Positions 1-60,224 of a DNA stretch of 60,224 nucleotides are shown here, piece after piece. The stretch is from an uncultured Pelagibacteraceae bacterium. GTDB taxonomy: Bacteria; Pseudomonadota; Alphaproteobacteria; Pelagibacterales; Pelagibacteraceae. The notes below the pieces were generated by a model, which ran no database searches, had not been told where the DNA came from, and worked only from the letters and a program-made list of their open reading frames with translations. Made by a program: the position numbers and the translations under genes. Position 1 is the stretch's first letter; each line of letters begins with the position of its first letter. The DNA lies in assembly GCA_902573865.1 (NCBI GenBank), contig CACGLI010000003.1:1-60224 (forward strand). Reading direction: 5' to 3'.

Positions 1-2
1 GG

Positions 3-974
3 GAGAGGCTAAAGCCTAAAATAAGTTTTCGATTTAATTTAGACAAATCAATTCAAAGCTTTTTCCAAGGTATAGCTAATAGAATTAATTCATTTAAGGA
101 GGTTATTGAGGAAGAGAGAGAAAAGAAAAGGAAGCTTAAATTAAAATTAATGCAAAAAGAAAAAGAGGCATCAATAAAAAGACAACTTGAAATTCAAGAA
201 AATGAAATAAAAAGAAAAAAATTTGAAATTAAAGAAGAATTAAAAATGGAGAAAGAGAGGAAAGCAGATTTGAAACGATTTATTCGTGAAGAACAAGCGC
301 AACTTCGAAAAGAACAAGCAGAGCGACAAAGAAAATTTTATGAAAAAATTAAATTAGAGAAAAAAATTGAACAATTTCGAACTAGGGAAGCATTAGAAAT
401 ACGCAATCTTGAAAAATTTGTTTTAAAACAAGAAAGACAAGATTTTAAAGATGTACAAGAGAGAATAAATCAAATCAAATTAAAATATCAATCTATAAGA
501 GATCAAAAAATTAGAGAGAGAATTGAGCAACTGGGAATTAATGTATCCGAAACAGACACCCGTGAGGAATTACTTCAAAAAGAGTCTCAATTTAATTTAT
601 CCAGAGAGAAAGTTGAAAATACTCTTGAAAGTTTTTACAGAAGTATGACTTCTTGTGTATTTCAATTAAATAAAAGATGGTTGCCAAAAAAAATGTCCTT
701 ACTTCGAGTAATTGATAAAAGATACGAAACATCTGAAATTTTCATTAAACTTGATGAAGAAATCGATGAGAATTGGATCATATTAGTTTATTTGAAAGAT
801 AATAACCCAGACTCCAATATCGTAGTTGAGGACAAGACGAGTCCAGAAAAAAATTTATCTCTTGAATTTAACCCAAGTGAAATATTTAAATTTTCAGATG
901 CTATGGTTGACTCTCTTACTTCAATGATTGACAGAGAGTATAAAAAAAAATCAACTAATCTATCACTTCATTAA
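3..974 (+). CDS. Coiled-coil protein, 5' end outside window
   Basis: The reading frame is open from the first complete codon of the window to a stop at 972-974, so the gene is cut by the left edge; the Met at 150 is internal or a late start. The first ~200 visible residues are almost entirely charged (Lys, Glu, Arg, Gln) heptad-like sequence, predicted to form a long coiled coil. The last ~100 residues are more globular. No signal peptide is visible in the part seen and no enzymatic motif. I do not recognise a family; a cytoskeletal or scaffold role would be a guess. Its 3' end overlaps the converging gene by 20 nt. Confidence 0.75.
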   Translation, partial: ERLKPKISFRFNLDKSIQSFFQGIANRINSFKEVIEEEREKKRKLKLKLMQKEKEASIKRQLEIQENEIKRKKFEIKEELKMEKERKADLKRFIREEQAQLRKEQAERQRKFYEKIKLEKKIEQFRTREALEIRNLEKFVLKQERQDFKDVQERINQIKLKYQSIRDQKIRERIEQLGINVSETDTREELLQKESQFNLSREKVENTLESFYRSMTSCVFQLNKRWLPKKMSLLRVIDKRYETSEIFIKLDEEIDENWIILVYLKDNNPDSNIVVEDKTSPEKNLSLEFNPSEIFKFSDAMVDSLTSMIDREYKKKSTNLSLH

Positions 975-2028
975 TTTTAGATACTTGCCCGATTTTAAAT
1001 ATAATCGCATCTTTATTATCAAAGCCAAACTTTTTTGCATTTTCTTTAAACCTTCTTGGAGGTTCCATGATAGGCTCTAAAGATAAAACTACAGTTCCCC
1101 AATGCATACCCAATACTTTTTTACTTTTTAAATCTTTTGCAATTTGCAACGCCTCCTCTGGATTTGTATGGTAAACTGATTTATCTTTCATCGGCAATAT
1201 AGGATAGAAATTATATGCACCAATATTTATAAATGTTAAGTCAATTGGACCATATCTTTTACCAAGCTCTTTATAAATATTTCCATAGCCAGTATCACAT
1301 GCAAATAGAATTTTTTTGTTTTTATACTCAATTAAAAAACTTCCCCAAAGCGTTTCATTCATGTCAAACAATCCTCTTCTCGACCAATGTACCGCTGGTA
1401 AAAAAGTTATTTTAATATCTTCGTTAACTTGAACTTCTTGGTACCAATCAAGCTCATTTACATCCTTATAATTTTTAAAATATTTTCCCAATTTTAATGG
1501 CAAAATCACTTTAGCTTTTTTGAATGGAAAATTTCTTATAGTAGACATATCTTGATGATCATAATGATTGTGAGTCAAAAGGAACAAATCAACTTGTGGA
1601 ATTTCATTAAGTTTAATAGCAGGAGGCACATATCTTTTAGGGCCAAATATCAGAGGACCAGTATTTTTTGAAAAAACAGGATCAGTAATGATTGTTGTAT
1701 TGCCTAATTTGATTAAAAATGTTGCATGACCAATCCAAGCAACGAAATCATTATTTTTGTTATTTTCTAGATCATTTAGTACTTGCTCTCTTGGGATAAT
1801 ATGATCCTCTGGAATTTCAATTTTAATCTTTTTTCGTTCCTCATTGAAAATTTTATATGACCATTTTATATTAGGATCTCTTTCGGGCGAACCTTCAGGA
1901 TTTCTAAATGTTCCATCTTCAAGATGATGATAGGGTTTATTTTTCATACTAATTGAATTTAAATTTATAGAAAAAAAAATTAAAATACTCAATAAAAACA
2001 AACATAATTTAGTAAGGGATATTTTCAT
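955..2028 (-). CDS. Exported/membrane-anchored metallo-beta-lactamase-fold hydrolase (UlaG/NAPE-PLD-like)
   Basis: 357 aa. Residues 1-25 are a hydrophobic N-terminal segment (signal peptide or anchor), so the enzyme probably acts in the periplasm. The metal-binding HxHxDH motif is at 153-158 (THNHYDH), preceded by WIGHATFLI (~98-106) and ITDPVFS (~114-120). Later metal ligands are in AVHWSRRG, CDTGYG and MHWGT. This order is typical of the UlaG/RomA/NAPE-PLD-like branch, which includes hydrolases of phosphodiester lipids and lactones; the substrate is not predictable. It lies 32 nt downstream of a small lipoprotein gene on the same strand. The start codon sits inside a perfect hairpin (2011-2040). 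Confidence 0.85.
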   Translation of the reverse strand: MKISLTKLCLFLLSILIFFSINLNSISMKNKPYHHLEDGTFRNPEGSPERDPNIKWSYKIFNEERKKIKIEIPEDHIIPREQVLNDLENNKNNDFVAWIGHATFLIKLGNTTIITDPVFSKNTGPLIFGPKRYVPPAIKLNEIPQVDLFLLTHNHYDHQDMSTIRNFPFKKAKVILPLKLGKYFKNYKDVNELDWYQEVQVNEDIKITFLPAVHWSRRGLFDMNETLWGSFLIEYKNKKILFACDTGYGNIYKELGKRYGPIDLTFINIGAYNFYPILPMKDKSVYHTNPEEALQIAKDLKSKKVLGMHWGTVVLSLEPIMEPPRRFKENAKKFGFDNKDAIIFKIGQVSKINEVID

Positions 2029-2040
2029 TTATCCCTTACT
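2011..2040 (-). promoter_or_regulatory. Perfect inverted repeat enclosing the start codon of the MBL-fold gene
   Basis: Arms AGTAAGGGAT (2011-2020) and ATCCCTTACT (2031-2040) are perfectly complementary over 10 bp with a 10-nt spacer. In the mRNA (minus strand) the 5' arm carries the purine-rich ribosome-binding sequence TAAGGGA, the loop carries the AUG, and the 3' arm is codons ~3-6. Folding would hide the ribosome-binding site. It could also be a dyad operator acting at DNA level. Confidence 0.6.
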
Positions 2041-2060
2041 AACATATTATTTTTATATTA

Positions 2061-2267
2061 CTAGCTCTTAGAACAGTTTTTTTTATTTATTCTTTTATCG
2101 AATTGGCTAAGTCCCGCTTTGCTTACAAACCAAATATATGAAGCCTCGTAATTACCTTTTTGGTCTGCAACAGTGCACCTTTTTCCAAATTTTATCTGAG
2201 CTACATTTCCTCCTGCACAATTAGAAAGCACTAAGAATGCAGTAACTATGATAAATATTTTTTTCAT
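2061..2267 (-). CDS. Small lipoprotein
   Basis: 68 aa. Lys-Lys start, hydrophobic core and a lipobox (LSNC, Cys17) give a clear lipoprotein signal; the mature part is ~51 residues, basic, with two further Cys that could form a disulfide. No family recognised. It ends 32 nt before the metallo-hydrolase gene on the same strand and may share its transcript. Confidence 0.7.
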   Translation of the reverse strand: MKKIFIIVTAFLVLSNCAGGNVAQIKFGKRCTVADQKGNYEASYIWFVSKAGLSQFDKRINKKNCSKS

Positions 2268-2391
2268 TTAATAAATTTACTTTTTGATCATGAGATTTCA
2301 TTGTCATAATAGTGTTCAAAATATGAAATATAAAATAATACAATTCACATCTAAGAGTTGATACTTACAATTTTTACTTTTATATTTATTT

Positions 2392-2787
2392 ATGTCTGAA
2401 AAATATATTTATAAAACCAGGATATACTATGAGGATACAGACGCTGGTGGGGTAGTATATTACGCAAACTATTTTAAATTTATAGAACGAGCAAGAACAG
2501 AAATGATTTACAAATTATTAGGATTAAGTCATAAGAGTCTGAAAGATAACCATGATTGTATTTTTCTAGTAAGTGGTTTAACGGCTAAGTTTTTAAAACC
2601 TATTAAATTTGAGGATACTATTGAGGTTTTTACAAGAATCTTGAGTAAGTCCGCTGTGAGACTAAAATTAGAACAAATTATAAAGAAAAATAGTGATCTT
2701 ATGTTCAAATCCGAGGTTGATCTTGCTGTGGTTAACTCAGAGGGAAAATTATCAAAGTTAGATAAAGGATTACTTTCAAAAATATAA
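2392..2787 (+). CDS. ybgC: YbgC-type acyl-CoA thioesterase (hot-dog fold)
   Basis: 131 aa, the usual length for the family. The N-terminal signature EDTDAGGVVYYANY carries the catalytic Asp (D17) and the Gly-rich turn of the 4-hydroxybenzoyl-CoA thioesterase/YbgC group, followed by FIERARTEM. In other proteobacteria YbgC belongs to the tol-pal cluster and is linked to phospholipid metabolism; here no tol or pal gene is adjacent. Confidence 0.88.
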   Translation: MSEKYIYKTRIYYEDTDAGGVVYYANYFKFIERARTEMIYKLLGLSHKSLKDNHDCIFLVSGLTAKFLKPIKFEDTIEVFTRILSKSAVRLKLEQIIKKNSDLMFKSEVDLAVVNSEGKLSKLDKGLLSKI

Positions 2788-2863
2788 TTAACTTTTGCCA
2801 AAAATTTGTCATTATTTAATATTATTCATATCTAACTTGTTAATTTAGCAATTCAAAAATTAA

Positions 2864-3045
2864 TAAGAAATTGTTAAAAATAATTATGAAATTAATTAAT
2901 AAAATAAAAAAAAATAAGTCAAAAATTAAAACTTCACAACCTAAAAGAATATCATTATACGAACTTCAAAACTCCCCAAAGTATATGGGTTTTAGAGTAA
3001 AAGTTTAAATTTCTTTCCATTGTTTTTATTTAAGAAATTGTTAAA
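2864..3045 (+). repeat. 15-nt direct repeat ahead of two start codons
   Basis: TAAGAAATTGTTAAA occurs at 2864-2878 and again at 3031-3045. Each copy ends exactly 7 nt before a start codon: ATG at 2886 (40-aa ORF) and GTG at 3053 (purE). The equal spacing suggests a shared leader or ribosome-entry element, though A/T-rich composition raises the chance of coincidence. Confidence 0.45.
2886..3008 (+). CDS. Short ORF, 40-aa basic peptide
   Basis: An ATG-initiated ORF of 40 codons fills most of the gap between ybgC and purE. The N-terminal half is very Lys-rich, then a less biased stretch (RISLYELQNSPKYMGFRVKV) that does not look like random AT-rich translation. It has the same 15-nt upstream element at the same distance as purE. 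No family recognised; it could be a leader peptide or a small independent protein. Confidence 0.45.
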   Translation: MKLINKIKKNKSKIKTSQPKRISLYELQNSPKYMGFRVKV

Positions 3046-3052
3046 TTGATCT

Positions 3053-3538
3053 GTGAATTCAAAAAATTTGAATAGTAGAGTTGCTATAATTATGGGTAGT
3101 AAAAATGATTACCCAATTATGCGAAAATGTGAACAGATTTTAAAAAAATTTGGTGTAAAATATGATGTGTTGATCGTAAGCGCACACAGAACTCCCGAGA
3201 GACTTTTTAGATTTGCAAAGAATGCTCATAAAAATTATTCAGTAATTTGTAGTGGTGCGGGAAGGGCCGCCCACCTAAGTGGGATGTGCGCATCATTGAC
3301 GGAAATACCAGTAATTGGAGTACCAATTAAAGATAAGCACACAGATGGTATTTCTAGCTTGTTTTCTACAAATGAAATGCCAAATGGTATTCCTGTTGCA
3401 ACTACTGCAATAAATGGAGCATTAAATGCTGGATTACTAGCTATTTCAATAATTGCTTTGCAAGATAAAAAAGTTAGACAAAAACTTCATAAATACAGAC
3501 TTAAGCAAACAAATTTAGTTAGAAAAAGACCAAAGTAA
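3053..3538 (+). CDS. purE: N5-carboxyaminoimidazole ribonucleotide mutase
   Basis: 161 aa, class I PurE. It moves the carboxyl group of N5-CAIR to C4 in purine synthesis. Visible motifs are MGSKNDYPIM (substrate phosphate region), the SAHRTPER catalytic-His loop, and GAGRAAHLSGM. The GTG at 3053 is chosen because it gives the usual short N-terminus and fits the upstream repeat spacing. purK follows with no gap, making a purEK operon. Confidence 0.93.
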   Translation: MNSKNLNSRVAIIMGSKNDYPIMRKCEQILKKFGVKYDVLIVSAHRTPERLFRFAKNAHKNYSVICSGAGRAAHLSGMCASLTEIPVIGVPIKDKHTDGISSLFSTNEMPNGIPVATTAINGALNAGLLAISIIALQDKKVRQKLHKYRLKQTNLVRKRPK

Positions 3539-4588
3539 ATGTCAAAAGATATAACGCTAGGTATTTTAGGTAGCGGACAATTAGGAACTGAACTTGTAAG
3601 ATCAGCAAAAAAAATTGGAATAAATAAAATTATTGTTTTATCTGATGACAAGGATGGTCCTGCACAAAATTTTTGTGATGAATATATATATTCAGATTAT
3701 AAGAATACTTCTAATCTTAAAAAATTTATTAATAAAATTGATATCTGCACATATGAGTTTGAAAATTTACCACTAGAAATACTTAATACAATTAACCAAT
3801 CAAAAAAAGTTTATCCAAATCCCAACTGTCTTCGTATAGCTCAAAATAGAGCACTAGAAAAATCATTTGCAAATAAGCTAGGCATTAAATCAACTGAATG
3901 GCAAAACATAAAATCAGCTGAAGAACTAAAAAAAAATACCCATTTACTACCAGGTATACTTAAAACCAATACCATGGGTTATGATGGCAAAGGTCAGCAC
4001 AGAATTAATACAATTGAAGATATTGATGAAAAATTTAATTTTAGTAAGGGATATATTCTTGAAAAATTTGTGGATTTAAAGCAAGAAATATCAGTTGCTG
4101 CCACAAGATACAAAGATGGAAAAATTTCAGTATATGAACCTTCAGAAAATAAACATGAAAATGGTATTCTTAGACATTCTGTAATTCCTGCAAACATAGA
4201 TGAAAAAATATTTAAAAGATCTCAGGAAGTTGTAAAATTAATAAGTGAAAATTTAGATTATGTTGGCACATTATGTGTGGAGTTTTTAATAACAAAGACT
4301 GGTGAACTTTTATACAATGAACAGAGTTGTCGTCCACATAATTCTTTTTGGAATTCTGTTAACTCCCATAACATTAGTCAATTCGAGGGCCATATAAGAG
4401 CTGTATGCGGATTAGATTTTATTGATAATAAAAAAATTTCTAACTCGGATATGTACAATATTTTAGGATTTGAAATATTAGAATATAGAAAAAAAACTTT
4501 TAAAAAAAATGAATTTTTTTATGACTATCAAAAAAAAGAACCTAGAGAAGGAAGAAAAATGGGTCACATTACAATCCTTAAAGATTAA
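3539..4588 (+). CDS. purK: 5-(carboxyamino)imidazole ribonucleotide synthase
   Basis: 349 aa ATP-grasp enzyme that makes N5-CAIR from AIR, bicarbonate and ATP, supplying PurE. The N-terminal GILGSGQLGTEL loop, central KTNTMGYDGKGQ ATP-grasp loop and C-terminal metal/phosphate region (CVEFLITKTGELLYNEQSCRPHNS) are in the expected order. It starts directly after the purE stop and its own stop abuts the stop of the converging dioxygenase gene. Confidence 0.93.
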   Translation: MSKDITLGILGSGQLGTELVRSAKKIGINKIIVLSDDKDGPAQNFCDEYIYSDYKNTSNLKKFINKIDICTYEFENLPLEILNTINQSKKVYPNPNCLRIAQNRALEKSFANKLGIKSTEWQNIKSAEELKKNTHLLPGILKTNTMGYDGKGQHRINTIEDIDEKFNFSKGYILEKFVDLKQEISVAATRYKDGKISVYEPSENKHENGILRHSVIPANIDEKIFKRSQEVVKLISENLDYVGTLCVEFLITKTGELLYNEQSCRPHNSFWNSVNSHNISQFEGHIRAVCGLDFIDNKKISNSDMYNILGFEILEYRKKTFKKNEFFYDYQKKEPREGRKMGHITILKD

Positions 4589-5386
4589 TTACTGAATTGT
4601 TATTCTGAACATTTTTCTGTCACCGTTGAACGCTGTGGCAGCATGCAGCATACATCGATTTGACCAAACAGCTATGTCACCTTTAGACCAAGCGAAGCTG
4701 TAAGAAAACTTTTTTTTAGTTTGATGAGCTGAAAGAAAATTAATTAGCTCGTCCTGATTTGAGTGAAAATCGATTATACCAACTATGTGCCCTGGGGAGG
4801 AATAGATTGTTTTTCTTCCATCGATTGATTGAACTAATTTATGCTTAGATTTAATCTCCTTTATACCACTAGTTCCATGTTCAGCTTCTCTTAACACCCT
4901 TGTCTGTGCTATCTTTCCTTGAGAGGAAAACACACCTCTTAAATCCCGAATTTTATCTTTCATATCTTTTGGCAGAGCTTCATAAGCTAGAAATTGATTA
5001 TAGAACATAGTGTTACCTTTTCCTACCTCTGGTACATTTATAGCTTGCAAAAAGGTATATCGAGGGGGACTATTAAGATAAGAAGAGTCTGTGTGTGGAC
5101 CTTCACCAAAGCTTTTTCCTAAGTCTGTTTTTTTCCTTTCTATAACATAAATATCTTTATAATCCTTGTGTGGTTTTAGCATAGGGTATTTTGCGGGTGT
5201 TCCAAAGAAAGAGGAAAATTTAATATACTCACTTGGATTTAAATTTTGATTTTTAAAAAAAAGTACACCAAACTTATTCAGCGATTCCTTAATTTCCCCT
5301 AATTGAGTTTTATTCAAGCTCTTAAGATCTGTAAAAACATAGCATCCAACATTATTTGTTGTTGGCTCAAATTTTATTTTTGTCAT
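4589..5386 (-). CDS. TauD/TfdA-family Fe(II)/2-oxoglutarate dioxygenase
   Basis: 265 aa. The iron-binding facial triad is visible: HTD (H98, D100) and a distal His (H248, in RCMLHAAT), with the 2-oxoglutarate-binding Arg at 261 (MFRITIQ). The double-stranded beta-helix TauD/TfdA family hydroxylates taurine, alkylsulfonates, aryloxyacetates and similar substrates; sequence alone does not fix the substrate. It is followed by the SRAP and FAH genes on the same strand but separated by short gaps. Confidence 0.85.
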   Translation of the reverse strand: MTKIKFEPTTNNVGCYVFTDLKSLNKTQLGEIKESLNKFGVLFFKNQNLNPSEYIKFSSFFGTPAKYPMLKPHKDYKDIYVIERKKTDLGKSFGEGPHTDSSYLNSPPRYTFLQAINVPEVGKGNTMFYNQFLAYEALPKDMKDKIRDLRGVFSSQGKIAQTRVLREAEHGTSGIKEIKSKHKLVQSIDGRKTIYSSPGHIVGIIDFHSNQDELINFLSAHQTKKKFSYSFAWSKGDIAVWSNRCMLHAATAFNGDRKMFRITIQ

Positions 5387-5409
5387 AAAAAATATTATTA
5401 TATTCAGGG

Positions 5410-6033
5410 CTATTTTGACAATGGGTTAATTAGTTCTTTATAATTATTTTTTGGATTATTAATTTCTGGTCCTATTTGATAATAATGCAGCTCAGGAGGC
5501 TTTATCGACCCTAAGACTGTCAAAGCATTGTTTTTAATGTTCAAATAATCATTTATTTTAGATTTATTTATAATGAGAGGCTGGCGATGATGTATTTTGT
5601 TTGTGCTCTCAGTTGTAATTATACTAAATTGATTTTTTTCAAAAATACCTGCAAAGTACATTATTTCATCTTCCTTTTTTTTAAAGCAATATGGAACTTT
5701 CTTATTTTCCTCAGATTTTGACCACTCATAGAAATGACTACAAGGTATCAATAAGCGATTTTCAGCAATCAGTCTTTTAAAATAAGGTTTATTTAAACTT
5801 TCAATCCTTGTGTTATGAAGAGGTCTAAAACCCTCTTTATCTTTTGCCCAACTAGGGAAAATACTAAAATGAGCTAGTTCTAAAGCTCGTCCATTAGTAT
5901 ATTTTTTTATTACAGCAGCTTCTTGTCCAGGACTTATATTGAAATTATCTATATTATCTACTTTACCAATTATGGTTTTAACAATATCTGATGTAGATTT
6001 TATAATATTTTTTTGAGCAAATCTTCCGCACAT
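5410..6033 (-). CDS. yedK: SRAP (YedK/HMCES) abasic-site protein
   Basis: 207 aa. Starts with MCGRFAQ: after Met removal, Cys2 is the family's catalytic nucleophile that forms a thiazolidine crosslink with abasic sites in single-stranded DNA. Other conserved parts are NISPGQEAAV, HNTRIES, LIPCSHFYEW and HHRQPLII (active-site His). It protects replication forks from AP-site breakage. The start codon overlaps the stop of the upstream FAH gene by 1 nt. Confidence 0.9.
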   Translation of the reverse strand: MCGRFAQKNIIKSTSDIVKTIIGKVDNIDNFNISPGQEAAVIKKYTNGRALELAHFSIFPSWAKDKEGFRPLHNTRIESLNKPYFKRLIAENRLLIPCSHFYEWSKSEENKKVPYCFKKKEDEIMYFAGIFEKNQFSIITTESTNKIHHRQPLIINKSKINDYLNIKNNALTVLGSIKPPELHYYQIGPEINNPKNNYKELINPLSK

Positions 6034-6866
6034 TATTCATCCATTATAACTTGTTTTTGTTCACCCAAATGAGTAATCGCCAGAGTCAACTCATCTCCTG
6101 GTTTTAAGAAAACAGGATTTTCATCCTCCATAATTGTACCCGAAGGAGTGCCAGTGGTGATTATTGTTCCAGGAAAAAGTTTAAAAAAGTGGCTCAAATA
6201 GGATACCAAATATTCAAAATTAAAAATAAGTTGATTAGTGTTACCTTCTTGTCTTTTCTTACCATTTAAACTTAGCTGAAGTTTTAAGTCGTAAAGATTG
6301 CTTATTTCATCCTTTGTAACTAAATATGGTCCTAAATTTCCAGCAATTGATTTACCTTTAATCCACTGACCGTTTCTATTTTTTTGCCAGTCTCTTTCCG
6401 AGTAATCATTACAAATAGAAAAACCAAATATATGATCCAGTGCCTTTTCTTTTGTGATATATTTTCCCTCTTTCCCAATCACGATAGCTACTTCTATTTC
6501 ATGATCTAATTTATTTGAACTCTTGGGTTTTTTTACAGCATCATTTGGACCTAGAATACATCCAGTACTTTTATTGAATACAATAGGTTCACTTTTTACT
6601 TCACTCCCTGTGCCTTGTGCGTGAGCTTTGTAATTTAAACCTATCGCCAAAAAATCACCTGGACGGTTAACTGGAGCTCCGATTCTAGTTGATTTTATTT
6701 CGGGTAATTTTTCAAGAACAATCTTTTGTAAATTATTTAAATTTTTGAAATTTAACGTATCAGGATTTAAATCTTTAATTACGCTTGAAAGATCTCTAAT
6801 TTTTGAGTCTTTATCTAGAGCAGCAACTTTTTCTTGCCCTTTCGCACCAACTCTTAAAAGTTTCAT
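6033..6866 (-). CDS. Fumarylacetoacetate hydrolase-family protein
   Basis: 277 aa. An N-terminal ~60-residue domain precedes the FAH fold: AIGLNYKAHA, LDHEIEVAIVIG (metal-binding acidic residues), FGFSICNDYSERDWQ, GNLGPYLV and TGTPSGT. Members include ureidoglycolate lyase, 2-hydroxyhepta-2,4-diene-dioate isomerase and acylpyruvate hydrolases; the specific substrate cannot be assigned. It overlaps the membrane-protein gene upstream by 4 nt and yedK downstream by 1 nt, so the three are probably co-transcribed. Confidence 0.85.
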   Translation of the reverse strand: MKLLRVGAKGQEKVAALDKDSKIRDLSSVIKDLNPDTLNFKNLNNLQKIVLEKLPEIKSTRIGAPVNRPGDFLAIGLNYKAHAQGTGSEVKSEPIVFNKSTGCILGPNDAVKKPKSSNKLDHEIEVAIVIGKEGKYITKEKALDHIFGFSICNDYSERDWQKNRNGQWIKGKSIAGNLGPYLVTKDEISNLYDLKLQLSLNGKKRQEGNTNQLIFNFEYLVSYLSHFFKLFPGTIITTGTPSGTIMEDENPVFLKPGDELTLAITHLGEQKQVIMDE

Positions 6867-7333
6867 TTTTTATTTAAGAAAAAACGCTCTATTCTCTCAA
6901 GTGTTGTTGTCTCTGGTCCCTTAAAGGGAACACTGTAACTATTTTCATTTTGATCTAAAACCATTAACCCTCTTGTAAAAATGAATATTATAAAAATTAC
7001 AAGTGCAAAGATAATTAATTTAGGTGGAGAATATTCTGCCTGCTCAGTTTCTTTCTGAAGAGATTGATCATTTTTGATACCTCTGTGAAATTGCTTAAAA
7101 GTATAATAAACTGCAAAAATCAAGAGAGCGTGGGCAAGCATAACTGCACCGAAACCTAAGGCCATTGTTTCGTATTGAAAAACATAAATACTGAAAATTA
7201 CCGACCAGATAAAACTTAACTGCAAAAGAATACTAAGCCTAGTACTTTTCGGCAGGTTCCTAAAGGACGATTTCTCATCTTCCCTGAACATCATCTTTGC
7301 GACATCAGTAGCCCAATCTCTAAATTTATCCAT
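6863..7333 (-). CDS. Small membrane protein, three predicted TM segments
   Basis: 156 aa. Hydrophobic segments lie at about residues 32-55, 58-80 and 104-121, with a basic, amphipathic N-terminus. No family recognised. Translationally coupled (ATGA overlap) with the downstream FAH-family gene. Confidence 0.65.
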   Translation of the reverse strand: MDKFRDWATDVAKMMFREDEKSSFRNLPKSTRLSILLQLSFIWSVIFSIYVFQYETMALGFGAVMLAHALLIFAVYYTFKQFHRGIKNDQSLQKETEQAEYSPPKLIIFALVIFIIFIFTRGLMVLDQNENSYSVPFKGPETTTLERIERFFLNKK

Positions 7334-7364
7334 ATTTATAACTTATATAAAAAAAAAATTAAAA

Positions 7365-7970
7365 CTACAAACTTCTTACTAAATTTTTCACTCTTTTCAT
7401 GTGACTATCAAAAACATTTTTGTCCATTTGTGGCAAAACTGAATAAAATCTTATGTATTTTGTTCTCAACCCACCAAGTTGAAAAACAGATTTTTTTATT
7501 CGTCTAAATGGAATATTATCAAAGAATGAAAAATTCCAATAACTCATCATTGGCCCTCCATAACTGATTGATACAATTCCTAATTTTCCTTTCATTGCAC
7601 CAGCTACTGGATACCCATAATTTTTAAAATATTTATTACCTGGCACTAATGATCGATATGAAAAAAACCATTTAGGATGTAAAACCCAATCAATCCAGTT
7701 TTCCAAAATAGCATTTAATCTTAAATTATGACAGGATCCAATTAACATCATAACTGAACTTTCTTCCAATCTTTTTCTATAATCTAAAACAAGTTTTGGT
7801 GGTGGATTTACATCTTGATTATAAAACGGGAGCTGCTCCTTTTCGTCAAATAAATTAACTAAATCTATCTCATGCCCGTTTTTTTTTGCTTCATCAATAA
7901 AAGTATCTCTTACAGCCGCGTTGAATGAAGTTTTAGTATTGTGATGTCCAAAGGCTATAAAAATTTTCAT
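7365..7970 (-). CDS. NAD(P)H-dependent quinone/flavin reductase, flavodoxin-like fold
   Basis: 201 aa. Resembles the NQO1/KefF/MdaB group: N-terminal beta strand with a His/Ser-rich phosphate loop (FGHHNTKTSFN), the stretch NWIDWVLHPKWFF (the WxxWVL...W flavin-binding segment of the family) and a GPMMSYWNFSFFDN segment near the isoalloxazine site. It probably binds FMN or FAD and reduces quinones by two electrons. Confidence 0.75.
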   Translation of the reverse strand: MKIFIAFGHHNTKTSFNAAVRDTFIDEAKKNGHEIDLVNLFDEKEQLPFYNQDVNPPPKLVLDYRKRLEESSVMMLIGSCHNLRLNAILENWIDWVLHPKWFFSYRSLVPGNKYFKNYGYPVAGAMKGKLGIVSISYGGPMMSYWNFSFFDNIPFRRIKKSVFQLGGLRTKYIRFYSVLPQMDKNVFDSHMKRVKNLVRSL

Positions 7971-7975
7971 AATTA

Positions 7976-8191
7976 TTAATTTTTTTTAAAATATGTAATA
8001 ATTTCCTCTATATTAATAAACTTTATCCCAAAAATGAACCCGAGCCCAATACCGTACCATGCTGCACCTGCTAGGCCATAACCATCAACAGATATGTCAA
8101 CATCGTAATAAGTTTGTACTTTTCTCACAAAATAAAAAAATATAGCTGATCCAATTAACCCATCTATTAAAAAATATTTTCTAATTTTCAT
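7976..8191 (-). CDS. Small membrane protein
   Basis: 71 aa from the ATG at 8191. A longer frame reaches 8242, but the shorter start creates an 11-nt overlap with the stop of the upstream small gene and removes residues that read as the other gene's frame. Two hydrophobic stretches flank a Gly-rich middle (GYGLAGAAWYGIGLGFIFG). No family recognised. Confidence 0.6.
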   Translation of the reverse strand: MKIRKYFLIDGLIGSAIFFYFVRKVQTYYDVDISVDGYGLAGAAWYGIGLGFIFGIKFINIEEIITYFKKN

Positions 8192-8339
8192 CGGTATCCT
8201 TATCCTTATCTTTCCAAAAGAATATTCCTGTTCCACCACCAATTAAAATAGCAGAAATTATCCATGCTTTATCGTTTTCAACAAAAATCGTTAAAACTCC
8301 GGCCAAAACTATTAATGCTCCAAGAGTACTATTTTTCAT
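8181..8339 (-). CDS. Short membrane protein, 52 aa
   Basis: ATG at 8339, stop TAG at 8181. Two hydrophobic segments (LGALIVLAGVLTIFV and IISAILIGGGTGIFFW) and an acidic/basic tail (KDKDKDTDEN). Its stop overlaps the start of the next small membrane-protein gene. The hydrophobic, well-formed composition and coupling support a real gene. Confidence 0.6.
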   Translation of the reverse strand: MKNSTLGALIVLAGVLTIFVENDKAWIISAILIGGGTGIFFWKDKDKDTDEN

Positions 8340-8379
8340 ATTTCGATATTATATTGATAAGTTTGTTCATGTGTAATAT

Positions 8380-8434
8380 ACTTTTAAAACCATTCACATG
8401 GTCAAAAAGTGGCTCATCTACATGAGTTAAAAGT
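8380..8434 (+). promoter_or_regulatory. Foldable leader upstream of the 63-aa protein gene
   Basis: Arms ACTTTTAA (8380-8387) and TTAAAAGT (8427-8434) can close a three-way junction with hairpins CCAT-TCAC-ATGG (8390-8401) and CTCAT-CTAC-ATGAG (8413-8426). A strong ribosome-binding site AAGGAGG follows at 8452-8458. The stems are short and A/T-rich apart from the inner hairpins; it does not match a riboswitch consensus I can recall. Confidence 0.4.
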
Positions 8435-8463
8435 AGGTTGAATAAAAAAACAAGGAGGAGTGT

Positions 8464-8655
8464 ATGGATAGACACACTAAATTGTTAAACGAATTCAGCC
8501 GAACTAAAACACAGGCTGAACTCCTTAACAAAATGGCAAGATCTAGAAAAGCTGTAGAGATCAACGCTAACGGTACCTCAGGTTATAAGATCAAAGAAGG
8601 TGCTAATGCTGGAAAAGTTATTAAACATTTAAAAAAAACGTCTGGTAATATTTAA
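8464..8655 (+). CDS. Small basic protein, unknown function
   Basis: 63 aa, rich in Lys, Arg and Asn, with no hydrophobic segment. The best ribosome-binding site in the region (AAGGAGG, 5 nt before ATG) and a GC-rich 3' hairpin suggest a highly expressed monocistronic gene. The charge suggests nucleic-acid or ribosome association, but I see no known domain. Confidence 0.7.
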   Translation: MDRHTKLLNEFSRTKTQAELLNKMARSRKAVEINANGTSGYKIKEGANAGKVIKHLKKTSGNI

Positions 8656-8663
8656 CTCTTGTA

Positions 8664-8683
8664 GGGGCAGCATTCGCTGCCCC
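8664..8683 (+). terminator. GC-rich hairpin after the 63-aa gene
   Basis: GGGGCAGC (8664-8671), loop ATTC, GCTGCCCC (8676-8683): an 8-bp perfect stem with a tetraloop, very GC-rich for this genome. It is followed by AAAATATG rather than a T-run, so it may be an mRNA-stabilising 3' structure as much as a terminator. Confidence 0.6.
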
Positions 8684-8704
8684 AAAATATGATATAATAA
8701 ATAT

Positions 8705-9733
8705 ATGGATTCGATAATATTGGTATTAATTTTTCTTATTTTAATTGCAAATTTTGTAGCAATTGCATTTTTATTTAGACGAAAGCAGCCAGAGCAAAAC
8801 AGTAATGATCAATTTTTAAAGGATGAGGTAAATTCCTTAAAAAATACTTTTAGCGAGTCATTTGGCTCAATGAGCAAAGAAATTGCAAAAGATATGACTG
8901 GCGCTTTAACAAAAGTAGATGAAAAAGTTTCTGTTTTTAATCATCAAGTTAGAGAACTTAACAAAAGCCAAGACAATTTTAGTAGAATTTTAAGTGGGGT
9001 GAAATCGTATGGAACACTTGCTGAATTTGGATTAGGATCTCTACTTAAAGATTTACTACCTGCCTCACAATACATTTCTAATGCAAAAATTAAAGACGAC
9101 ACATCTGAAACAGTTGAATTTGCAATTAAACTTCAAGATGTTTTACTTCCTATTGATAGTCATTGGCCTGTAGAAAAATATAAAGCCATTGACGATGCAT
9201 ATAATGCTAATGATAAAGAGGCTCAAGCTGAAGCAAGAAAAGATTTAGCGTCTGCCCTCAGATTAAAAGCCAAAATAGTAAACTCAAAATATATCGCTCC
9301 ACCCAAAAGCACAGATTTTGCAATTATTTATGTACCAACCGAAGGTCTATTTTCAGAGCTTTCTAGCTATCGTGATCCAAAAACTAAAGAATTGCTTCTT
9401 CAAGAACTTAGAACAAAATACAAGGTTACAATTTCAGGACCGAATACTTTATCTGCACTATTGCAATCGTATCACTTGGGTTTCCAAACATTAAAAGTAC
9501 AACAACACGCAACACAAATTTATAGTGATTTAAGAAACATTAGCTCTAGATTTGAAAAACATTTTGAAGGTATTAAAGACCTTAGAAAAAAACTTGAACA
9601 AGCCATGCTAGTCACCGATGGATTTGGAAGAGACGCAAGGTCTATAATGAACACATTAGGAAATATCAAAGATCCCGAGAGAGTAAAAGACTCCATCAAA
9701 GAGAATCCAGAAAAGTTAAAAATCTTAAAATAA
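8705..9733 (+). CDS. rmuC: DNA recombination protein RmuC
   Basis: 342 aa. N-terminal membrane anchor (residues ~3-25), a coiled-coil section (~35-100), then the RmuC nuclease-fold domain: LAEFGLGSLLKDLLP, LPIDSHWP, FAIIYVPTEGLFSEL and the GPNTLSALLQSYHLGFQ block. RmuC limits inversions between short inverted repeats in E. coli and has a PD-(D/E)XK-like fold. Ends 5 nt before sbcB. Confidence 0.9.
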   Translation: MDSIILVLIFLILIANFVAIAFLFRRKQPEQNSNDQFLKDEVNSLKNTFSESFGSMSKEIAKDMTGALTKVDEKVSVFNHQVRELNKSQDNFSRILSGVKSYGTLAEFGLGSLLKDLLPASQYISNAKIKDDTSETVEFAIKLQDVLLPIDSHWPVEKYKAIDDAYNANDKEAQAEARKDLASALRLKAKIVNSKYIAPPKSTDFAIIYVPTEGLFSELSSYRDPKTKELLLQELRTKYKVTISGPNTLSALLQSYHLGFQTLKVQQHATQIYSDLRNISSRFEKHFEGIKDLRKKLEQAMLVTDGFGRDARSIMNTLGNIKDPERVKDSIKENPEKLKILK

Positions 9734-9738
9734 ACAAT

Positions 9739-11160
9739 ATGTCAAATTTTGTTTTCTACGATTTTGAGACAAGTTCATCGAATAAATACTGGGGGCAAAT
9801 TATTCAAATCGGAGCGGTGCTTACAAATGACAATTTAGATGAGCTCGATCGATTTGATGTAAGATGCAGATTAAGTCCTGGAATTATCCCTGAAGCGATG
9901 GCCTTAATTGTAAATAAAACGTCACCAAATATGCTAAAGAAATCAAACCTTTCACATTATGAAATGATAAGACAATTCATCGAAACACTTAAAAAATGGG
10001 GCAAGGCTACATACATCGGTTTTAATAGTATTGAATTTGATGAGGAGTTTTTAAGATGTACACTTTTCCAAACTTTAGAATATCCTTATATTACAAGCAC
10101 TAACGGTAACACAAGAGGTGATATGCTGAGTTTAGCAAGAGCAGCAAATTTATATTACCCAAACACTCTTAAAAATTCAGTTAATGATAAGGGCAATGAT
10201 GTTTATAAACTTGATCAAATGGCACCACTGAATGGAATCGAACATGGAGATGCTCATAGTGCTATTGGAGATGTTGTGGCAACTATTGGTATAGCAAAAA
10301 TAATTGCAAAAAAAGCACCCAGCGTTTGGAAAGCAAGTATGCTTACCATGGACAAAAATCAATCTTTAGAATTAATTCAAAAAGAACTTGTTTTTTGCAC
10401 AAATGAATATTTTTATGGAAAAAGTAGGCCTTACGTTCAAACTTTTGTTTGTCAACATCCCATTTATCAGTGGCCTTTATGTTTTGATTTAAGACACGAT
10501 CCTACACCTTATCTAAAAATGACAACTGATGAATTAGCAACAGCAATGAAAAAACAGCCTAAATTTATACGAACAATCAGGCATAACAAACACCCAGTTA
10601 TAATGAACCCTTCATATGGAGATAATTTTGACGAGTACAAGTTAATAGGTGCAAAAAAATTGGAAAACAGAGCTGAAATGATCAGGAGCGCTAAGGAATT
10701 TGCAGAAAAAATCTCCTACATTAAAACACAAGAAGCTAATGAAAAGGATCAAAACAAATCTCAAGAAGATCTTTACAGCGAGGAAAGTATTTACTCAAAA
10801 TTTACATCTGCTGAGGATAATAAAATTATGCCTGAATTTCATAGAGCAGAATGGGAGAAGAAACTTCATGTTATATCTAAATTCAAGGATGAGCGATTGA
10901 AGTATTTTGGAAAAAAACTTCTTTACATGGAAAAGCCTGAGGTTTTAAGTAAGTCTGATTATAACATTATTCATCGTGACATAGCAAAAAAACTTTTAAG
11001 CACGAACAATGAAAAATGGAACACTATTCCAAGAACATATTCCGAGATAGATACTTTAAGAGCTAAATTTGAAAAAGAAAATCAAACTGATAAACTTTTA
11101 ATACTGGAAGATATTAACGCATATGTTGAAGAATTAGAAAAATTTTACTCTTCTGTATAG
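9739..11160 (+). CDS. sbcB: Exodeoxyribonuclease I
   Basis: 473 aa, matching ExoI length. N-terminal DEDDh exonuclease: DFE (D8, E10), GFNSIEFDEEF (second Asp), and HGDAHSAIGDV (catalytic His and last Asp). The ExoI-specific SH3-like and helical C-terminal regions follow. It degrades single-stranded DNA 3' to 5', in repair and recombination. It is immediately downstream of rmuC, so the two are probably co-expressed. Confidence 0.9.
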   Translation: MSNFVFYDFETSSSNKYWGQIIQIGAVLTNDNLDELDRFDVRCRLSPGIIPEAMALIVNKTSPNMLKKSNLSHYEMIRQFIETLKKWGKATYIGFNSIEFDEEFLRCTLFQTLEYPYITSTNGNTRGDMLSLARAANLYYPNTLKNSVNDKGNDVYKLDQMAPLNGIEHGDAHSAIGDVVATIGIAKIIAKKAPSVWKASMLTMDKNQSLELIQKELVFCTNEYFYGKSRPYVQTFVCQHPIYQWPLCFDLRHDPTPYLKMTTDELATAMKKQPKFIRTIRHNKHPVIMNPSYGDNFDEYKLIGAKKLENRAEMIRSAKEFAEKISYIKTQEANEKDQNKSQEDLYSEESIYSKFTSAEDNKIMPEFHRAEWEKKLHVISKFKDERLKYFGKKLLYMEKPEVLSKSDYNIIHRDIAKKLLSTNNEKWNTIPRTYSEIDTLRAKFEKENQTDKLLILEDINAYVEELEKFYSSV

Positions 11161-11194
11161 TTGACATTTAAATAAAAAAGCTTAAGAAAGTGAA

Positions 11195-11515
11195 ATGGCA
11201 ACTAAATCTGTAACTGATGGAAACTTTGAAACTGATGTAATTAAGTCAGAAAAACCGACCGTAGTAGATTTCTGGGCAGAATGGTGCGGACCATGTAAAC
11301 AAATTGGACCGGCGTTAGAGGAAATTTCAGAGGAAATGAAAGATCAAGTCATTATAGCTAAACACAATATTGACCAAGAACCTAATACTCCAACAAAATA
11401 CGGAATTAAAAGTATACCAACAATGTTATTGTTTAAAGGTGGAGAATTGAAAGCTACCAAAGTTGGTGCCACAACCAAATCTAATATTGTTTCTTGGATA
11501 AAAGAAAATATTTAA
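11195..11515 (+). CDS. trxA: Thioredoxin
   Basis: 106 aa. Active site WCGPC at residues 30-34 in the context FWAEWCGPCKQ, and the cis-Pro loop SIPTMLLF. General cytoplasmic dithiol reductant; partner for ribonucleotide reductase, and a plausible reductant for the thioredoxin-dependent-type ArsC at 41065-41508. Its stop overlaps the stop of converging folC by 4 nt. Confidence 0.95.
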   Translation: MATKSVTDGNFETDVIKSEKPTVVDFWAEWCGPCKQIGPALEEISEEMKDQVIIAKHNIDQEPNTPTKYGIKSIPTMLLFKGGELKATKVGATTKSNIVSWIKENI

Positions 11516-12765
11516 TTTTTTTTTAGTATTTCGCCAGCTCCGTAAAGACTCCCAAAACATACAATTAGTTTTCTTTTTTTAGACGATACTTTGTTAAGAG
11601 CCTCTTCAAAATTTTTCACTTTTTCATAATTTAAACTATTTTTTATCGCAGACTTAATCAATATATCTGCAGGTAGAGAAGCTGGCTCATTTTTAATAGT
11701 TGTAATAAAAATTTTTTCAAAGATTCCATTAAATTGTTTAATAAACTCGTCAGGATCTTTATTTTTCGTCATAGACCAAATACCGAATATTGGAATGTTA
11801 AATTTTTTAATAAAATCGTATAAGTTTTTTGCACCAATTACTGAATGACAACCATCAACTAAAATTCTTTCATTCTTATATAATCTTTTTTTAATTTTTC
11901 CTTCTTTTAAAATTTGAACTCTTGCTTCAAACTTTATTTTAGGTATAGTTTTTTGGATTAGGTTTTTGTTGACATTTAAATCTAGAGCTATCTGAATAGC
12001 TTGACAAAGATTTTCTAGAAGCCCTTTTGACTGGATATTATTTGACCTAATTTTAATTTTATTAAATTTATCAACATAAAAATAATCTTTTTTAATCTTT
12101 TTTAACTTCCATGAGGAATAAGCATGCTTACTTGGATTTTTATTCAAAATTTTTTTTATTTTTCTTAAAACTTTTATTTTTTGTTTACCTATGTATATAT
12201 TGGTAAATTTACTTAAATAACCAATTTTTTGATTTATTATTTCATCCAAAGTTTTTTTCTTTAAAAAATTCAAGTGTTGTTTGTTTATATTTACTATTGC
12301 CTGTGCCCTTGGAAAAGAGAACACATTAGTGGAGTCCTTGGCAAATAAAGCTCCGGCTTCTACTAAATTAAAATCACTATTACTTTTTGCAGCGTTGATA
12401 ATAAAAATTAGAGTTAATGCTTCAAATACTGTCAATTTTGTATCAGTATTTTTTATAATCCTCATTGATTTTTTTATATCATTGTAGCTTAAATGTTTAT
12501 CTCCAAGGAAAAATCTTTCCCTTATATCTTTTATGCTTGGAGATATATATGTCGATACTGAATAATTGTTTGCTTGTAAAAAGTATTTTAATGATGTCAA
12601 TAAGGAATACTTTCCATCGCTTCCTATAATATTAATAACATTTCTTAACTGATTTTCAGGATGACCCAGTTTACTCAAGGCGTGTTTAATGCGTTTAAGA
12701 TCAAAATTTATTTTCCTAGAAAAATTTTTAGCTAGCTGATTGTAAAGATCTATCGACTGTGACAT
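11512..12765 (-). CDS. folC: Folylpolyglutamate / dihydrofolate synthase, divergent P-loop
   Basis: 417 aa Mur-ligase-like enzyme that adds glutamate to dihydropteroate/folates. The layout (P-loop ~46-54, central domain, C-terminal glutamate-ligase domain with ILVDGCHSVIGAKNL) and the accD-folC order fit FolC. The P-loop, usually GTNGKGS, reads GSDGKYS (48-54): the Lys is kept but the second Gly is Tyr. HNP/DGAHN is DGCHS. Start overlaps the end of accD by 38 nt. Assignment rests partly on synteny. Confidence 0.8.
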   Translation of the reverse strand: MSQSIDLYNQLAKNFSRKINFDLKRIKHALSKLGHPENQLRNVINIIGSDGKYSLLTSLKYFLQANNYSVSTYISPSIKDIRERFFLGDKHLSYNDIKKSMRIIKNTDTKLTVFEALTLIFIINAAKSNSDFNLVEAGALFAKDSTNVFSFPRAQAIVNINKQHLNFLKKKTLDEIINQKIGYLSKFTNIYIGKQKIKVLRKIKKILNKNPSKHAYSSWKLKKIKKDYFYVDKFNKIKIRSNNIQSKGLLENLCQAIQIALDLNVNKNLIQKTIPKIKFEARVQILKEGKIKKRLYKNERILVDGCHSVIGAKNLYDFIKKFNIPIFGIWSMTKNKDPDEFIKQFNGIFEKIFITTIKNEPASLPADILIKSAIKNSLNYEKVKNFEEALNKVSSKKRKLIVCFGSLYGAGEILKKN

Positions 12766-13645
12766 TAGACTCGTTTTTAGCTTGAGTCTCTTCTTTTTTC
12801 AATAAAACACTTATCAAAGTTCCTACAGTAGAATTAAGGTATTTTCTTTCAACAATTAAATCTATCCCACCATGATCTTTTACATATTCAGCTGTTTGAA
12901 ATTCATCAGGAAGTGTCTCCCTAACAGTATCTTGAATGACTCTTCTGCCTGCAAACCCGATTACAGCTTTCGGTTCGGAGATTAAAATATCTCCTAACAT
13001 TGCCCACGAAGCTGTTACCCCACCAGTTGTAGGGTTTGTTAATACTACAATGTAAGGTAAATTTTTTTTCTTTAATTCATTAACTGCTAGAGTTGTTCTT
13101 GACATTTGCATAAGTGCAATTGATGACTCCATCATTCTCTGTCCTCCGCTACAGCTGAAAAAGATGAATGGTGTTTTATTATCTATTGCGTGCTGAACTC
13201 CCGCTATAAAAGCTTCACCCGATGCTGCACCAAACGAACCACCAATGAATCTAAAATCTTGTGCTCCTACAGTTACTTTCATTTGATTGATTTTCCCTGA
13301 AGCTATTAGTATTGCATCATCTTGATTAGTTAATTTTCTAGCAGATTTTAATCTTTCGGTATATTTTTTACTGTCGGTCCAATTTAAAGGATCATCGCTA
13401 GGTAGAGGTGTCTGAATAAGTTCATAATATCCATTGTCAAAGAATAATTCAAATCTTTCTTTACATGTTAGTTTGTGATGAGAACCACACTTTGGACAGC
13501 AATTATAATTAGTTTTAAGGTCCTCTTTATAAACTAAGTTCTTACATTTACACGTTGTCCATAAGGAGTCTTCTCCAGGAGCAGATGATTTTTTTTTAAA
13601 TAATGACTTTATCTTTGGTTTTATAAATTTTGTAATCCAGTTCAA
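12728..13645 (-). CDS. accD: Acetyl-CoA carboxylase carboxyltransferase subunit beta
   Basis: 305 aa. N-terminal zinc ribbon with Cys at 32, 34, 49/50 and 53; the first pair is CxC rather than CxxC. The crotonase-like carboxyltransferase core follows (GSFGAASGEAF, FFSCSGGQRMMES, TNPTTGGVTASWAMLGD). Works with AccA (52563-53657) to transfer CO2 from biotin to acetyl-CoA in fatty-acid synthesis. The TTG start overlaps the trpA stop (TTGA) and gives the typical MNW start. Confidence 0.93.
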   Translation of the reverse strand: MNWITKFIKPKIKSLFKKKSSAPGEDSLWTTCKCKNLVYKEDLKTNYNCCPKCGSHHKLTCKERFELFFDNGYYELIQTPLPSDDPLNWTDSKKYTERLKSARKLTNQDDAILIASGKINQMKVTVGAQDFRFIGGSFGAASGEAFIAGVQHAIDNKTPFIFFSCSGGQRMMESSIALMQMSRTTLAVNELKKKNLPYIVVLTNPTTGGVTASWAMLGDILISEPKAVIGFAGRRVIQDTVRETLPDEFQTAEYVKDHGGIDLIVERKYLNSTVGTLISVLLKKEETQAKNESNVTVDRSLQSAS

Positions 13646-14442
13646 GCTACCATCCTTCTTAATTGGTATACCATTTTATCTAACTTTGTGACAGGATTTT
13701 GTCTTTTTTTTATACAATTTGTTATAGTTTTACATAAAATACTTCCGACAACTAGGCCATCAGCAGACTTTAATGCTGAAATAGTTTTGTTAGTAATACC
13801 AAATCCTATTACAAGATTCTTATTTTTACATAATTTTTTAATATTAAAATAATTTTTAAGAATTGTTTTTGGATGTAATTTAAGTTTTCCACCTGTTGTG
13901 GATAGCATACTTATGTAATAAATCATGTCGTGAGAGTCATTTATTATTTTTTTTATTCTTTCCTTAGTGGTAGTAGGGGATAAGAGCTGAACAAAATTAA
14001 TTGATTTTTTTTTACATTTTTTTGCAAACTTTTTATTTTCTGGATAAGGTAAATCAACTACGATTATTCCATCTACACCTGTTTTTTTACATTTATTTAA
14101 AAAACTATTCTCTCCACTTTGATATATTAAATTATAATAACCCATTAAAATTAATGGTTTTTTTTGATTTTTTTTCTTAAATTTTTTTACAATTTGAAAA
14201 ACATCTTCTAGTTCTATTCCCTTTTTTAATGCACGATGTGAACTTTCTTGAATCTGCCCACCATCTGCAATAGGTGTATTATGAGGAAATCCAAGTTCTA
14301 TAATATCTGCATGTTGAGAGATGGCATTTAAAATTTTAATAGAATTTTTCTTTGAGTTATCTCCCGCAACTACATAAGTAATTAAAGCTGATCTTTTTTC
14401 TTTTTTACAATTATCAAAAGCTTCTGCGATTTTTGATTTCAT
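13642..14442 (-). CDS. trpA: Tryptophan synthase alpha chain, divergent
   Basis: 266 aa TIM barrel. Catalytic E49 (in IIELG) and D60 (in PIADG) are both present at canonical numbering, as is the phosphate-binding GFG(I) near the C-terminus. The loop usually read VPFSDP is GFPHNTP here, and the mobile loop usually SRAGVTG reads STTGGKL. It overlaps trpB by 4 nt. Likely TrpA working with the equally divergent TrpB. Confidence 0.8.
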   Translation of the reverse strand: MKSKIAEAFDNCKKEKRSALITYVVAGDNSKKNSIKILNAISQHADIIELGFPHNTPIADGGQIQESSHRALKKGIELEDVFQIVKKFKKKNQKKPLILMGYYNLIYQSGENSFLNKCKKTGVDGIIVVDLPYPENKKFAKKCKKKSINFVQLLSPTTTKERIKKIINDSHDMIYYISMLSTTGGKLKLHPKTILKNYFNIKKLCKNKNLVIGFGITNKTISALKSADGLVVGSILCKTITNCIKKRQNPVTKLDKMVYQLRRMVA

Positions 14443-15665
14443 CTAATGTACGACCCTAATTTTTGTTTTATAATATCTTTATCTTTAAGACTATCGCCAC
14501 ATGAATTTACAATGATAACCTCAGATGAATTTAATTTTGGAGCTAATTTAATTGCTTCAGCAAAAGCGTGTGAGGGCTCAAGTGAAGGAGAAATATTTTC
14601 AAATTTTGAGACTAATTGATAAGCTTTCAAAGCCTCTTCATCACTTGCAGAAGTATATCTAGCTCTTTTTGTATCCTTGAGAAAACAATGAAGAGGAGAA
14701 ATTCCAGGGTAATCAAGACCTGCGGATATAGATTCTGTGGAGCCTATTTGACCTTCTTTGTCTTGTATAACATACTGCGCAGCTCCGTGAAGAATACCAA
14801 TTTTTGATCCTTTACTTAGTGGTGCAGCATGCAATTTACTATTTTTTGGTCCACCTGCTTCGACGCCTATCAATTCTGCATGAGTATTTATAAACTCATT
14901 CCAAAATCCAGCTGCAGAGCTACCTCCACCAACACAATTTATCAATTTTAATTTGTTAGGTATTTTTCCAAATTCCTCTTTAACTTGTTGAATCAACTCT
15001 CTTGAAATCTGAGCTGTTGAAAAAGCGCATATCTTAATAAAGATGTTTGGTCCAACCGTAGAACCAACACACATGTGTGTGGTATCACAATTTGATACCC
15101 AGTATCTCATACATTCACTCACAGCATCTACTAAAGTTTGACTTCCTGTTGTGACGGGAACTATTTCTGCTCCATTTTTTCTCATTGCTTCAACATTAGG
15201 TCTTTGTCTTTTTATATCCTTAGCGCCCATAAAAATTTTACATTTAAGACCAAATTTTTTAGCAGCCATTGAAAGCATTTTACCCGCATATCCAGCACCA
15301 GTATCACCAATAATATATTTTTTCCCAGCCTTCTTTGCGATAAGACAGTGAACAGTTGCATTATAAATTTTGTGAGCTCCGCCATTAGCCTCAGAAACTA
15401 CTTTTGCATAAATTTGTGCACCCCCAAGATGATCAGTTAAATTATCTAATTTGATAAAAGGTGTGGGAGCCCCTATATAATTTGTAAAATAATGATCTCT
15501 TTCTCTAAGAAATTTTTTATCTTTTCTTAGTTTTGCAAATAATTTAGTTAAGTCATCTATAGGTTTTTTAAGAGTTTCAGGTATAAAATTCCCACCAAAT
15601 TTTCCACCATACATAAAGTTTTTATCATGCTGATCTATCAAAGGTACATTTTTTTGTAATTTCAT
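14439..15665 (-). CDS. trpB: Tryptophan synthase beta chain, highly divergent
   Basis: 408 aa PLP enzyme. The Schiff-base Lys is present (GGAHK, K99), as are GGGSSAAG (phosphate clamp) and SAGLDYPG. By eye against Salmonella TrpB, catalytic Glu109 is Asp (D121 in GDTGAGYAG), the following QHG is YAG, KRED before the Lys is KVVS, GPHPYP is GPNIFI, and Ser377 in LSGRGDKD aligns with Cys389. Position between trpF and trpA supports TrpB, but the chemistry may be altered. Confidence 0.75.
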   Translation of the reverse strand: MKLQKNVPLIDQHDKNFMYGGKFGGNFIPETLKKPIDDLTKLFAKLRKDKKFLRERDHYFTNYIGAPTPFIKLDNLTDHLGGAQIYAKVVSEANGGAHKIYNATVHCLIAKKAGKKYIIGDTGAGYAGKMLSMAAKKFGLKCKIFMGAKDIKRQRPNVEAMRKNGAEIVPVTTGSQTLVDAVSECMRYWVSNCDTTHMCVGSTVGPNIFIKICAFSTAQISRELIQQVKEEFGKIPNKLKLINCVGGGSSAAGFWNEFINTHAELIGVEAGGPKNSKLHAAPLSKGSKIGILHGAAQYVIQDKEGQIGSTESISAGLDYPGISPLHCFLKDTKRARYTSASDEEALKAYQLVSKFENISPSLEPSHAFAEAIKLAPKLNSSEVIIVNSCGDSLKDKDIIKQKLGSYIR

Positions 15666-15668
15666 ATT

Positions 15669-16271
15669 CTATTTTCTCAATAATTGAATAAAAGTTTTAA
15701 TTTTTTTAATATCTTTTACTTTTTTTGTCTCTAATGCGCCAGAAACATCTATTATGTCAGCTATGTTTTTAAGACCTTCTATCTTATCAATTGTAATATT
15801 GCCAGCAATCATTTTTTTTGGTTTAGTTTTTATTGAGCTGAGCCAATTATAATTCCAGCTCAAACTTTTTTCATAACCGGTACTATCCCATAAAATGATA
15901 TCTGATATTTTCTCAAATTTTTTATATTTATTAATATCTGTTTCTTTTTTTACTTGAATAACTGAAATAATTTTTTTTTTGAATTTTTCTTTAATCTTAG
16001 CAAGGTCAAAGTAATTGAAATTTCCATAAATTTGAAAATAGTCAAGATTTAGATTTGAGAATCTTTTAAGCTCATTGTCTGTGGGTTTTACAAGTACACC
16101 CACAAATTTAGTTTTATTTTTTTTAACATTTGTCAATTTTTTTGCTTTGTTAAAAGAAATATATCTATGACTTTTCTTATAATTTAAAATAAACCCACAA
16201 AATTCAACTTTGTTTTGAACACAATACCTCACATGATCTTCTTTAATTAAACCACAAACTTTTAACTTCAT
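15669..16271 (-). CDS. trpF: Phosphoribosylanthranilate isomerase, divergent
   Basis: 200 aa TIM barrel. The general base Cys (C6 in KVCGL) and acid Asp (D129 in ILWDS) are present. The usual GG(T/N)G(x)xFDW stretch is replaced by YEKSLSWNYNW, and DVSSGVE is DVSGALE. Sits between pyrF (2-nt gap) and trpB (3-nt gap). Confidence 0.78.
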   Translation of the reverse strand: MKLKVCGLIKEDHVRYCVQNKVEFCGFILNYKKSHRYISFNKAKKLTNVKKNKTKFVGVLVKPTDNELKRFSNLNLDYFQIYGNFNYFDLAKIKEKFKKKIISVIQVKKETDINKYKKFEKISDIILWDSTGYEKSLSWNYNWLSSIKTKPKKMIAGNITIDKIEGLKNIADIIDVSGALETKKVKDIKKIKTFIQLLRK

Positions 16272-16272
16272 T

Positions 16273-16959
16273 TTATTTTAAAGACTTGATTAATTTTTTG
16301 AGGTTTTGCTTTATATTTCCATTAGTTAAACTTCTGCCGATTACAACTGCGCTTGCACCCAAGTCAAATGCTTTTTTTGGAGTCATAACTCTTTTTTGAT
16401 CTTGGTTTTTATCGCCGGGAAGTCTAATACCGGGGACAACAATTTCCATGTTTTTACAAATTTTTTTTACTTTTTTAATTTCCTGGCCAGAACAAACTAT
16501 ACCATTTAATTTTAATTTTTTAGCTATTTTTGCCTGACACACCACAACATTTTTTATATCATTTTTAAAGCCTAGTCTTTTAAGATGAATTTTATTTATA
16601 CTAGTTAAAACCGTTACACCTAAAATTTTATATTTATTCCTACTTATTCTTTTTATTGTTCGAAGCGTTTCTTCCCCACTATTTATATGAGCAGTTATGT
16701 ATTTTATATTTTTTAAATCTTGAATAGCTTTTAAAGCCGCTCCACAAGTGTTGGGTATATCATTAAACTTTAAATCAAGAAAAATATTCTTGGATTTTAT
16801 TTGTGATAAAAAGTTTCTTCCGTTTTTAGAGTAAAAAAATTCAAGACCAATTTTATACCCAATATTTAGTTTCAAACTATTTGTTTCTGATATAATTTTT
16901 TTTATTTTTTTCTGACTTGTAGTGTCACAAGCAATAAATATAGTCTTTTTATTTTTCAT
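16273..16959 (-). CDS. pyrF: Orotidine-5'-phosphate decarboxylase
   Basis: 228 aa. Contains IACDT (Asp of substrate binding), YKIGLEFF, the catalytic DLKFNDIPNT block (the Lys-Asp pair; the usual His is Asn), and VPGIRLPGD plus VIGRSLT at the phosphate site. Final step of UMP synthesis. Overlaps the end of ihfB by 11 nt. Confidence 0.92.
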   Translation of the reverse strand: MKNKKTIFIACDTTSQKKIKKIISETNSLKLNIGYKIGLEFFYSKNGRNFLSQIKSKNIFLDLKFNDIPNTCGAALKAIQDLKNIKYITAHINSGEETLRTIKRISRNKYKILGVTVLTSINKIHLKRLGFKNDIKNVVVCQAKIAKKLKLNGIVCSGQEIKKVKKICKNMEIVVPGIRLPGDKNQDQKRVMTPKKAFDLGASAVVIGRSLTNGNIKQNLKKLIKSLK

Positions 16960-17233
16960 TTATTAAAGTGTTCAATTTTTTACTTGGTTTAAATCTTACT
17001 TTATTTTTCTTGGGTACATAAATCAATTCACCAGTTTTAGGATTAATTGCACTTCTTTTTTCTTTAATTTCTTTAATAAAAAATGTTCCAAATGACCTAA
17101 TCTCTATTTTATTTCTCTTAATTAAATTTTCTTCAAGTATTTCTAAAAAGTGGTCAAGTAATGTTTCTATTTGATTGTTTGAAAATAGAGGATGCTTAGC
17201 TTTTAACTCTCTAAGAATTTGTAACCTAGACAA
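16949..17233 (-). CDS. ihfB: Integration host factor subunit beta
   Basis: 94 aa HU/IHF-fold protein. The DNA-clasping arm contains the Pro of NPKTGE, preceded by IEIRSFGTFFIKE. The gene follows rpsA directly (TTG start next to the rpsA stop), the common alphaproteobacterial rpsA-ihfB order, which favours IHF-beta over HU. Bends DNA in regulation and replication. Confidence 0.88.
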   Translation of the reverse strand: MSRLQILRELKAKHPLFSNNQIETLLDHFLEILEENLIKRNKIEIRSFGTFFIKEIKEKRSAINPKTGELIYVPKKNKVRFKPSKKLNTLINEK

Positions 17234-18958
17234 TTATTCTTTTTTATCCTTTTTCTTTTTTCCTAAGGCTTTACCAAATATATCTTTTAAGGTAGCCCCT
17301 GACTTAGTCGCTCCAGCGCCGAATTTTTTTAATAAACTTTTTTCTTCATCAATTTGAGCAGCTTTTACACTCAACTTAATCTTTCTAGTTTCAAAATCAA
17401 GCTCAGTTATTTTTGCATCCAAAGAATTTCCAGGTGAGAAAATTTCAGGTCTAGCATCAGCGCTTTCTTTTGCTAAATCTGATTTTTTGATTAAAGAGAT
17501 TAATTTTTTTTCTTTATCTATAGCAACTTTTACCCCAGTTTTTGAAACTTCATAAACTTTAGTAGTAATAATATCATTAACTTTTTTGTTATTTTCTTTA
17601 AACCAATTCATTGGATCTTTCTCTAATGATCTAATTGACAATTTAATTTTTTCATTTTTTATCTCTATCAACTTGACTTTAATTATTTGATTTTTTTTAT
17701 ATTTTTTGATGTCTTCAATATTCTCTTTATATGAAATTTCTTTATAATGGATCATTCCAACAAGTCCATTTTCTAACTCAGCATAAATTGCTTTATCACT
17801 TACACTTTTAATTTTTACTTCCAAAACTTGTCCTATGCTATCATTTATTTTACTCCAAGGATTATCCAATGTTTCTCTGTAAGATAATGAAATTCTTTTG
17901 GCTTCTTTGTCTATTGTTACAATTTTTACTTTTATTTTTTGCGAAGGAGATAAAACTTTACTAGGATCAATGTTTTTATCTGACCATGATAGTTCACTAC
18001 TATGAATAAGTCCCTCAATACCTTCTTCAAGTTTTACAAATACTCCATAATTCATCACTTTGGTTGCTTCACCTTCATAAATTTTTCCTTCTTTATATTT
18101 ATTTCCTAGATTCTCATATGGATCCTCTGTTAAAGCTTTTATAGATGCTGAGACTCTATTTGTTTTTTTATCTATTTTTGTAATTTTTACTTTTAGCTTT
18201 TGGCCAATAGAAACCATGTCTGACGGTTTTTTTACTCTTCCATAACTCAAGTCACTTACATGTAGTAAAGCATCAATTCCATTAATATCAAGAAAGATTC
18301 CCCAGTCAGTTGTCGCTTTGACTCTTGCGTCTTCAACAATGTCTCCTTCTTTTAAGTTTTTAAGAGCTTCCGAAATCTCTGCATTCTTACTTTTTTCTAA
18401 AACGGCCCTTCGACTTGTACAAACATTACCTCTATTTTTATCAATCTTTGTGGCAATTACTTTGATTGGTGTGTTCATGAGATGATCAATTTTTTTCAAT
18501 GGACGAATATCTATTTGTGATGCTGGCATAAAGGTTGGGAGTGAGTCTACTGTACAAATATAACCACCTTTAACTTTTCCGGTAATGTACCCAGTCAATT
18601 CCTCTTGAGACTCAAATACCTTTTCCATCTTTTTCCATGCATTGACTCTTCTTGCTTTCTCTCTACTTATTACTATTTCACCTTTGAAACTTTCTACTCG
18701 TTCAAGAAAAACATCAATTTTACTTCCCACTTTTAATTTACTTATTTCATCATCAAATTTAAATTCTTCTACAGGGATCATACCTTCCATTTTAGCCTTA
18801 ACATCGCAAATTATAAAATTTTTTGTAATTTCAGTTATTGTAGCTTTTATGATCTCATTTTCGATAAGTTTTCTATCTTTAAAATCTTTATCTAGTAAAC
18901 TCTCAAATTCCTTGTGAGCTTTAGAATTATGTACTTTTAGGTTTTCTTCTAAAGCCAT
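17234..18958 (-). CDS. rpsA: 30S ribosomal protein S1
   Basis: 574 aa, near the usual length, with six consecutive S1 (OB-fold) repeats; e.g. GIFLDINGIDALLHVSDLSYG and GVFVKLEEGIEGLIHSSELSW in the middle repeats. The C-terminus is Lys-rich. Binds mRNA on the 30S subunit. Preceded by cmk with a 1-nt gap and followed at once by ihfB. Confidence 0.95.
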   Translation of the reverse strand: MALEENLKVHNSKAHKEFESLLDKDFKDRKLIENEIIKATITEITKNFIICDVKAKMEGMIPVEEFKFDDEISKLKVGSKIDVFLERVESFKGEIVISREKARRVNAWKKMEKVFESQEELTGYITGKVKGGYICTVDSLPTFMPASQIDIRPLKKIDHLMNTPIKVIATKIDKNRGNVCTSRRAVLEKSKNAEISEALKNLKEGDIVEDARVKATTDWGIFLDINGIDALLHVSDLSYGRVKKPSDMVSIGQKLKVKITKIDKKTNRVSASIKALTEDPYENLGNKYKEGKIYEGEATKVMNYGVFVKLEEGIEGLIHSSELSWSDKNIDPSKVLSPSQKIKVKIVTIDKEAKRISLSYRETLDNPWSKINDSIGQVLEVKIKSVSDKAIYAELENGLVGMIHYKEISYKENIEDIKKYKKNQIIKVKLIEIKNEKIKLSIRSLEKDPMNWFKENNKKVNDIITTKVYEVSKTGVKVAIDKEKKLISLIKKSDLAKESADARPEIFSPGNSLDAKITELDFETRKIKLSVKAAQIDEEKSLLKKFGAGATKSGATLKDIFGKALGKKKKDKKE

Positions 18959-18959
18959 A

Positions 18960-19604
18960 TTATTTTATTTTACTCTCTATTTTTTTTTTCATTTTTAATA
19001 ATACTTCATTAATATTTAATTTAGCCGTATTGATGTACACTGAGTCCGGATGTCTTTCAAGTTTTGAATGTCTACGATTTTTATCTGTAAAATCACGCTT
19101 TTTGAGATCTAAATAGACTTTACTCAACGATGTTTTGTCTCCCTTTTTTTTATTTTGTATCCAGCGTCTTTTTGCTGCTATCCTGAGGGGTTTACAAACT
19201 ATGTAAAATTTAAGATCTGCTTTTGGAAATATTTTAGCGCCATCTCTACCTTCAATAACAACTCTCTTATATTTTTCTACATAACTTTTTTGAAATTGAT
19301 TTGTTATAATACTTCTTATTTTTTTATCTTTAGCTATTTCTGAAGTAAATGACGAAATTTTAGTCGAGTGTAAATTTAATATTCTTAATTTTTTATAGTT
19401 TAATTTCTTAAAAATTTTTTTAAGAAACTCATATTTTTTTCGAGGGTTTTTCTCTAAAATTTTTTTTGCTGCATATCGATAAAGTAAACCTGAAAATAAA
19501 ACGGACATAGAAAATTTTTTTCCAATAAGGTTTGCTACAGTGCTTTTACCAGATCCACTAGGCCCATCTATTACTATTAAAAATTTTTTTTTATTTTTTT
19601 TCAA
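18960..19604 (-). CDS. cmk: Cytidylate kinase
   Basis: 214 aa NMP kinase. P-loop GPSGSGKST at 14-22, the VIEGRDGAKIFPKA block of CMP kinases (family GRDIG...FP), and the lid-region Arg residues (RWIQNKKKGD). Phosphorylates CMP/dCMP. A TTG start is used: it lies a few bases after an unusually strong GGGAGG site inside the 3' end of aroA, and no ATG fits. Confidence 0.88.
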   Translation of the reverse strand: MKKNKKKFLIVIDGPSGSGKSTVANLIGKKFSMSVLFSGLLYRYAAKKILEKNPRKKYEFLKKIFKKLNYKKLRILNLHSTKISSFTSEIAKDKKIRSIITNQFQKSYVEKYKRVVIEGRDGAKIFPKADLKFYIVCKPLRIAAKRRWIQNKKKGDKTSLSKVYLDLKKRDFTDKNRRHSKLERHPDSVYINTAKLNINEVLLKMKKKIESKIK

Positions 19605-20928
19605 ATTTCCCTCCCAGCTGCTTAATAATTTTTAAAAAGGAGGGTGAAGATGTAAAAACTGTTTCAAAATTTTTAATACTAGTTTGAGCACCCGAGATCA
19701 ATGCTAAGACTGAAGCCGACATACAAATCCTGTGGTCCTTTAAATTTGGAACTTTTAGAGTTTTATCTTTATAATCCTTTTTTTTTGCTCCTTTAATCTG
19801 AACAGTACCTTTTCTATAGACAAATGGAACGCCAAGTTTTTGTATTATCTTTTTCATTTCGTTTACTCTATCACTTTCTTTATTTTTTAAATCTTCTAAA
19901 CCTTTAAATACTGATTTTCCTGGAGTGAGTGCGGCTATGACGAATAATATTGGAAATTCATCAACCATTGATGAAAAATCTTTAGCCGGAGAAAAGATTG
20001 GTCTGAGCTTACTACTTTTTACTATCAAATCTCCAACAATTTCTCCATTCATTGTTTTTTTATTTTTCATATAGATTCTCGCTCCACTTTTTTTTAAAGT
20101 TTTATAAAAACCTATTCTTCTTGGATTTAATCCAACACTTTTAATTTTAAGAGTTGATTTTTCGTTTAATAAAGTTAAAGCTGCAAAAAAAGCTGCAGAA
20201 CTTGGATCGTTTGGAATTTGAATTTTAAAGTTTTCTAGGCTTTTTTTTCCATATATTTTTAAGTGATCATTTTTTATTATTTTAAATACCTCTTTATTAT
20301 TTTTAATCATATTTTCAGTATGATTTCTGGATGCCATTTTTTCATAAATATTAGTTGTGCCAAAAGAGTTGATAGCAGCGAGAATACATGCGGATTTTAA
20401 TTGGGCACTAGTTCCAGAGGTAAAATTTATTCCCACTGGCATCTCGGATGCAATTAATGTTAAAGGAAAAGTTTTTTTTCCTTTAGGATAAAAACTTGCC
20501 CCAAACATGCTTAATAAAGAAATTAACTTGCTCATATTTCTTTTTCTTAATGATTTGTCGCCATTTAATTTAACTTGGATATCTGGATTAGTTGAGAGCA
20601 AACCAGTAATAAGTCTTGCAGCAGTTCCACTATTTTGAAAGTTTAATTCAGTGTTCCTCTTAGTGAATGCTGATCCAACTCCTTTTCCAAAAATCTTATA
20701 TTCACCCTTTGCAATTTTTATGATTTTATAATTTAGTTTTTTTAAACATTTTATTGTTGAAAGAACATCTTCCGATTCTAAAACATTTTTAGCCTGAGAA
20801 ATATCTTCACAAATACATCCAAGAATAAAACTTCTTATTGAGATAGATTTATCAGGGTCTGGTCTAATTGTTTTTGAGAACCTCTTGATTTTTTTGGTTA
20901 AACTTAGTGAAAAACTTTTATCTGGCAT
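19591..20928 (-). CDS. aroA: 3-phosphoshikimate 1-carboxyvinyltransferase (EPSP synthase)
   Basis: 445 aa from the ATG at 20928 (a TTG one codon earlier is less likely). Recognisable blocks: PDKSISIR (26-32 region), NSGTAARL, GDKSLRKR, GTSAQLKSA, DPSSAAF, DEFPILFV, GLEDLKNKESDR, DHRICMS. Several invariant residues differ: the His of DKSISHR is Ile, the Pro of RxRPM is Asn. Sixth step of the shikimate pathway. Overlaps cmk by 14 nt. Confidence 0.87.
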   Translation of the reverse strand: MPDKSFSLSLTKKIKRFSKTIRPDPDKSISIRSFILGCICEDISQAKNVLESEDVLSTIKCLKKLNYKIIKIAKGEYKIFGKGVGSAFTKRNTELNFQNSGTAARLITGLLSTNPDIQVKLNGDKSLRKRNMSKLISLLSMFGASFYPKGKKTFPLTLIASEMPVGINFTSGTSAQLKSACILAAINSFGTTNIYEKMASRNHTENMIKNNKEVFKIIKNDHLKIYGKKSLENFKIQIPNDPSSAAFFAALTLLNEKSTLKIKSVGLNPRRIGFYKTLKKSGARIYMKNKKTMNGEIVGDLIVKSSKLRPIFSPAKDFSSMVDEFPILFVIAALTPGKSVFKGLEDLKNKESDRVNEMKKIIQKLGVPFVYRKGTVQIKGAKKKDYKDKTLKVPNLKDHRICMSASVLALISGAQTSIKNFETVFTSSPSFLKIIKQLGGKFEKK

Positions 20929-20934
20929 CAAAGT

Positions 20935-21693
20935 TTAATAATTGTATTGATTACCAAAATATAATTCAATTGCTTTTGATGATTTTAAAATTTCTTTTGG
21001 AGTTCCTTTAGCAATAATGCTTTGTTCACCTAATACATAAGCTCTATCTACTATATCAAATAAATTTTTAACCTGGTGATCTGTAATCAAGATTGCACAT
21101 CCAAAGGTCTGTATTTTCAAAATGTATTTTTGAATATCTTGAACCACTATTGGGTCCAAAGCAGCCATCGGTTCATCGAGTAATATTACTTTTGGTTTAT
21201 TGATTAAAACTCTGGCCATCATTAATCTTCTAACCTCTCCCCCAGATAAAACATTGCTGTTAATATTTCTTAAATGTTGAAGATTAAACTCATCTAGAAG
21301 ATTTTCTGTAAGTTCAATTTGTTTTTTCTCATCTTTGATACTTAATTGACAAATACCAAGAAGGTTATCATAGACTGACATGCCAAAAACACTTCGATGT
21401 TGACTTAAGTAACCAATGCCATCTTTTGCTCTTTCTTGAATGGGTTTGTCTGTAATATCATTATTTTTTAAAAAAATTTTTCCAGTATCTGGTGAATTTT
21501 CTCCAATAATAGTGCTATAAAGTGTAGATTTTCCAGAACCATTAGGCCCAAGCAATCCAACAATTTCTCCTGGAAACATTTCTATAGATATTTTTTTTAA
21601 TATTGGTCTTCCATCAAACGATTTACTAATATCTTTTAATTGAAATATCGGCTTGTCCTTTTTGAATTTAATTATTCGGAATCCTTTTTTCAT
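20935..21693 (-). CDS. lptB: Lipopolysaccharide export ABC ATPase
   Basis: 252 aa ABC ATPase: Walker A GPNGSGKST, Q-loop LSQHRSVFG, signature LSGGEVRR, Walker B VILLDEPMAALDP, switch His TDHQV. The ERAKDGIGYLSQ segment and LptC next door identify it as LptB, which powers LPS transport from the inner membrane. About 15 extra N-terminal residues precede the usual start. Overlaps lptC by 4 nt. Confidence 0.93.
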   Translation of the reverse strand: MKKGFRIIKFKKDKPIFQLKDISKSFDGRPILKKISIEMFPGEIVGLLGPNGSGKSTLYSTIIGENSPDTGKIFLKNNDITDKPIQERAKDGIGYLSQHRSVFGMSVYDNLLGICQLSIKDEKKQIELTENLLDEFNLQHLRNINSNVLSGGEVRRLMMARVLINKPKVILLDEPMAALDPIVVQDIQKYILKIQTFGCAILITDHQVKNLFDIVDRAYVLGEQSIIAKGTPKEILKSSKAIELYFGNQYNY

Positions 21694-22259
21694 TGTTGTT
21701 TCAACTTAACATCAATTTGATCGTTATCAAACATTGAAATGTCCAATGTTTCTTTTTTTAAATCAAATTCCAATTTATCTGCGGTAAGCTCACCTTTTTT
21801 ACCTAAACTTTGGACATTTCCATATACAGTCAACATACTTTTAGTATTTAAATAATCAAGATTATCAGCGTATAAAAAATTTTTTTCATACTCAGCTTTA
21901 ATATTATCCCTAAACTCTATATCAAACGTTTTGTTATTGTAGTTTCCATAGTCACCATTTACTTTTAAAATTGTTCCATCTTTAAAGTAAAAGATAGCTG
22001 ACATAATTTTCATATTAATTAATTCAGGTGCATCAATATCAAATTCTGCATTTTTTGACTTAATTACAAATCTATTACCACTTAAATCAAAACCAGTATA
22101 TTCTACATTTTCAAAGGTATTTTTCTTTTCGTCTTCAGTTTGGGTCTGTATTTGTTTCTCTAGAGGCTCATTATTATAATAAGTTAGATAAATTAAGATT
22201 AAAGAAATTAAAAGTAAACTAATTTGAACTGTCTTTATAATTTTTCTTTTTTTTTTCAC
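21690..22259 (-). CDS. lptC: LPS export protein LptC
   Basis: 189 aa. A single N-terminal TM (~9-28) is followed by a periplasmic beta-jellyroll-type domain with the pattern of LptC/OstA-like repeats (GDYGNYNNKTFDIEFRDNIKA, ADNLDYL, GELTADKLEFDL). GTG start overlapping the kdsD stop (GTGA). In most proteobacteria lptA separates lptC from lptB; here the two overlap directly. Confidence 0.85.
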   Translation of the reverse strand: MKKKRKIIKTVQISLLLISLILIYLTYYNNEPLEKQIQTQTEDEKKNTFENVEYTGFDLSGNRFVIKSKNAEFDIDAPELINMKIMSAIFYFKDGTILKVNGDYGNYNNKTFDIEFRDNIKAEYEKNFLYADNLDYLNTKSMLTVYGNVQSLGKKGELTADKLEFDLKKETLDISMFDNDQIDVKLKQQ

Positions 22260-23230
22260 TTTATCCCAAAATTTAATAAATGATGCATATGTAAAACGCC
22301 CTTTAATTTCTTCTGACTCATATTTTTGGAATTTTTTGCACCTATTAGAAGAGAAGTTATCCGTTTTTCATTCATAATTGATAAGGCCTTAGAAGCTGGT
22401 AAATCTCCATCTATCACAAGAGGATTTTTTTTCATAAATTTGTAAATTTTTTCATTTTTAGAATATTTTTGAATACCTCTACGCGCGTCTCCATCTGAAA
22501 TAATTCCTTTTATCATACTGTTCTGAGTTACAACTACAATTCCTAGATTTTTCTTTGTTATGACTTTAATCGCTTCTGATATATTAGAATTAATATTTAT
22601 GACTGGCATTTTTTTACCAACCACCATTATATCTTTAACCGTGGTCAAAACCTGACCTATACTTCCACCTGGATGAAAAAGTCTAAATTTTTCTTTCGAA
22701 AATTTTTTCTTATGCATTAGCGCTACAGCTAAGCAGTCTCCAAACAATAAAGTTATAGTAGTAGAGGTTGTGGGGACCATTTTTGTTGGGTCAGCTTCTA
22801 GCACTTTTGGTAAAAGAATTTTTATGTCACTGGCTTTTAATAAATTGCTGTCTTTTTTTGATGCCACACCTATAATTTTTATATTAAATCTATTTCCAAA
22901 TTTTAAAAGATTATTTAATTCCACTGTGTTTCCTGAATATGAAAATATCAATAATATATCTTTTCTTTCGATTTGCCCAAGATCTCCGTGATTAAAATCA
23001 GGACTTAAAAAAAATGAAGGAACACCAACCGAAGACAAGGTTGCAGAAATTTTTCTCGCAATTATACCGCTCTTACCAATCCCGACTGTAATGATTTTTC
23101 CCTTACAATTAGAAATTAATTCAGTAGCTTTAATAAAGTCTTTATTTAATACCTGATTAATTTTTTTTAATTCATTAATCTGTGTAAAAGCAGATTTTTT
23201 TACAATGCTTAAATAATTATTTTTTTTCAT
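22256..23230 (-). CDS. kdsD: Arabinose-5-phosphate isomerase (KpsF/GutQ family)
   Basis: 324 aa. N-terminal SIS sugar-isomerase domain (VGIGKSGIIARKISATLSS, FSYSGNT, HPGGSIGQ) followed by two CBS domains (~200-324). Makes arabinose-5-phosphate, the precursor of KDO for LPS; kdsB for CMP-KDO is at 45989-46729. Overlaps rnd by 1 nt and lptC by 4 nt. Confidence 0.92.
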   Translation of the reverse strand: MKKNNYLSIVKKSAFTQINELKKINQVLNKDFIKATELISNCKGKIITVGIGKSGIIARKISATLSSVGVPSFFLSPDFNHGDLGQIERKDILLIFSYSGNTVELNNLLKFGNRFNIKIIGVASKKDSNLLKASDIKILLPKVLEADPTKMVPTTSTTITLLFGDCLAVALMHKKKFSKEKFRLFHPGGSIGQVLTTVKDIMVVGKKMPVININSNISEAIKVITKKNLGIVVVTQNSMIKGIISDGDARRGIQKYSKNEKIYKFMKKNPLVIDGDLPASKALSIMNEKRITSLLIGAKNSKNMSQKKLKGVLHMHHLLNFGIK

Positions 23231-23853
23231 TAATGTTCAAAAATATCAAATTTAAAACCCGATTGATCTAGTTCAATTCTTGTATCTAAAAAATTAATAC
23301 ATTTTTTATATAGTTCAAATCTATTTTCTCTTTTAAGCATTTTTTCTAATTCACTTTTAATTTTATGTAAATAAATTACGTCGTTTGCAGCATATTCTAA
23401 TTGTTTACCAGTCATGTCATTAATATTTCTATTCCAATCACTGCTACCCTGTCTTTTATCTAAATTTTTATTACAGAATTCATAAACAAGATTTTTTAAT
23501 CCGTGTTGATCTGTATAAGTTCGCACGCATTTGGAAGCTATTTTTGTATCGAAAATATTTTGAATTTTACATTTTAAAAAATACTCGATAGCACTCTTGT
23601 CAAATCTTAAAAAATGTCCAATTTTTATTATATCTTTATTTTCTAAAACTGAGATTAAATTTGGCGCTTGGTAACTTTTTTTATCTGGTTGGATGATGTA
23701 AACATCGCTATTCTGCCCACAAATCTGAATGAGACTAAGCTTATCTCTTTCTGGTATTTTTAAACCAGTCGCCTCTGTATCTATTGCTACGCTTTCTTTA
23801 AAAGAACTGGCTACTTCTTTTGATATGTCACCTTGAATTTTATGTATTTTCAT
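23230..23853 (-). CDS. rnd: RNase D-like 3'-5' exonuclease (short form)
   Basis: 207 aa, only the DEDDy exonuclease domain: IDTEATG (first Asp, Glu), GHFLRFDKSAIEYF (second Asp), and YAANDVIYL (Tyr and last Asp). The HRDC domains of full-length RNase D are absent, which is the common short alphaproteobacterial type. Probably trims stable RNA 3' ends. First gene of the leftward superoperon, divergent from the dehydrogenase gene at 23872. Confidence 0.87.
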   Translation of the reverse strand: MKIHKIQGDISKEVASSFKESVAIDTEATGLKIPERDKLSLIQICGQNSDVYIIQPDKKSYQAPNLISVLENKDIIKIGHFLRFDKSAIEYFLKCKIQNIFDTKIASKCVRTYTDQHGLKNLVYEFCNKNLDKRQGSSDWNRNINDMTGKQLEYAANDVIYLHKIKSELEKMLKRENRFELYKKCINFLDTRIELDQSGFKFDIFEH

Positions 23854-23871
23854 ATACCTATTCTAATTACC

Positions 23872-24816
23872 ATGAACAATCACCCAATAGCAACAATCCT
23901 TGGCGGTGGAGGATTTATAGGCAGATATCTTGTCCGAAATTTGTCAAAGAATAATTACAGGTGCTTTATACCCACAAGAAAACCTTATTTAAAAGGATAT
24001 TTAAAAACTCAATCAACTCCTGGGGCTGTCGAACTTTTTGAGTTAAATTCTAAAAATTATTTTAAATTAGAAGAGTCCATAAAAAACTCAGATGTAGTAA
24101 TTAATTTAATTGGGATACTTTATGAAAATAGAAAACAAAAATTTGATAAGATACATGTAGATATCCCTGAACTAGTTTCTAATATGTGTAAAAAATATGG
24201 TGTGAAGAAATTTATTCATGTAAGCGCAATAGGAGCAAACCCTGAGTCAAAATCAAGATACCAACAATCAAAATTTAGAGGTGAACAAGTTGCATTATCA
24301 AATTTCGATCAAACAATTATTATAAGACCTAGTGTTGTGTGTGGAGCTGAGGATAATTTTACAAATTTATTTTCTAAACTTAGTTTTTCCCCAATAATTC
24401 CATTAGTTGGTATAAATTATAAATTTCAACCAATTATGGTAACCGATGTTGCTGATGCAATAATGAAGTCTATTTTAAGTAAGAGTTCCGCTGGTAAGAT
24501 TTATGAAATTGGTGGTCCTAAAATAATTAGTTTTGGTGACATGGTTAAATCAATAATGAAAACTATTGGCAAAAAAAGAATGGTGATTGAAATGCCCATG
24601 CCGATTGCAAAAATACAGAGTTCTGTATTAAGCTTACTTCCAATGGCACCAATACTTACTCGAGACCAGTGTGAAATTTTGTCAGAGTCTGATAATGTTG
24701 TATCAGGTAATCATTCGTCTTTAAAAGATTTGGGTATCGAGCCGACTGATGTAGAAAAAGCGATGAAGAAATGGCTTTGGAGATTTAGAGAGGGCGGTCA
24801 GTTCGCTAAAATTTAA
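23872..24816 (+). CDS. Complex I NDUFA9-like NAD(P)-binding protein
   Basis: 314 aa from the ATG at 23872; an in-frame start at 23833 would run into rnd and lacks support. Rossmann nucleotide loop GGGGFIGRYLVRNL, atypical SDR fold, VSAIGANPESKSRYQQSKFRGE (Tyr/Lys active-site region) and IIRPSVVCG. This pattern matches NAD-dependent epimerase-like proteins related to the mitochondrial complex I subunit NDUFA9, common in alphaproteobacteria. A role in complex I assembly or quinone metabolism is inferred. Confidence 0.85.
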   Translation: MNNHPIATILGGGGFIGRYLVRNLSKNNYRCFIPTRKPYLKGYLKTQSTPGAVELFELNSKNYFKLEESIKNSDVVINLIGILYENRKQKFDKIHVDIPELVSNMCKKYGVKKFIHVSAIGANPESKSRYQQSKFRGEQVALSNFDQTIIIRPSVVCGAEDNFTNLFSKLSFSPIIPLVGINYKFQPIMVTDVADAIMKSILSKSSAGKIYEIGGPKIISFGDMVKSIMKTIGKKRMVIEMPMPIAKIQSSVLSLLPMAPILTRDQCEILSESDNVVSGNHSSLKDLGIEPTDVEKAMKKWLWRFREGGQFAKI

Positions 24817-25160
24817 TGAAAAGTATTACTTTAATTTCAGGTTATATTTATCTTTTTTTAGCAATCATATCAGGAATAGCTTCTAATAGTTTTTTAAAAA
24901 CTACAGAAAGTTTTACAAAACTTTATCCAACAATTTTTTGCATCACAAGTATTGTTGTTTGTATTTTTTGTTTATCAAAAGCTATGACTATAATACCTGT
25001 TGGATTTACTTATGCGACTTACGGTGCGTTAACGATAACAGCAGTTACTTTGTTTGGTATATTTAAATACAATCAAATTCCTAATCTTTATGGTACTGTT
25101 GGATTAATTTTGATTGTTTCAGGAGTTATACTTTTAAACCTTTTTGGTAAATTAAAGTAA
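24816..25160 (+). CDS. Small multidrug resistance (SMR/EmrE-SugE) transporter
   Basis: 114 aa with four TM segments. A Glu in TM1, which carries the coupling Glu14 in EmrE, is not in the usual place here; TM1 reads SGYIYLFLAIISGIASNSFLKTTESF with the Glu at its end. IPVGFTYATYGALTI corresponds to the conserved PVGxAYAxWxGxG. Its start overlaps the upstream stop (TAATG). Export of cationic compounds or guanidinium is possible, but the shifted Glu leaves the substrate open. Confidence 0.8.
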   Translation: MKSITLISGYIYLFLAIISGIASNSFLKTTESFTKLYPTIFCITSIVVCIFCLSKAMTIIPVGFTYATYGALTITAVTLFGIFKYNQIPNLYGTVGLILIVSGVILLNLFGKLK

Positions 25161-25161
25161 A

Positions 25162-25185
25162 CCCCTGATGTTTTTAAATCAGGGG
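25162..25185. terminator. Bidirectional intrinsic terminator
   Basis: CCCCTGAT (25162-25169) and ATCAGGGG (25178-25185) form an 8-bp stem with an 8-nt loop. T-rich sequence follows on both strands, and it lies between the convergent SMR and 65-aa genes. Confidence 0.75.
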
Positions 25186-25204
25186 CATTTAATTACTTTA
25201 TAAA

Positions 25205-25402
25205 CTAATTATTTAAAGATGCTGTGATAGGTTCTTTATTTTTGTTAGCTCTTTTTTCAGCGATTTTTTTCTCGATACTAGCTATCTTTAGATCAATCTT
25301 TGATAGTTTTTTTTGTTTAGTGCTTATCTTATTTTTAAGCTTATCGATTGATTTTAGTATTTTTTTCTTTTTCTTTTCGTTTTTTTTTAACTTTTTTTTC
25401 AT
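25205..25402 (-). CDS. Lys-rich coiled-coil small protein
   Basis: 65 aa, about 40% Lys, with heptad spacing of Ile/Leu from ~15 to 52 that predicts a coiled coil. A strong ribosome-binding site (GGAGGA) stands 6-7 nt before the ATG and a terminator follows, so it is probably expressed as its own unit. No family recognised; nucleic-acid binding is possible from charge alone. Confidence 0.65.
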   Translation of the reverse strand: MKKKLKKNEKKKKKILKSIDKLKNKISTKQKKLSKIDLKIASIEKKIAEKRANKNKEPITASLNN

Positions 25403-25445
25403 ATTGTTCCTCCAAAAAAGAAAAATCTAAAATAATCTTAAAAAT

Positions 25446-25491
25446 TTTTCAACTGAAATTAAGAAAAATCTTTTAAACTAAAAGTTGAAAA
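25446..25491 (-). terminator. A/T-rich inverted repeat between diacylglycerol-kinase-like gene and 65-aa gene
   Basis: TTTTCAACT (25446-25454) and AGTTGAAAA (25483-25491) can pair over 9 bp around a 28-nt loop that itself contains AATCTTTT/AAAAGATT-like complementarity. It could end the upstream kinase transcript, but the low GC makes this weak. Confidence 0.3.
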
Positions 25492-25504
25492 GATTTAGAA
25501 AATC

Positions 25505-26401
25505 CTACGGAACTAATAAATTTATAAATCTGTCTGTTTTTTGGATTTCAAGACTGTTTACGTAACCACAATTTTCACCATCAACTTGTGATAGAACTTT
25601 ATTGTTTACACCATTTATTTTTAATCTGATCAATTCTTTTTTAATTACACTTTTTGCAGGAGTTAAGTCGCCTTTGGTTAAAATTAACCAAACATAATAA
25701 AGTAATTTTATTCTGGTCAGGTCTTTAAATATGTAAGCCACTATCCTGTTTTCAAATATATTGGTATCATTAGTTATAGAATGGGGACCAGCATAGTATT
25801 TTGAATTAGTACATAAAATCCAATCAGCCATAATTTTTTCATTATCTACCTTAACCTCCATTTTATTATTTTTTAAAAATAAAAAATGCTGAAAACCTTT
25901 TAAAGCGAAAATTACTTTTCCAAGATACTTTTTAATATTAGTATTTATGGACTCAACAATTCGAGAGTCAAAACCTACACCAGCCATCAAGAAAAAGTAC
26001 TTATCATTTATTTTTGCTAATGAAATTTTCTTATGATTATCTGATACTAGGACGTTGTAAATCTCCTCCGCCTTTTTCTTAATTTGAGTTTCTATTTGTA
26101 AAATATTTGCAGTGCCAGCAGGTATGTATCCAACTAATTTGTCTTTTAGATTATCACTTTTAAACATTTCATTAATACCAAAACATACGCTCCCGTCACC
26201 GCCAGCAAATACTAACCGATCAAATTTTTTATTAGACAATTCTTTAAATACATTCCTTGCATGATCTTCGCTTTCGGTTTTAAAAAGATCTACAATATGA
26301 TTTTTTTCTAAAAGATTAATGACCTTGTTAATTAATTTAAGTTTTCTACCACCTGCTGCATTTGCGTTAAATATCACCGCAAAATTCAATTTTTTATTCA
26401 T
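25505..26401 (-). CDS. Diacylglycerol kinase-family lipid kinase
   Basis: 298 aa. DAGK catalytic domain: NANAAGG at ~13, FAGGDGSVCFGINEM (GGDG nucleotide motif), and GTANIL, followed by a YegS-like beta-rich C-terminal domain. It is divergent from plcP-agt with only a short shared promoter region. Phosphorylation of diacylglycerol released by PlcP would return it to phosphatidate, but related proteins also phosphorylate other lipids. Confidence 0.82.
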   Translation of the reverse strand: MNKKLNFAVIFNANAAGGRKLKLINKVINLLEKNHIVDLFKTESEDHARNVFKELSNKKFDRLVFAGGDGSVCFGINEMFKSDNLKDKLVGYIPAGTANILQIETQIKKKAEEIYNVLVSDNHKKISLAKINDKYFFLMAGVGFDSRIVESINTNIKKYLGKVIFALKGFQHFLFLKNNKMEVKVDNEKIMADWILCTNSKYYAGPHSITNDTNIFENRIVAYIFKDLTRIKLLYYVWLILTKGDLTPAKSVIKKELIRLKINGVNNKVLSQVDGENCGYVNSLEIQKTDRFINLLVP

Positions 26402-26403
26402 AT

Positions 26404-26421
26404 TTTAACAATTCTGTAACA
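26404..26421 (+). promoter_or_regulatory. Candidate Pho box upstream of plcP
   Basis: TTTAACA (26404-26410) and TGTAACA (26415-26421) are direct repeats with 4-nt spacing, an 11-bp period as in PhoB sites. They match the repeats before pstS and the arsC operon and point towards plcP. A TATGAT at 26426 is close, so the -10 is uncertain. Confidence 0.5.
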
Positions 26422-26465
26422 TATTTATGATTCTACTTGTACTAGAGATTCGTTTTATAAAAAAT

Positions 26466-27281
26466 ATGGAAACAATTCAAACTAAATCTAAGGGAAAGAT
26501 TTTAAATTACAAAAGCATCTTTATTTCCGACTTGCACCTTGGGCATAGAAAAAGTGCAGCAAACAAATTATTAGAATTTTACAAACATTCAAGGTCAGAG
26601 AATTTATATCTTGTTGGTGATATCATTGATGTTTGGGCTTTAAAAACAAAATTTTACTGGCCTCAAGAACATAATGATGTGATTCAAAAAACATTAAGAA
26701 AAGCAAGACATGGAACAAAAGTAAAATATATTGTTGGAAATCATGATGATGTCTTCAGAAAATTTTTACCATTACATTTTGGCAATATTGAAGTTGTAAA
26801 TAGAGCCATACATGTAAGCTCAGATAATAAAAAGTATATTGTTGTTCATGGTGATGCCTGGGATGGAGTGATGAAATATGCTCCATGGTTATCAAAAGTA
26901 GGAGCTATTGCTTATAGTTTTTTACTTGAGTTTAATGTTGTTATCAATTTTTTTAGAAGATTATTTAAAAAGGGTAATTGGTCTTTAGCAAAATATTTAA
27001 AACACAAAGTAAAGAACGCTGTAAAATATATAGGCGATTATGAAAAAACTTTAGCAACTTATGCTAAAAGAAAAAATGTTGATGGTATAATTTGTGGTCA
27101 TATTCATCATTCTGCCGATCAAGTCTTAGATGGTGTGAGATATTTAAATTGTGGTGATTGGGTAGAAGGTGCAACTTTCTTGGTAGAACATTTCGATGGT
27201 CGCATGGAAGTTATTGACTGGGACAAAATCAGAGGTGATGTTGTCGATTACAAGCCATATCTAAAAGTAGTAAATAAATAA
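26466..27281 (+). CDS. plcP: PlcP-like phospholipase C (calcineurin-type metallophosphoesterase)
   Basis: 271 aa from the ATG at 26466 (an in-frame start 39 nt upstream would overlap the promoter repeats). Two-metal motifs: SDLHLGH (D22, H24), GDIIDVW (D52, D55), GNHDD (N92, H93), VVHGDAWD and CGHIHHS. The family includes UDP-diacylglucosamine pyrophosphatase LpxH. The directly following glycosyltransferase and the pho genes favour PlcP, which under phosphate starvation cuts phospholipid head groups to leave diacylglycerol. Confidence 0.82.
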   Translation: METIQTKSKGKILNYKSIFISDLHLGHRKSAANKLLEFYKHSRSENLYLVGDIIDVWALKTKFYWPQEHNDVIQKTLRKARHGTKVKYIVGNHDDVFRKFLPLHFGNIEVVNRAIHVSSDNKKYIVVHGDAWDGVMKYAPWLSKVGAIAYSFLLEFNVVINFFRRLFKKGNWSLAKYLKHKVKNAVKYIGDYEKTLATYAKRKNVDGIICGHIHHSADQVLDGVRYLNCGDWVEGATFLVEHFDGRMEVIDWDKIRGDVVDYKPYLKVVNK

Positions 27282-28289
27282 ATGAAAATTTTAATCGTTA
27301 CTGATGCCTGGTATCCGCAAGTGAATGGTGTTTGTAGAACTTTAAAAAATCTTGGCGATGAATTAAAAAAAATTGGACATCAGGTTGAATATATTGAACC
27401 TAATCAATTTTTTACTGTGCCAATGCCAAAATATAATGAAATAAAACTTTCTCTTAATGTTTGGCCTAGAGTAGGTAGATTAATTTCTAAAGCCGATGCT
27501 GACATAATTCACATAGCTACAGAAGGCCCGATAGGAATATTTGCAAAAAGATATTGTGTAAAAAATAAGCTTAAGTTTACCACTTCTTACCATACTCAAT
27601 TTGATAAATATTTGAAGCTATACTATCCTTATTTGCCAATTAAGCTTGCTCAAAAGTTCCTTAAAGGATTTCACTCACAGGCAGAAAAAATTTTGGTAAC
27701 AACTCAGTCAATGAAAAATGAACTTCAAGATATTGGTTTTGACAAGGATAAGATGGTTGTTTGGACTAGAGGGGCAAATCACGGGGCATTCCAAAAACCA
27801 AAAAAGATTAATTTAGAATATAAAAGACCAATTTATCTTTATGTGGGAAGAGTATCTATTGAAAAGAATATAAGAGCATTTCTGGATTTAGATTTAGAAG
27901 GTACGAAATTAGTTGTCGGTAAAGGACCTGATTTAGATAAACTTAAAAAAGAATATCCTGAAGCGATATTTAAAGGAGAGAGAACAAATGGTGAGCTTGC
28001 AAGTTACTTTGCTTCTTCTGATGTTTTTGTTTTCCCGAGCAAAACAGATACTTTTGGAATTGTAATTATAGAAGCTTTAAAATGTGGATTGCCAGTAGCT
28101 GCTTACCCAGTAGCAGGACCAAAAGATATTTTTAACGGTACAAACATTGGCTCGTTAAACAACGATCTTAAAAAAGCAGCACTTGAAGCTCTTAAGTCAG
28201 ATAGAAGCGCTTGCATTGAGCATGCTAAAAAATATACCTGGGAAAATTGCGCAAAAATCTTTTTAAATAGTGCGGTATCAAACCGCTAA
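27282..28289 (+). CDS. agt: GT4 diacylglycerol glycosyltransferase (Agt-like)
   Basis: 335 aa GT-B enzyme. N-terminal acceptor domain with VTDAWYPQVNGVCRTLKNL, TSYHTQFDKY; C-terminal donor domain with YVGRVSIEKNI, and the GT4 EX7E region (SKTDTFGIVIIEALKCGLPVAAY). Starts directly after plcP. In alphaproteobacteria this gene pair converts phospholipid-derived diacylglycerol into glucosyl- or glucuronosyl-diacylglycerol during phosphate limitation. The sugar donor cannot be read from sequence. Confidence 0.85.
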   Translation: MKILIVTDAWYPQVNGVCRTLKNLGDELKKIGHQVEYIEPNQFFTVPMPKYNEIKLSLNVWPRVGRLISKADADIIHIATEGPIGIFAKRYCVKNKLKFTTSYHTQFDKYLKLYYPYLPIKLAQKFLKGFHSQAEKILVTTQSMKNELQDIGFDKDKMVVWTRGANHGAFQKPKKINLEYKRPIYLYVGRVSIEKNIRAFLDLDLEGTKLVVGKGPDLDKLKKEYPEAIFKGERTNGELASYFASSDVFVFPSKTDTFGIVIIEALKCGLPVAAYPVAGPKDIFNGTNIGSLNNDLKKAALEALKSDRSACIEHAKKYTWENCAKIFLNSAVSNR

Positions 28290-28331
28290 AAAATATTTCT
28301 TTAGTCTATATCTTTAAAGTATAATCAAATC

Positions 28332-29528
28332 ATGGAATTATTATTTTACTCTCTTGCTGGAATAATTGTGATCGTAGTAATTGCAGTATCCAGAAAATCA
28401 ATTGTAGCAGGTATGGAGGCAAGATCCGATATTAAGAGAGAGAACAAACCAAGTAATAATGAAGAGGGAATAGAAGACATCACCAATGAAAATATTGAAA
28501 AAACTAATGAGCAAGTAAAGATTATAAATCAAATCGATGATCTAATTTTAATTGTAGATAAATTTAAAAATATCAAATTTTTTAATAATAGTGCAAAAAA
28601 AAAATTTGGAGAAAATAATTTAAATAAGCACGTGGCTACTTTATTGAGAGTTCCTGATTTACTCCAAAATATTGATTTAGTGCTTTTAAAAAAAGAGACA
28701 ATTACTATGGATTTAGAATTATCCTCTCCCTCATTTCAGTTCTTTAAAGTTTATCTATTCTCTGGACCGACCTCATATGTCGATGATCCTGACTCAGTTG
28801 TTTTATTTCTAAAAGATTTAACTGATATTATAAAAGCGCAAAGGTTCAAATCTGATTTTGTAGCCAATGTAAGCCATGAACTTAAAACGCCTTTAGTTTC
28901 TATTAAAGGATTTCTAGAAACTATAAGCGGACATGCGAAAGATGATTTAGAAGCACAAAAAAAATTCATACCGATAATGCTTGAGCAAGCTGATAGGATG
29001 GAAAGCTTAATTAAAGATTTACTTTCACTAAGTAAAATTGAGTTAGAGGAACATATACAGCCTCAAGATAAAGTAAATTTAAAAGAAATTTTAAATAACG
29101 TTGAAGATATCCATCAAAAAAATTTAAAACCTTTTGAATTTAAAAATAATATAAAAGATGATTTCTTTATTAAAGGCGATCATGAAAAATTAATTGAAGT
29201 TTTTTCAAATATTATTGATAATAGTATAAAATATTCAGATAAAAATAAAAAGATTGAAATTAATTGTGGGCAAGGTAACGGAAAAGTTATAGGAGACTCT
29301 TATACCGTGTCCATTAAAGATAATGGTATTGGAATTCCAACTGAACAAATTCCTAGAATAACAGAAAGATTTTTTAGAGTTGATGCTGCTAAAAGTAAAA
29401 AAGTTGGTGGTACTGGACTTGGAATGGCGATCGTGAAGCACATTGTTAATCAGCATAGAGGTGAGTTAGAAATAAAAAGTGAAGCTCAAAGTGGCACTGA
29501 AATAAAGGTTCATTTTTCTAAATTTTAG
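28332..29528 (+). CDS. phoR: Phosphate-regulon sensor histidine kinase
   Basis: 398 aa. One N-terminal TM (~3-20), a PAS-like domain (~60-165), HisKA with the phospho-accepting H182 (FVANVSHELKTPL), then HATPase (NIIDNSIKYS N-box, DNGIGIP, GTGLGMAIVKH). As in other PhoR, no large periplasmic sensor domain is present, consistent with sensing through PstSCAB-PhoU. Its partner phoB is at 35451, unusually at the far end of the pst operon. Confidence 0.92.
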   Translation: MELLFYSLAGIIVIVVIAVSRKSIVAGMEARSDIKRENKPSNNEEGIEDITNENIEKTNEQVKIINQIDDLILIVDKFKNIKFFNNSAKKKFGENNLNKHVATLLRVPDLLQNIDLVLLKKETITMDLELSSPSFQFFKVYLFSGPTSYVDDPDSVVLFLKDLTDIIKAQRFKSDFVANVSHELKTPLVSIKGFLETISGHAKDDLEAQKKFIPIMLEQADRMESLIKDLLSLSKIELEEHIQPQDKVNLKEILNNVEDIHQKNLKPFEFKNNIKDDFFIKGDHEKLIEVFSNIIDNSIKYSDKNKKIEINCGQGNGKVIGDSYTVSIKDNGIGIPTEQIPRITERFFRVDAAKSKKVGGTGLGMAIVKHIVNQHRGELEIKSEAQSGTEIKVHFSKF

Positions 29529-29591
29529 CAAATATTAAAGTTTAATTATATTTTGTCTTGAGATAGACAGCGAAATAGTTAAAATTCTAGT

Positions 29592-30203
29592 ATGACTAGA
29601 ATAATGAATTATATAAGTCTGGTTTTATTAAGTTTAATTTTTACAACTGTTAAAGCAGATGTAAATTTAATAGAGAAAACTTTACGTTCTCAACCTCTTA
29701 CAGTTTTTGATCTAGGACTTTTAAGATTAAAAAACGATCTTAAGCAAGCTAAAAACGATTTAGTTCTTGAAGTAGATAGTAAAAATGTATCTACAATTTA
29801 TACTGAAGCTTTATTTTCTAGAAGAGACGATGGAATTCAATTAATTGTGTCAGCACCGATGAGCACTCATTTAAATGCTAACTCGTACATGGTGGACTCA
29901 ATTAAATGTAGAAAAATTTTTGAAAAAGTTAAAAATAATCTTTTAAAAGGACAAAACGAGAGCAATATGATTCACTCAAAAGCTGCATCTTATTTAAGTG
30001 AAGTATTCACCGCTCCAACACAATGGAATGCTTGGAGATATGATAAAGGTTTTACTCAAAAATTAGTTAACTTTGTACAACTAGAAGTTACATTAAAGCC
30101 AACTCAATCCTACGCAGTTAAAAATAAAGTAAGACCTTTTAGTTGCGGAGGGTCTTTATCCTCTGATTATGAGCAAATCGAGATAACTAGAAAGTTCAAC
30201 TAA
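29592..30203 (+). CDS. Exported protein of unknown function in the pho island
   Basis: 203 aa with a cleavable-looking signal peptide (about residues 1-22, ending TTVKA); an internal ATG at 29604 gives an equally good signal. The mature part has two Cys (~113 and ~189) that could pair in the periplasm, and no recognised domain. Position between phoR and pstS suggests a phosphate-related periplasmic role, which is inference only. Confidence 0.7.
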   Translation: MTRIMNYISLVLLSLIFTTVKADVNLIEKTLRSQPLTVFDLGLLRLKNDLKQAKNDLVLEVDSKNVSTIYTEALFSRRDDGIQLIVSAPMSTHLNANSYMVDSIKCRKIFEKVKNNLLKGQNESNMIHSKAASYLSEVFTAPTQWNAWRYDKGFTQKLVNFVQLEVTLKPTQSYAVKNKVRPFSCGGSLSSDYEQIEITRKFN

Positions 30204-30214
30204 AAAGTTATCAT

Positions 30215-30243
30215 TTTAATAAATTTGTAACACATCTGTAATA
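30215..30243 (+). promoter_or_regulatory. Candidate Pho box upstream of pstS
   Basis: Three direct heptamers, TTTAATA (30215-30221), TGTAACA (30226-30232) and TGTAATA (30237-30243), follow one another at exactly 11 bp. This is the spacing of PhoB half-sites. A ribosome-binding site AAAGGA precedes the pstS ATG at 30311. Confidence 0.7.
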
Positions 30244-30310
30244 TTAAAGAGTCCTCTTAATTCTATGAGTCTTATGTTTGTTAATTAATTAATAAATGAA
30301 AGGATAAACA

Positions 30311-31315
30311 ATGAAAAAACTATCAATCGCTTTAGCTTCATTAGTTGCAATGTTAGTTGTAACTTCTGCTCAAGCTAGAGATCAGATTAAAATCGTAGGT
30401 TCTTCAACTGTATTCCCGTACGCAACTATCGTTGCTGAAAGATTTGGTTCGTCTGGTAAATTTAAAACACCAGTAATCGAGTCAACAGGAACAGGTGGTG
30501 GAGCTAAATTATTCTGTGCTGGAGTTGGTACAGAGCACCCAGACATAACAAATGCATCTAGAGCTATGAAGGCTAAAGAGTATGCGCTATGTCAAAAAAA
30601 TGGTGTTGAAGAAATCGTAGAGATTACAGTTGGTAACGACGGAATAACGTTAGCTTATTCTAAAGATGCTAAACCAGTAAACTTTACAAAAAAACAATTA
30701 TGGGCAGCATTAGCAAAAGAAGTTGCTAAAGATGGTGCGTTAGTACCAAATCCATATAAAAATTGGAGTGATATCGACCCATCATTACCAAACTACCCTA
30801 TCAAAGTTATGGTGCCTCCAGGAACATCAGGAACAAGAGATGCTTGGAATTCATTAGTAATGAAAAAAGGTATCGATGATGCTTCTAAAAAAGCTGGCGC
30901 TAAATATAAAGCGTTAAGAGAAGATGGTGCGGTAATTGAAGTTGGTGAGAACGACTCACTTATTATTCAAAAATTAGCTGCGGACAAAGAAATGTTCGGT
31001 TTCTTTGGTTTCAGTTATTTCTTAGCTGCAAAAGATAAATTGCAAGCTGCAAGCATTGAAGGTGGTCAACCAAGTCTATCTTCGATTCAAGATTACAGTT
31101 ACGCAGTTGCAAGACCTTTATTCTTCTATGTGAAAAAAGCTCACGTGGGCGTTGTACCTGGCTTACATGAATTCGTAAAAGAGTTCACAAGTAAAAAAGC
31201 TATGGGTAATAAAGGTTATTTAACTGATATCGGGCTAGTACCTCTAGATGGCAAGTTATACAAAACATCTAGAACTAACGCTACGAAGTTAGTTAACATG
31301 CCTGCTAAGAAGTAG
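30311..31315 (+). CDS. pstS: Phosphate ABC transporter substrate-binding protein
   Basis: 334 aa with a clear signal peptide ending AQA (~22). Phosphate-binding signatures VGSSTVFPY and PPGTSGTRDAW are visible. Periplasmic high-affinity phosphate capture. The gene is more G/C-rich at third positions than its neighbours, as expected for a highly expressed gene. It is followed by a strong hairpin that should reduce read-through to pstC. Confidence 0.95.
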   Translation: MKKLSIALASLVAMLVVTSAQARDQIKIVGSSTVFPYATIVAERFGSSGKFKTPVIESTGTGGGAKLFCAGVGTEHPDITNASRAMKAKEYALCQKNGVEEIVEITVGNDGITLAYSKDAKPVNFTKKQLWAALAKEVAKDGALVPNPYKNWSDIDPSLPNYPIKVMVPPGTSGTRDAWNSLVMKKGIDDASKKAGAKYKALREDGAVIEVGENDSLIIQKLAADKEMFGFFGFSYFLAAKDKLQAASIEGGQPSLSSIQDYSYAVARPLFFYVKKAHVGVVPGLHEFVKEFTSKKAMGNKGYLTDIGLVPLDGKLYKTSRTNATKLVNMPAKK

Positions 31316-31330
31316 TAGTATCAATTAAAC

Positions 31331-31357
31331 AAAAAGGGGGTATTTTACCCCCTTTTT
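31331..31357 (+). terminator. Intercistronic terminator/attenuator between pstS and pstC
   Basis: AAAAAGGGGGTA (31331-31342), loop TTT, TACCCCCTTTTT (31346-31357): a 12-bp perfect stem ending in a T-run. It probably allows much more PstS than membrane components to be made. Confidence 0.85.
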
Positions 31358-31374
31358 ATATCTGGAAGCTCAAT

Positions 31375-32751
31375 ATGAATTTAATACTTGTAACTTTTAT
31401 TATTCTCTTAGCTTTCACAAGTTATTATTTCGGTAGAAAAAAAGCTCTAGTTATTCAATCATCACAAAGACTTACGGCATTACCAAAATTTTATGGATAT
31501 TATTTAGCTGCTTGGTGTGCTGCACCAGCATTAATAATTTTTGCTCTTTGGTCAGTTTTTGAACCATCAATAGTTAAAACATTTATTTTACAAGATTACA
31601 CTGATCAGAACTTAACTAAAAATGAGCTTCAGCTTATTTACACAAAGGTTAAAGCATTAGCCGCAGGAACTTACACGGGAAATATTACTAATTTTCTAGA
31701 TGAGTCTGCTAATAAGTACATTCAATTAAAAGGAATAGCTAACAGCGCTAAAGTAGCAATTATTTTAGCAATTTTAATTTTCTCTCTGAGTTTTGCGTAT
31801 AGATCTGTTCAGAAAAATGATCGAATGAGAGAACCAGTAGAAATTTTTCTTAAATGGGTGTTATTTGTTGCATCATTAGGCGCAGTTTTAGTTACAATCG
31901 GAATAGTTTTTTCACTTTTATTCGAAGCGATTAGGTTTTTTCAAGCAGTAAAAATCTTTGACTTTATATTCGGAACTCATTGGTATCCTGCTAAAACTTT
32001 TGTGAGAGATGGCCAACCAGATCCTGAATTAATGAAGGATGCTTTCGGAGCTGTGCCTTTATTTGCTGGAACTTTTTTTATTGCTTTTATTGCAATGTGT
32101 GTTGCCATCCCCATAGGTTTGCTGAGTGGGATATATCTATCTGAGTATGCTGGAAGAGACGTAAGAAAATATGCGAAACCTATTATTGAGATTTTAGCTG
32201 GTATTCCAACAGTGGTGTATGGTTTTTTTGCAGCTTTAACCGTCGGTCCTTTTGTTAAAGAAATTGGTAACGCTATGGGTTTAGAAGTTTCAGCGGAGAG
32301 CGCTTTAGCTGCAGGAGCAGTTATGGGAGTAATGATAATTCCTTTTATTTCAAGTCTAAGCGATGACGTTATGACGGCAGTACCTCAAAATTTAAGAGAT
32401 GGGAGTTACGCAATGGGCGCAACAAAATCTGAAACTGTAAAAAAAGTAATTTTTCCAGCAGCCCTACCTGGTATCGTAGGTTCGATACTTTTAGCAGTAT
32501 CGAGAGCGGTAGGAGAAACAATGATTGTTGTAATGGCCTCAGGACTAGCGGCTAATCTTACAATGAATCCACTTGAGTCAACTTCTACCATTACAGCGCA
32601 AATTGTAGTAATTTTAATTGGAGACCAACAATTTGGAGATCCAAAAACTCAATCAGCTTTTGCATTAGGAATATCTTTATTTATAGTAACTTTATTCTTA
32701 AATGTAATCGCTCTTTCAGTTGTTAAAAAATATAGGGAAAAATATGAATAG
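31375..32751 (+). CDS. pstC: Phosphate ABC transporter permease PstC
   Basis: 458 aa, longer than E. coli PstC (319): an extra N-terminal region with two or more TM segments and a soluble stretch precedes the core. The permease core starts near residue 160 and includes the EAA-type loop MGATKSETVKKVIFPAALPGIVGS. Ribosome-binding GGAAG precedes the ATG. Confidence 0.93.
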   Translation: MNLILVTFIILLAFTSYYFGRKKALVIQSSQRLTALPKFYGYYLAAWCAAPALIIFALWSVFEPSIVKTFILQDYTDQNLTKNELQLIYTKVKALAAGTYTGNITNFLDESANKYIQLKGIANSAKVAIILAILIFSLSFAYRSVQKNDRMREPVEIFLKWVLFVASLGAVLVTIGIVFSLLFEAIRFFQAVKIFDFIFGTHWYPAKTFVRDGQPDPELMKDAFGAVPLFAGTFFIAFIAMCVAIPIGLLSGIYLSEYAGRDVRKYAKPIIEILAGIPTVVYGFFAALTVGPFVKEIGNAMGLEVSAESALAAGAVMGVMIIPFISSLSDDVMTAVPQNLRDGSYAMGATKSETVKKVIFPAALPGIVGSILLAVSRAVGETMIVVMASGLAANLTMNPLESTSTITAQIVVILIGDQQFGDPKTQSAFALGISLFIVTLFLNVIALSVVKKYREKYE

Positions 32752-34015
32752 TTTTAAGAAAAATTTATTAAAAAAAAGATATAACGCTGAAAGAAGATTT
32801 CAATGGTATGGCAAAATAGCTATAGGATTAGCTTTAAGCTTTTTAGCAGTTTTTATGTTTCAGATATTTTCAAAAGGTTACTCAGCTTTCCAAAAAACTT
32901 GGATAGTAACAGAAGTTCATTATGATAAAGAATTACTTTTAATCGATGCAGAAAGCCCATCAAAAGATGATTTAGAAAATGCAGACTATTATGATGTTGC
33001 TTACAAAGCTATGACCTCATTAGATCCTGGACTTCCTGAAGAAGAGGATCGTCAATTGATACAAATGGTTTCGTATAAATATGAGGCAGAGGTTAAAGAT
33101 CTACTTTTAAAAAATCCAGACTATCTAGGTAAAATAGTGCCCATAAAATTAACAGCTTCTGATGATGTTGATCAAGTTCATAAGGGAAATTATCCAAGAG
33201 ATATTCCTGAGGAGAATAGAAGAGTAAATGATTACCAGTTGCAGATTTACGATATGCTTAATGAAAGAGGAGATATTTTATCAGAGTTTAACATTAGTTT
33301 TTTTACAAGTCCTGATTCAAGAGAGGCAGAACTAGCAGGTATAGCTAGCTCGTTTATGGGAACAGTTTTTAGTATACTAGTATGTTTAGCGTTTTCATTT
33401 CCTGTTGCAGTGCTAGCTGCAATTTATCTCGAGGAGTTTGCACCAAAAAATAAATTTACAGATTTTATAGAAGTAAACATTAACAATTTGGCAGCTGTTC
33501 CATCGATAGTATTTGGTTTGCTAGGTCTTGGTGTTTTATTAGCAGTTTTTAATTTACCAAGATCGACACCACTTGTTGGAGGAATTACTTTGTCTCTTAT
33601 GACATTACCAACAATAATTATTGCTGCAAGAGCTTCTTTAAAAGCTGTTCCCCCAAGTATAAGAGAAGCTGCTTTAGCGATGGGTGCAAGTAATATGCAA
33701 ACAACCATGCATCATACTGTGCCACTATCAATGCCTGGAACTTTATCTGGAACGATAATTGGCTTGGCTCAAGCTTTAGGGGAAACAGCCCCTTTAATTT
33801 TAATAGGAATGGTTGCTTTTGTGAATACAATACCTGGTACGCCAGTTGATCCTGCTGCAAGTTTACCAGTTCAGATATATATATGGTCAGAAAGTGCTGA
33901 GAGGGGTTTTGTTGAAAAAGTATCTGCATGTATTATGGTGCTTCTAGCTTTTTTAATTTTAATGAACTTGGCAGCTCAAATCGTTAGACACAAATTTGAA
34001 AAGAAATGGAGTTAA
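32744..34015 (+). CDS. pstA: Phosphate ABC transporter permease PstA
   Basis: 423 aa using the ATG at 32744, which overlaps the pstC stop by 8 nt and follows an AGGGA site; an in-frame start at 32720 is possible. A long periplasmic insertion (~50-200) follows TM1, making it larger than E. coli PstA. EAA loop: MGASNMQTTMHHTVPLSMPG. PstB starts directly after the stop. Confidence 0.92.
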   Translation: MNSFKKNLLKKRYNAERRFQWYGKIAIGLALSFLAVFMFQIFSKGYSAFQKTWIVTEVHYDKELLLIDAESPSKDDLENADYYDVAYKAMTSLDPGLPEEEDRQLIQMVSYKYEAEVKDLLLKNPDYLGKIVPIKLTASDDVDQVHKGNYPRDIPEENRRVNDYQLQIYDMLNERGDILSEFNISFFTSPDSREAELAGIASSFMGTVFSILVCLAFSFPVAVLAAIYLEEFAPKNKFTDFIEVNINNLAAVPSIVFGLLGLGVLLAVFNLPRSTPLVGGITLSLMTLPTIIIAARASLKAVPPSIREAALAMGASNMQTTMHHTVPLSMPGTLSGTIIGLAQALGETAPLILIGMVAFVNTIPGTPVDPAASLPVQIYIWSESAERGFVEKVSACIMVLLAFLILMNLAAQIVRHKFEKKWS

Positions 34016-34771
34016 ATGAGTAAAATAAAAGCGGAAAATGTAAATGTTTATTACGGATCCAAACAGGCATTATTTGACATCTCTATAGATATAGCAGAAA
34101 AAGAAGTTACAGCTTTAATTGGACCATCTGGGTGTGGAAAGTCTACTTTCTTAAGATGCTTGAACAGGATGAACGACGTCATAGAAATTTGTAGAGTTGA
34201 AGGCAGTATTAAAATGGACAACCTAGAACTGAATTCAAGAAAGTTAGATGTTGTGAGACTTAGGGAGAACGTTGGTATGGTTTTTCAAAAACCCAATCCA
34301 TTCCCTAAAACAATTTATGAAAATGTAGCTTATGGTCCTACTATTCACGGTATTGCACAGAGCAAAGAAGAAATGGATCAAATAGTTGAAACAAGTTTGA
34401 AAAAAGCTGCCTTGTGGAACGAAGTTAAAGATAGACTTGATGAAATCGGAACTGGTTTATCAGGAGGTCAACAGCAACGACTATGTATTGCTAGAGCTAT
34501 ATCTGTAAGTCCAGAAGTGATTCTTATGGACGAACCATGTTCAGCGCTTGACCCAATAGCAACAGCTCAAATTGAAGAACTTATAGATGATCTTAAAAAA
34601 GAGGTCACAATTGTGATAGTTACCCACTCAATGTCACAAGCAGCTAGGGTATCTCAAAAAACAGGTTTCTTTCATTTGGGAAAACTTATAGAATTTGGAC
34701 CAACAGATAAAATATTTAAAAATCCTGATAATCAGCAAACTCAGGATTATATTACAGGAAGGTTTGGTTAA
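34016..34771 (+). CDS. pstB: Phosphate ABC transporter ATPase
   Basis: 251 aa. Walker [10 protein letters not shown], the PstB-typical [11 protein letters not shown]-loop [10 protein letters not shown], signature LSGGQQQR, Walker [14 protein letters not shown], switch His VTHSM. Drives phosphate import through PstCA. Confidence 0.96.
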
Positions 34772-35451
34772 TGAGTGAAAAACCGCACATTGTAAAATCT
34801 TACGAAGAGCAACTTCAGTTATTAAAAGATACAATAGTGAAAATGGGAACTGGAGTTGAGAAACAGCTTGAAAACACTATTCAATCTTTAGTTAAAAAAG
34901 ACATTAGTTTAGCAGAAAAATCTATCAAAGATGACGAATTGACTGATAAGTATGAAATAAATATAGAAGAGCAAGTTGTAAATTTGATTGCCTTAAGGCA
35001 ACCTATGGCAATAGATTTAAGAGAAACAGTTGTTGCCTTAAAAGTTTCTTCAGACTTAGAGAGAATTGGTGATTTAGCAAAAAACATCTCAAAACGATTA
35101 ACTAAAATTGGAACTGATTTACCTAATGATATTACTAAAAATTTCGAAATAGCTGGTTTAAAAGCATCAAAACAAGTCAATGCAGTTTTAAATTCGTATT
35201 TACATAGAGCTAAAGACACAGCAGAAAATGTTTGGAATTCTGATGAAGAAATAGATCAAATGACTAATTCTAATATGGAAGCTGCAGTAAAGCATTTAGA
35301 AAAAAATAAAAACGATATACAAAAAGTAACCCAACTACTTTTCATGCTTAAAAATATTGAGAGGATTGGAGATCATGCAACCAATATTGCAGAGCAAGTT
35401 TATTTTCTGATTACAGGAGATTATTTAGAGGGAGACCGACCAAAAGGATAA
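34771..35451 (+). CDS. phoU: Phosphate transport regulator PhoU
   Basis: 226 aa made of two three-helix PhoU repeats, each with the metal-binding pattern (SSDLERIGDLAKNI and LKNIERIGDHATNIAE). Negative regulator that links Pst transport to PhoR. Start overlaps the pstB stop and its stop overlaps the phoB start by 1 nt. Confidence 0.95.
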   Translation: MSEKPHIVKSYEEQLQLLKDTIVKMGTGVEKQLENTIQSLVKKDISLAEKSIKDDELTDKYEINIEEQVVNLIALRQPMAIDLRETVVALKVSSDLERIGDLAKNISKRLTKIGTDLPNDITKNFEIAGLKASKQVNAVLNSYLHRAKDTAENVWNSDEEIDQMTNSNMEAAVKHLEKNKNDIQKVTQLLFMLKNIERIGDHATNIAEQVYFLITGDYLEGDRPKG

Positions 35452-36134
35452 TGAGGGCAAATTTATTCATTGTTGAAGATGAAATGCCTATCGTAACTTT
35501 ACTTAAATACAATTTAGAAAAAGAGGGTCACAAAGTTGATTATGCAGTCAATGGAGAAGACGCTATTAGAAATATAAAGGAAAAAAATCCTGATTTAATT
35601 TTATTAGATTGGATGTTGCCAGATATTTCAGGTGTTGAAGTCTGTAAAAATTTGAAAAGAAGCAATCTTCACAAAAATATCCCAATCATTATGTTAACAG
35701 CCAAAGGTGAGGAAGAAGACAAACTTAAAGGATTTGAAACAGGAGCTGATGACTACGTAACTAAGCCATTCAGCCAAAAAGAACTTATTGCAAGAGTTAA
35801 CGCTTTATTAAAGAGATCTAAACCAAGTGTTGCCGCTGATGTTGTAGTATTTGAGGATCTTAAAGTAGATAGAGTTCAACGAAGAGTTTATAGAGCAGAT
35901 AAACAAGTTATAGTCGGCCCAACCGAATTTAAACTAATTGATTTTTTAATAAAGAATCCAAAAAGAGTATATTCGCGTGAGCAACTTCTAAATTCTGTAT
36001 GGGGAGATGATATTTATGTTGAGTCCAGAACTATAGATGTTCATATAAGAAGACTAAGAAAAGCAATAAATATTGATGGCAAGAAAGATCTTATCAGAAC
36101 AGTAAGATCTGCTGGCTATTCCTTAGATGTTTGA
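35451..36134 (+). CDS. phoB: Phosphate-regulon response regulator
   Basis: 227 aa. Receiver domain with phospho-acceptor D53 (LLDWMLPD) and conserved Lys in VTKPF, then an OmpR/PhoB winged-helix domain (ESRTIDVHIRRLRKAI recognition helix). Would bind the 11-bp-spaced repeats described here. Its 3' end overlaps the converging sixA by 19 nt. Confidence 0.95.
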   Translation: MRANLFIVEDEMPIVTLLKYNLEKEGHKVDYAVNGEDAIRNIKEKNPDLILLDWMLPDISGVEVCKNLKRSNLHKNIPIIMLTAKGEEEDKLKGFETGADDYVTKPFSQKELIARVNALLKRSKPSVAADVVVFEDLKVDRVQRRVYRADKQVIVGPTEFKLIDFLIKNPKRVYSREQLLNSVWGDDIYVESRTIDVHIRRLRKAINIDGKKDLIRTVRSAGYSLDV

Positions 36135-36640
36135 AGATCTTTTGGCTTTATAAATGATATTAATTTTCCTTTAACTTTTGATAACTTTTCCCAATCATTG
36201 AAATTAAAACTTACTTCAGCAACGGCTGCAGTAGGAAATTTTCTTTTTAAATTTTCAAATTGTTCAGAGTTTTCTTTAAGACAGATTCGATTTATGAGTT
36301 CACTAATTGAAGGTTCATGATTGATTAAAAGTAAAGTTTTATAATTATCAACTGTTTGTTTTAAGATATGAATAATTTCATCCTCACTAGCATGATAAAG
36401 CGCTTTTTTTTTAATAATTTTCTTAAAACTGATTTTTTCTGACAATATATTTAATGTTTGTATTGTCCTTTTAGAGGATGAGCAATAAACTAAATCAAAT
36501 TTTAATTTCTTTTTAATAAAAAATTCACAAATTAATTTTGCTGAATTTACCCCTCTTTTATTCAATGGCCTGTCATGATCATCTAAATCTGGAAAATCCC
36601 AACTAGATTTAGCATGTCTCATCGCATATAATTTAAACAT
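36116..36640 (-). CDS. sixA: SixA-like histidine phosphatase
   Basis: 174 aa histidine-phosphatase-fold protein beginning with RHAKSSW (catalytic His), DRPLNKRG, and INHEPSI (second His). E. coli SixA removes phosphate from phosphohistidine in phosphotransfer proteins. Its 5' end lies only 22 bp from the divergent ppk gene. Confidence 0.85.
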   Translation of the reverse strand: MFKLYAMRHAKSSWDFPDLDDHDRPLNKRGVNSAKLICEFFIKKKLKFDLVYCSSSKRTIQTLNILSEKISFKKIIKKKALYHASEDEIIHILKQTVDNYKTLLLINHEPSISELINRICLKENSEQFENLKRKFPTAAVAEVSFNFNDWEKLSKVKGKLISFIKPKDLQTSKE

Positions 36641-36662
36641 ATTTTTAATTTAACATTTAAAT

Positions 36663-38789
36663 ATGTCGAAAGCATCATTTTCAGAAAACGCTAATATTAG
36701 CAATCAACTCATAAACAGAGAATTATCTTGGCTTCAGTTTAATGATCGTGTTTTAGAAGAGTCAAAAGATAAAACAAATCCTCTATTTGAAAGAGTAAAA
36801 TTTTTATCAATCGCAGGTACAAATTTAGATGAATTTTTTATGGTAAGAGTCGCTGGACTTTTTAATCAAATTAAAGATGGTTTTGACGAATTAAGCGCAG
36901 ATGGATTAACTGCAGAGGATCAATTGAATAGGGTCGTATTAAAAACTAAAGATCTATTAAAGAAGCAAAACGAAGCATTCCTAGAGTTGAAAAAAGAGCT
37001 ATCGAAAGAAAAAATTTTCATTCGAAAAATGTCAGAACTAAATAAGAAGGATCTTATGTATCTAAGAGAATATTTTCAGGAAACAATTTATCCTATAATA
37101 ACACCTACTGCCATTGACCCATCACATCCCTTTCCTTTTATACCAAATAAAGGCCAAGCAATTTTACTAAGAATGACTAGAATAAAAAAAAAAAGAGAAC
37201 TAAATGCAATTATAGTTATACCAAGAGCACTTCCAAAATTTGTATCTCTAAACAATTCTGAAACAATAAATGAATTTGTCACAATTGATGACGTAATTTG
37301 TAAATTTGCTAATGAAATATTTCCAGACCATAATATCGAGGCAAGTTTGCAGTTTAAAATAATTAGAGACAGCGAAATTGAAATAGATGATGAAGCTGCT
37401 GATCTTGTGAGATATTTTGAAAAAGCAATTAAGAAAAGAAGAAGGGGAAACGTAGTTAAACTCGAAGTACTCACTAATTCAAACAAAAAACTTTTAAATT
37501 TTATTTCAAAAAAATTTAAAATGGATGAAGATCATATTTATGAGGTTGAAGGATTAGTTGGAATACAAGATATAGATGAAATTTGTAAAAAGAAAGATCC
37601 AAAGCTGAGATTTAAAAAGTTTAATCCTAGAGAAGTTGAAAGATTGAAGGAATTTGATGATAAATTTTTTTCAGCTATAAGAAGTAAAGATTTTGTTGTA
37701 CACCACCCTTTTGAAACTTTTGATGTAGTAATTCAATTTTTAGAAGCTGCAGCAAAAGATCCCAAAGTTATCGGTATCAAACAAACTTTGTATCGAACCA
37801 CACCTGACTCTCCTATCGTAAAAGCACTAAGTAGAGCAGCAGAAAACGGAAAAGTTGTTACAGCCGTAATAGAAATAAAAGCTCGATTTGATGAGGAAGC
37901 TAATATTGAATTATCTAGGAAACTAGAGAAAGCTGGCGTTCAAATTGTTTACGGATTCGCAAAATACAAAACGCATGCAAAGGCAAGTTTAGTTTTAAGA
38001 AAAGAAGGAGCTAAAACGCGAAGCTATGTTCACTTAGGTACAGGAAACTATCATCCTATTAACGCAAAAATTTATACTGACTTATCACTGTTTAGCTCTA
38101 ATCAAGACTTGGCCAAAGATGTCGAAAAATTTTTTAATTATGTAACTGGTTATGCAAAACCAAAAAAATTGAATAAAATTTTTATGTCTCCATTAAATAG
38201 TAGGAATTTTTTTGAAGAAAAAATTGAAAATGAAATAGTAAATGCAAATAAAGGAAAACCTGCAGAAATATGGGCAAAAATGAATTCTCTTGTAGACCCT
38301 GGAATTATTAAGAAATTTTACGAAGCTTCAAACGCAGGAGTAAAAATAAATTTATCGGTAAGAGGAGTATGTTGCTTAAGACCTGGAATTAAAGGTCAAT
38401 CTGAAAATATAAAAGTAAAAAGCCTTATTGGCAGATTTTTAGAACACTCAAGAATTTATTGTTTTGCAAATGGTAGTTCTATGCCCTCTCGAGAGAATCA
38501 GGTATATATTTCATCTGCAGATTTAATGCCTAGAAATTTAGATAGAAGAATTGAAATTATAATTCCGATAGAAAACAATACTGTACATGAGCAAATTTTA
38601 GATCAAATTATGTTAGCCAACTTTAAAGATAAATCGGAAACATGGTATTTAGATAGCATAGGAAACTATCATAAAGAAAAAGAAAAAGGCTTTTCCGCAC
38701 ATTCCTATTTCATGAAGAATCCAAGTTTATCAGGTCGCGGTAAGTCAATTTTAAGAGCTAAACCTCAAAATTTGAGATTAATAAAATGA
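36663..38789 (+). CDS. ppk1: Polyphosphate kinase
   Basis: 708 aa, standard four-domain PPK1. N domain with LSWLQFNDRVLEEA-type start (ELSWLQFNDRVLEE), head domain, then two phospholipase-D-like C domains: YKTHAKASLV with the autophosphorylated His and RFLEHSRIY with the second catalytic His. Reversibly makes polyphosphate from ATP. Overlaps ppx by 4 nt. Confidence 0.95.
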   Translation: MSKASFSENANISNQLINRELSWLQFNDRVLEESKDKTNPLFERVKFLSIAGTNLDEFFMVRVAGLFNQIKDGFDELSADGLTAEDQLNRVVLKTKDLLKKQNEAFLELKKELSKEKIFIRKMSELNKKDLMYLREYFQETIYPIITPTAIDPSHPFPFIPNKGQAILLRMTRIKKKRELNAIIVIPRALPKFVSLNNSETINEFVTIDDVICKFANEIFPDHNIEASLQFKIIRDSEIEIDDEAADLVRYFEKAIKKRRRGNVVKLEVLTNSNKKLLNFISKKFKMDEDHIYEVEGLVGIQDIDEICKKKDPKLRFKKFNPREVERLKEFDDKFFSAIRSKDFVVHHPFETFDVVIQFLEAAAKDPKVIGIKQTLYRTTPDSPIVKALSRAAENGKVVTAVIEIKARFDEEANIELSRKLEKAGVQIVYGFAKYKTHAKASLVLRKEGAKTRSYVHLGTGNYHPINAKIYTDLSLFSSNQDLAKDVEKFFNYVTGYAKPKKLNKIFMSPLNSRNFFEEKIENEIVNANKGKPAEIWAKMNSLVDPGIIKKFYEASNAGVKINLSVRGVCCLRPGIKGQSENIKVKSLIGRFLEHSRIYCFANGSSMPSRENQVYISSADLMPRNLDRRIEIIIPIENNTVHEQILDQIMLANFKDKSETWYLDSIGNYHKEKEKGFSAHSYFMKNPSLSGRGKSILRAKPQNLRLIK

Positions 38790-40291
38790 AACCAGAATTA
38801 AAAAATCTTTTTAAATTTCAGTCTAATAAAAAGTCTAAGCAAGCCATAATAGATCTTGGATCAAATTCAGTAAGAATGCTCATATACGATAATTTTAAAA
38901 TTTCTCCAATACCAGTCTTTAATGAAAAAGCAGTTTGCAAACTTGGAAAAAATTTAGATAAATCTAAAAAACTAAATCCCAATGGAATTAAAGGTTCTTT
39001 AAAAGTTCTAAATAGATTTAAAGAAATTTTAGATATTTCAGACGTTCAAGATTTAGAAATTATTGCAACAGCAGCTTTTAGAGAGGCCACTGATGCAAGT
39101 GAATTTTTAAGAGAAATTAAAAAAATATTTAATAAAAAACCACTAGTATTATCTGGCGAGGAAGAAGCAAGAACATCAGCAAATGGTGTAATGGTAGGAT
39201 TTGATGAAGTAGATGGATTAGTTGCAGATTTAGGAGGCGGAAGTTTAGAACTTGCCAGAGTTTCTAAAAATCAAATTTTTGAAACAACCTCTTTACCTCT
39301 TGGAGTATTAAGACTTGAAAATAATCCTATTATAAAAAAAAGAAATTTGGGAAAATATGTTAGAAAACTTTTAAGAGAAGAAAAATGGCTTTCTAAAAAG
39401 AAATTTAAAAATATTTATTTGGTAGGAGGGACTTGGAGATCATTATTTAAATATCATCTCTTTAAAGAAAAACACCCATTACATATTTTGCATCAATATA
39501 AACTCTCAAAAGATGTAGCAGTTAAATACTTAAACAGAATTTCAAAATTTAATAAATCATCTTTGAAATCAATGGAATATATTACTAAATCTAGAACTCC
39601 CTATTTACCTTTTAGCTCTATAATACTTAACGAAATAATTGAAGCAGCAAGCCCCTCAAAAGTTATTTGCTCAATCAGTGGACTGAGAGAGGGGCATATG
39701 GATACAATTATAAACCAAGGAATGAGCGAGGATGAAATTTTCAAATTAAAAACTGATGGTATATCTTTTAAAAAAGGGGACTATGGAAAGAGTTTTGAGA
39801 AATATTTTAATTTTATTTCACCATTATTTGAAGACAACGAATATTTTAATCGAAGATTACTAACCTTGGCTTGCATCTTAAGTAAAATGGATTGGGGCCT
39901 AGGAGCTTTTCAAAAAGCAGAATTAGTTTTTATGGAAGTGTTAAATACTCCATTACTAAAACTAGAACATAGAGATAGAGTAAAAGTTGCATCAGCAAGT
40001 TTTTGGAGACATTGTGGCTTAAAATATAATCCGAATTATCAGTTTTTATCCTTATTAAATAACAACGAAATTTTATCCTCAAAGCAAGTGGGATCTGCTT
40101 TAAGATTAGCAGAGTCACTCACTAGCATGTCTTCTTTGTTGTTAGATGAATTTAAAATTTATAAAAGAAATAAGACTATTTTTTTGAAAATACCTAGCAA
40201 TCATAGCGATATTGTCTCAAAACAAGTAACTAAAAGACTTAAAAACCTGGCAAGAGAGATGAATGTCGACTCCAATATCATTTATTCTTGA
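38786..40291 (+). CDS. ppx: Exopolyphosphatase / pppGpp phosphohydrolase
   Basis: 501 aa. N-terminal ASKHA fold: IIDLGSNSVRMLIYD (phosphate-1), GEEEARTSANGV, VADLGGGSLELARV (phosphate-2). A C-terminal helical HD-like domain (~310-501) follows. Degrades polyphosphate from the end or the 5' phosphate of pppGpp. Coupled to ppk1. Confidence 0.9.
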   Translation: MKPELKNLFKFQSNKKSKQAIIDLGSNSVRMLIYDNFKISPIPVFNEKAVCKLGKNLDKSKKLNPNGIKGSLKVLNRFKEILDISDVQDLEIIATAAFREATDASEFLREIKKIFNKKPLVLSGEEEARTSANGVMVGFDEVDGLVADLGGGSLELARVSKNQIFETTSLPLGVLRLENNPIIKKRNLGKYVRKLLREEKWLSKKKFKNIYLVGGTWRSLFKYHLFKEKHPLHILHQYKLSKDVAVKYLNRISKFNKSSLKSMEYITKSRTPYLPFSSIILNEIIEAASPSKVICSISGLREGHMDTIINQGMSEDEIFKLKTDGISFKKGDYGKSFEKYFNFISPLFEDNEYFNRRLLTLACILSKMDWGLGAFQKAELVFMEVLNTPLLKLEHRDRVKVASASFWRHCGLKYNPNYQFLSLLNNNEILSSKQVGSALRLAESLTSMSSLLLDEFKIYKRNKTIFLKIPSNHSDIVSKQVTKRLKNLAREMNVDSNIIYS

Positions 40292-40390
40292 AAATTAATA
40301 AATCTTTAACTTAATTTAAATATTTTTTAAGCATTTATATATTATTAACTGATTATCAGTCTCCCAACTGTGTTATTAATTAATTAATTA

Positions 40391-40417
40391 GCCCAAGGTA
40401 TCAATATTTCCTTGGGC
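40391..40417 (-). terminator. Terminator of the arsC-aquaporin operon
   Basis: GCCCAAGG (40391-40398) and CCTTGGGC (40410-40417) form an 8-bp stem with an 11-nt loop. On the minus strand it is followed by TAATTAATTAATTAA, so it probably ends the aquaporin transcript; it may also end ppx. Confidence 0.6.
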
Positions 40418-40427
40418 TGCCCTCCAA

Positions 40428-41075
40428 TTACAAAATAATTTTTCTGATTAAATAGACAGCCAATATTCCACCAAGCATCTCAGCAATGATATAGCTAGGA
40501 GTATTTAAGTAATTAATTCCAGTAAATGTGTCTGTAAAAGTTCTTGCGATTGCTACCGCTGGATTTGCAAAAGAAGTTGAAGAGGTAAACCAATACCCTG
40601 CTGTTATAAAAGTAGCTACTGATGAAGCGACCGCAAGTTTGCCGCTCTTTAAAGATCCAAATATCACAAAAATTAATCCAAAAGTTGCAATGATCTCAGC
40701 TGTAAAAATATTTATTCCAGGTCTAATCTTCTGTGAAATCTGCAACAAAGGAAGATCAAACATAAAATTTGCTAACATTACCCCTAACATGCAACCTAAA
40801 ATTTGAGCAGAGATATAAGTGATAATTAAATTTTTTTTAATCTTGTTGGTAAAATACATTGCTAAAGTAACGACAGGATTGAAATGTGCGCCGGAGATAT
40901 CACCGATTGAAGTAATCAGAACAAATAATCCTGCACCTGTAGCTAAAGTATTCGCTATTAACATTACAGCGATATCATCAGTTAGATTTTGAGCCATAAT
41001 ACCTGAACCAACAATAATCATGACTAAAAAACAACTTCCTATAAATTCACCAATAAATATCTTTTTACTTTTCAT
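40428..41075 (-). CDS. aqpS: Aquaglyceroporin, probable arsenite channel (AqpS-like)
   Basis: 215 aa MIP-family channel with six TM segments and two half-helix loops: GAHFNPVVT (first NPA box as NPV) and FANPAVAIAR (second). Directly downstream of arsC with an 11-nt overlap. In rhizobia an AqpS channel beside arsC lets arsenite flow out after arsenate reduction, and no arsB or acr3 is seen here, so the same two-step route is likely. Confidence 0.83.
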   Translation of the reverse strand: MKSKKIFIGEFIGSCFLVMIIVGSGIMAQNLTDDIAVMLIANTLATGAGLFVLITSIGDISGAHFNPVVTLAMYFTNKIKKNLIITYISAQILGCMLGVMLANFMFDLPLLQISQKIRPGINIFTAEIIATFGLIFVIFGSLKSGKLAVASSVATFITAGYWFTSSTSFANPAVAIARTFTDTFTGINYLNTPSYIIAEMLGGILAVYLIRKIIL

Positions 41076-41508
41076 TTTTTACCCAATGTTTAATTTTTTC
41101 ATTAATTATATTATAAGTTTCTTCAGCTATTAAATTTATTTTATCTTTATTTTTAGTTTTTTTAATTTTTTCAACAGGGTCCGCGATGTCCCAGTGCGTA
41201 ATGGTCTTTTTTTTGGGCCATACAGGACAAACTTCTTTATTAGCGTTATTACAAACTGTAATCACGTAATCAATATCAATATCATTTTTTAAAAATTCAT
41301 CAAAATTTTTCGAATAATACGTGGCTAAATTAAATTTTTTTCCTTCAAGATACTCTTTAATGTAGGGATTGATTTTCCCTGAAGGATTACTTCCAGCGCT
41401 AAATGCGATGAATTGATTTCGGAAATTATTGTTTACAATACTTTCCGCTATTATGCTTCTCGCAGAGTTTCCAGTACAAACAAATAATATTGTTTTTATT
41501 TTCCTCAT
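41065..41508 (-). CDS. arsC: Arsenate reductase (LMW phosphotyrosine phosphatase fold)
   Basis: 147 aa. P-loop CTGNSARS with catalytic Cys11, and Asp110 in DP. Cys86 and Cys94, 8 residues apart, correspond to the relay pair of thioredoxin-coupled ArsC and distinguish it from plain phosphatases. Reduces arsenate to arsenite. Operon: 77-aa-type membrane protein, arsC, aqpS, behind a candidate Pho box. Confidence 0.87.
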   Translation of the reverse strand: MRKIKTILFVCTGNSARSIIAESIVNNNFRNQFIAFSAGSNPSGKINPYIKEYLEGKKFNLATYYSKNFDEFLKNDIDIDYVITVCNNANKEVCPVWPKKKTITHWDIADPVEKIKKTKNKDKINLIAEETYNIINEKIKHWVKNEK

Positions 41509-41534
41509 AAAAAATGTATTGAAGTGTCCCGAAC

Positions 41535-41762
41535 TTACGGAACCAAAATTTGATAAAAACCAATAATAAATAATGGAATCTGTAACCCAAAATTGGTTAA
41601 TATTGCTTTATCCTTAGAAATAAAACCTGCAATAGTCCAACCAACAACTCCCGCTCCATGAAACATTATATTTACTGGATACATATTCAAATTTGTTAAT
41701 AAAATACCTGTAAGAACTAAAAAAGTACTTAACCATTTAAGGTATTTTTTAATAAACTTCAT
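41535..41762 (-). CDS. Small membrane protein heading the arsC operon
   Basis: 75 aa from the ATG at 41762 (a TTG two codons upstream is possible). Two or three hydrophobic helices with LLTNLNMYPVNIMFHGAG in the middle, a pattern I associate with small conserved alphaproteobacterial membrane proteins of unknown role. The candidate -10 is only ~6 nt upstream, so the mRNA may be leaderless. Confidence 0.65.
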   Translation of the reverse strand: MKFIKKYLKWLSTFLVLTGILLTNLNMYPVNIMFHGAGVVGWTIAGFISKDKAILTNFGLQIPLFIIGFYQILVP

Positions 41763-41767
41763 AATCA

Positions 41768-41800
41768 ATTATATGATTGTAATGTTAAAGTTTTGTTAAC
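41768..41800 (-). promoter_or_regulatory. Candidate Pho box plus -10 of the arsC operon
   Basis: On the minus strand GTTAACA (41800-41794) and TTTAACA (41789-41783) are 11 bp apart. Nine nt later comes a perfect TATAAT (41773-41768). Repeat, spacing and -10 position match a PhoB-activated promoter without a -35. The first repeat overlaps the gcrA stop codon. Confidence 0.6.
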
Positions 41801-42296
41801 CAGACGAGGCTTTAACTTTTTTCTCGATAAATTCTGTTATGCTATCCTCTTTATCCAAAACATCCTCTTTTTGTCCTTTAGGTTGAAATGCATACAAAAC
41901 ATGTAATTTACAATAAGGGAAATCTTGTTCTGGTTTTCTGCCGCAAAAATAAAAATTATCCTCATCCGGATGGCCTATTGGCCACTTACAAGTAGTCTCA
42001 GTTAATTCTTCCAAAGATTTTGGGTTCTCTGGCTCAAAATTTTTATCAAGTAATATGGACTGGAATTTCTGCTTCCTAGTCATATGTTGCATAGGTTTTT
42101 TTGAGGATTTGTAGTTGTTGTTTTGATTTGATGATGATTTTTTTGAAGGGGCTCTAGCTTCAAGATTTAATCTGTGAGCTTTACCGATAACTGCGTTACG
42201 AGTAGTTCCTCCAAGTTTCTCGGCTATCTGGCTTGCAGTAAACCCTTTACCCCATAGCTCTTTTAATTTTTCAACCTTTTCAGCGTCCCAACTCAT
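41796..42296 (-). CDS. gcrA: Cell-cycle regulator GcrA
   Basis: 166 aa. N-terminal helix-turn-helix (MSWDAEKVEKLKELW, GFTASQIAEKLGG, TRNAVIGKAHRLNL) is diagnostic of GcrA. A Lys/Asn/Ser linker follows, then a Cys-containing C-terminal domain (TCKWPIGHP...FCGRK...YCKLH). GcrA binds sigma-70 and activates promoters with CcrM-methylated GANTC sites in alphaproteobacteria. Confidence 0.92.
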   Translation of the reverse strand: MSWDAEKVEKLKELWGKGFTASQIAEKLGGTTRNAVIGKAHRLNLEARAPSKKSSSNQNNNYKSSKKPMQHMTRKQKFQSILLDKNFEPENPKSLEELTETTCKWPIGHPDEDNFYFCGRKPEQDFPYCKLHVLYAFQPKGQKEDVLDKEDSITEFIEKKVKASSG

Positions 42297-42450
42297 ATAT
42301 GTTACAACTTACACTATATTTAGTTTATATTTAGTGTTATTATCATTATGTAGTATTTTGCATACATCATTCAAACATAAAAAATTGTTGTTCTGAGGGT
42401 AACTTAAGTTTTGCACAGTTTTTTTTAAATTAGGGTTTATAAGTCTATCG

Positions 42451-43263
42451 ATGGTTGAAATTAATACGAAATATAAAATTGGTACTAGAAGATTTGGTTA
42501 CATTAACTGGATTGGAACTTATACTTTATATAAAAAAGAGGTATTAAGATTTTTAATAGTTTGGATTCAAACAATTTTTTCACCACTTGTATCTTCACTT
42601 CTTTTTTTAATGGTTTTATCTTTAGCTCTTGGATCCACAAGAGAGGATGTGTTGGGAGTTCCATTTATAACATTTTTAGCCCCTGGCTTAATTGCAATGC
42701 AAGTGATCCAACAATCTTTCTCACACTCATCTTCCTCTTTTATGATAAGCAAAATACAGGGAAATATAGTTGATATTTTGTATGCACCTTTGTCTGCTAT
42801 CGAGGTAACTTTGGCTATATCGCTAGCTGCTGTTACTAGAAGTGTGATGATTGCGGTGATATCAATTTTTGTTTTTTATTTAATAATTGATTTTGAAATT
42901 CAGAACTATCTAATGTTAATTATTTTCACTTTTCTAGCTTCATTTATATTAGGAAATATTGGGATAATAGCTGGCCTATGGGCAGAAAAATTTGATCATA
43001 TGGCCACTGTTACTAATTTTGTTATAATTCCTCTCTCTTTTTTATCTGGAACATTTTATAGTATAGAAAGATTACCAGATTTTTTACAAAAAATAAGTTT
43101 GGCCAATCCATTTTTTTATATGATAGATGGTTTCAGGTTTGCATTCATTGGCCAGTCTGATGGTTCTATTATGTTTGGTATATTATATTTATCAATTATA
43201 AGTTTTCTAAGCTGGTTACTTGCTTATTATTTGTTTAAAATAGGTTATAAAATAAAGTCTTAA
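42451..43263 (+). CDS. ABC-2 type transporter permease
   Basis: 270 aa with six TM segments and the ABC-2 signature near the C-terminal half (IIPLSFLSGTFYSIERLPDF, NPFFYMIDGFRFAFIG), like the YadH/NodJ group. No ATPase gene is adjacent, so the partner must lie elsewhere. The 154-bp gap to divergent gcrA probably holds both promoters. It ends 2 nt before argD. Confidence 0.85.
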   Translation: MVEINTKYKIGTRRFGYINWIGTYTLYKKEVLRFLIVWIQTIFSPLVSSLLFLMVLSLALGSTREDVLGVPFITFLAPGLIAMQVIQQSFSHSSSSFMISKIQGNIVDILYAPLSAIEVTLAISLAAVTRSVMIAVISIFVFYLIIDFEIQNYLMLIIFTFLASFILGNIGIIAGLWAEKFDHMATVTNFVIIPLSFLSGTFYSIERLPDFLQKISLANPFFYMIDGFRFAFIGQSDGSIMFGILYLSIISFLSWLLAYYLFKIGYKIKS

Positions 43264-43265
43264 AA

Positions 43266-44429
43266 ATGAGTAAAATTTTAAATACTTATAATAGAAAAAA
43301 AATTGCGTTTAAAAAAGGCAAAGGTAGTTTTTTATACTCAACAAATGGTAAGAAATATTTAGACTTTGTTCAAGGCATTGCTGTCAATTGTCTGGGTCAT
43401 GCTAATGATTATTTGATTAAGTCAATTAATAATCAATCAAAAAAGTTATGGCATGTTTCTAATGTTTTTACTATTCCAGAACAAGAAAAGTTGGCAAAAA
43501 GGCTTACTCAAAAAACATTTGCAGATTATGTAACTTTTCAAAATTCTGGTGCTGAGGCAACTGAGGCAGCTATAAAATTTGCTAGAAGATATTTTTATTC
43601 AAAAGGTCAACCAAGAAAAAATAGAGTGCTTTGCATTAATAATAGTTTTCACGGAAGAACTATCGCAGCTATTTTTGCTAGTAATAGTAAAAAAGCAACT
43701 GAAGGCTTCAAACCTAAGGTAGACGGTTTTGATCATTTTAATTTCGGTGATCACAAAGGTTTAGAAAAAGCGATAACTAGTAGAACAGCAGCTATCATGG
43801 TTGAGACGATAATGGGAGAGGGTGGCATTAAAGTTATTCCAGATTTTTGTCTCCAGGGTCTTAGAAAACTATGTAACAAGAAAAAAATTTTATTAATTCT
43901 TGATGAGGTACAATGCGGTATTGGAAGAAGTGGTAAATTCTTTGCATTCGAATATGCAAAAATTAAACCTGATATTGTCCCAATAGCAAAAGGGATTGGC
44001 GGTGGTTTTCCAATAGGTGCAGTTTTGGTTAATAAAAAAGTTGCTTCAGGCATGAAGCCTGGAACCCATGGATCCACATTTGGCGGAAATCCTTTAGCAA
44101 TGAGCGCTGGTAATGCAGTGATGGATGTAATGTTTAAAAAAGGTTTCTTAAATAATGTTAGCAAAAATGGAAAATATTTCATAAGTCAACTTGATAAAAT
44201 TAAAAATAAATATCCCAAAGTTATTAAAGAAGTTAGAGGAAAAGGACTACTTATTGGACTTTGTCTTCATGTAAATCAAGCTAGATTTATTCAAAAACTT
44301 TTAGATAATAATTTGTTGACAGTGAGAGCTGCTGAAAATGTTGTCAGACTTTTGCCTCCTTTAAATGTAACAAAGACCGAGATAAACTTATGTTTAAAAA
44401 TAATAGAGAAAGTTTGCAAAAGATTTTAA
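43266..44429 (+). CDS. argD: Acetylornithine aminotransferase
   Basis: 387 aa class-III PLP aminotransferase. FQNSGAEATEAAIK (phosphate loop), SFHGRTIAA, LDEVQCGIGRSG (PLP Asp), IAKGIGGGFPIGA (Schiff-base Lys), GTHGSTFGGNPLA. Arginine biosynthesis, and possibly DapC activity for lysine. argF begins directly after. Confidence 0.92.
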   Translation: MSKILNTYNRKKIAFKKGKGSFLYSTNGKKYLDFVQGIAVNCLGHANDYLIKSINNQSKKLWHVSNVFTIPEQEKLAKRLTQKTFADYVTFQNSGAEATEAAIKFARRYFYSKGQPRKNRVLCINNSFHGRTIAAIFASNSKKATEGFKPKVDGFDHFNFGDHKGLEKAITSRTAAIMVETIMGEGGIKVIPDFCLQGLRKLCNKKKILLILDEVQCGIGRSGKFFAFEYAKIKPDIVPIAKGIGGGFPIGAVLVNKKVASGMKPGTHGSTFGGNPLAMSAGNAVMDVMFKKGFLNNVSKNGKYFISQLDKIKNKYPKVIKEVRGKGLLIGLCLHVNQARFIQKLLDNNLLTVRAAENVVRLLPPLNVTKTEINLCLKIIEKVCKRF

Positions 44430-45356
44430 ATGAAAAACTTTATAAATATTTCTGACTGTAGTTCAGTAGAGCTTAGAGCAATCATTGAGGAAGCAAAGAA
44501 GAGAAAACAAAATAGATCTGGGTTAAATAAATCTGCTCCTGACAATGATAAGCCCTTTGAGGGTAAATCGATGGCAATGATTTTTGAGAAACCTTCTACT
44601 AGAACAAGAATGTCATTTGACATTGCTGTAAAGCAATTAGGCGGATCATCAATTATTTTAAATCCAGATGGAATACATTACGGTAAGGGAGATGAGACTT
44701 TAAAAGATACAGCAAAAGTTTTATCTGAATATGTTGATATCGTTATGTTGAGAACCTCATCTCATAAAAACTTAGAGGAGTTTGGGAAACATTTGGATAT
44801 CCCAGTTATCAATGGCCTTTCAAATGTAAGTCATCCTTGTCAAATTATGTCTGACATTCTTACTTATGAAGAAAGCAATGGTTCTATTGAGGGTAAAATT
44901 GTTTCTTGGATTGGAGATGGCAATAATAATATGTCAAATTCCTTAATAGAAGCCGCAGGTAAATTCAATTTTCAACTCAAAATTGGTTGTCCAAAAAAAT
45001 ATGCTCCAAATAAAACGATACTTAATTGGTCAAAAAAAAATAAAGTTAATCTAATCGTAACAAACAAGCCCTATGAAGCCATTAAAGACTCGGACTGTGT
45101 TATGACTGATAAGTGGATATCTATGAATGATAAAGTAAATAAAAAAGTTAAGAAGAAGATTTTAAAGCCTTATCAGGTAAACAAAAAATTAATGAGTGCA
45201 GCTAAATCTGATGCCATCTTTATGCATTGTTTGCCTGTAGGTAGAGGTGAAGAAGTTACAGATGATGTAATAGACGGTAAACAATCAGTTGTATGGAGAC
45301 AAGCTTTAAATAGAGTTCACGCTCAAAAAAGTATTATCAAATGGTGCCTCGATTAA
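44430..45356 (+). CDS. argF: Ornithine carbamoyltransferase
   Basis: 308 aa. Carbamoyl-phosphate motif FEKPSTRTRMSFD (STRTR), HPCQIMSD, and the ornithine-binding FMHCLPVGRGEEV (HCLP). Forms citrulline. Coupled to argD. Confidence 0.95.
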   Translation: MKNFINISDCSSVELRAIIEEAKKRKQNRSGLNKSAPDNDKPFEGKSMAMIFEKPSTRTRMSFDIAVKQLGGSSIILNPDGIHYGKGDETLKDTAKVLSEYVDIVMLRTSSHKNLEEFGKHLDIPVINGLSNVSHPCQIMSDILTYEESNGSIEGKIVSWIGDGNNNMSNSLIEAAGKFNFQLKIGCPKKYAPNKTILNWSKKNKVNLIVTNKPYEAIKDSDCVMTDKWISMNDKVNKKVKKKILKPYQVNKKLMSAAKSDAIFMHCLPVGRGEEVTDDVIDGKQSVVWRQALNRVHAQKSIIKWCLD

Positions 45357-45901
45357 GGCAACGGTTTTGGATTATCACTTTTAGAATTCATATATAAAAT
45401 CACAGACGCTCTATCTTTTTCTTTTCTCAGTCCAGCGAAAGCCATTTTAGTTCCTTTAATGTAAGCTTGTGGTTTTATTAAATATGAGTTCATCTCAGCG
45501 AACGTCCACTCTTTTCCATAATCTTTCATAGCTTTTGAATAATTGTAGTCATTTATTGCTGCAGCATTTCTTCCGATTACGCCCCAAAGATTTGGACCTA
45601 TCATATTTTTTCCTCCGCTAACAATCATGTGGCAGGCGCTGCATTTTTTAAATACTTTTTCGCCATGCGTGACGTCGCCTAGCGCTAATAATTCTTTGAT
45701 ATTTACTTCTTTTATCTCTTTGGCAGATTCAGATGCCCCGTCTTTCAATGTTGTTACGACTTCTAAACCGTCTACTTTATATGCAGATTGTTCTGGTTTT
45801 TCTACATAAAATAAAACATCAGCAAATTTTCCAATACCAATAATAATTAATGCTGCTAATAAAACTGCAGCAATTATTTTATTTAATTCAAAACTATCCA
45901 T
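45353..45901 (-). CDS. cycM: Membrane-anchored cytochrome c (CycM type)
   Basis: 182 aa from the ATG at 45901 (a GTG-started frame reaches 45928, but MDSFELNKI is the typical CycM start). One N-terminal TM (~9-27) as anchor, an acidic linker, then a class I cytochrome c domain with heme motif CSACH and the distal Met in GTKMAFAGL. Carries electrons from the bc1 complex to cytochrome oxidase. Its stop overlaps argF by 4 nt. Confidence 0.9.
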   Translation of the reverse strand: MDSFELNKIIAAVLLAALIIIGIGKFADVLFYVEKPEQSAYKVDGLEVVTTLKDGASESAKEIKEVNIKELLALGDVTHGEKVFKKCSACHMIVSGGKNMIGPNLWGVIGRNAAAINDYNYSKAMKDYGKEWTFAEMNSYLIKPQAYIKGTKMAFAGLRKEKDRASVILYMNSKSDNPKPLP

Positions 45902-45988
45902 AAATTTGATAAGAAATAGGTATAACACTAGTTTTTAAAAAAAAAACATAATTAAACAACTTTTTTTGCGTCCTTGAGACGCATTCGT

Positions 45989-46729
45989 ATGAGTAAAATA
46001 GCAGTAATTATTCCATCCAGACTTGCAGCACAAAGGCTTCCAAATAAACCTCTAGAATTAATCAATGACAAAGAAATGATACTTCACGTTTATAACAATG
46101 CTGTTCAATCAAATGTGGGTGAGGTCTATGTTGCAACACCAGACAAGTCTATAGAAGAGCTAATTAAAAAAAACAATGGAAAAGCTATTTTAACTAAAAC
46201 AAGTCATTCAACCGGAACCGATCGAGTTTTTGAAGCTGTCCAGAATTCATTACAAAACAAACCTGAAGTTATTATAAACTTACAAGGTGACATGCCAAAT
46301 ATAAATCCAAAAGCTATTTCTTTTCTTTCAAACCATATGTTGAAAGGTCAAAGTCAGATCGCAACACTGGCTAGTAAAATGGAAAAAAAAGAAATTAAAG
46401 ACCAAAATATTGTTAAAGTAAAAACACAATCAAAAATCGATGATAGTTTATTTTCTTCTGCTGTAGATTTTTTTAGATCATCAAATGAAAATACTCTCGA
46501 AAATGTTTACCATCATATAGGAATTTATGCCTTTACACATGAAGCTTTATTAAGGTATGTAAACCTTAAAAGAACAAGTTTAGAAATTGAGAGAAACCTG
46601 GAACAAATGAGAGCTTTGCAAAATAAAATAAATATTGAAGTAGGTTTCACAAGTTCTTCACCACTAAGCGTAGACACTTTTGAAGATTTAGAAAAAATTA
46701 GATCAATGATGAGAAAAAACAAATGGTAA
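45989..46729 (+). CDS. kdsB: 3-deoxy-manno-octulosonate cytidylyltransferase
   Basis: 246 aa from the ATG at 45989; a TTG 15 nt upstream would lie inside a GCGTC/GACGC hairpin (45968-45982). IPSRLAAQRLPNKPL is the CTP-binding signature, with VINLQGDMPNI and HIGIYAFT following. Activates KDO for lipid A-core assembly, so with kdsD it supports LPS synthesis. Overlaps pheA by 7 nt. Confidence 0.93.
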   Translation: MSKIAVIIPSRLAAQRLPNKPLELINDKEMILHVYNNAVQSNVGEVYVATPDKSIEELIKKNNGKAILTKTSHSTGTDRVFEAVQNSLQNKPEVIINLQGDMPNINPKAISFLSNHMLKGQSQIATLASKMEKKEIKDQNIVKVKTQSKIDDSLFSSAVDFFRSSNENTLENVYHHIGIYAFTHEALLRYVNLKRTSLEIERNLEQMRALQNKINIEVGFTSSSPLSVDTFEDLEKIRSMMRKNKW

Positions 46730-47559
46730 AAATTGCTTTTCAAGGTGAATTAGGTGCATATTCTCATATTGCAGCCAAAGAGCTATTTAATGACTCTGAG
46801 ATTAAAGCTTGTGCAACTTTTGAGGAAACATTCAAACTTGCTTACGAAGATGCTTCATATAAAATTATAATACCTATTGAAAATTCACTAGCAGGACGAG
46901 TGGCAGATATTCATTATCTACTACCAAAATATAAACTTCAGATTTATGCTGAACATTTTCAGAAGGTAGAACATAATTTATTAGTTTTACCAAGCTCAAA
47001 ATTAAGTGATATTGAATTTGTAAGAAGTCACGCCCAAGCAATTGGTCAATGTCAAAAAATGATTACAAAAAATAATTTTAAGACCATTGTGTCGGCAGAT
47101 ACTGCAGGATCTGCCAAAGACCTAGCAAACAACAAAGAAAGCAATATTGCAGCTATAGCCTCTAAGTTATCTGCAGAGATATATAATCTTAAAATTTTAG
47201 AAAAAAATGTTGAGGACGAGAAAGGTAATGTCACAAGATTTTTAATTATGGGAAAAAATGTTCATCAGCCAAATTACGTAAAAGATAAAAAATTTATTAC
47301 TTCTTGTATCTTTAGATTAAAAAGTATTCCTTCTGCTCTCTATAAATGTTTGGGTGGATTCGCAACAAACCAAATCAATATGACGAAACTTGAGAGCTTC
47401 TCTGTGAAGAACACTTTTGACCAAGCTAATTTTTACTTAGATTTTGAGGGTCATTTAGAGGAAAAAAGAGTGAAAATTGCCATGGAGGAACTTGGATTTC
47501 ATACTCAAAGCTTAGATGTTTTAGGGGTGTATGAAGCTTCAAATTATAGGAAAAATTAG
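46723..47559 (+). CDS. pheA: Prephenate dehydratase
   Basis: 278 aa. Periplasmic-binding-protein-like catalytic domain (FQGELGAYSHIAA, IPIENSLAGRV, GNVTRFLIMG with the catalytic TRF) and a C-terminal ACT regulatory domain (~190-275; KLESF in place of ESRP). No chorismate mutase domain. Makes phenylpyruvate for phenylalanine. Confidence 0.93.
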   Translation: MVKIAFQGELGAYSHIAAKELFNDSEIKACATFEETFKLAYEDASYKIIIPIENSLAGRVADIHYLLPKYKLQIYAEHFQKVEHNLLVLPSSKLSDIEFVRSHAQAIGQCQKMITKNNFKTIVSADTAGSAKDLANNKESNIAAIASKLSAEIYNLKILEKNVEDEKGNVTRFLIMGKNVHQPNYVKDKKFITSCIFRLKSIPSALYKCLGGFATNQINMTKLESFSVKNTFDQANFYLDFEGHLEEKRVKIAMEELGFHTQSLDVLGVYEASNYRKN

Positions 47560-47581
47560 TCCACAAAATAAAAATCAACTC

Positions 47582-47611
47582 TTGTAGTGTTTTACCGTAT
47601 CTTGATATAAT
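47582..47611 (+). promoter_or_regulatory. Promoter of SRP RNA
   Basis: TTGTAG (47582-47587), 18-bp spacer and a perfect TATAAT (47606-47611), ending 6 nt before the first paired base of the SRP RNA. It probably also drives dnaX. Confidence 0.75.
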
Positions 47612-47617
47612 AATTTC

Positions 47618-47707
47618 GAGGTTGGCATCAGGTGGATGTTTCATAAACCCGGTCAGGTCTGAAAAGAAGCAGCCGTAGTGATAATTATTCAGGTTGTTGC
47701 CTGCCTC
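47618..47707 (+). ncRNA. ffs: Signal recognition particle RNA (small, 4.5S type)
   Basis: The universal SRP core is present: GGTCAGGTCTGAAAAGAAGC followed by AGCC, with a GAAA-like tetraloop and both asymmetric-loop strands. GAGGTTGGCA at the 5' end pairs with TGCCTGCCTC at the 3' end to close the rod. About 90 nt, the small bacterial form that binds Ffh. A T-run of three follows, and dnaX starts 7 nt later. Confidence 0.93.
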
Positions 47708-47713
47708 TTTATA

Positions 47714-49384
47714 ATGGATACAAAAAAAATTTTAGCTTTAAAATATAGACCACAAGAGTTTAAAGATTTGATTGGCCAAGAGGTCATGGCACAAACCATT
47801 ACTAATGCAATCAAACTTGGAAAAACTCCTAACGCATATTTATTAACTGGAATTAGAGGTGTCGGTAAAACTACAACAGCTCGTTTAATTGCAAAAGCTT
47901 TAAATTGTACAAAAAATTTTTCTATAGGAGAAAAGTGTAGCGCAAGTGAGAAGTGTCATTGTAAAGAAATTGTCGACTCTAATCATATGGATGTTTTAGA
48001 AATGGACGCTGCATCTAAAACTGGAATAGATGATATCAGAGAATTAATTGAAAACTCTAAGTATAGTCCAGTAAGTGCTAAATTTAAAATCTATATTATT
48101 GATGAAGTTCATATGCTTTCGAAGCAAGCATTTAATGGTCTTCTTAAAACGTTAGAGGAGCCTCCTCCTAATTTAAAGTTTATCTTAGCAACGACTGAAA
48201 TTAAAAAAATCCCTGTTACCGTTCTTTCAAGGTGCCAAAGATTTGATCTTAAGCGAGTTTCCTTTGAAAAACTTTTCAATCACCTAAAAAAAATTCTAAA
48301 AATAGAAAAAGGTAATATTTCTGATCCAGCTCTAAGGCTTATTGCTAAAGCATCAGAGGGATCAGTAAGGGATTCGATCTCACTACTAGACAGAGCATTA
48401 CTAGCGGAAAATTTAAGTTCGGATGGAACTGTAAATGAGAAAGATGTTCGAGAGATGTTAGGGATAGCAGATAGAGAAAAAATTCTTACTCTCTTCGACA
48501 GTATTCTTAATGGAGATGAAAAAAAAGCTATCTCAGAATTAAATAATTTGTATGAGGAAGGAATAGACTCAAAATTATTTTTAAATGATATGCTTGAAAT
48601 ATTACACTTAATTACAAGGTGTAAAAGTTTAGGAGAAATTGAAAAAGATCCTAATGTTTCAAATTTTGACGCTAAAATTTTACATAAAATATCGAATGAA
48701 ATTAGTTTACAGGATATTGGAATCTTTTGGCAACTTACAATTAAAACTTTAGAAGATATAAAAATTGTCTCTAACGAGCTGATATCACTTGAGATGTATT
48801 TGATTCAACTTATGCATGTCACTGAAATAAATAAAAACTTAGCTGACAGCATAGAAAAAAAAAAAATTGATTTAGATATAGGAAGCTCATCTACAAAACC
48901 CATCAAAGATGAGAGCAAAAATTTTAAAGAGATATCAAAAGATCAACTTAAGAGTACAAATCAAATACAAACTGACTTCAAACTGGAAAAAGACTACCAA
49001 GATAAAAAGGATAGTTTAAAGATTACGAATCTTAATGATCTTGTTGAAATTTGTACTAAGGAAAATGAACTGGAGTTAAAATTTGACCTTGAGAGAAATG
49101 TTACATTGGTAAGCTTTGTAAATGGGAAAATAGATATTGGATTTAATGAAAATTTAAATAAAAATTTTATTAAAAATCTCACAGAAAAATTACTGTTATG
49201 GACTGGTAAGAGATGGATTATCACTTTAAGCAAATCAAAAGGAGAAAAGACTATTTTTGAAAAAAAGAAGGAAAAACAAAATGAAGAAATTATAAAATTT
49301 AAAGATAATAAAAAATTTAAGGAAATTTTAGAATATTTTCCTGATGCAAAAATAGATAAGATCGATGGAGATAATGATGCCTGA
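47714..49384 (+). CDS. dnaX: DNA polymerase III subunit gamma/tau
   Basis: 556 aa from the ATG at 47714; a longer in-frame start at 47678 lies inside the SRP RNA. Walker A GIRGVGKTTTARLIA, a Cys4-like zinc module (CSASEKCHCKE), LEMDAASKTGIDDIREL, DEVHML, SRC sensor loop, then collar domain III to ~380 and a tau-specific C-terminus. No ribosome-binding site is visible ahead of the ATG. A 12-A tract at the domain III/IV border may make a gamma-like form. Confidence 0.93.
   Translation: MDTKKILALKYRPQEFKDLIGQEVMAQTITNAIKLGKTPNAYLLTGIRGVGKTTTARLIAKALNCTKNFSIGEKCSASEKCHCKEIVDSNHMDVLEMDAASKTGIDDIRELIENSKYSPVSAKFKIYIIDEVHMLSKQAFNGLLKTLEEPPPNLKFILATTEIKKIPVTVLSRCQRFDLKRVSFEKLFNHLKKILKIEKGNISDPALRLIAKASEGSVRDSISLLDRALLAENLSSDGTVNEKDVREMLGIADREKILTLFDSILNGDEKKAISELNNLYEEGIDSKLFLNDMLEILHLITRCKSLGEIEKDPNVSNFDAKILHKISNEISLQDIGIFWQLTIKTLEDIKIVSNELISLEMYLIQLMHVTEINKNLADSIEKKKIDLDIGSSSTKPIKDESKNFKEISKDQLKSTNQIQTDFKLEKDYQDKKDSLKITNLNDLVEICTKENELELKFDLERNVTLVSFVNGKIDIGFNENLNKNFIKNLTEKLLLWTGKRWIITLSKSKGEKTIFEKKKEKQNEEIIKFKDNKKFKEILEYFPDAKIDKIDGDNDA
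48855..48866 (+). other. A12 tract in dnaX, candidate slippage site
   Basis: Twelve consecutive A encode EKKKI (residues 381-385). One extra A leads at once to TGA after Asn385; one fewer leads to TAG after Leu-Ile. Either way the product would end after collar domain III, as a gamma protein does. Confidence 0.55.
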
Positions 49385-49700
49385 TTTTTCTGAAATGATT
49401 AAAAAAGCAAAAGAGATGCAAGAAAAAATGAAGGAAGCACAAGACAATATTAAAAATATACAAGTTGAGGGAAGCTCAGGTGGAAATTTAGTAAAAATTA
49501 TAATGAGTGGCGATTATGAGATAAAATCAATCATAGTCTCTGAAGAAGCGAAGAAAGAAAAAACGGATATATTGTTAGATTTAATTATTGCCGCTTATAA
49601 TAATGCAAAAGAAAATTTAAAAAGAAAGTCTAACGAAGAATTATCAAAGATAACTGGGGGAATTAATTTTCCAAGTGATCTTAATTTTCCTTTAAAATGA
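49377..49700 (+). CDS. ybaB: YbaB/EbfC nucleoid-associated protein
   Basis: 107 aa from the second ATG of ATGATG (49377), 6 nt after GGAG; it overlaps the dnaX stop. The N-terminal helix MIKKAKEMQEKMKEAQ and the VEGSSGGNLVKI beta strands are typical. Binds DNA as a dimer. The dnaX-ybaB-recR order is widely conserved. Confidence 0.92.
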   Translation: MPDFSEMIKKAKEMQEKMKEAQDNIKNIQVEGSSGGNLVKIIMSGDYEIKSIIVSEEAKKEKTDILLDLIIAAYNNAKENLKRKSNEELSKITGGINFPSDLNFPLK

Positions 49701-50302
49701 AAAATAATATTCCAGAAGTTGAAGAATTAATAAAACAGTTTGCTAAATTACCAGGATTAGGTCCAAAATCTGCTAAAAGAATAATTTTAAAACTCATCAA
49801 TAATAAGGAAAATATCGTTAAACCTTTAGCAAAAAATTTAGCTAGAGTTTATAAAAATGTTATTAGATGTGCTAATTGTGGGAATCTAAATGTTATTGAA
49901 AATAAATGCATATGTGAAACGAGTCACGAATTTGATAAAATTTGTGTTGTTGAAAGTTTAGCTGATATGTGGGTAATAGAGTCGGCAAATATTTTCAAAG
50001 GTTACTATCACATTCTTGGTGGCACCCTTAATTCATCTGAAAAATATGAGGAAAATAATTTATTGATTAATTCTCTTTTAAAAAGAATAAAAAAAAATGG
50101 TTTGAAAGAAGTAATCATTGCAACTAGTGCTACAACGGAGGGACAAACTACTGCTCATTATATTGAGGACATGATAAAAAGTGATAAAATTAAAATTACT
50201 AAATTAGCCCAAGGCCTACCAGTTGGAGGAGAGATAGAGCAATTAGATGACGGCACTCTTTTTTCCGCATTTAAAAACAGAATTCCAGTTACAACTAAGT
50301 AA
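49697..50302 (+). CDS. recR: Recombination protein RecR
   Basis: 201 aa. Helix-hairpin-helix ([12 protein letters not shown]), zinc finger ([16 protein letters not shown]), Toprim domain ([13 protein letters not shown]) and the C-terminal Walker-like [12 protein letters not shown]. Loads RecA with RecO in gap repair. Overlaps the converging glcB stop by 8 nt. Confidence 0.95.
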
Positions 50303-52445
50303 CTTTTTTCTCAAGTCTTTTTCTATGAAGTATTGGCTCGGTGTATCCAGACGGCTGATTTTTACCTAAAAAAACAAGATCACATGCTGCTGAAAAGGCA
50401 ATAGAGTTATCATAATTATTGGACATCCTCACATAATTTGGATCATCTTTATTTTGATCATCTACTATCTTTGCCATTTTCTTCATAATTTCCATCACTT
50501 GATCTTTGGTACAAACTTTACTATGCAACCAATTGGCAATATGTTGGGAAGAAATTCTCAGAGTGGCTCTATCTTCCATTAAGCCTACATTATTTATATC
50601 CGGGACTTTTGAACAGCCAATTCCTTGATCAACCCACCTCACAACATACCCCAAAATACTTTGTGCATTATTTTCTAACTCTTTATTTATATCTTCCAAA
50701 GGCCAATTAGGTCGATCTGCTTTAGGTATTTTAAGCAGATCTTTTAGCTCAGATTTTTTTCTACTCTTTATTTTAGATTGTTCATTAAACACATCAATTT
50801 TATGATAATGAGTAGCGTGCAATGTCGCAGCAGTTGGAGATGGAACCCATGCACAATTAGCACCAGATTTAGGATGACCTATTTTTTGTTCCAACATATC
50901 TTGCATTTTATCCGGCATCGCCCACATACCTTTTCCTATTTGAGCTTTGCCAGAAAAACCACAGCTCAAACCAATATCAACATTCCAATTTTCATAGGTG
51001 TTTAACCAAACAGATTTTTTCATTTCTCCTTTAAATATCATTGGTCCCGCTTCAAATGAGGTATGCATTTCATCTCCAGTTCTATCTAAGAACCCAGTAT
51101 TTATAAATACTATTCTTTCTTTTACTTGCCTAATACATTCTTTTAAATTTACAGTAGTCCTTCTTTCCTCATCCATTATTCCTACTTTGATCGAATTCTT
51201 CTCAATGCCCAATACACTTTCTACTTTTCCAAATATCGAGTTTGTAAATGCAACTTCTTCAGGTCCATGCATTTTTGGTTTAACTATATAGAATGATTTA
51301 GTTCTTGAATTATTTTTATTTTTAAAATCATGCAATGCACATAAGGTTGAAAAAAAAGCATCCATGATGCCTTCAGGAATTTCACTATTATCTTTTAATT
51401 TGATTGCTGGACTTGTCATCAAGTGACCAACATTTCTATTTAGCAACAAAGCTCTTCCATGTAATTGTAATTTAGAACCATCTTTTGATGTATAAAATCT
51501 ATCTTTATTTAATTTTCTTAATACTTTTTTTCCATTTTTAATAAAAGTTGTATTTAAATCACCTTTCATCAAACCAAGCCAATTTCTATAACATTTGACT
51601 TTATCGATATCATCGACTGCTGCCACAGAGTCCTCATTATCAACTATTGTTGATAATGCTGACTCAAGAATTATATCTGATATGTTAGCCTTATCATTTT
51701 TGCCAATCTCATTATTTGGATCAATCAAAATATCAATGTGTAAATTATTGTTTTTTAATAAAATTGATGAAAGATTATCTTTTTCACCATTAAAGCCAAC
51801 AAATTTAAGATTATCTTTTAATTGATATTTTTTTTCACCAACAAAAAAGATTAATTTATCTCCTTCAACTTTAATTTTATTAATATTATTCCAACTCTCA
51901 TTATTTAAAGGAAAAATCTCATCAAGAAACTTTCTTACATATATTATTACTTTTTTAGCTCTATCTTTATCAAAACCAGATTTTTGGATTTTCCCAAGCG
52001 CATCTGTGCCATACAAAGAGTCATATAAACTCCCCCATCGCGCGTTAGCCGCATTTAAAGCATATCTCGCATTATCTACTGGAACCACAAGTTGGGGACC
52101 AGCTATATTTGATATTTCTTCGTCTACATTTGTTGTTGATATTTCAAAATCTTCTCCAGGTTCTATAATATAAGAGATTGATTTTAAAAATTGATAATAT
52201 TCGTTACTATCGAAGTCCCTTTCAGCATTTGCTTTATGCCATTCGTTAATTTTATTTTGTATATCTTCTCTTTTTTGTAGCAACTGCTTATTTATCGGTG
52301 CGAGCTCGTGAACCGCATTTGAGAAACCTTCCCAAAATTTACCACTGTCAATATTTGTACCAGGAATGACCTCGTTATTAATGAAATCGTGCAAAAGTAC
52401 ACTTATTTTCAAGTTGTTTTTGCTTATGATCTTCATTTTATCCAT
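50295..52445 (-). CDS. glcB: Malate synthase G
   Basis: 716 aa, the length of isoform G. Characteristic blocks: [46 protein letters not shown] (catalytic Arg), [17 protein letters not shown] (metal-binding acidic residues), [30 protein letters not shown]. Condenses glyoxylate with acetyl-CoA, feeding glycolate and glycine carbon into the TCA cycle. I see no glycine-riboswitch motif in the 117 bp between this gene and accA. Confidence 0.95.
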
Positions 52446-52562
52446 TATTATTACTAATAATAAATCTTACTTATGCCAAATTTAGAGTCAATGTTTCAAA
52501 AGGTAATAAAAATCGTTAAATTGAGATTCTATTGGATTTATAAATGTGTTAAGAGAAATTAA

Positions 52563-53657
52563 ATGAAAAACTACTTAGAATTTGAAAAAGAGATAAAAAG
52601 TTTAGAAGAAGATTTAGACACTTTAAAAAGTCCATTTGGTTCTGGCGGTCTCTCTCAGGTAGACACTGAAAAAATTAAGAATTTACAAAATGAGATAAAC
52701 GAAAAATTAGAAAACACTTATAGTAATCTTAATAGCTGGCAAAAAACTCTTGTGGCAAGGCACGAAGATAGACCAAGAGCTAATTATTATATCAAGAATA
52801 TTTTTGATAGTTTTACTCAGTTATCCGGAGACCGATTATTTGGAGACGATAAATCAGTTATAGCTGGATTTGGATTAATTGATAAAAAATCTGTTTTAGT
52901 TATTGGTCAGGAAAAAGGCGAAGATTTGAATAGTAGAATTGAAAGAAATTTTGGAATGATGAGACCTGAAGGTTATAGGAAGTGTGTTAGGTTGATGCAA
53001 CTTGCTAGCAGATTTAAGATCCCTGTCATTACTTTTGTAGATACACCGGGAGCATACCCAGGTCTTGGTGCTGAGCAAAGAGGGCAAGCTTCAGCTATTG
53101 CTCATTCAATTGAGTGCTGTATGTCACTTAAAGTTCCAAACATATCTGTCATCATTGGAGAGGGTGGATCTGGTGGTGCGATTGCTCTGGCATCGTCGAA
53201 TAAAGTTATTATGTTAGAGAATTCAATTTATTCGGTTATCTCACCTGAAGGATGTGCTTCCATTCTTTGGAGAGACCCGGGTAAATCACTTCAAGCAGCA
53301 GAAGCTATGAAACTTACAGCAAAAGATCTTTTATCTCTTGGGATAATTGATGAAATTATAGACGAGCCTGTTGGAGGAGCACATAGAGATCATGTAGTGG
53401 TTTCACAAAACATTAAGGCCTCATTAATAAAAAATCTAAATTTCTTTGCAAACATGTCTGGGGCTGAGATTTATGACCATAGAAAAACTAAATTCCTCAA
53501 AATCGGTAGAGAGAAAGGGTTCACAAGCACAACTGTTTCTGAATTAGGATACAAGGAGACTAATTTTATTAAAATTCAAAGAAATGTGAACAAATTTAAA
53601 TTTATTTATATTGCAGCTGCAGTTTTAATTATTGCTGCATTTTATAATTTTTTCTAA
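52563..53657 (+). CDS. accA: Acetyl-CoA carboxylase carboxyltransferase subunit alpha, with membrane tail
   Basis: 364 aa, ~45 longer than usual. The N-terminal helices and carboxyltransferase core are canonical (RPRANYYI, FVDTPGAYPGLGAEQRGQ, GEGGSGGAIALA, YSVISPEGCASILWRD). After the normal C-terminal KFLKIGR (R316) there is a 48-residue extension ending in an 18-residue hydrophobic stretch (347-364, FIYIAAAVLIIAAFYNFF) that looks like a tail anchor. Partner AccD is at 12728-13645. Confidence 0.93.
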   Translation: MKNYLEFEKEIKSLEEDLDTLKSPFGSGGLSQVDTEKIKNLQNEINEKLENTYSNLNSWQKTLVARHEDRPRANYYIKNIFDSFTQLSGDRLFGDDKSVIAGFGLIDKKSVLVIGQEKGEDLNSRIERNFGMMRPEGYRKCVRLMQLASRFKIPVITFVDTPGAYPGLGAEQRGQASAIAHSIECCMSLKVPNISVIIGEGGSGGAIALASSNKVIMLENSIYSVISPEGCASILWRDPGKSLQAAEAMKLTAKDLLSLGIIDEIIDEPVGGAHRDHVVVSQNIKASLIKNLNFFANMSGAEIYDHRKTKFLKIGREKGFTSTTVSELGYKETNFIKIQRNVNKFKFIYIAAAVLIIAAFYNFF

Positions 53658-53716
53658 AAAAAGCGTCACTTTTAGGTCATTTTTTAAGTTTTTTTTTATT
53701 AAGCTTAATTGTTAAC

Positions 53717-53743
53717 TTGACATTCATTTCACAAATCTATTAA
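53717..53743 (+). promoter_or_regulatory. Probable cspA promoter
   Basis: TTGACA (53717-53722) and TATTAA (53738-53743) with a 15-bp spacer, leaving a ~48-nt leader. The spacing is short, so the -10 is uncertain. The leader holds a small TAGC/GCTA hairpin (~53754-53765). Confidence 0.4.
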
Positions 53744-53797
53744 AGAACCGTGTTAGCTTTGCTAGCATAAGTTAATAATAACAAGGATAAGTAAATA

Positions 53798-54010
53798 ATG
53801 AGTACACTAAAAGGTAAAGTAAAGTGGTTCAATGGTACCAAAGGTTATGGTTTCATTGAAAGAGAAGACAAAGAAAAAGACGTGTTCGTTCACTCTTCTG
53901 CAGTCAGAGAAGCTGGTTTAAAATATTTAAACGAAGGTGATGAATTAACGTTTGAAGTGGAGAGCACGGAAAAAGGTCCTGCTGCAGTTAAATTGCAGAA
54001 AACATCTTAA
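53798..54010 (+). CDS. cspA: Cold-shock protein (CspA family)
   Basis: 70 aa single cold-shock domain: RNP1 KGYGFIER and RNP2 VFVHSSAV, start [13 protein letters not shown]. Binds single-stranded RNA/DNA as an RNA chaperone. AAGGA ribosome-binding site and monocistronic; codon use suggests high expression. Confidence 0.95.
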
Positions 54011-54031
54011 TTCTAAATTTTCCAAATCATT

Positions 54032-54071
54032 AATTAGCGGGACAAATGTTCAAGCATAAGTCCCGTTAATT
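54032..54071 (+). terminator. Long-stem hairpin after cspA
   Basis: AATTAGCGGGAC (54032-54043) pairs with GTCCCGTTAATT (54060-54071) over 12 bp with one G-T pair; 16-nt loop. There is no strong T-run, but position and GC core fit a cspA 3' end. Confidence 0.6.
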
Positions 54072-54145
54072 TAACCTTGAAAAAGACACAATTTTTTCCT
54101 AAATATTGAATTATGTTATTAAAAGTTACATCTTTTTACAAAACA

Positions 54146-54181
54146 CATTCTCACAGAATGCACGCTAAGCTATTGCTTAGC
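54146..54181. other. Two adjacent small hairpins between cspA and tRNA-His
   Basis: CATTC-TCACA-GAATG (54146-54160) and GCTAAGC-TATT-GCTTAGC (54164-54181) lie in the 169-bp gap after the cspA hairpin. The rest of the gap is plain A/T-rich sequence, presumably the tRNA promoter. They could be part of a small RNA or processing sites. Confidence 0.35.
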
Positions 54182-54240
54182 TAAATCATTACATATTTTA
54201 AAATATAAATTTATTAATAATTAATATAAAAAGGAGTTAT

Positions 54241-54317
54241 GCAGCAGTAGCTCAGTTGGTTAGAGCACTAGTTTGTGGAACTAGGGGTCGGTGGTTCGAA
54301 TCCACCCTGCTGTACCA
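54241..54317 (+). tRNA. tRNA-His (GTG)
   Basis: 77 nt with encoded CCA. Acceptor GCAGCAG/CTGCTGT (pair 1-72 is G-U), D-arm GCTC...GAGC, anticodon loop TTGTGGA in a 5-bp stem (anticodon GTG), T-arm GGTGG-TTCGAAT-CCACC. Position -1 is T and the discriminator is A73, so the near-universal G-1:C73 pair is missing. hisS starts 4 nt after CCA. Confidence 0.95.
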
Positions 54318-54321
54318 AAAA

Positions 54322-55680
54322 ATGGCAAAAGATAAAAAAACAAAACCTAGCAAAGAATTACCATTAGGTTTTTTAGACAGAGAAGAAAAAGTATTAAAAT
54401 TTCGTGATTTAATAATTTCTAAAATAAAAGAAATTATGACCGTTTATGGGTTTCAATATCTTGAGACGCCTAGTTTCGAGTATTCAGAAAGTATTGGAAA
54501 ATTTTTACCTGATAAAGAGAGACCAGATGAGGGTATTTTTTCTTTTAAAGATGAAAATAGGTGGCTTTCATTACGATACGATTTAACAGCACCTCTAGCT
54601 AGATATGTAGCAAAAAATTTTATGGAAATTCCTAAACCCTTTAAAAGATATCAACTTGGAACTGTTTGGAGAAATGAAAAACCAGGACCTGGAAGATATA
54701 GAGAATTTTTACAACTTGACGCAGATTTTGTTGGAACTAAAAACTTAATGGCTGACGCTGAACTTCTTTTAATGGCTACCGAAATCTTAAAATCCTGTGG
54801 GTTAAAAGATAATGAGTTTAAAATAAAGTTTTCTTCAAGATTGTTTTTAAATGAGATACTTGCTGATGTAAAAGATGATTCAGTTAAACTAAAAGTATTA
54901 AGATCACTAGATAAAATTGAAAGATTAGGAATCAATGAAGTTAAAAAACTTTTAGGAAAAGGAAGAAAGGATGAGTCAGGAGATTTTACTCAAGGTGCTT
55001 CCTTACCTGATAAGCAAATAGATTTTATTCTTAAGCAAGTCAAAAATCCTTCTTTTATAAATGTCAGTAAAAATATAAAAGGGTCAGCCTATTCTCAAAT
55101 TAATGAATTCAAAAAATGTTTAGAATTATTTAATCTTAAAAATATAGAATTTGATCCCAGCATTGTAAGAGGACTAGAGTATTACACAGGTATAATATTT
55201 GAGATTAATTTGAATTTTGAAGTAACAAATTATGATGGAAAAAATATTAAATTTGGTTCAATAGGTGGCGGGGGAAGATATGACAATCTAATAAACAACT
55301 TTGGAGACTATAATCTTCCAGCCACTGGATTATCAATAGGTTTAGACCGGCTTGTATATGCATTAATGCAAAAACAAAGTTTGCAAATAAAAGAAAATAA
55401 ACCAGTAGTAATATGTGTTTTTGATAACAGGCAATTTAAAGAGTACATAAAAATTGTAAAATTATTAAGAGAAGCAAATATTAATTCCGAGATTTATTCA
55501 GGTGAAGGTAAGCTAAAAAAGCAAATGGAGTATGCAAATAAATTAAGGTCACCAGCAGTAATTCTTTACGGCGATGATGAAATAAGATCTGGCAAAGCAA
55601 CTTTAAAAAATCTTGAGACAGGAAATGAAAGTTCCGTAAAAATTGAGGACTTACCAAATGAAATCAAAAAAATTATCTGA
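54322..55680 (+). CDS. hisS: Histidyl-tRNA synthetase
   Basis: 452 aa from the ATG at 54322; the longer frame from 54256 would lie in the tRNA. Class II motifs: RYDLTAPLARYVA, motif 2 loop RNEKPGPGRYREFLQLDADFVG, histidine-site VRGLEYYTGI, motif 3 GLSIGLDRL, and C-terminal anticodon domain. The GPGRYRxFxQxDAD loop is the form seen in the alphaproteobacterial clade whose tRNA-His lacks G-1, matching the tRNA next to it. Confidence 0.93.
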   Translation: MAKDKKTKPSKELPLGFLDREEKVLKFRDLIISKIKEIMTVYGFQYLETPSFEYSESIGKFLPDKERPDEGIFSFKDENRWLSLRYDLTAPLARYVAKNFMEIPKPFKRYQLGTVWRNEKPGPGRYREFLQLDADFVGTKNLMADAELLLMATEILKSCGLKDNEFKIKFSSRLFLNEILADVKDDSVKLKVLRSLDKIERLGINEVKKLLGKGRKDESGDFTQGASLPDKQIDFILKQVKNPSFINVSKNIKGSAYSQINEFKKCLELFNLKNIEFDPSIVRGLEYYTGIIFEINLNFEVTNYDGKNIKFGSIGGGGRYDNLINNFGDYNLPATGLSIGLDRLVYALMQKQSLQIKENKPVVICVFDNRQFKEYIKIVKLLREANINSEIYSGEGKLKKQMEYANKLRSPAVILYGDDEIRSGKATLKNLETGNESSVKIEDLPNEIKKII

Positions 55681-56695
55681 AACTATAATAAAAAATTTTA
55701 AAAGTAATGGTTTTGTTTTATCAGAACCTGATGTTCTTTTAGACTCAGATTATATTATCGAGAGGTCAGGAGAAAAATTTAGAAGCTCAATGCTCACCTT
55801 TGATAGAGAAGATGGAAAAACGATGTGTTTAAGACCAGATTTGACCGTAGCATCTTGCATAAGTTTCTTACAAAAAAAATCCTCGTCAAAGATTTATTAC
55901 TCTGGTCAAGCATATAGAAGATCAGGTAATAAGGGTACGAATTTCATTAATGACCAGTTGGGGATTGAAATTCTTGGATCAAAAAATAAAATTCAAGATG
56001 ATTTTAAAATTATAAGTACAATTTTAAGTTCAGCAAAAAAGATAAAGAGAAAAAAAATTTTAATCAAAGTTGGAGACATTAGTTTATTTAAAAGTTTAAT
56101 TAATGCTCTGGATATGCCCGAAAGATGGAAGCTAAGACTTATAAGACATTTTTGGAGACCAAGTTATTTTGAGGAGCTTTTAAAAAGGTTAGAAAAAAAT
56201 ACTGATATTGATGCAGTTACTTTTGATACAGATAAAAAAAGATTTTATGAAATGAAAAAAAAGGACCACAAAAAATTAGTTGCTGGAAGGTCAATATCAG
56301 AAATATTAAAAAGATTTGAAAAAAAGATTAAAGACCCAAGATCTTTTGTTGATGGAAAAAAAATCGTAAAAATTATTAAATCTTTTTTAAAAATAAACTG
56401 CAAACTTTCAGAACTTGATCAAAGATTGTTAGATTTTGCTAAAAAAAATAATCTCAAAAAAAATATATTTAAAGACTTTAAATCCATTCTTAATTTGAAA
56501 AAACTTAATCAAGATATCAATTTCATCGCAAACTTCGGTAGAGATGTAGAATATTATACTGGCATAGTGTTTGAAGTATTCTCAGGTAAAAAGGAAATTG
56601 CTAGGGGAGGCCGTTACGATGACCTACTTAAAAGTTTGGGAGCTAAAAAGAATACCCCAGCAGTTGGTGCTGCAATTAATTTAAAAAATATATGA
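55658..56695 (+). CDS. hisZ: ATP phosphoribosyltransferase regulatory subunit HisZ
   Basis: 345 aa from the ATG at 55658 (a TTG 15 nt earlier is less likely). HisRS-like catalytic fold (LRPDLTVASC, YYSGQAYRRSG, FGRDVEYYTGIVFEV, ARGGRYDDLL) without the anticodon domain and with degenerate catalytic motifs. Required partner of short-form HisG. Overlaps hisS by 23 nt and hisG by 4 nt. Confidence 0.92.
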   Translation: MKSKKLSETIIKNFKSNGFVLSEPDVLLDSDYIIERSGEKFRSSMLTFDREDGKTMCLRPDLTVASCISFLQKKSSSKIYYSGQAYRRSGNKGTNFINDQLGIEILGSKNKIQDDFKIISTILSSAKKIKRKKILIKVGDISLFKSLINALDMPERWKLRLIRHFWRPSYFEELLKRLEKNTDIDAVTFDTDKKRFYEMKKKDHKKLVAGRSISEILKRFEKKIKDPRSFVDGKKIVKIIKSFLKINCKLSELDQRLLDFAKKNNLKKNIFKDFKSILNLKKLNQDINFIANFGRDVEYYTGIVFEVFSGKKEIARGGRYDDLLKSLGAKKNTPAVGAAINLKNI

Positions 56696-57369
56696 AAGAT
56701 CAAATTACCATAGGTTTACCAAGTAAAGGACGATTAAAAGATAAAGCAATATCATTTTTTAATGATAGAGGATTTAAGATCTTACAAAGTGAAAAAGAAA
56801 GAAATTATTTTGGAACAATTGAAAATGAAAATAACATCAAGATTATTTTTCTTCACGCCAAAGAAATTATTCAAAGATTAGGTGACGGAACTCTTGATAT
56901 AGGTGTATCTGGGTTAGATCTCTTTAAAGAGTCTGATAAAAACTTACAGAATAAAATAAATATTCAAAAAAAACTTGATTTTGGTAATGCCAACTTAGTT
57001 ATAGCAGTGCCGGATGATTGGATAGATGTGCAGACGATTGCTGATCTTGAGGAGATATCTTTTGACATTAGGTCTAAAAGAAATACTAGACTGAGAGTGG
57101 CAACTAAATATCCAAATTTAACTAATGATTTTTTGATTTCTAAAGGCGTTACCCAATACAAATTAATAATCAGTCTTGGTGCTACTGAAACTTATCCGTT
57201 CATAGGTTCTTCTGAGATCATTACAGATATAACTTCTACAGGCAAAACTTTGGCTGATAATAATTTAAGAGTTCTTAAAGATGGCTTGATATTAAGCTCA
57301 AATGCATGTTTACTTTCTGCAAAAAAAAAGGCTGCAATATTGCAGCCTTTTTTAAAATCTTTTGTTTAG
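56692..57369 (+). CDS. hisG: ATP phosphoribosyltransferase, short form
   Basis: 225 aa. GLPSKGRLKD start, DIGVSGLDL, and the PRPP loop ETYPFIGSSEIITDITSTGKTL. Lacks the C-terminal allosteric ACT-like domain, so depends on HisZ. First step of histidine synthesis. Its last codons contain a terminator palindrome. Confidence 0.93.
   Translation: MKDQITIGLPSKGRLKDKAISFFNDRGFKILQSEKERNYFGTIENENNIKIIFLHAKEIIQRLGDGTLDIGVSGLDLFKESDKNLQNKINIQKKLDFGNANLVIAVPDDWIDVQTIADLEEISFDIRSKRNTRLRVATKYPNLTNDFLISKGVTQYKLIISLGATETYPFIGSSEIITDITSTGKTLADNNLRVLKDGLILSSNACLLSAKKKAAILQPFLKSFV
57324..57353. terminator. Bidirectional terminator inside the 3' end of hisG
   Basis: A 30-nt perfect palindrome: A6 + GGCTGCAAT and ATTGCAGCC + T6. 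It lies in codons for KKAAILQPF of hisG and 22 nt after the groL stop on the other strand. Stem plus T6 on both strands fits an intrinsic terminator for both converging operons. Confidence 0.85.
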
Positions 57370-57375
57370 GTAAAA

Positions 57376-59046
<1,671 letters not shown>

Positions 59047-59054
59047 CTAATTAT

Positions 59055-59351
59055 TTATTTTTTACTTTTTGAAATTCCCATTATGTCAGACTCTTTCATA
59101 ATGCTATATTCTTTACCGTCAATCTTAACTTCAGTACCTGACCATTTACCGAATAAAACTATGTCTCCAATTTTGACATCCATTGGTGTGATTTTTCCAT
59201 CTTCATTTCGAGAGCCTGAACCTACAGCCACCACTTCTCCCTCTTGAGGTTTTTCTTTGGCAGTATCTGGGATAATTATTCCTCCAGCAGTTTTCTCTTC
59301 GCTGTCTAATACCTTGATCAAAACTCGATCATGTAACGGTCTAAATTTCAT
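59055..59351 (-). CDS. groS: Co-chaperonin GroES
   Basis: 98 aa. [32 protein letters not shown] (start and mobile loop, given in two parts: [11 protein letters not shown] and [11 protein letters not shown]), and [20 protein letters not shown] ribosome-binding site 7 nt before ATG. Confidence 0.98.
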
Positions 59352-59382
59352 ATTTTTCTCCTATAAAGTTCTTTGTAAACTT

Positions 59383-59411
59383 GATATGGTATATTTTTGG
59401 AAAATTTCAAG
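59383..59411 (-). promoter_or_regulatory. RpoH (sigma-32)-type heat-shock promoter of groESL
   Basis: On the minus strand CTTGAAA (59411-59405), 14-nt spacer, ACCATATC (59390-59383). This resembles the sigma-32 consensus CTTGAAA-N(11-15)-CCCCATNT. Transcription would start ~25 nt before the groS ATG. No CIRCE inverted repeat is present. Confidence 0.65.
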
Positions 59412-59492
59412 AGATAATATAAAACTTATTATACCCAAATACTGTATTTTTGAGGTTTTTTTCTTATATATATAGATCCAGAGGTAAATTAT

Positions 59493-60224
59493 TTGAAAAA
59501 ATTAGATCATTTAGAAAAAATAGCTTTATCATACGATACTTTCGTTATCGATTTATGGGGAGTGATGCATGATGGTATCAAGTTATACCCTAATGCTACT
59601 AGAGCGGTAGAGCATTTAATGAATATGAAAAAGAAAATTGTGTTTCTTTCAAATGCACCTAGACCAAGCTTAAAGGTTGTGAATTTTTTGAAGAAAATGA
59701 AAATGAAAGATGATTTATTAAAAAATGTAATTACCTCTGGTGAAGCTGCAATGATAGCAGTTTCAAAAAATACATATGGAAAAAAATTTTATCACTTAGG
59801 TCCTAAAAGAGATGACTCAATTTTTGAAAAAGTAAAAGAAAATAAAACAAATCTAGAAAGTTGTGACTATATTCTTTGCACGGGACTATTCGATGAACAT
59901 GAAAACAATTTAAAATTTTATCATAACTTATTGAAAAATTTTAGGTCAAAAAAAATGATTTGCACTAATCCAGACTTAATTGTTCACAGAGGAAAAAAAG
60001 AGGAGTATTGCGCGGGAAAAATCGCGGAAGTTTTTGAAAGTATAGGAGGGGAAGTTATATATTTTGGTAAGCCACACGAGGAGGTTTACAAAATGTGTTT
60101 TGATAAAAAAGAAAAAGTTTTGGCCATCGGAGATAACCTGAGAACTGATATTAAGGGCGCAAATAATTTAGGTATAGACTCATTATTCATATATCATGGC
60201 GTTCACAGGGATGAAATTAAAAAC
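59493..60224 (+). CDS. HAD-superfamily class IIA hydrolase, 3' end outside window
   Basis: Open frame from the TTG at 59493 (GAGG 8 nt upstream; no ATG fits) through the right edge, 244 codons seen. HAD motif I is DLWGVMHDG, with Trp where most HAD enzymes have the second Asp, typical of the TIGR01459-like branch. Motif II is FLSNAPRP, motif III/IV region FGKPHEEVY and AIGDNLRTDIKGANNLG. A sugar- or nucleotide-phosphate phosphatase is plausible; substrate unknown. Confidence 0.85.
   Translation, partial: MKKLDHLEKIALSYDTFVIDLWGVMHDGIKLYPNATRAVEHLMNMKKKIVFLSNAPRPSLKVVNFLKKMKMKDDLLKNVITSGEAAMIAVSKNTYGKKFYHLGPKRDDSIFEKVKENKTNLESCDYILCTGLFDEHENNLKFYHNLLKNFRSKKMICTNPDLIVHRGKKEEYCAGKIAEVFESIGGEVIYFGKPHEEVYKMCFDKKEKVLAIGDNLRTDIKGANNLGIDSLFIYHGVHRDEIKN

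Follow-up and report, generated by a model that had tools for sequence, protein, structure and literature searches.

The stretch of DNA that was analysed, called the window in what follows (60,224 nucleotides), carries on its forward strand accA, a gene for the carboxyltransferase subunit alpha of acetyl-CoA carboxylase (ACC) with a C-terminal extension (52563..53657, stop codon included, 364 residues). The PF03255 (ACCA) profile was spanned in full by residues 4-315 of the product (9.5e-131, 436 bits, cut-off 23), residues 1-317 matched NF004344 with 430.9 bits (cut-off 357) and the score against TIGR00513 was 378.4 bits (cut-off 319.3). An AlphaFold model made with 38 aligned sequences (mean pLDDT 86.1) placed the canonical last helix at residues 300-319. 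The closest solved structures were carboxyltransferase alpha subunits of S. aureus and E. coli, and the Foldseek matches included 2f9y_A and 5kdr_A in addition to the top match, E. coli AccA 8uz2_A (TM-score 0.79 for query and 0.91 for target, 311 columns). As judged from family models and the predicted carboxyltransferase fold, the open reading frame is a complete AccA. Since the canonical end lies near residue 316 (residues 1-316, 52563..53510, + strand), the remaining 48 residues (317-364) are extra, and the first rank of E. coli AccA over 311 columns places them outside the known fold. The sequence-only reading had described a 48-residue extension finishing in 18 hydrophobic residues, a description borne out by the ends of the PF03255 and NF004344 matches and by hydrophobicity.

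The extension is composed of a linker of about 30 residues (317-346, 53511..53600, + strand), delimited by the AlphaFold model and by counts of flanking charges over 152 distinct tails, and a predicted transmembrane tail of 18 residues that reaches the C-terminus (347-364, 53601..53654, + strand), indicated by hydrophobicity, a predicted helix and the pattern of substitution. Within the model, a linker block at residues 321-330 (pLDDT 50) was followed by a short helix with Lys and Arg residues (334-344) and by a tail helix at 346-363, the blocks of which had pLDDT values of 87, 95 and 92. Residues 347-364 are hydrophobic except for one Asn and two Tyr, and the best 19-residue mean Kyte-Doolittle value, 1.91, was obtained for a window flush with the C-terminus, no 19-residue window elsewhere in the protein reaching 1.65. 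This tail is weak for its group, as only 4 of 130 members of the order fell below 1.91. On an insertion scale applied without positional weights, the summed value was about -0.6 for the tail of the window AccA as compared with a median of -3.3, and slightly above zero for 2 of the 152 distinct tails.

Conservation of the tail was evident from a survey of 140 genomes of Pelagibacterales (SAR11), 130 of which gave an AccA match and had the C-terminus of the protein read. The sequence-only reading had taken absence of the tail from close relatives as the sign of a lost stop codon; a tail of 44-55 residues with a hydrophobic end was found in all 130 genomes with a match, while the 10 genomes without an AccA match at the thresholds used had listed completeness values of 57-95%. 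Over all tails read, lengths ranged from 43 to 56 residues with 0-6 residues after the hydrophobic span, and their best 19-residue hydrophobicity ranged from 1.65 to 3.54 (median 2.49). In a second, named collection, the tail was seen at 35 of 35 SAR11 loci (one cut by a contig end) and the AccAs of 45 loci from outside SAR11 extended only 0-10 residues past the core, both counts being among the 80 matches listed of at least 592 relatives; this collection partly repeats genomes of the order survey, so that the two tail counts are not independent. The lowest tail, that of relative L113 (1.65), fell under core windows of three other AccAs (1.68-1.73). Given these core windows and the weak tail of the window AccA, a hydrophobicity threshold alone is not decisive. 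The tail is an order-wide character of SAR11 in the genomes read.

Outside the order, 96 AccA loci, all from Pseudomonadota and selected in part because a long open frame might conceal a tail, were read to the stop codon (L059-L086, L159-L186 and L295-L334). These represent 94 distinct genes, as one locus repeated another (L325 and L062) and the C-terminus of a further one (L169) was not read clearly, and no hydrophobic tail was found at any of these 94 C-termini from Pseudomonadota. All stopped 0-13 residues past the core except for two with hydrophilic extensions of 33-36 residues. Broader surveys gave AccA matches in 178 of 191 genomes of the class (2 of the 178 from Pelagibacterales) and 283 of 299 genomes of the phylum (1 of the 283 from Pelagibacterales), where the other matches outside the order, among those listed, were judged by open-frame length only. 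Thus, in the samples read, the tail is confined to Pelagibacterales. The two hydrophilic extensions belong to loci L081 (genome G190) and L307 (genome G404), and one of them is very rich in Arg and Lys. An AccA fragment 79% identical to the window AccA lies at the end of a 4.3-kb contig classed as viral (L267, IMGVR_UViG_3300039180_000861) and was the one viral copy of AccA among 246 pattern-matching stretches; this contig is probably a misfiled fragment of SAR11.

The composition of the tails and the way in which they vary both bear on their likely surroundings. Among the 152 distinct tails, the 17-residue cores contained 8 Asp, Glu, Lys or Arg in 2584 residues, and the 12 residues preceding the cores contained 566 Lys or Arg versus 77 Asp or Glu of 1824. 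By the positive-inside rule, an inner flank rich in Lys and Arg points to an N-in topology, with the N-terminal domain of AccA in the cytoplasm. Comparisons of 233 pairs from 81 of the 130 genomes, limited to regions of equal length and to core pS values of 0.08-0.5, gave omega values of 0.082 for the last 95 core residues, 0.234 for the linker and 0.486 for the hydrophobic segment, figures which are descriptive as pairs share genomes. Charged or strongly polar residues and proline (Asp, Glu, Lys, Arg, Asn, Gln, His, Pro) were rarely exchanged within the hydrophobic segment of the same pairs: one of them stood before or after the change in only 18 of 1330 residue changes, as compared with the 22% of nonsynonymous single steps that would reach one if taken at random from those codons. 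Hydrophobicity is thus kept while the sequence drifts, which is the pattern predicted for contact with lipid.

These results also bear on the origin of the tail from a lost stop codon or a sequencing artefact, that is, from chance read-through in an AT-rich genome. Read-through past the stop codon produced an extension of at least 43 residues with such a segment for 5 of 224 open reading frames (at least 200 residues; window and 35 SAR11 loci), and a one-off tail of this kind is therefore an event of about 2%. Although single read-throughs can mimic such tails, a lost stop codon in the window accA was ruled out by the presence of the tail in every order genome with an AccA match and, in the overlapping named collection, at every SAR11 locus among the matches listed, together with the constraint on hydrophobicity, and this explanation retains almost no credibility. 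Proteins with a hydrophobic segment at the C-terminal tail alone were limited to 31 AccAs among 237 open reading frames of at least 150 residues (window and 35 SAR11 loci), a set that draws repeatedly on neighbours of accA. The other 5 of the 36 AccAs in this set were accounted for by contig ends (two) and by core windows of 1.68-1.73 at the loose threshold of 1.65 (three).

In a tree of AccA cores from 47 selected rows (20 tailed and 27 untailed), tailed AccAs formed two groups, the main SAR11 family (15 rows, support 100/99) and family f2 (5 rows, 100/100), and the best tree required two changes for the tailed rows. The main family was adjoined, with support of 95/78, by an AccA without a tail (L061) from genome G250, which has 1.2 Mb and belongs to another order; this lineage is useful for dating the tail. 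Forcing all tailed rows together cost 7.6 log-likelihood units (p-AU 0.080), by which one origin was not rejected. No similarity was detectable between the linkers of the main family and f2, which do not align; this lack of linker homology and the failure of the AccA cores to group in the best tree are the reasons for considering two gains. These comparisons are compatible with two gains, with one gain plus replacement of the gene, and with a single origin.

Partner subunits were compared for an anchor of their own. AccD and AccB were matched in 11 of 11 SAR11 genomes, over the curated cut-off in 1 for AccD and 5 for AccB, and no hydrophobic anchor span was seen in either protein from these genomes, the best 19-residue windows being 1.30 and 0.88, respectively, with one AccD (L272) scored from about residue 40 onwards. 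The AccD of the window itself (L270) and that of another locus (L274), both scored from before their starts, had best windows of 1.10 and 1.19. An anchor on AccD or AccB was rejected on these grounds, which cover the 11 genomes with the L272 protein from the same residue onwards. The accD gene of the window (12728-13645, - strand, TTG start) lies between open reading frames that by eye resemble trpA and folC, and its product continues beyond the conserved part for about 20 hydrophilic residues; soluble ends were also present on the other main-family SAR11 AccDs compared but missing in three f2 AccDs. A homologue of the E. coli membrane protein YhcB was likewise rejected as the anchor in SAR11, since PF06295 scored over its cut-off in none of 78 SAR11 genomes (1 of 14 control genomes was positive) and the weak matches in 45 of the 78 (E 0.0036 to 1, best 17.3 bits), which were scattered over frames of many different lengths, were regarded as noise.

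Membrane attachment of AccA or its homologue is described in two other systems. In the portions of PMC7712654 available, plant alpha-CT is reported to be held firmly at the inner envelope of the chloroplast in spite of having no predicted transmembrane domain, CTI proteins serving to dock alpha-CT and this docking attenuating fatty-acid synthesis in light. Plant alpha-CT (IEP96) with CTI thus resembles the arrangement proposed for SAR11 in that the AccA homologue is the ACC subunit docked at an inner membrane by way of a non-catalytic C-terminal extension, but differs in that this extension is predicted in plants to be a large coiled coil and the anchor is the separate CTI, whereas the putative SAR11 anchor lies within AccA (PMC7712654, as excerpted). 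Docking of the CTI type, compared by description from the same excerpts, does not match the SAR11 tail of 43-56 residues with its hydrophobic end, the plant bait having covered residues 420-769 (PMC7712654). The accessible text of PMC12977641 reports that crosslinks form between YhcB and AccA as cells pass into stationary phase, that YhcB appears to sequester AccA, which is also degraded in E. coli, and that YhcB-AccA binding goes with lower fatty-acid synthesis. Here the likeness to the arrangement proposed for SAR11 lies in an AccA bound at the inner membrane by a protein with a transmembrane domain, and the difference in a partner that is separate, growth-phase dependent and apparently inhibitory, and of which SAR11 has no counterpart over the PF06295 cut-off in the 78 genomes (PMC12977641, same text). 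The AccA of E. coli (8uxz_A, 316 residues) also differs in having no tail. LapD is the same protein as YhcB. Suppressors of lapD lpxM lethality map to accA, accC and accD, according to the part of PMC12652820 available.

The catalytic part of the SAR11 protein is shared entirely with the canonical AccAs of E. coli (2f9y, 8uz2) and Alphaproteobacteria, whereas the C-termini read outside the order lack a hydrophobic tail and, in all but the two cases noted above, end near the core. In its C-terminal part, the protein resembles DjlC and Flk (PMC6794478, in part) and TssL (PMC3426401, in part), bacterial proteins with a C-tail anchor in which a cytoplasmic N-terminal domain is followed by a terminal hydrophobic segment; the position of the SAR11 span at the extreme C-terminus agrees with this arrangement. 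In contrast, the C-tail-anchored proteins named in the available text of PMC6794478 include no core fatty-acid enzyme, and the word carboxylase does not occur in that text. Model tail-anchored proteins in E. coli do not strictly depend on SecYEG or YidC for insertion, and SRP is required by those with the highest hydrophobicity (PMC6794478, same portions). Among the papers listed by searches of the open-licence literature of PubMed Central, no earlier report of an AccA that bears a transmembrane tail of its own was found. In the accessible parts of a paper on iron limitation in Candidatus P. ubique, accB is mentioned and accA is not, and a word search of the available text of a 2024 paper on Tat-integrated tail-anchored proteins gave no mention of AccA or SAR11. 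AccA is thus a recurring docking subunit, and in the SAR11 variant the putative anchor is built in.

The hydrophobicity, predicted helix, flanking charges and substitution pattern described above all fit a transmembrane tail, in support of the membrane anchor that was suggested by the sequence-only reading. Taken together with the structural model, they make it quite probable that SAR11 AccA is a C-tail-anchored inner-membrane protein that holds carboxyltransferase at the membrane. In such an arrangement, the catalytic domain would fold in the cytoplasm and pair with soluble AccD, and the single C-terminal helix would insert after translation with the N-terminus inside. Linker and helix together would keep AccA on the cytoplasmic face of the inner membrane, about 30 linker residues giving the catalytic part reach, and the soluble biotin half (AccB) would visit the membrane-held AccA-AccD. 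The carboxyltransferase of E. coli and S. aureus is an alpha2-beta2 assembly, and if that of SAR11 is likewise alpha2-beta2, each complex would have two anchors. The likely use is that malonyl-CoA would be made at the membrane, close to the enzymes by which acyl chains are converted to phospholipids, and that the complex would be open to membrane-based regulation. Docking of the kind performed by CTI in plants or YhcB in E. coli would here be covalent and constitutive. Insertion, topology, the presence of two anchors per complex and any effect on flux are all inferred. The placing of fatty-acid initiation at the membrane, as suggested by the sequence-only reading, is only one possible consequence. 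By analogy, the tail could act as a brake on fatty-acid synthesis as well as a help, since binding goes with reduced synthesis in both the CTI and YhcB precedents, which fits poorly with a simple role in efficiency.

Two other roles for the hydrophobic helix were weighed against membrane anchoring. ACC is a multi-subunit enzyme, and the helix might serve to assemble a soluble complex by packing against another protein such as AccD, AccB/AccC or a further copy of AccA, a reading with which the AlphaFold result is compatible in that the helix, although confident, was predicted blind to its surroundings. A buried interface usually fixes side chains, whereas this segment drifts (omega 0.486 versus 0.082 for the core) with the 18 of 1330 changes noted above, and variation in tail length from 43 to 56 residues with Lys and Arg crowded on one flank is better suited to lipid; packing is accordingly considered improbable. 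The tail might alternatively mark AccA for breakdown by FtsH or another membrane protease, as a C-terminal degradation signal through which the abundance of AccA is set, E. coli AccA being a protein that is degraded. Known hydrophobic C-terminal degrons are short, however, while a full span of 17-19 residues is kept in SAR11 together with its charged flank, and in E. coli degradation acts on an AccA that lacks a tail of this kind (8uxz_A, 316 residues). As the sole explanation a degradation signal is very unlikely, but it is compatible with anchoring and may be a second function of the tail.

SAR11 ranks among the most abundant bacteria of the sea and has small, streamlined genomes, so that some 50 residues added to a core enzyme throughout the order are unlikely to lack a function. 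A wider proposal, that in SAR11 the committed step of fatty-acid synthesis has been transferred for good to the inner membrane through fusion to AccA of a docking function which plants and E. coli provide in trans, perhaps twice, is put forward tentatively and has rather less than an even chance of being correct. With the SAR11 tail counted by its sequence, AccA is tied to membranes in three unrelated settings, the others being plastid CTI and E. coli YhcB, and these three links suggest that lipid synthesis may in general be controlled through the location of ACC. As the SAR11 anchor appears to be one short segment that can be removed or swapped, it offers a clean test of the effect of membrane docking on fatty-acid flux.

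Other features of the window were noted in passing. A search for the promoter word TATAAT was uninformative, with 111 matches versus 108 expected. A small SRP RNA (RF00169, 53.7 bits) is located at 47617-47711 (+ strand) directly before a dnaX-like open reading frame, and a tRNA at 54241-54314 (+ strand) before a hisS-like one; the starts listed for the two open reading frames, GTG at 47678 and TTG at 54256, would lie inside the RNAs and are therefore probably placed too early. Between 28332 and 40291, a run of genes resembles phoR, pstS, pstC, pstA, pstB, phoU, phoB, ppk and ppx, names given by eye from the sequence, and on the same basis it is an apparent phosphate-starvation and polyphosphate cluster.
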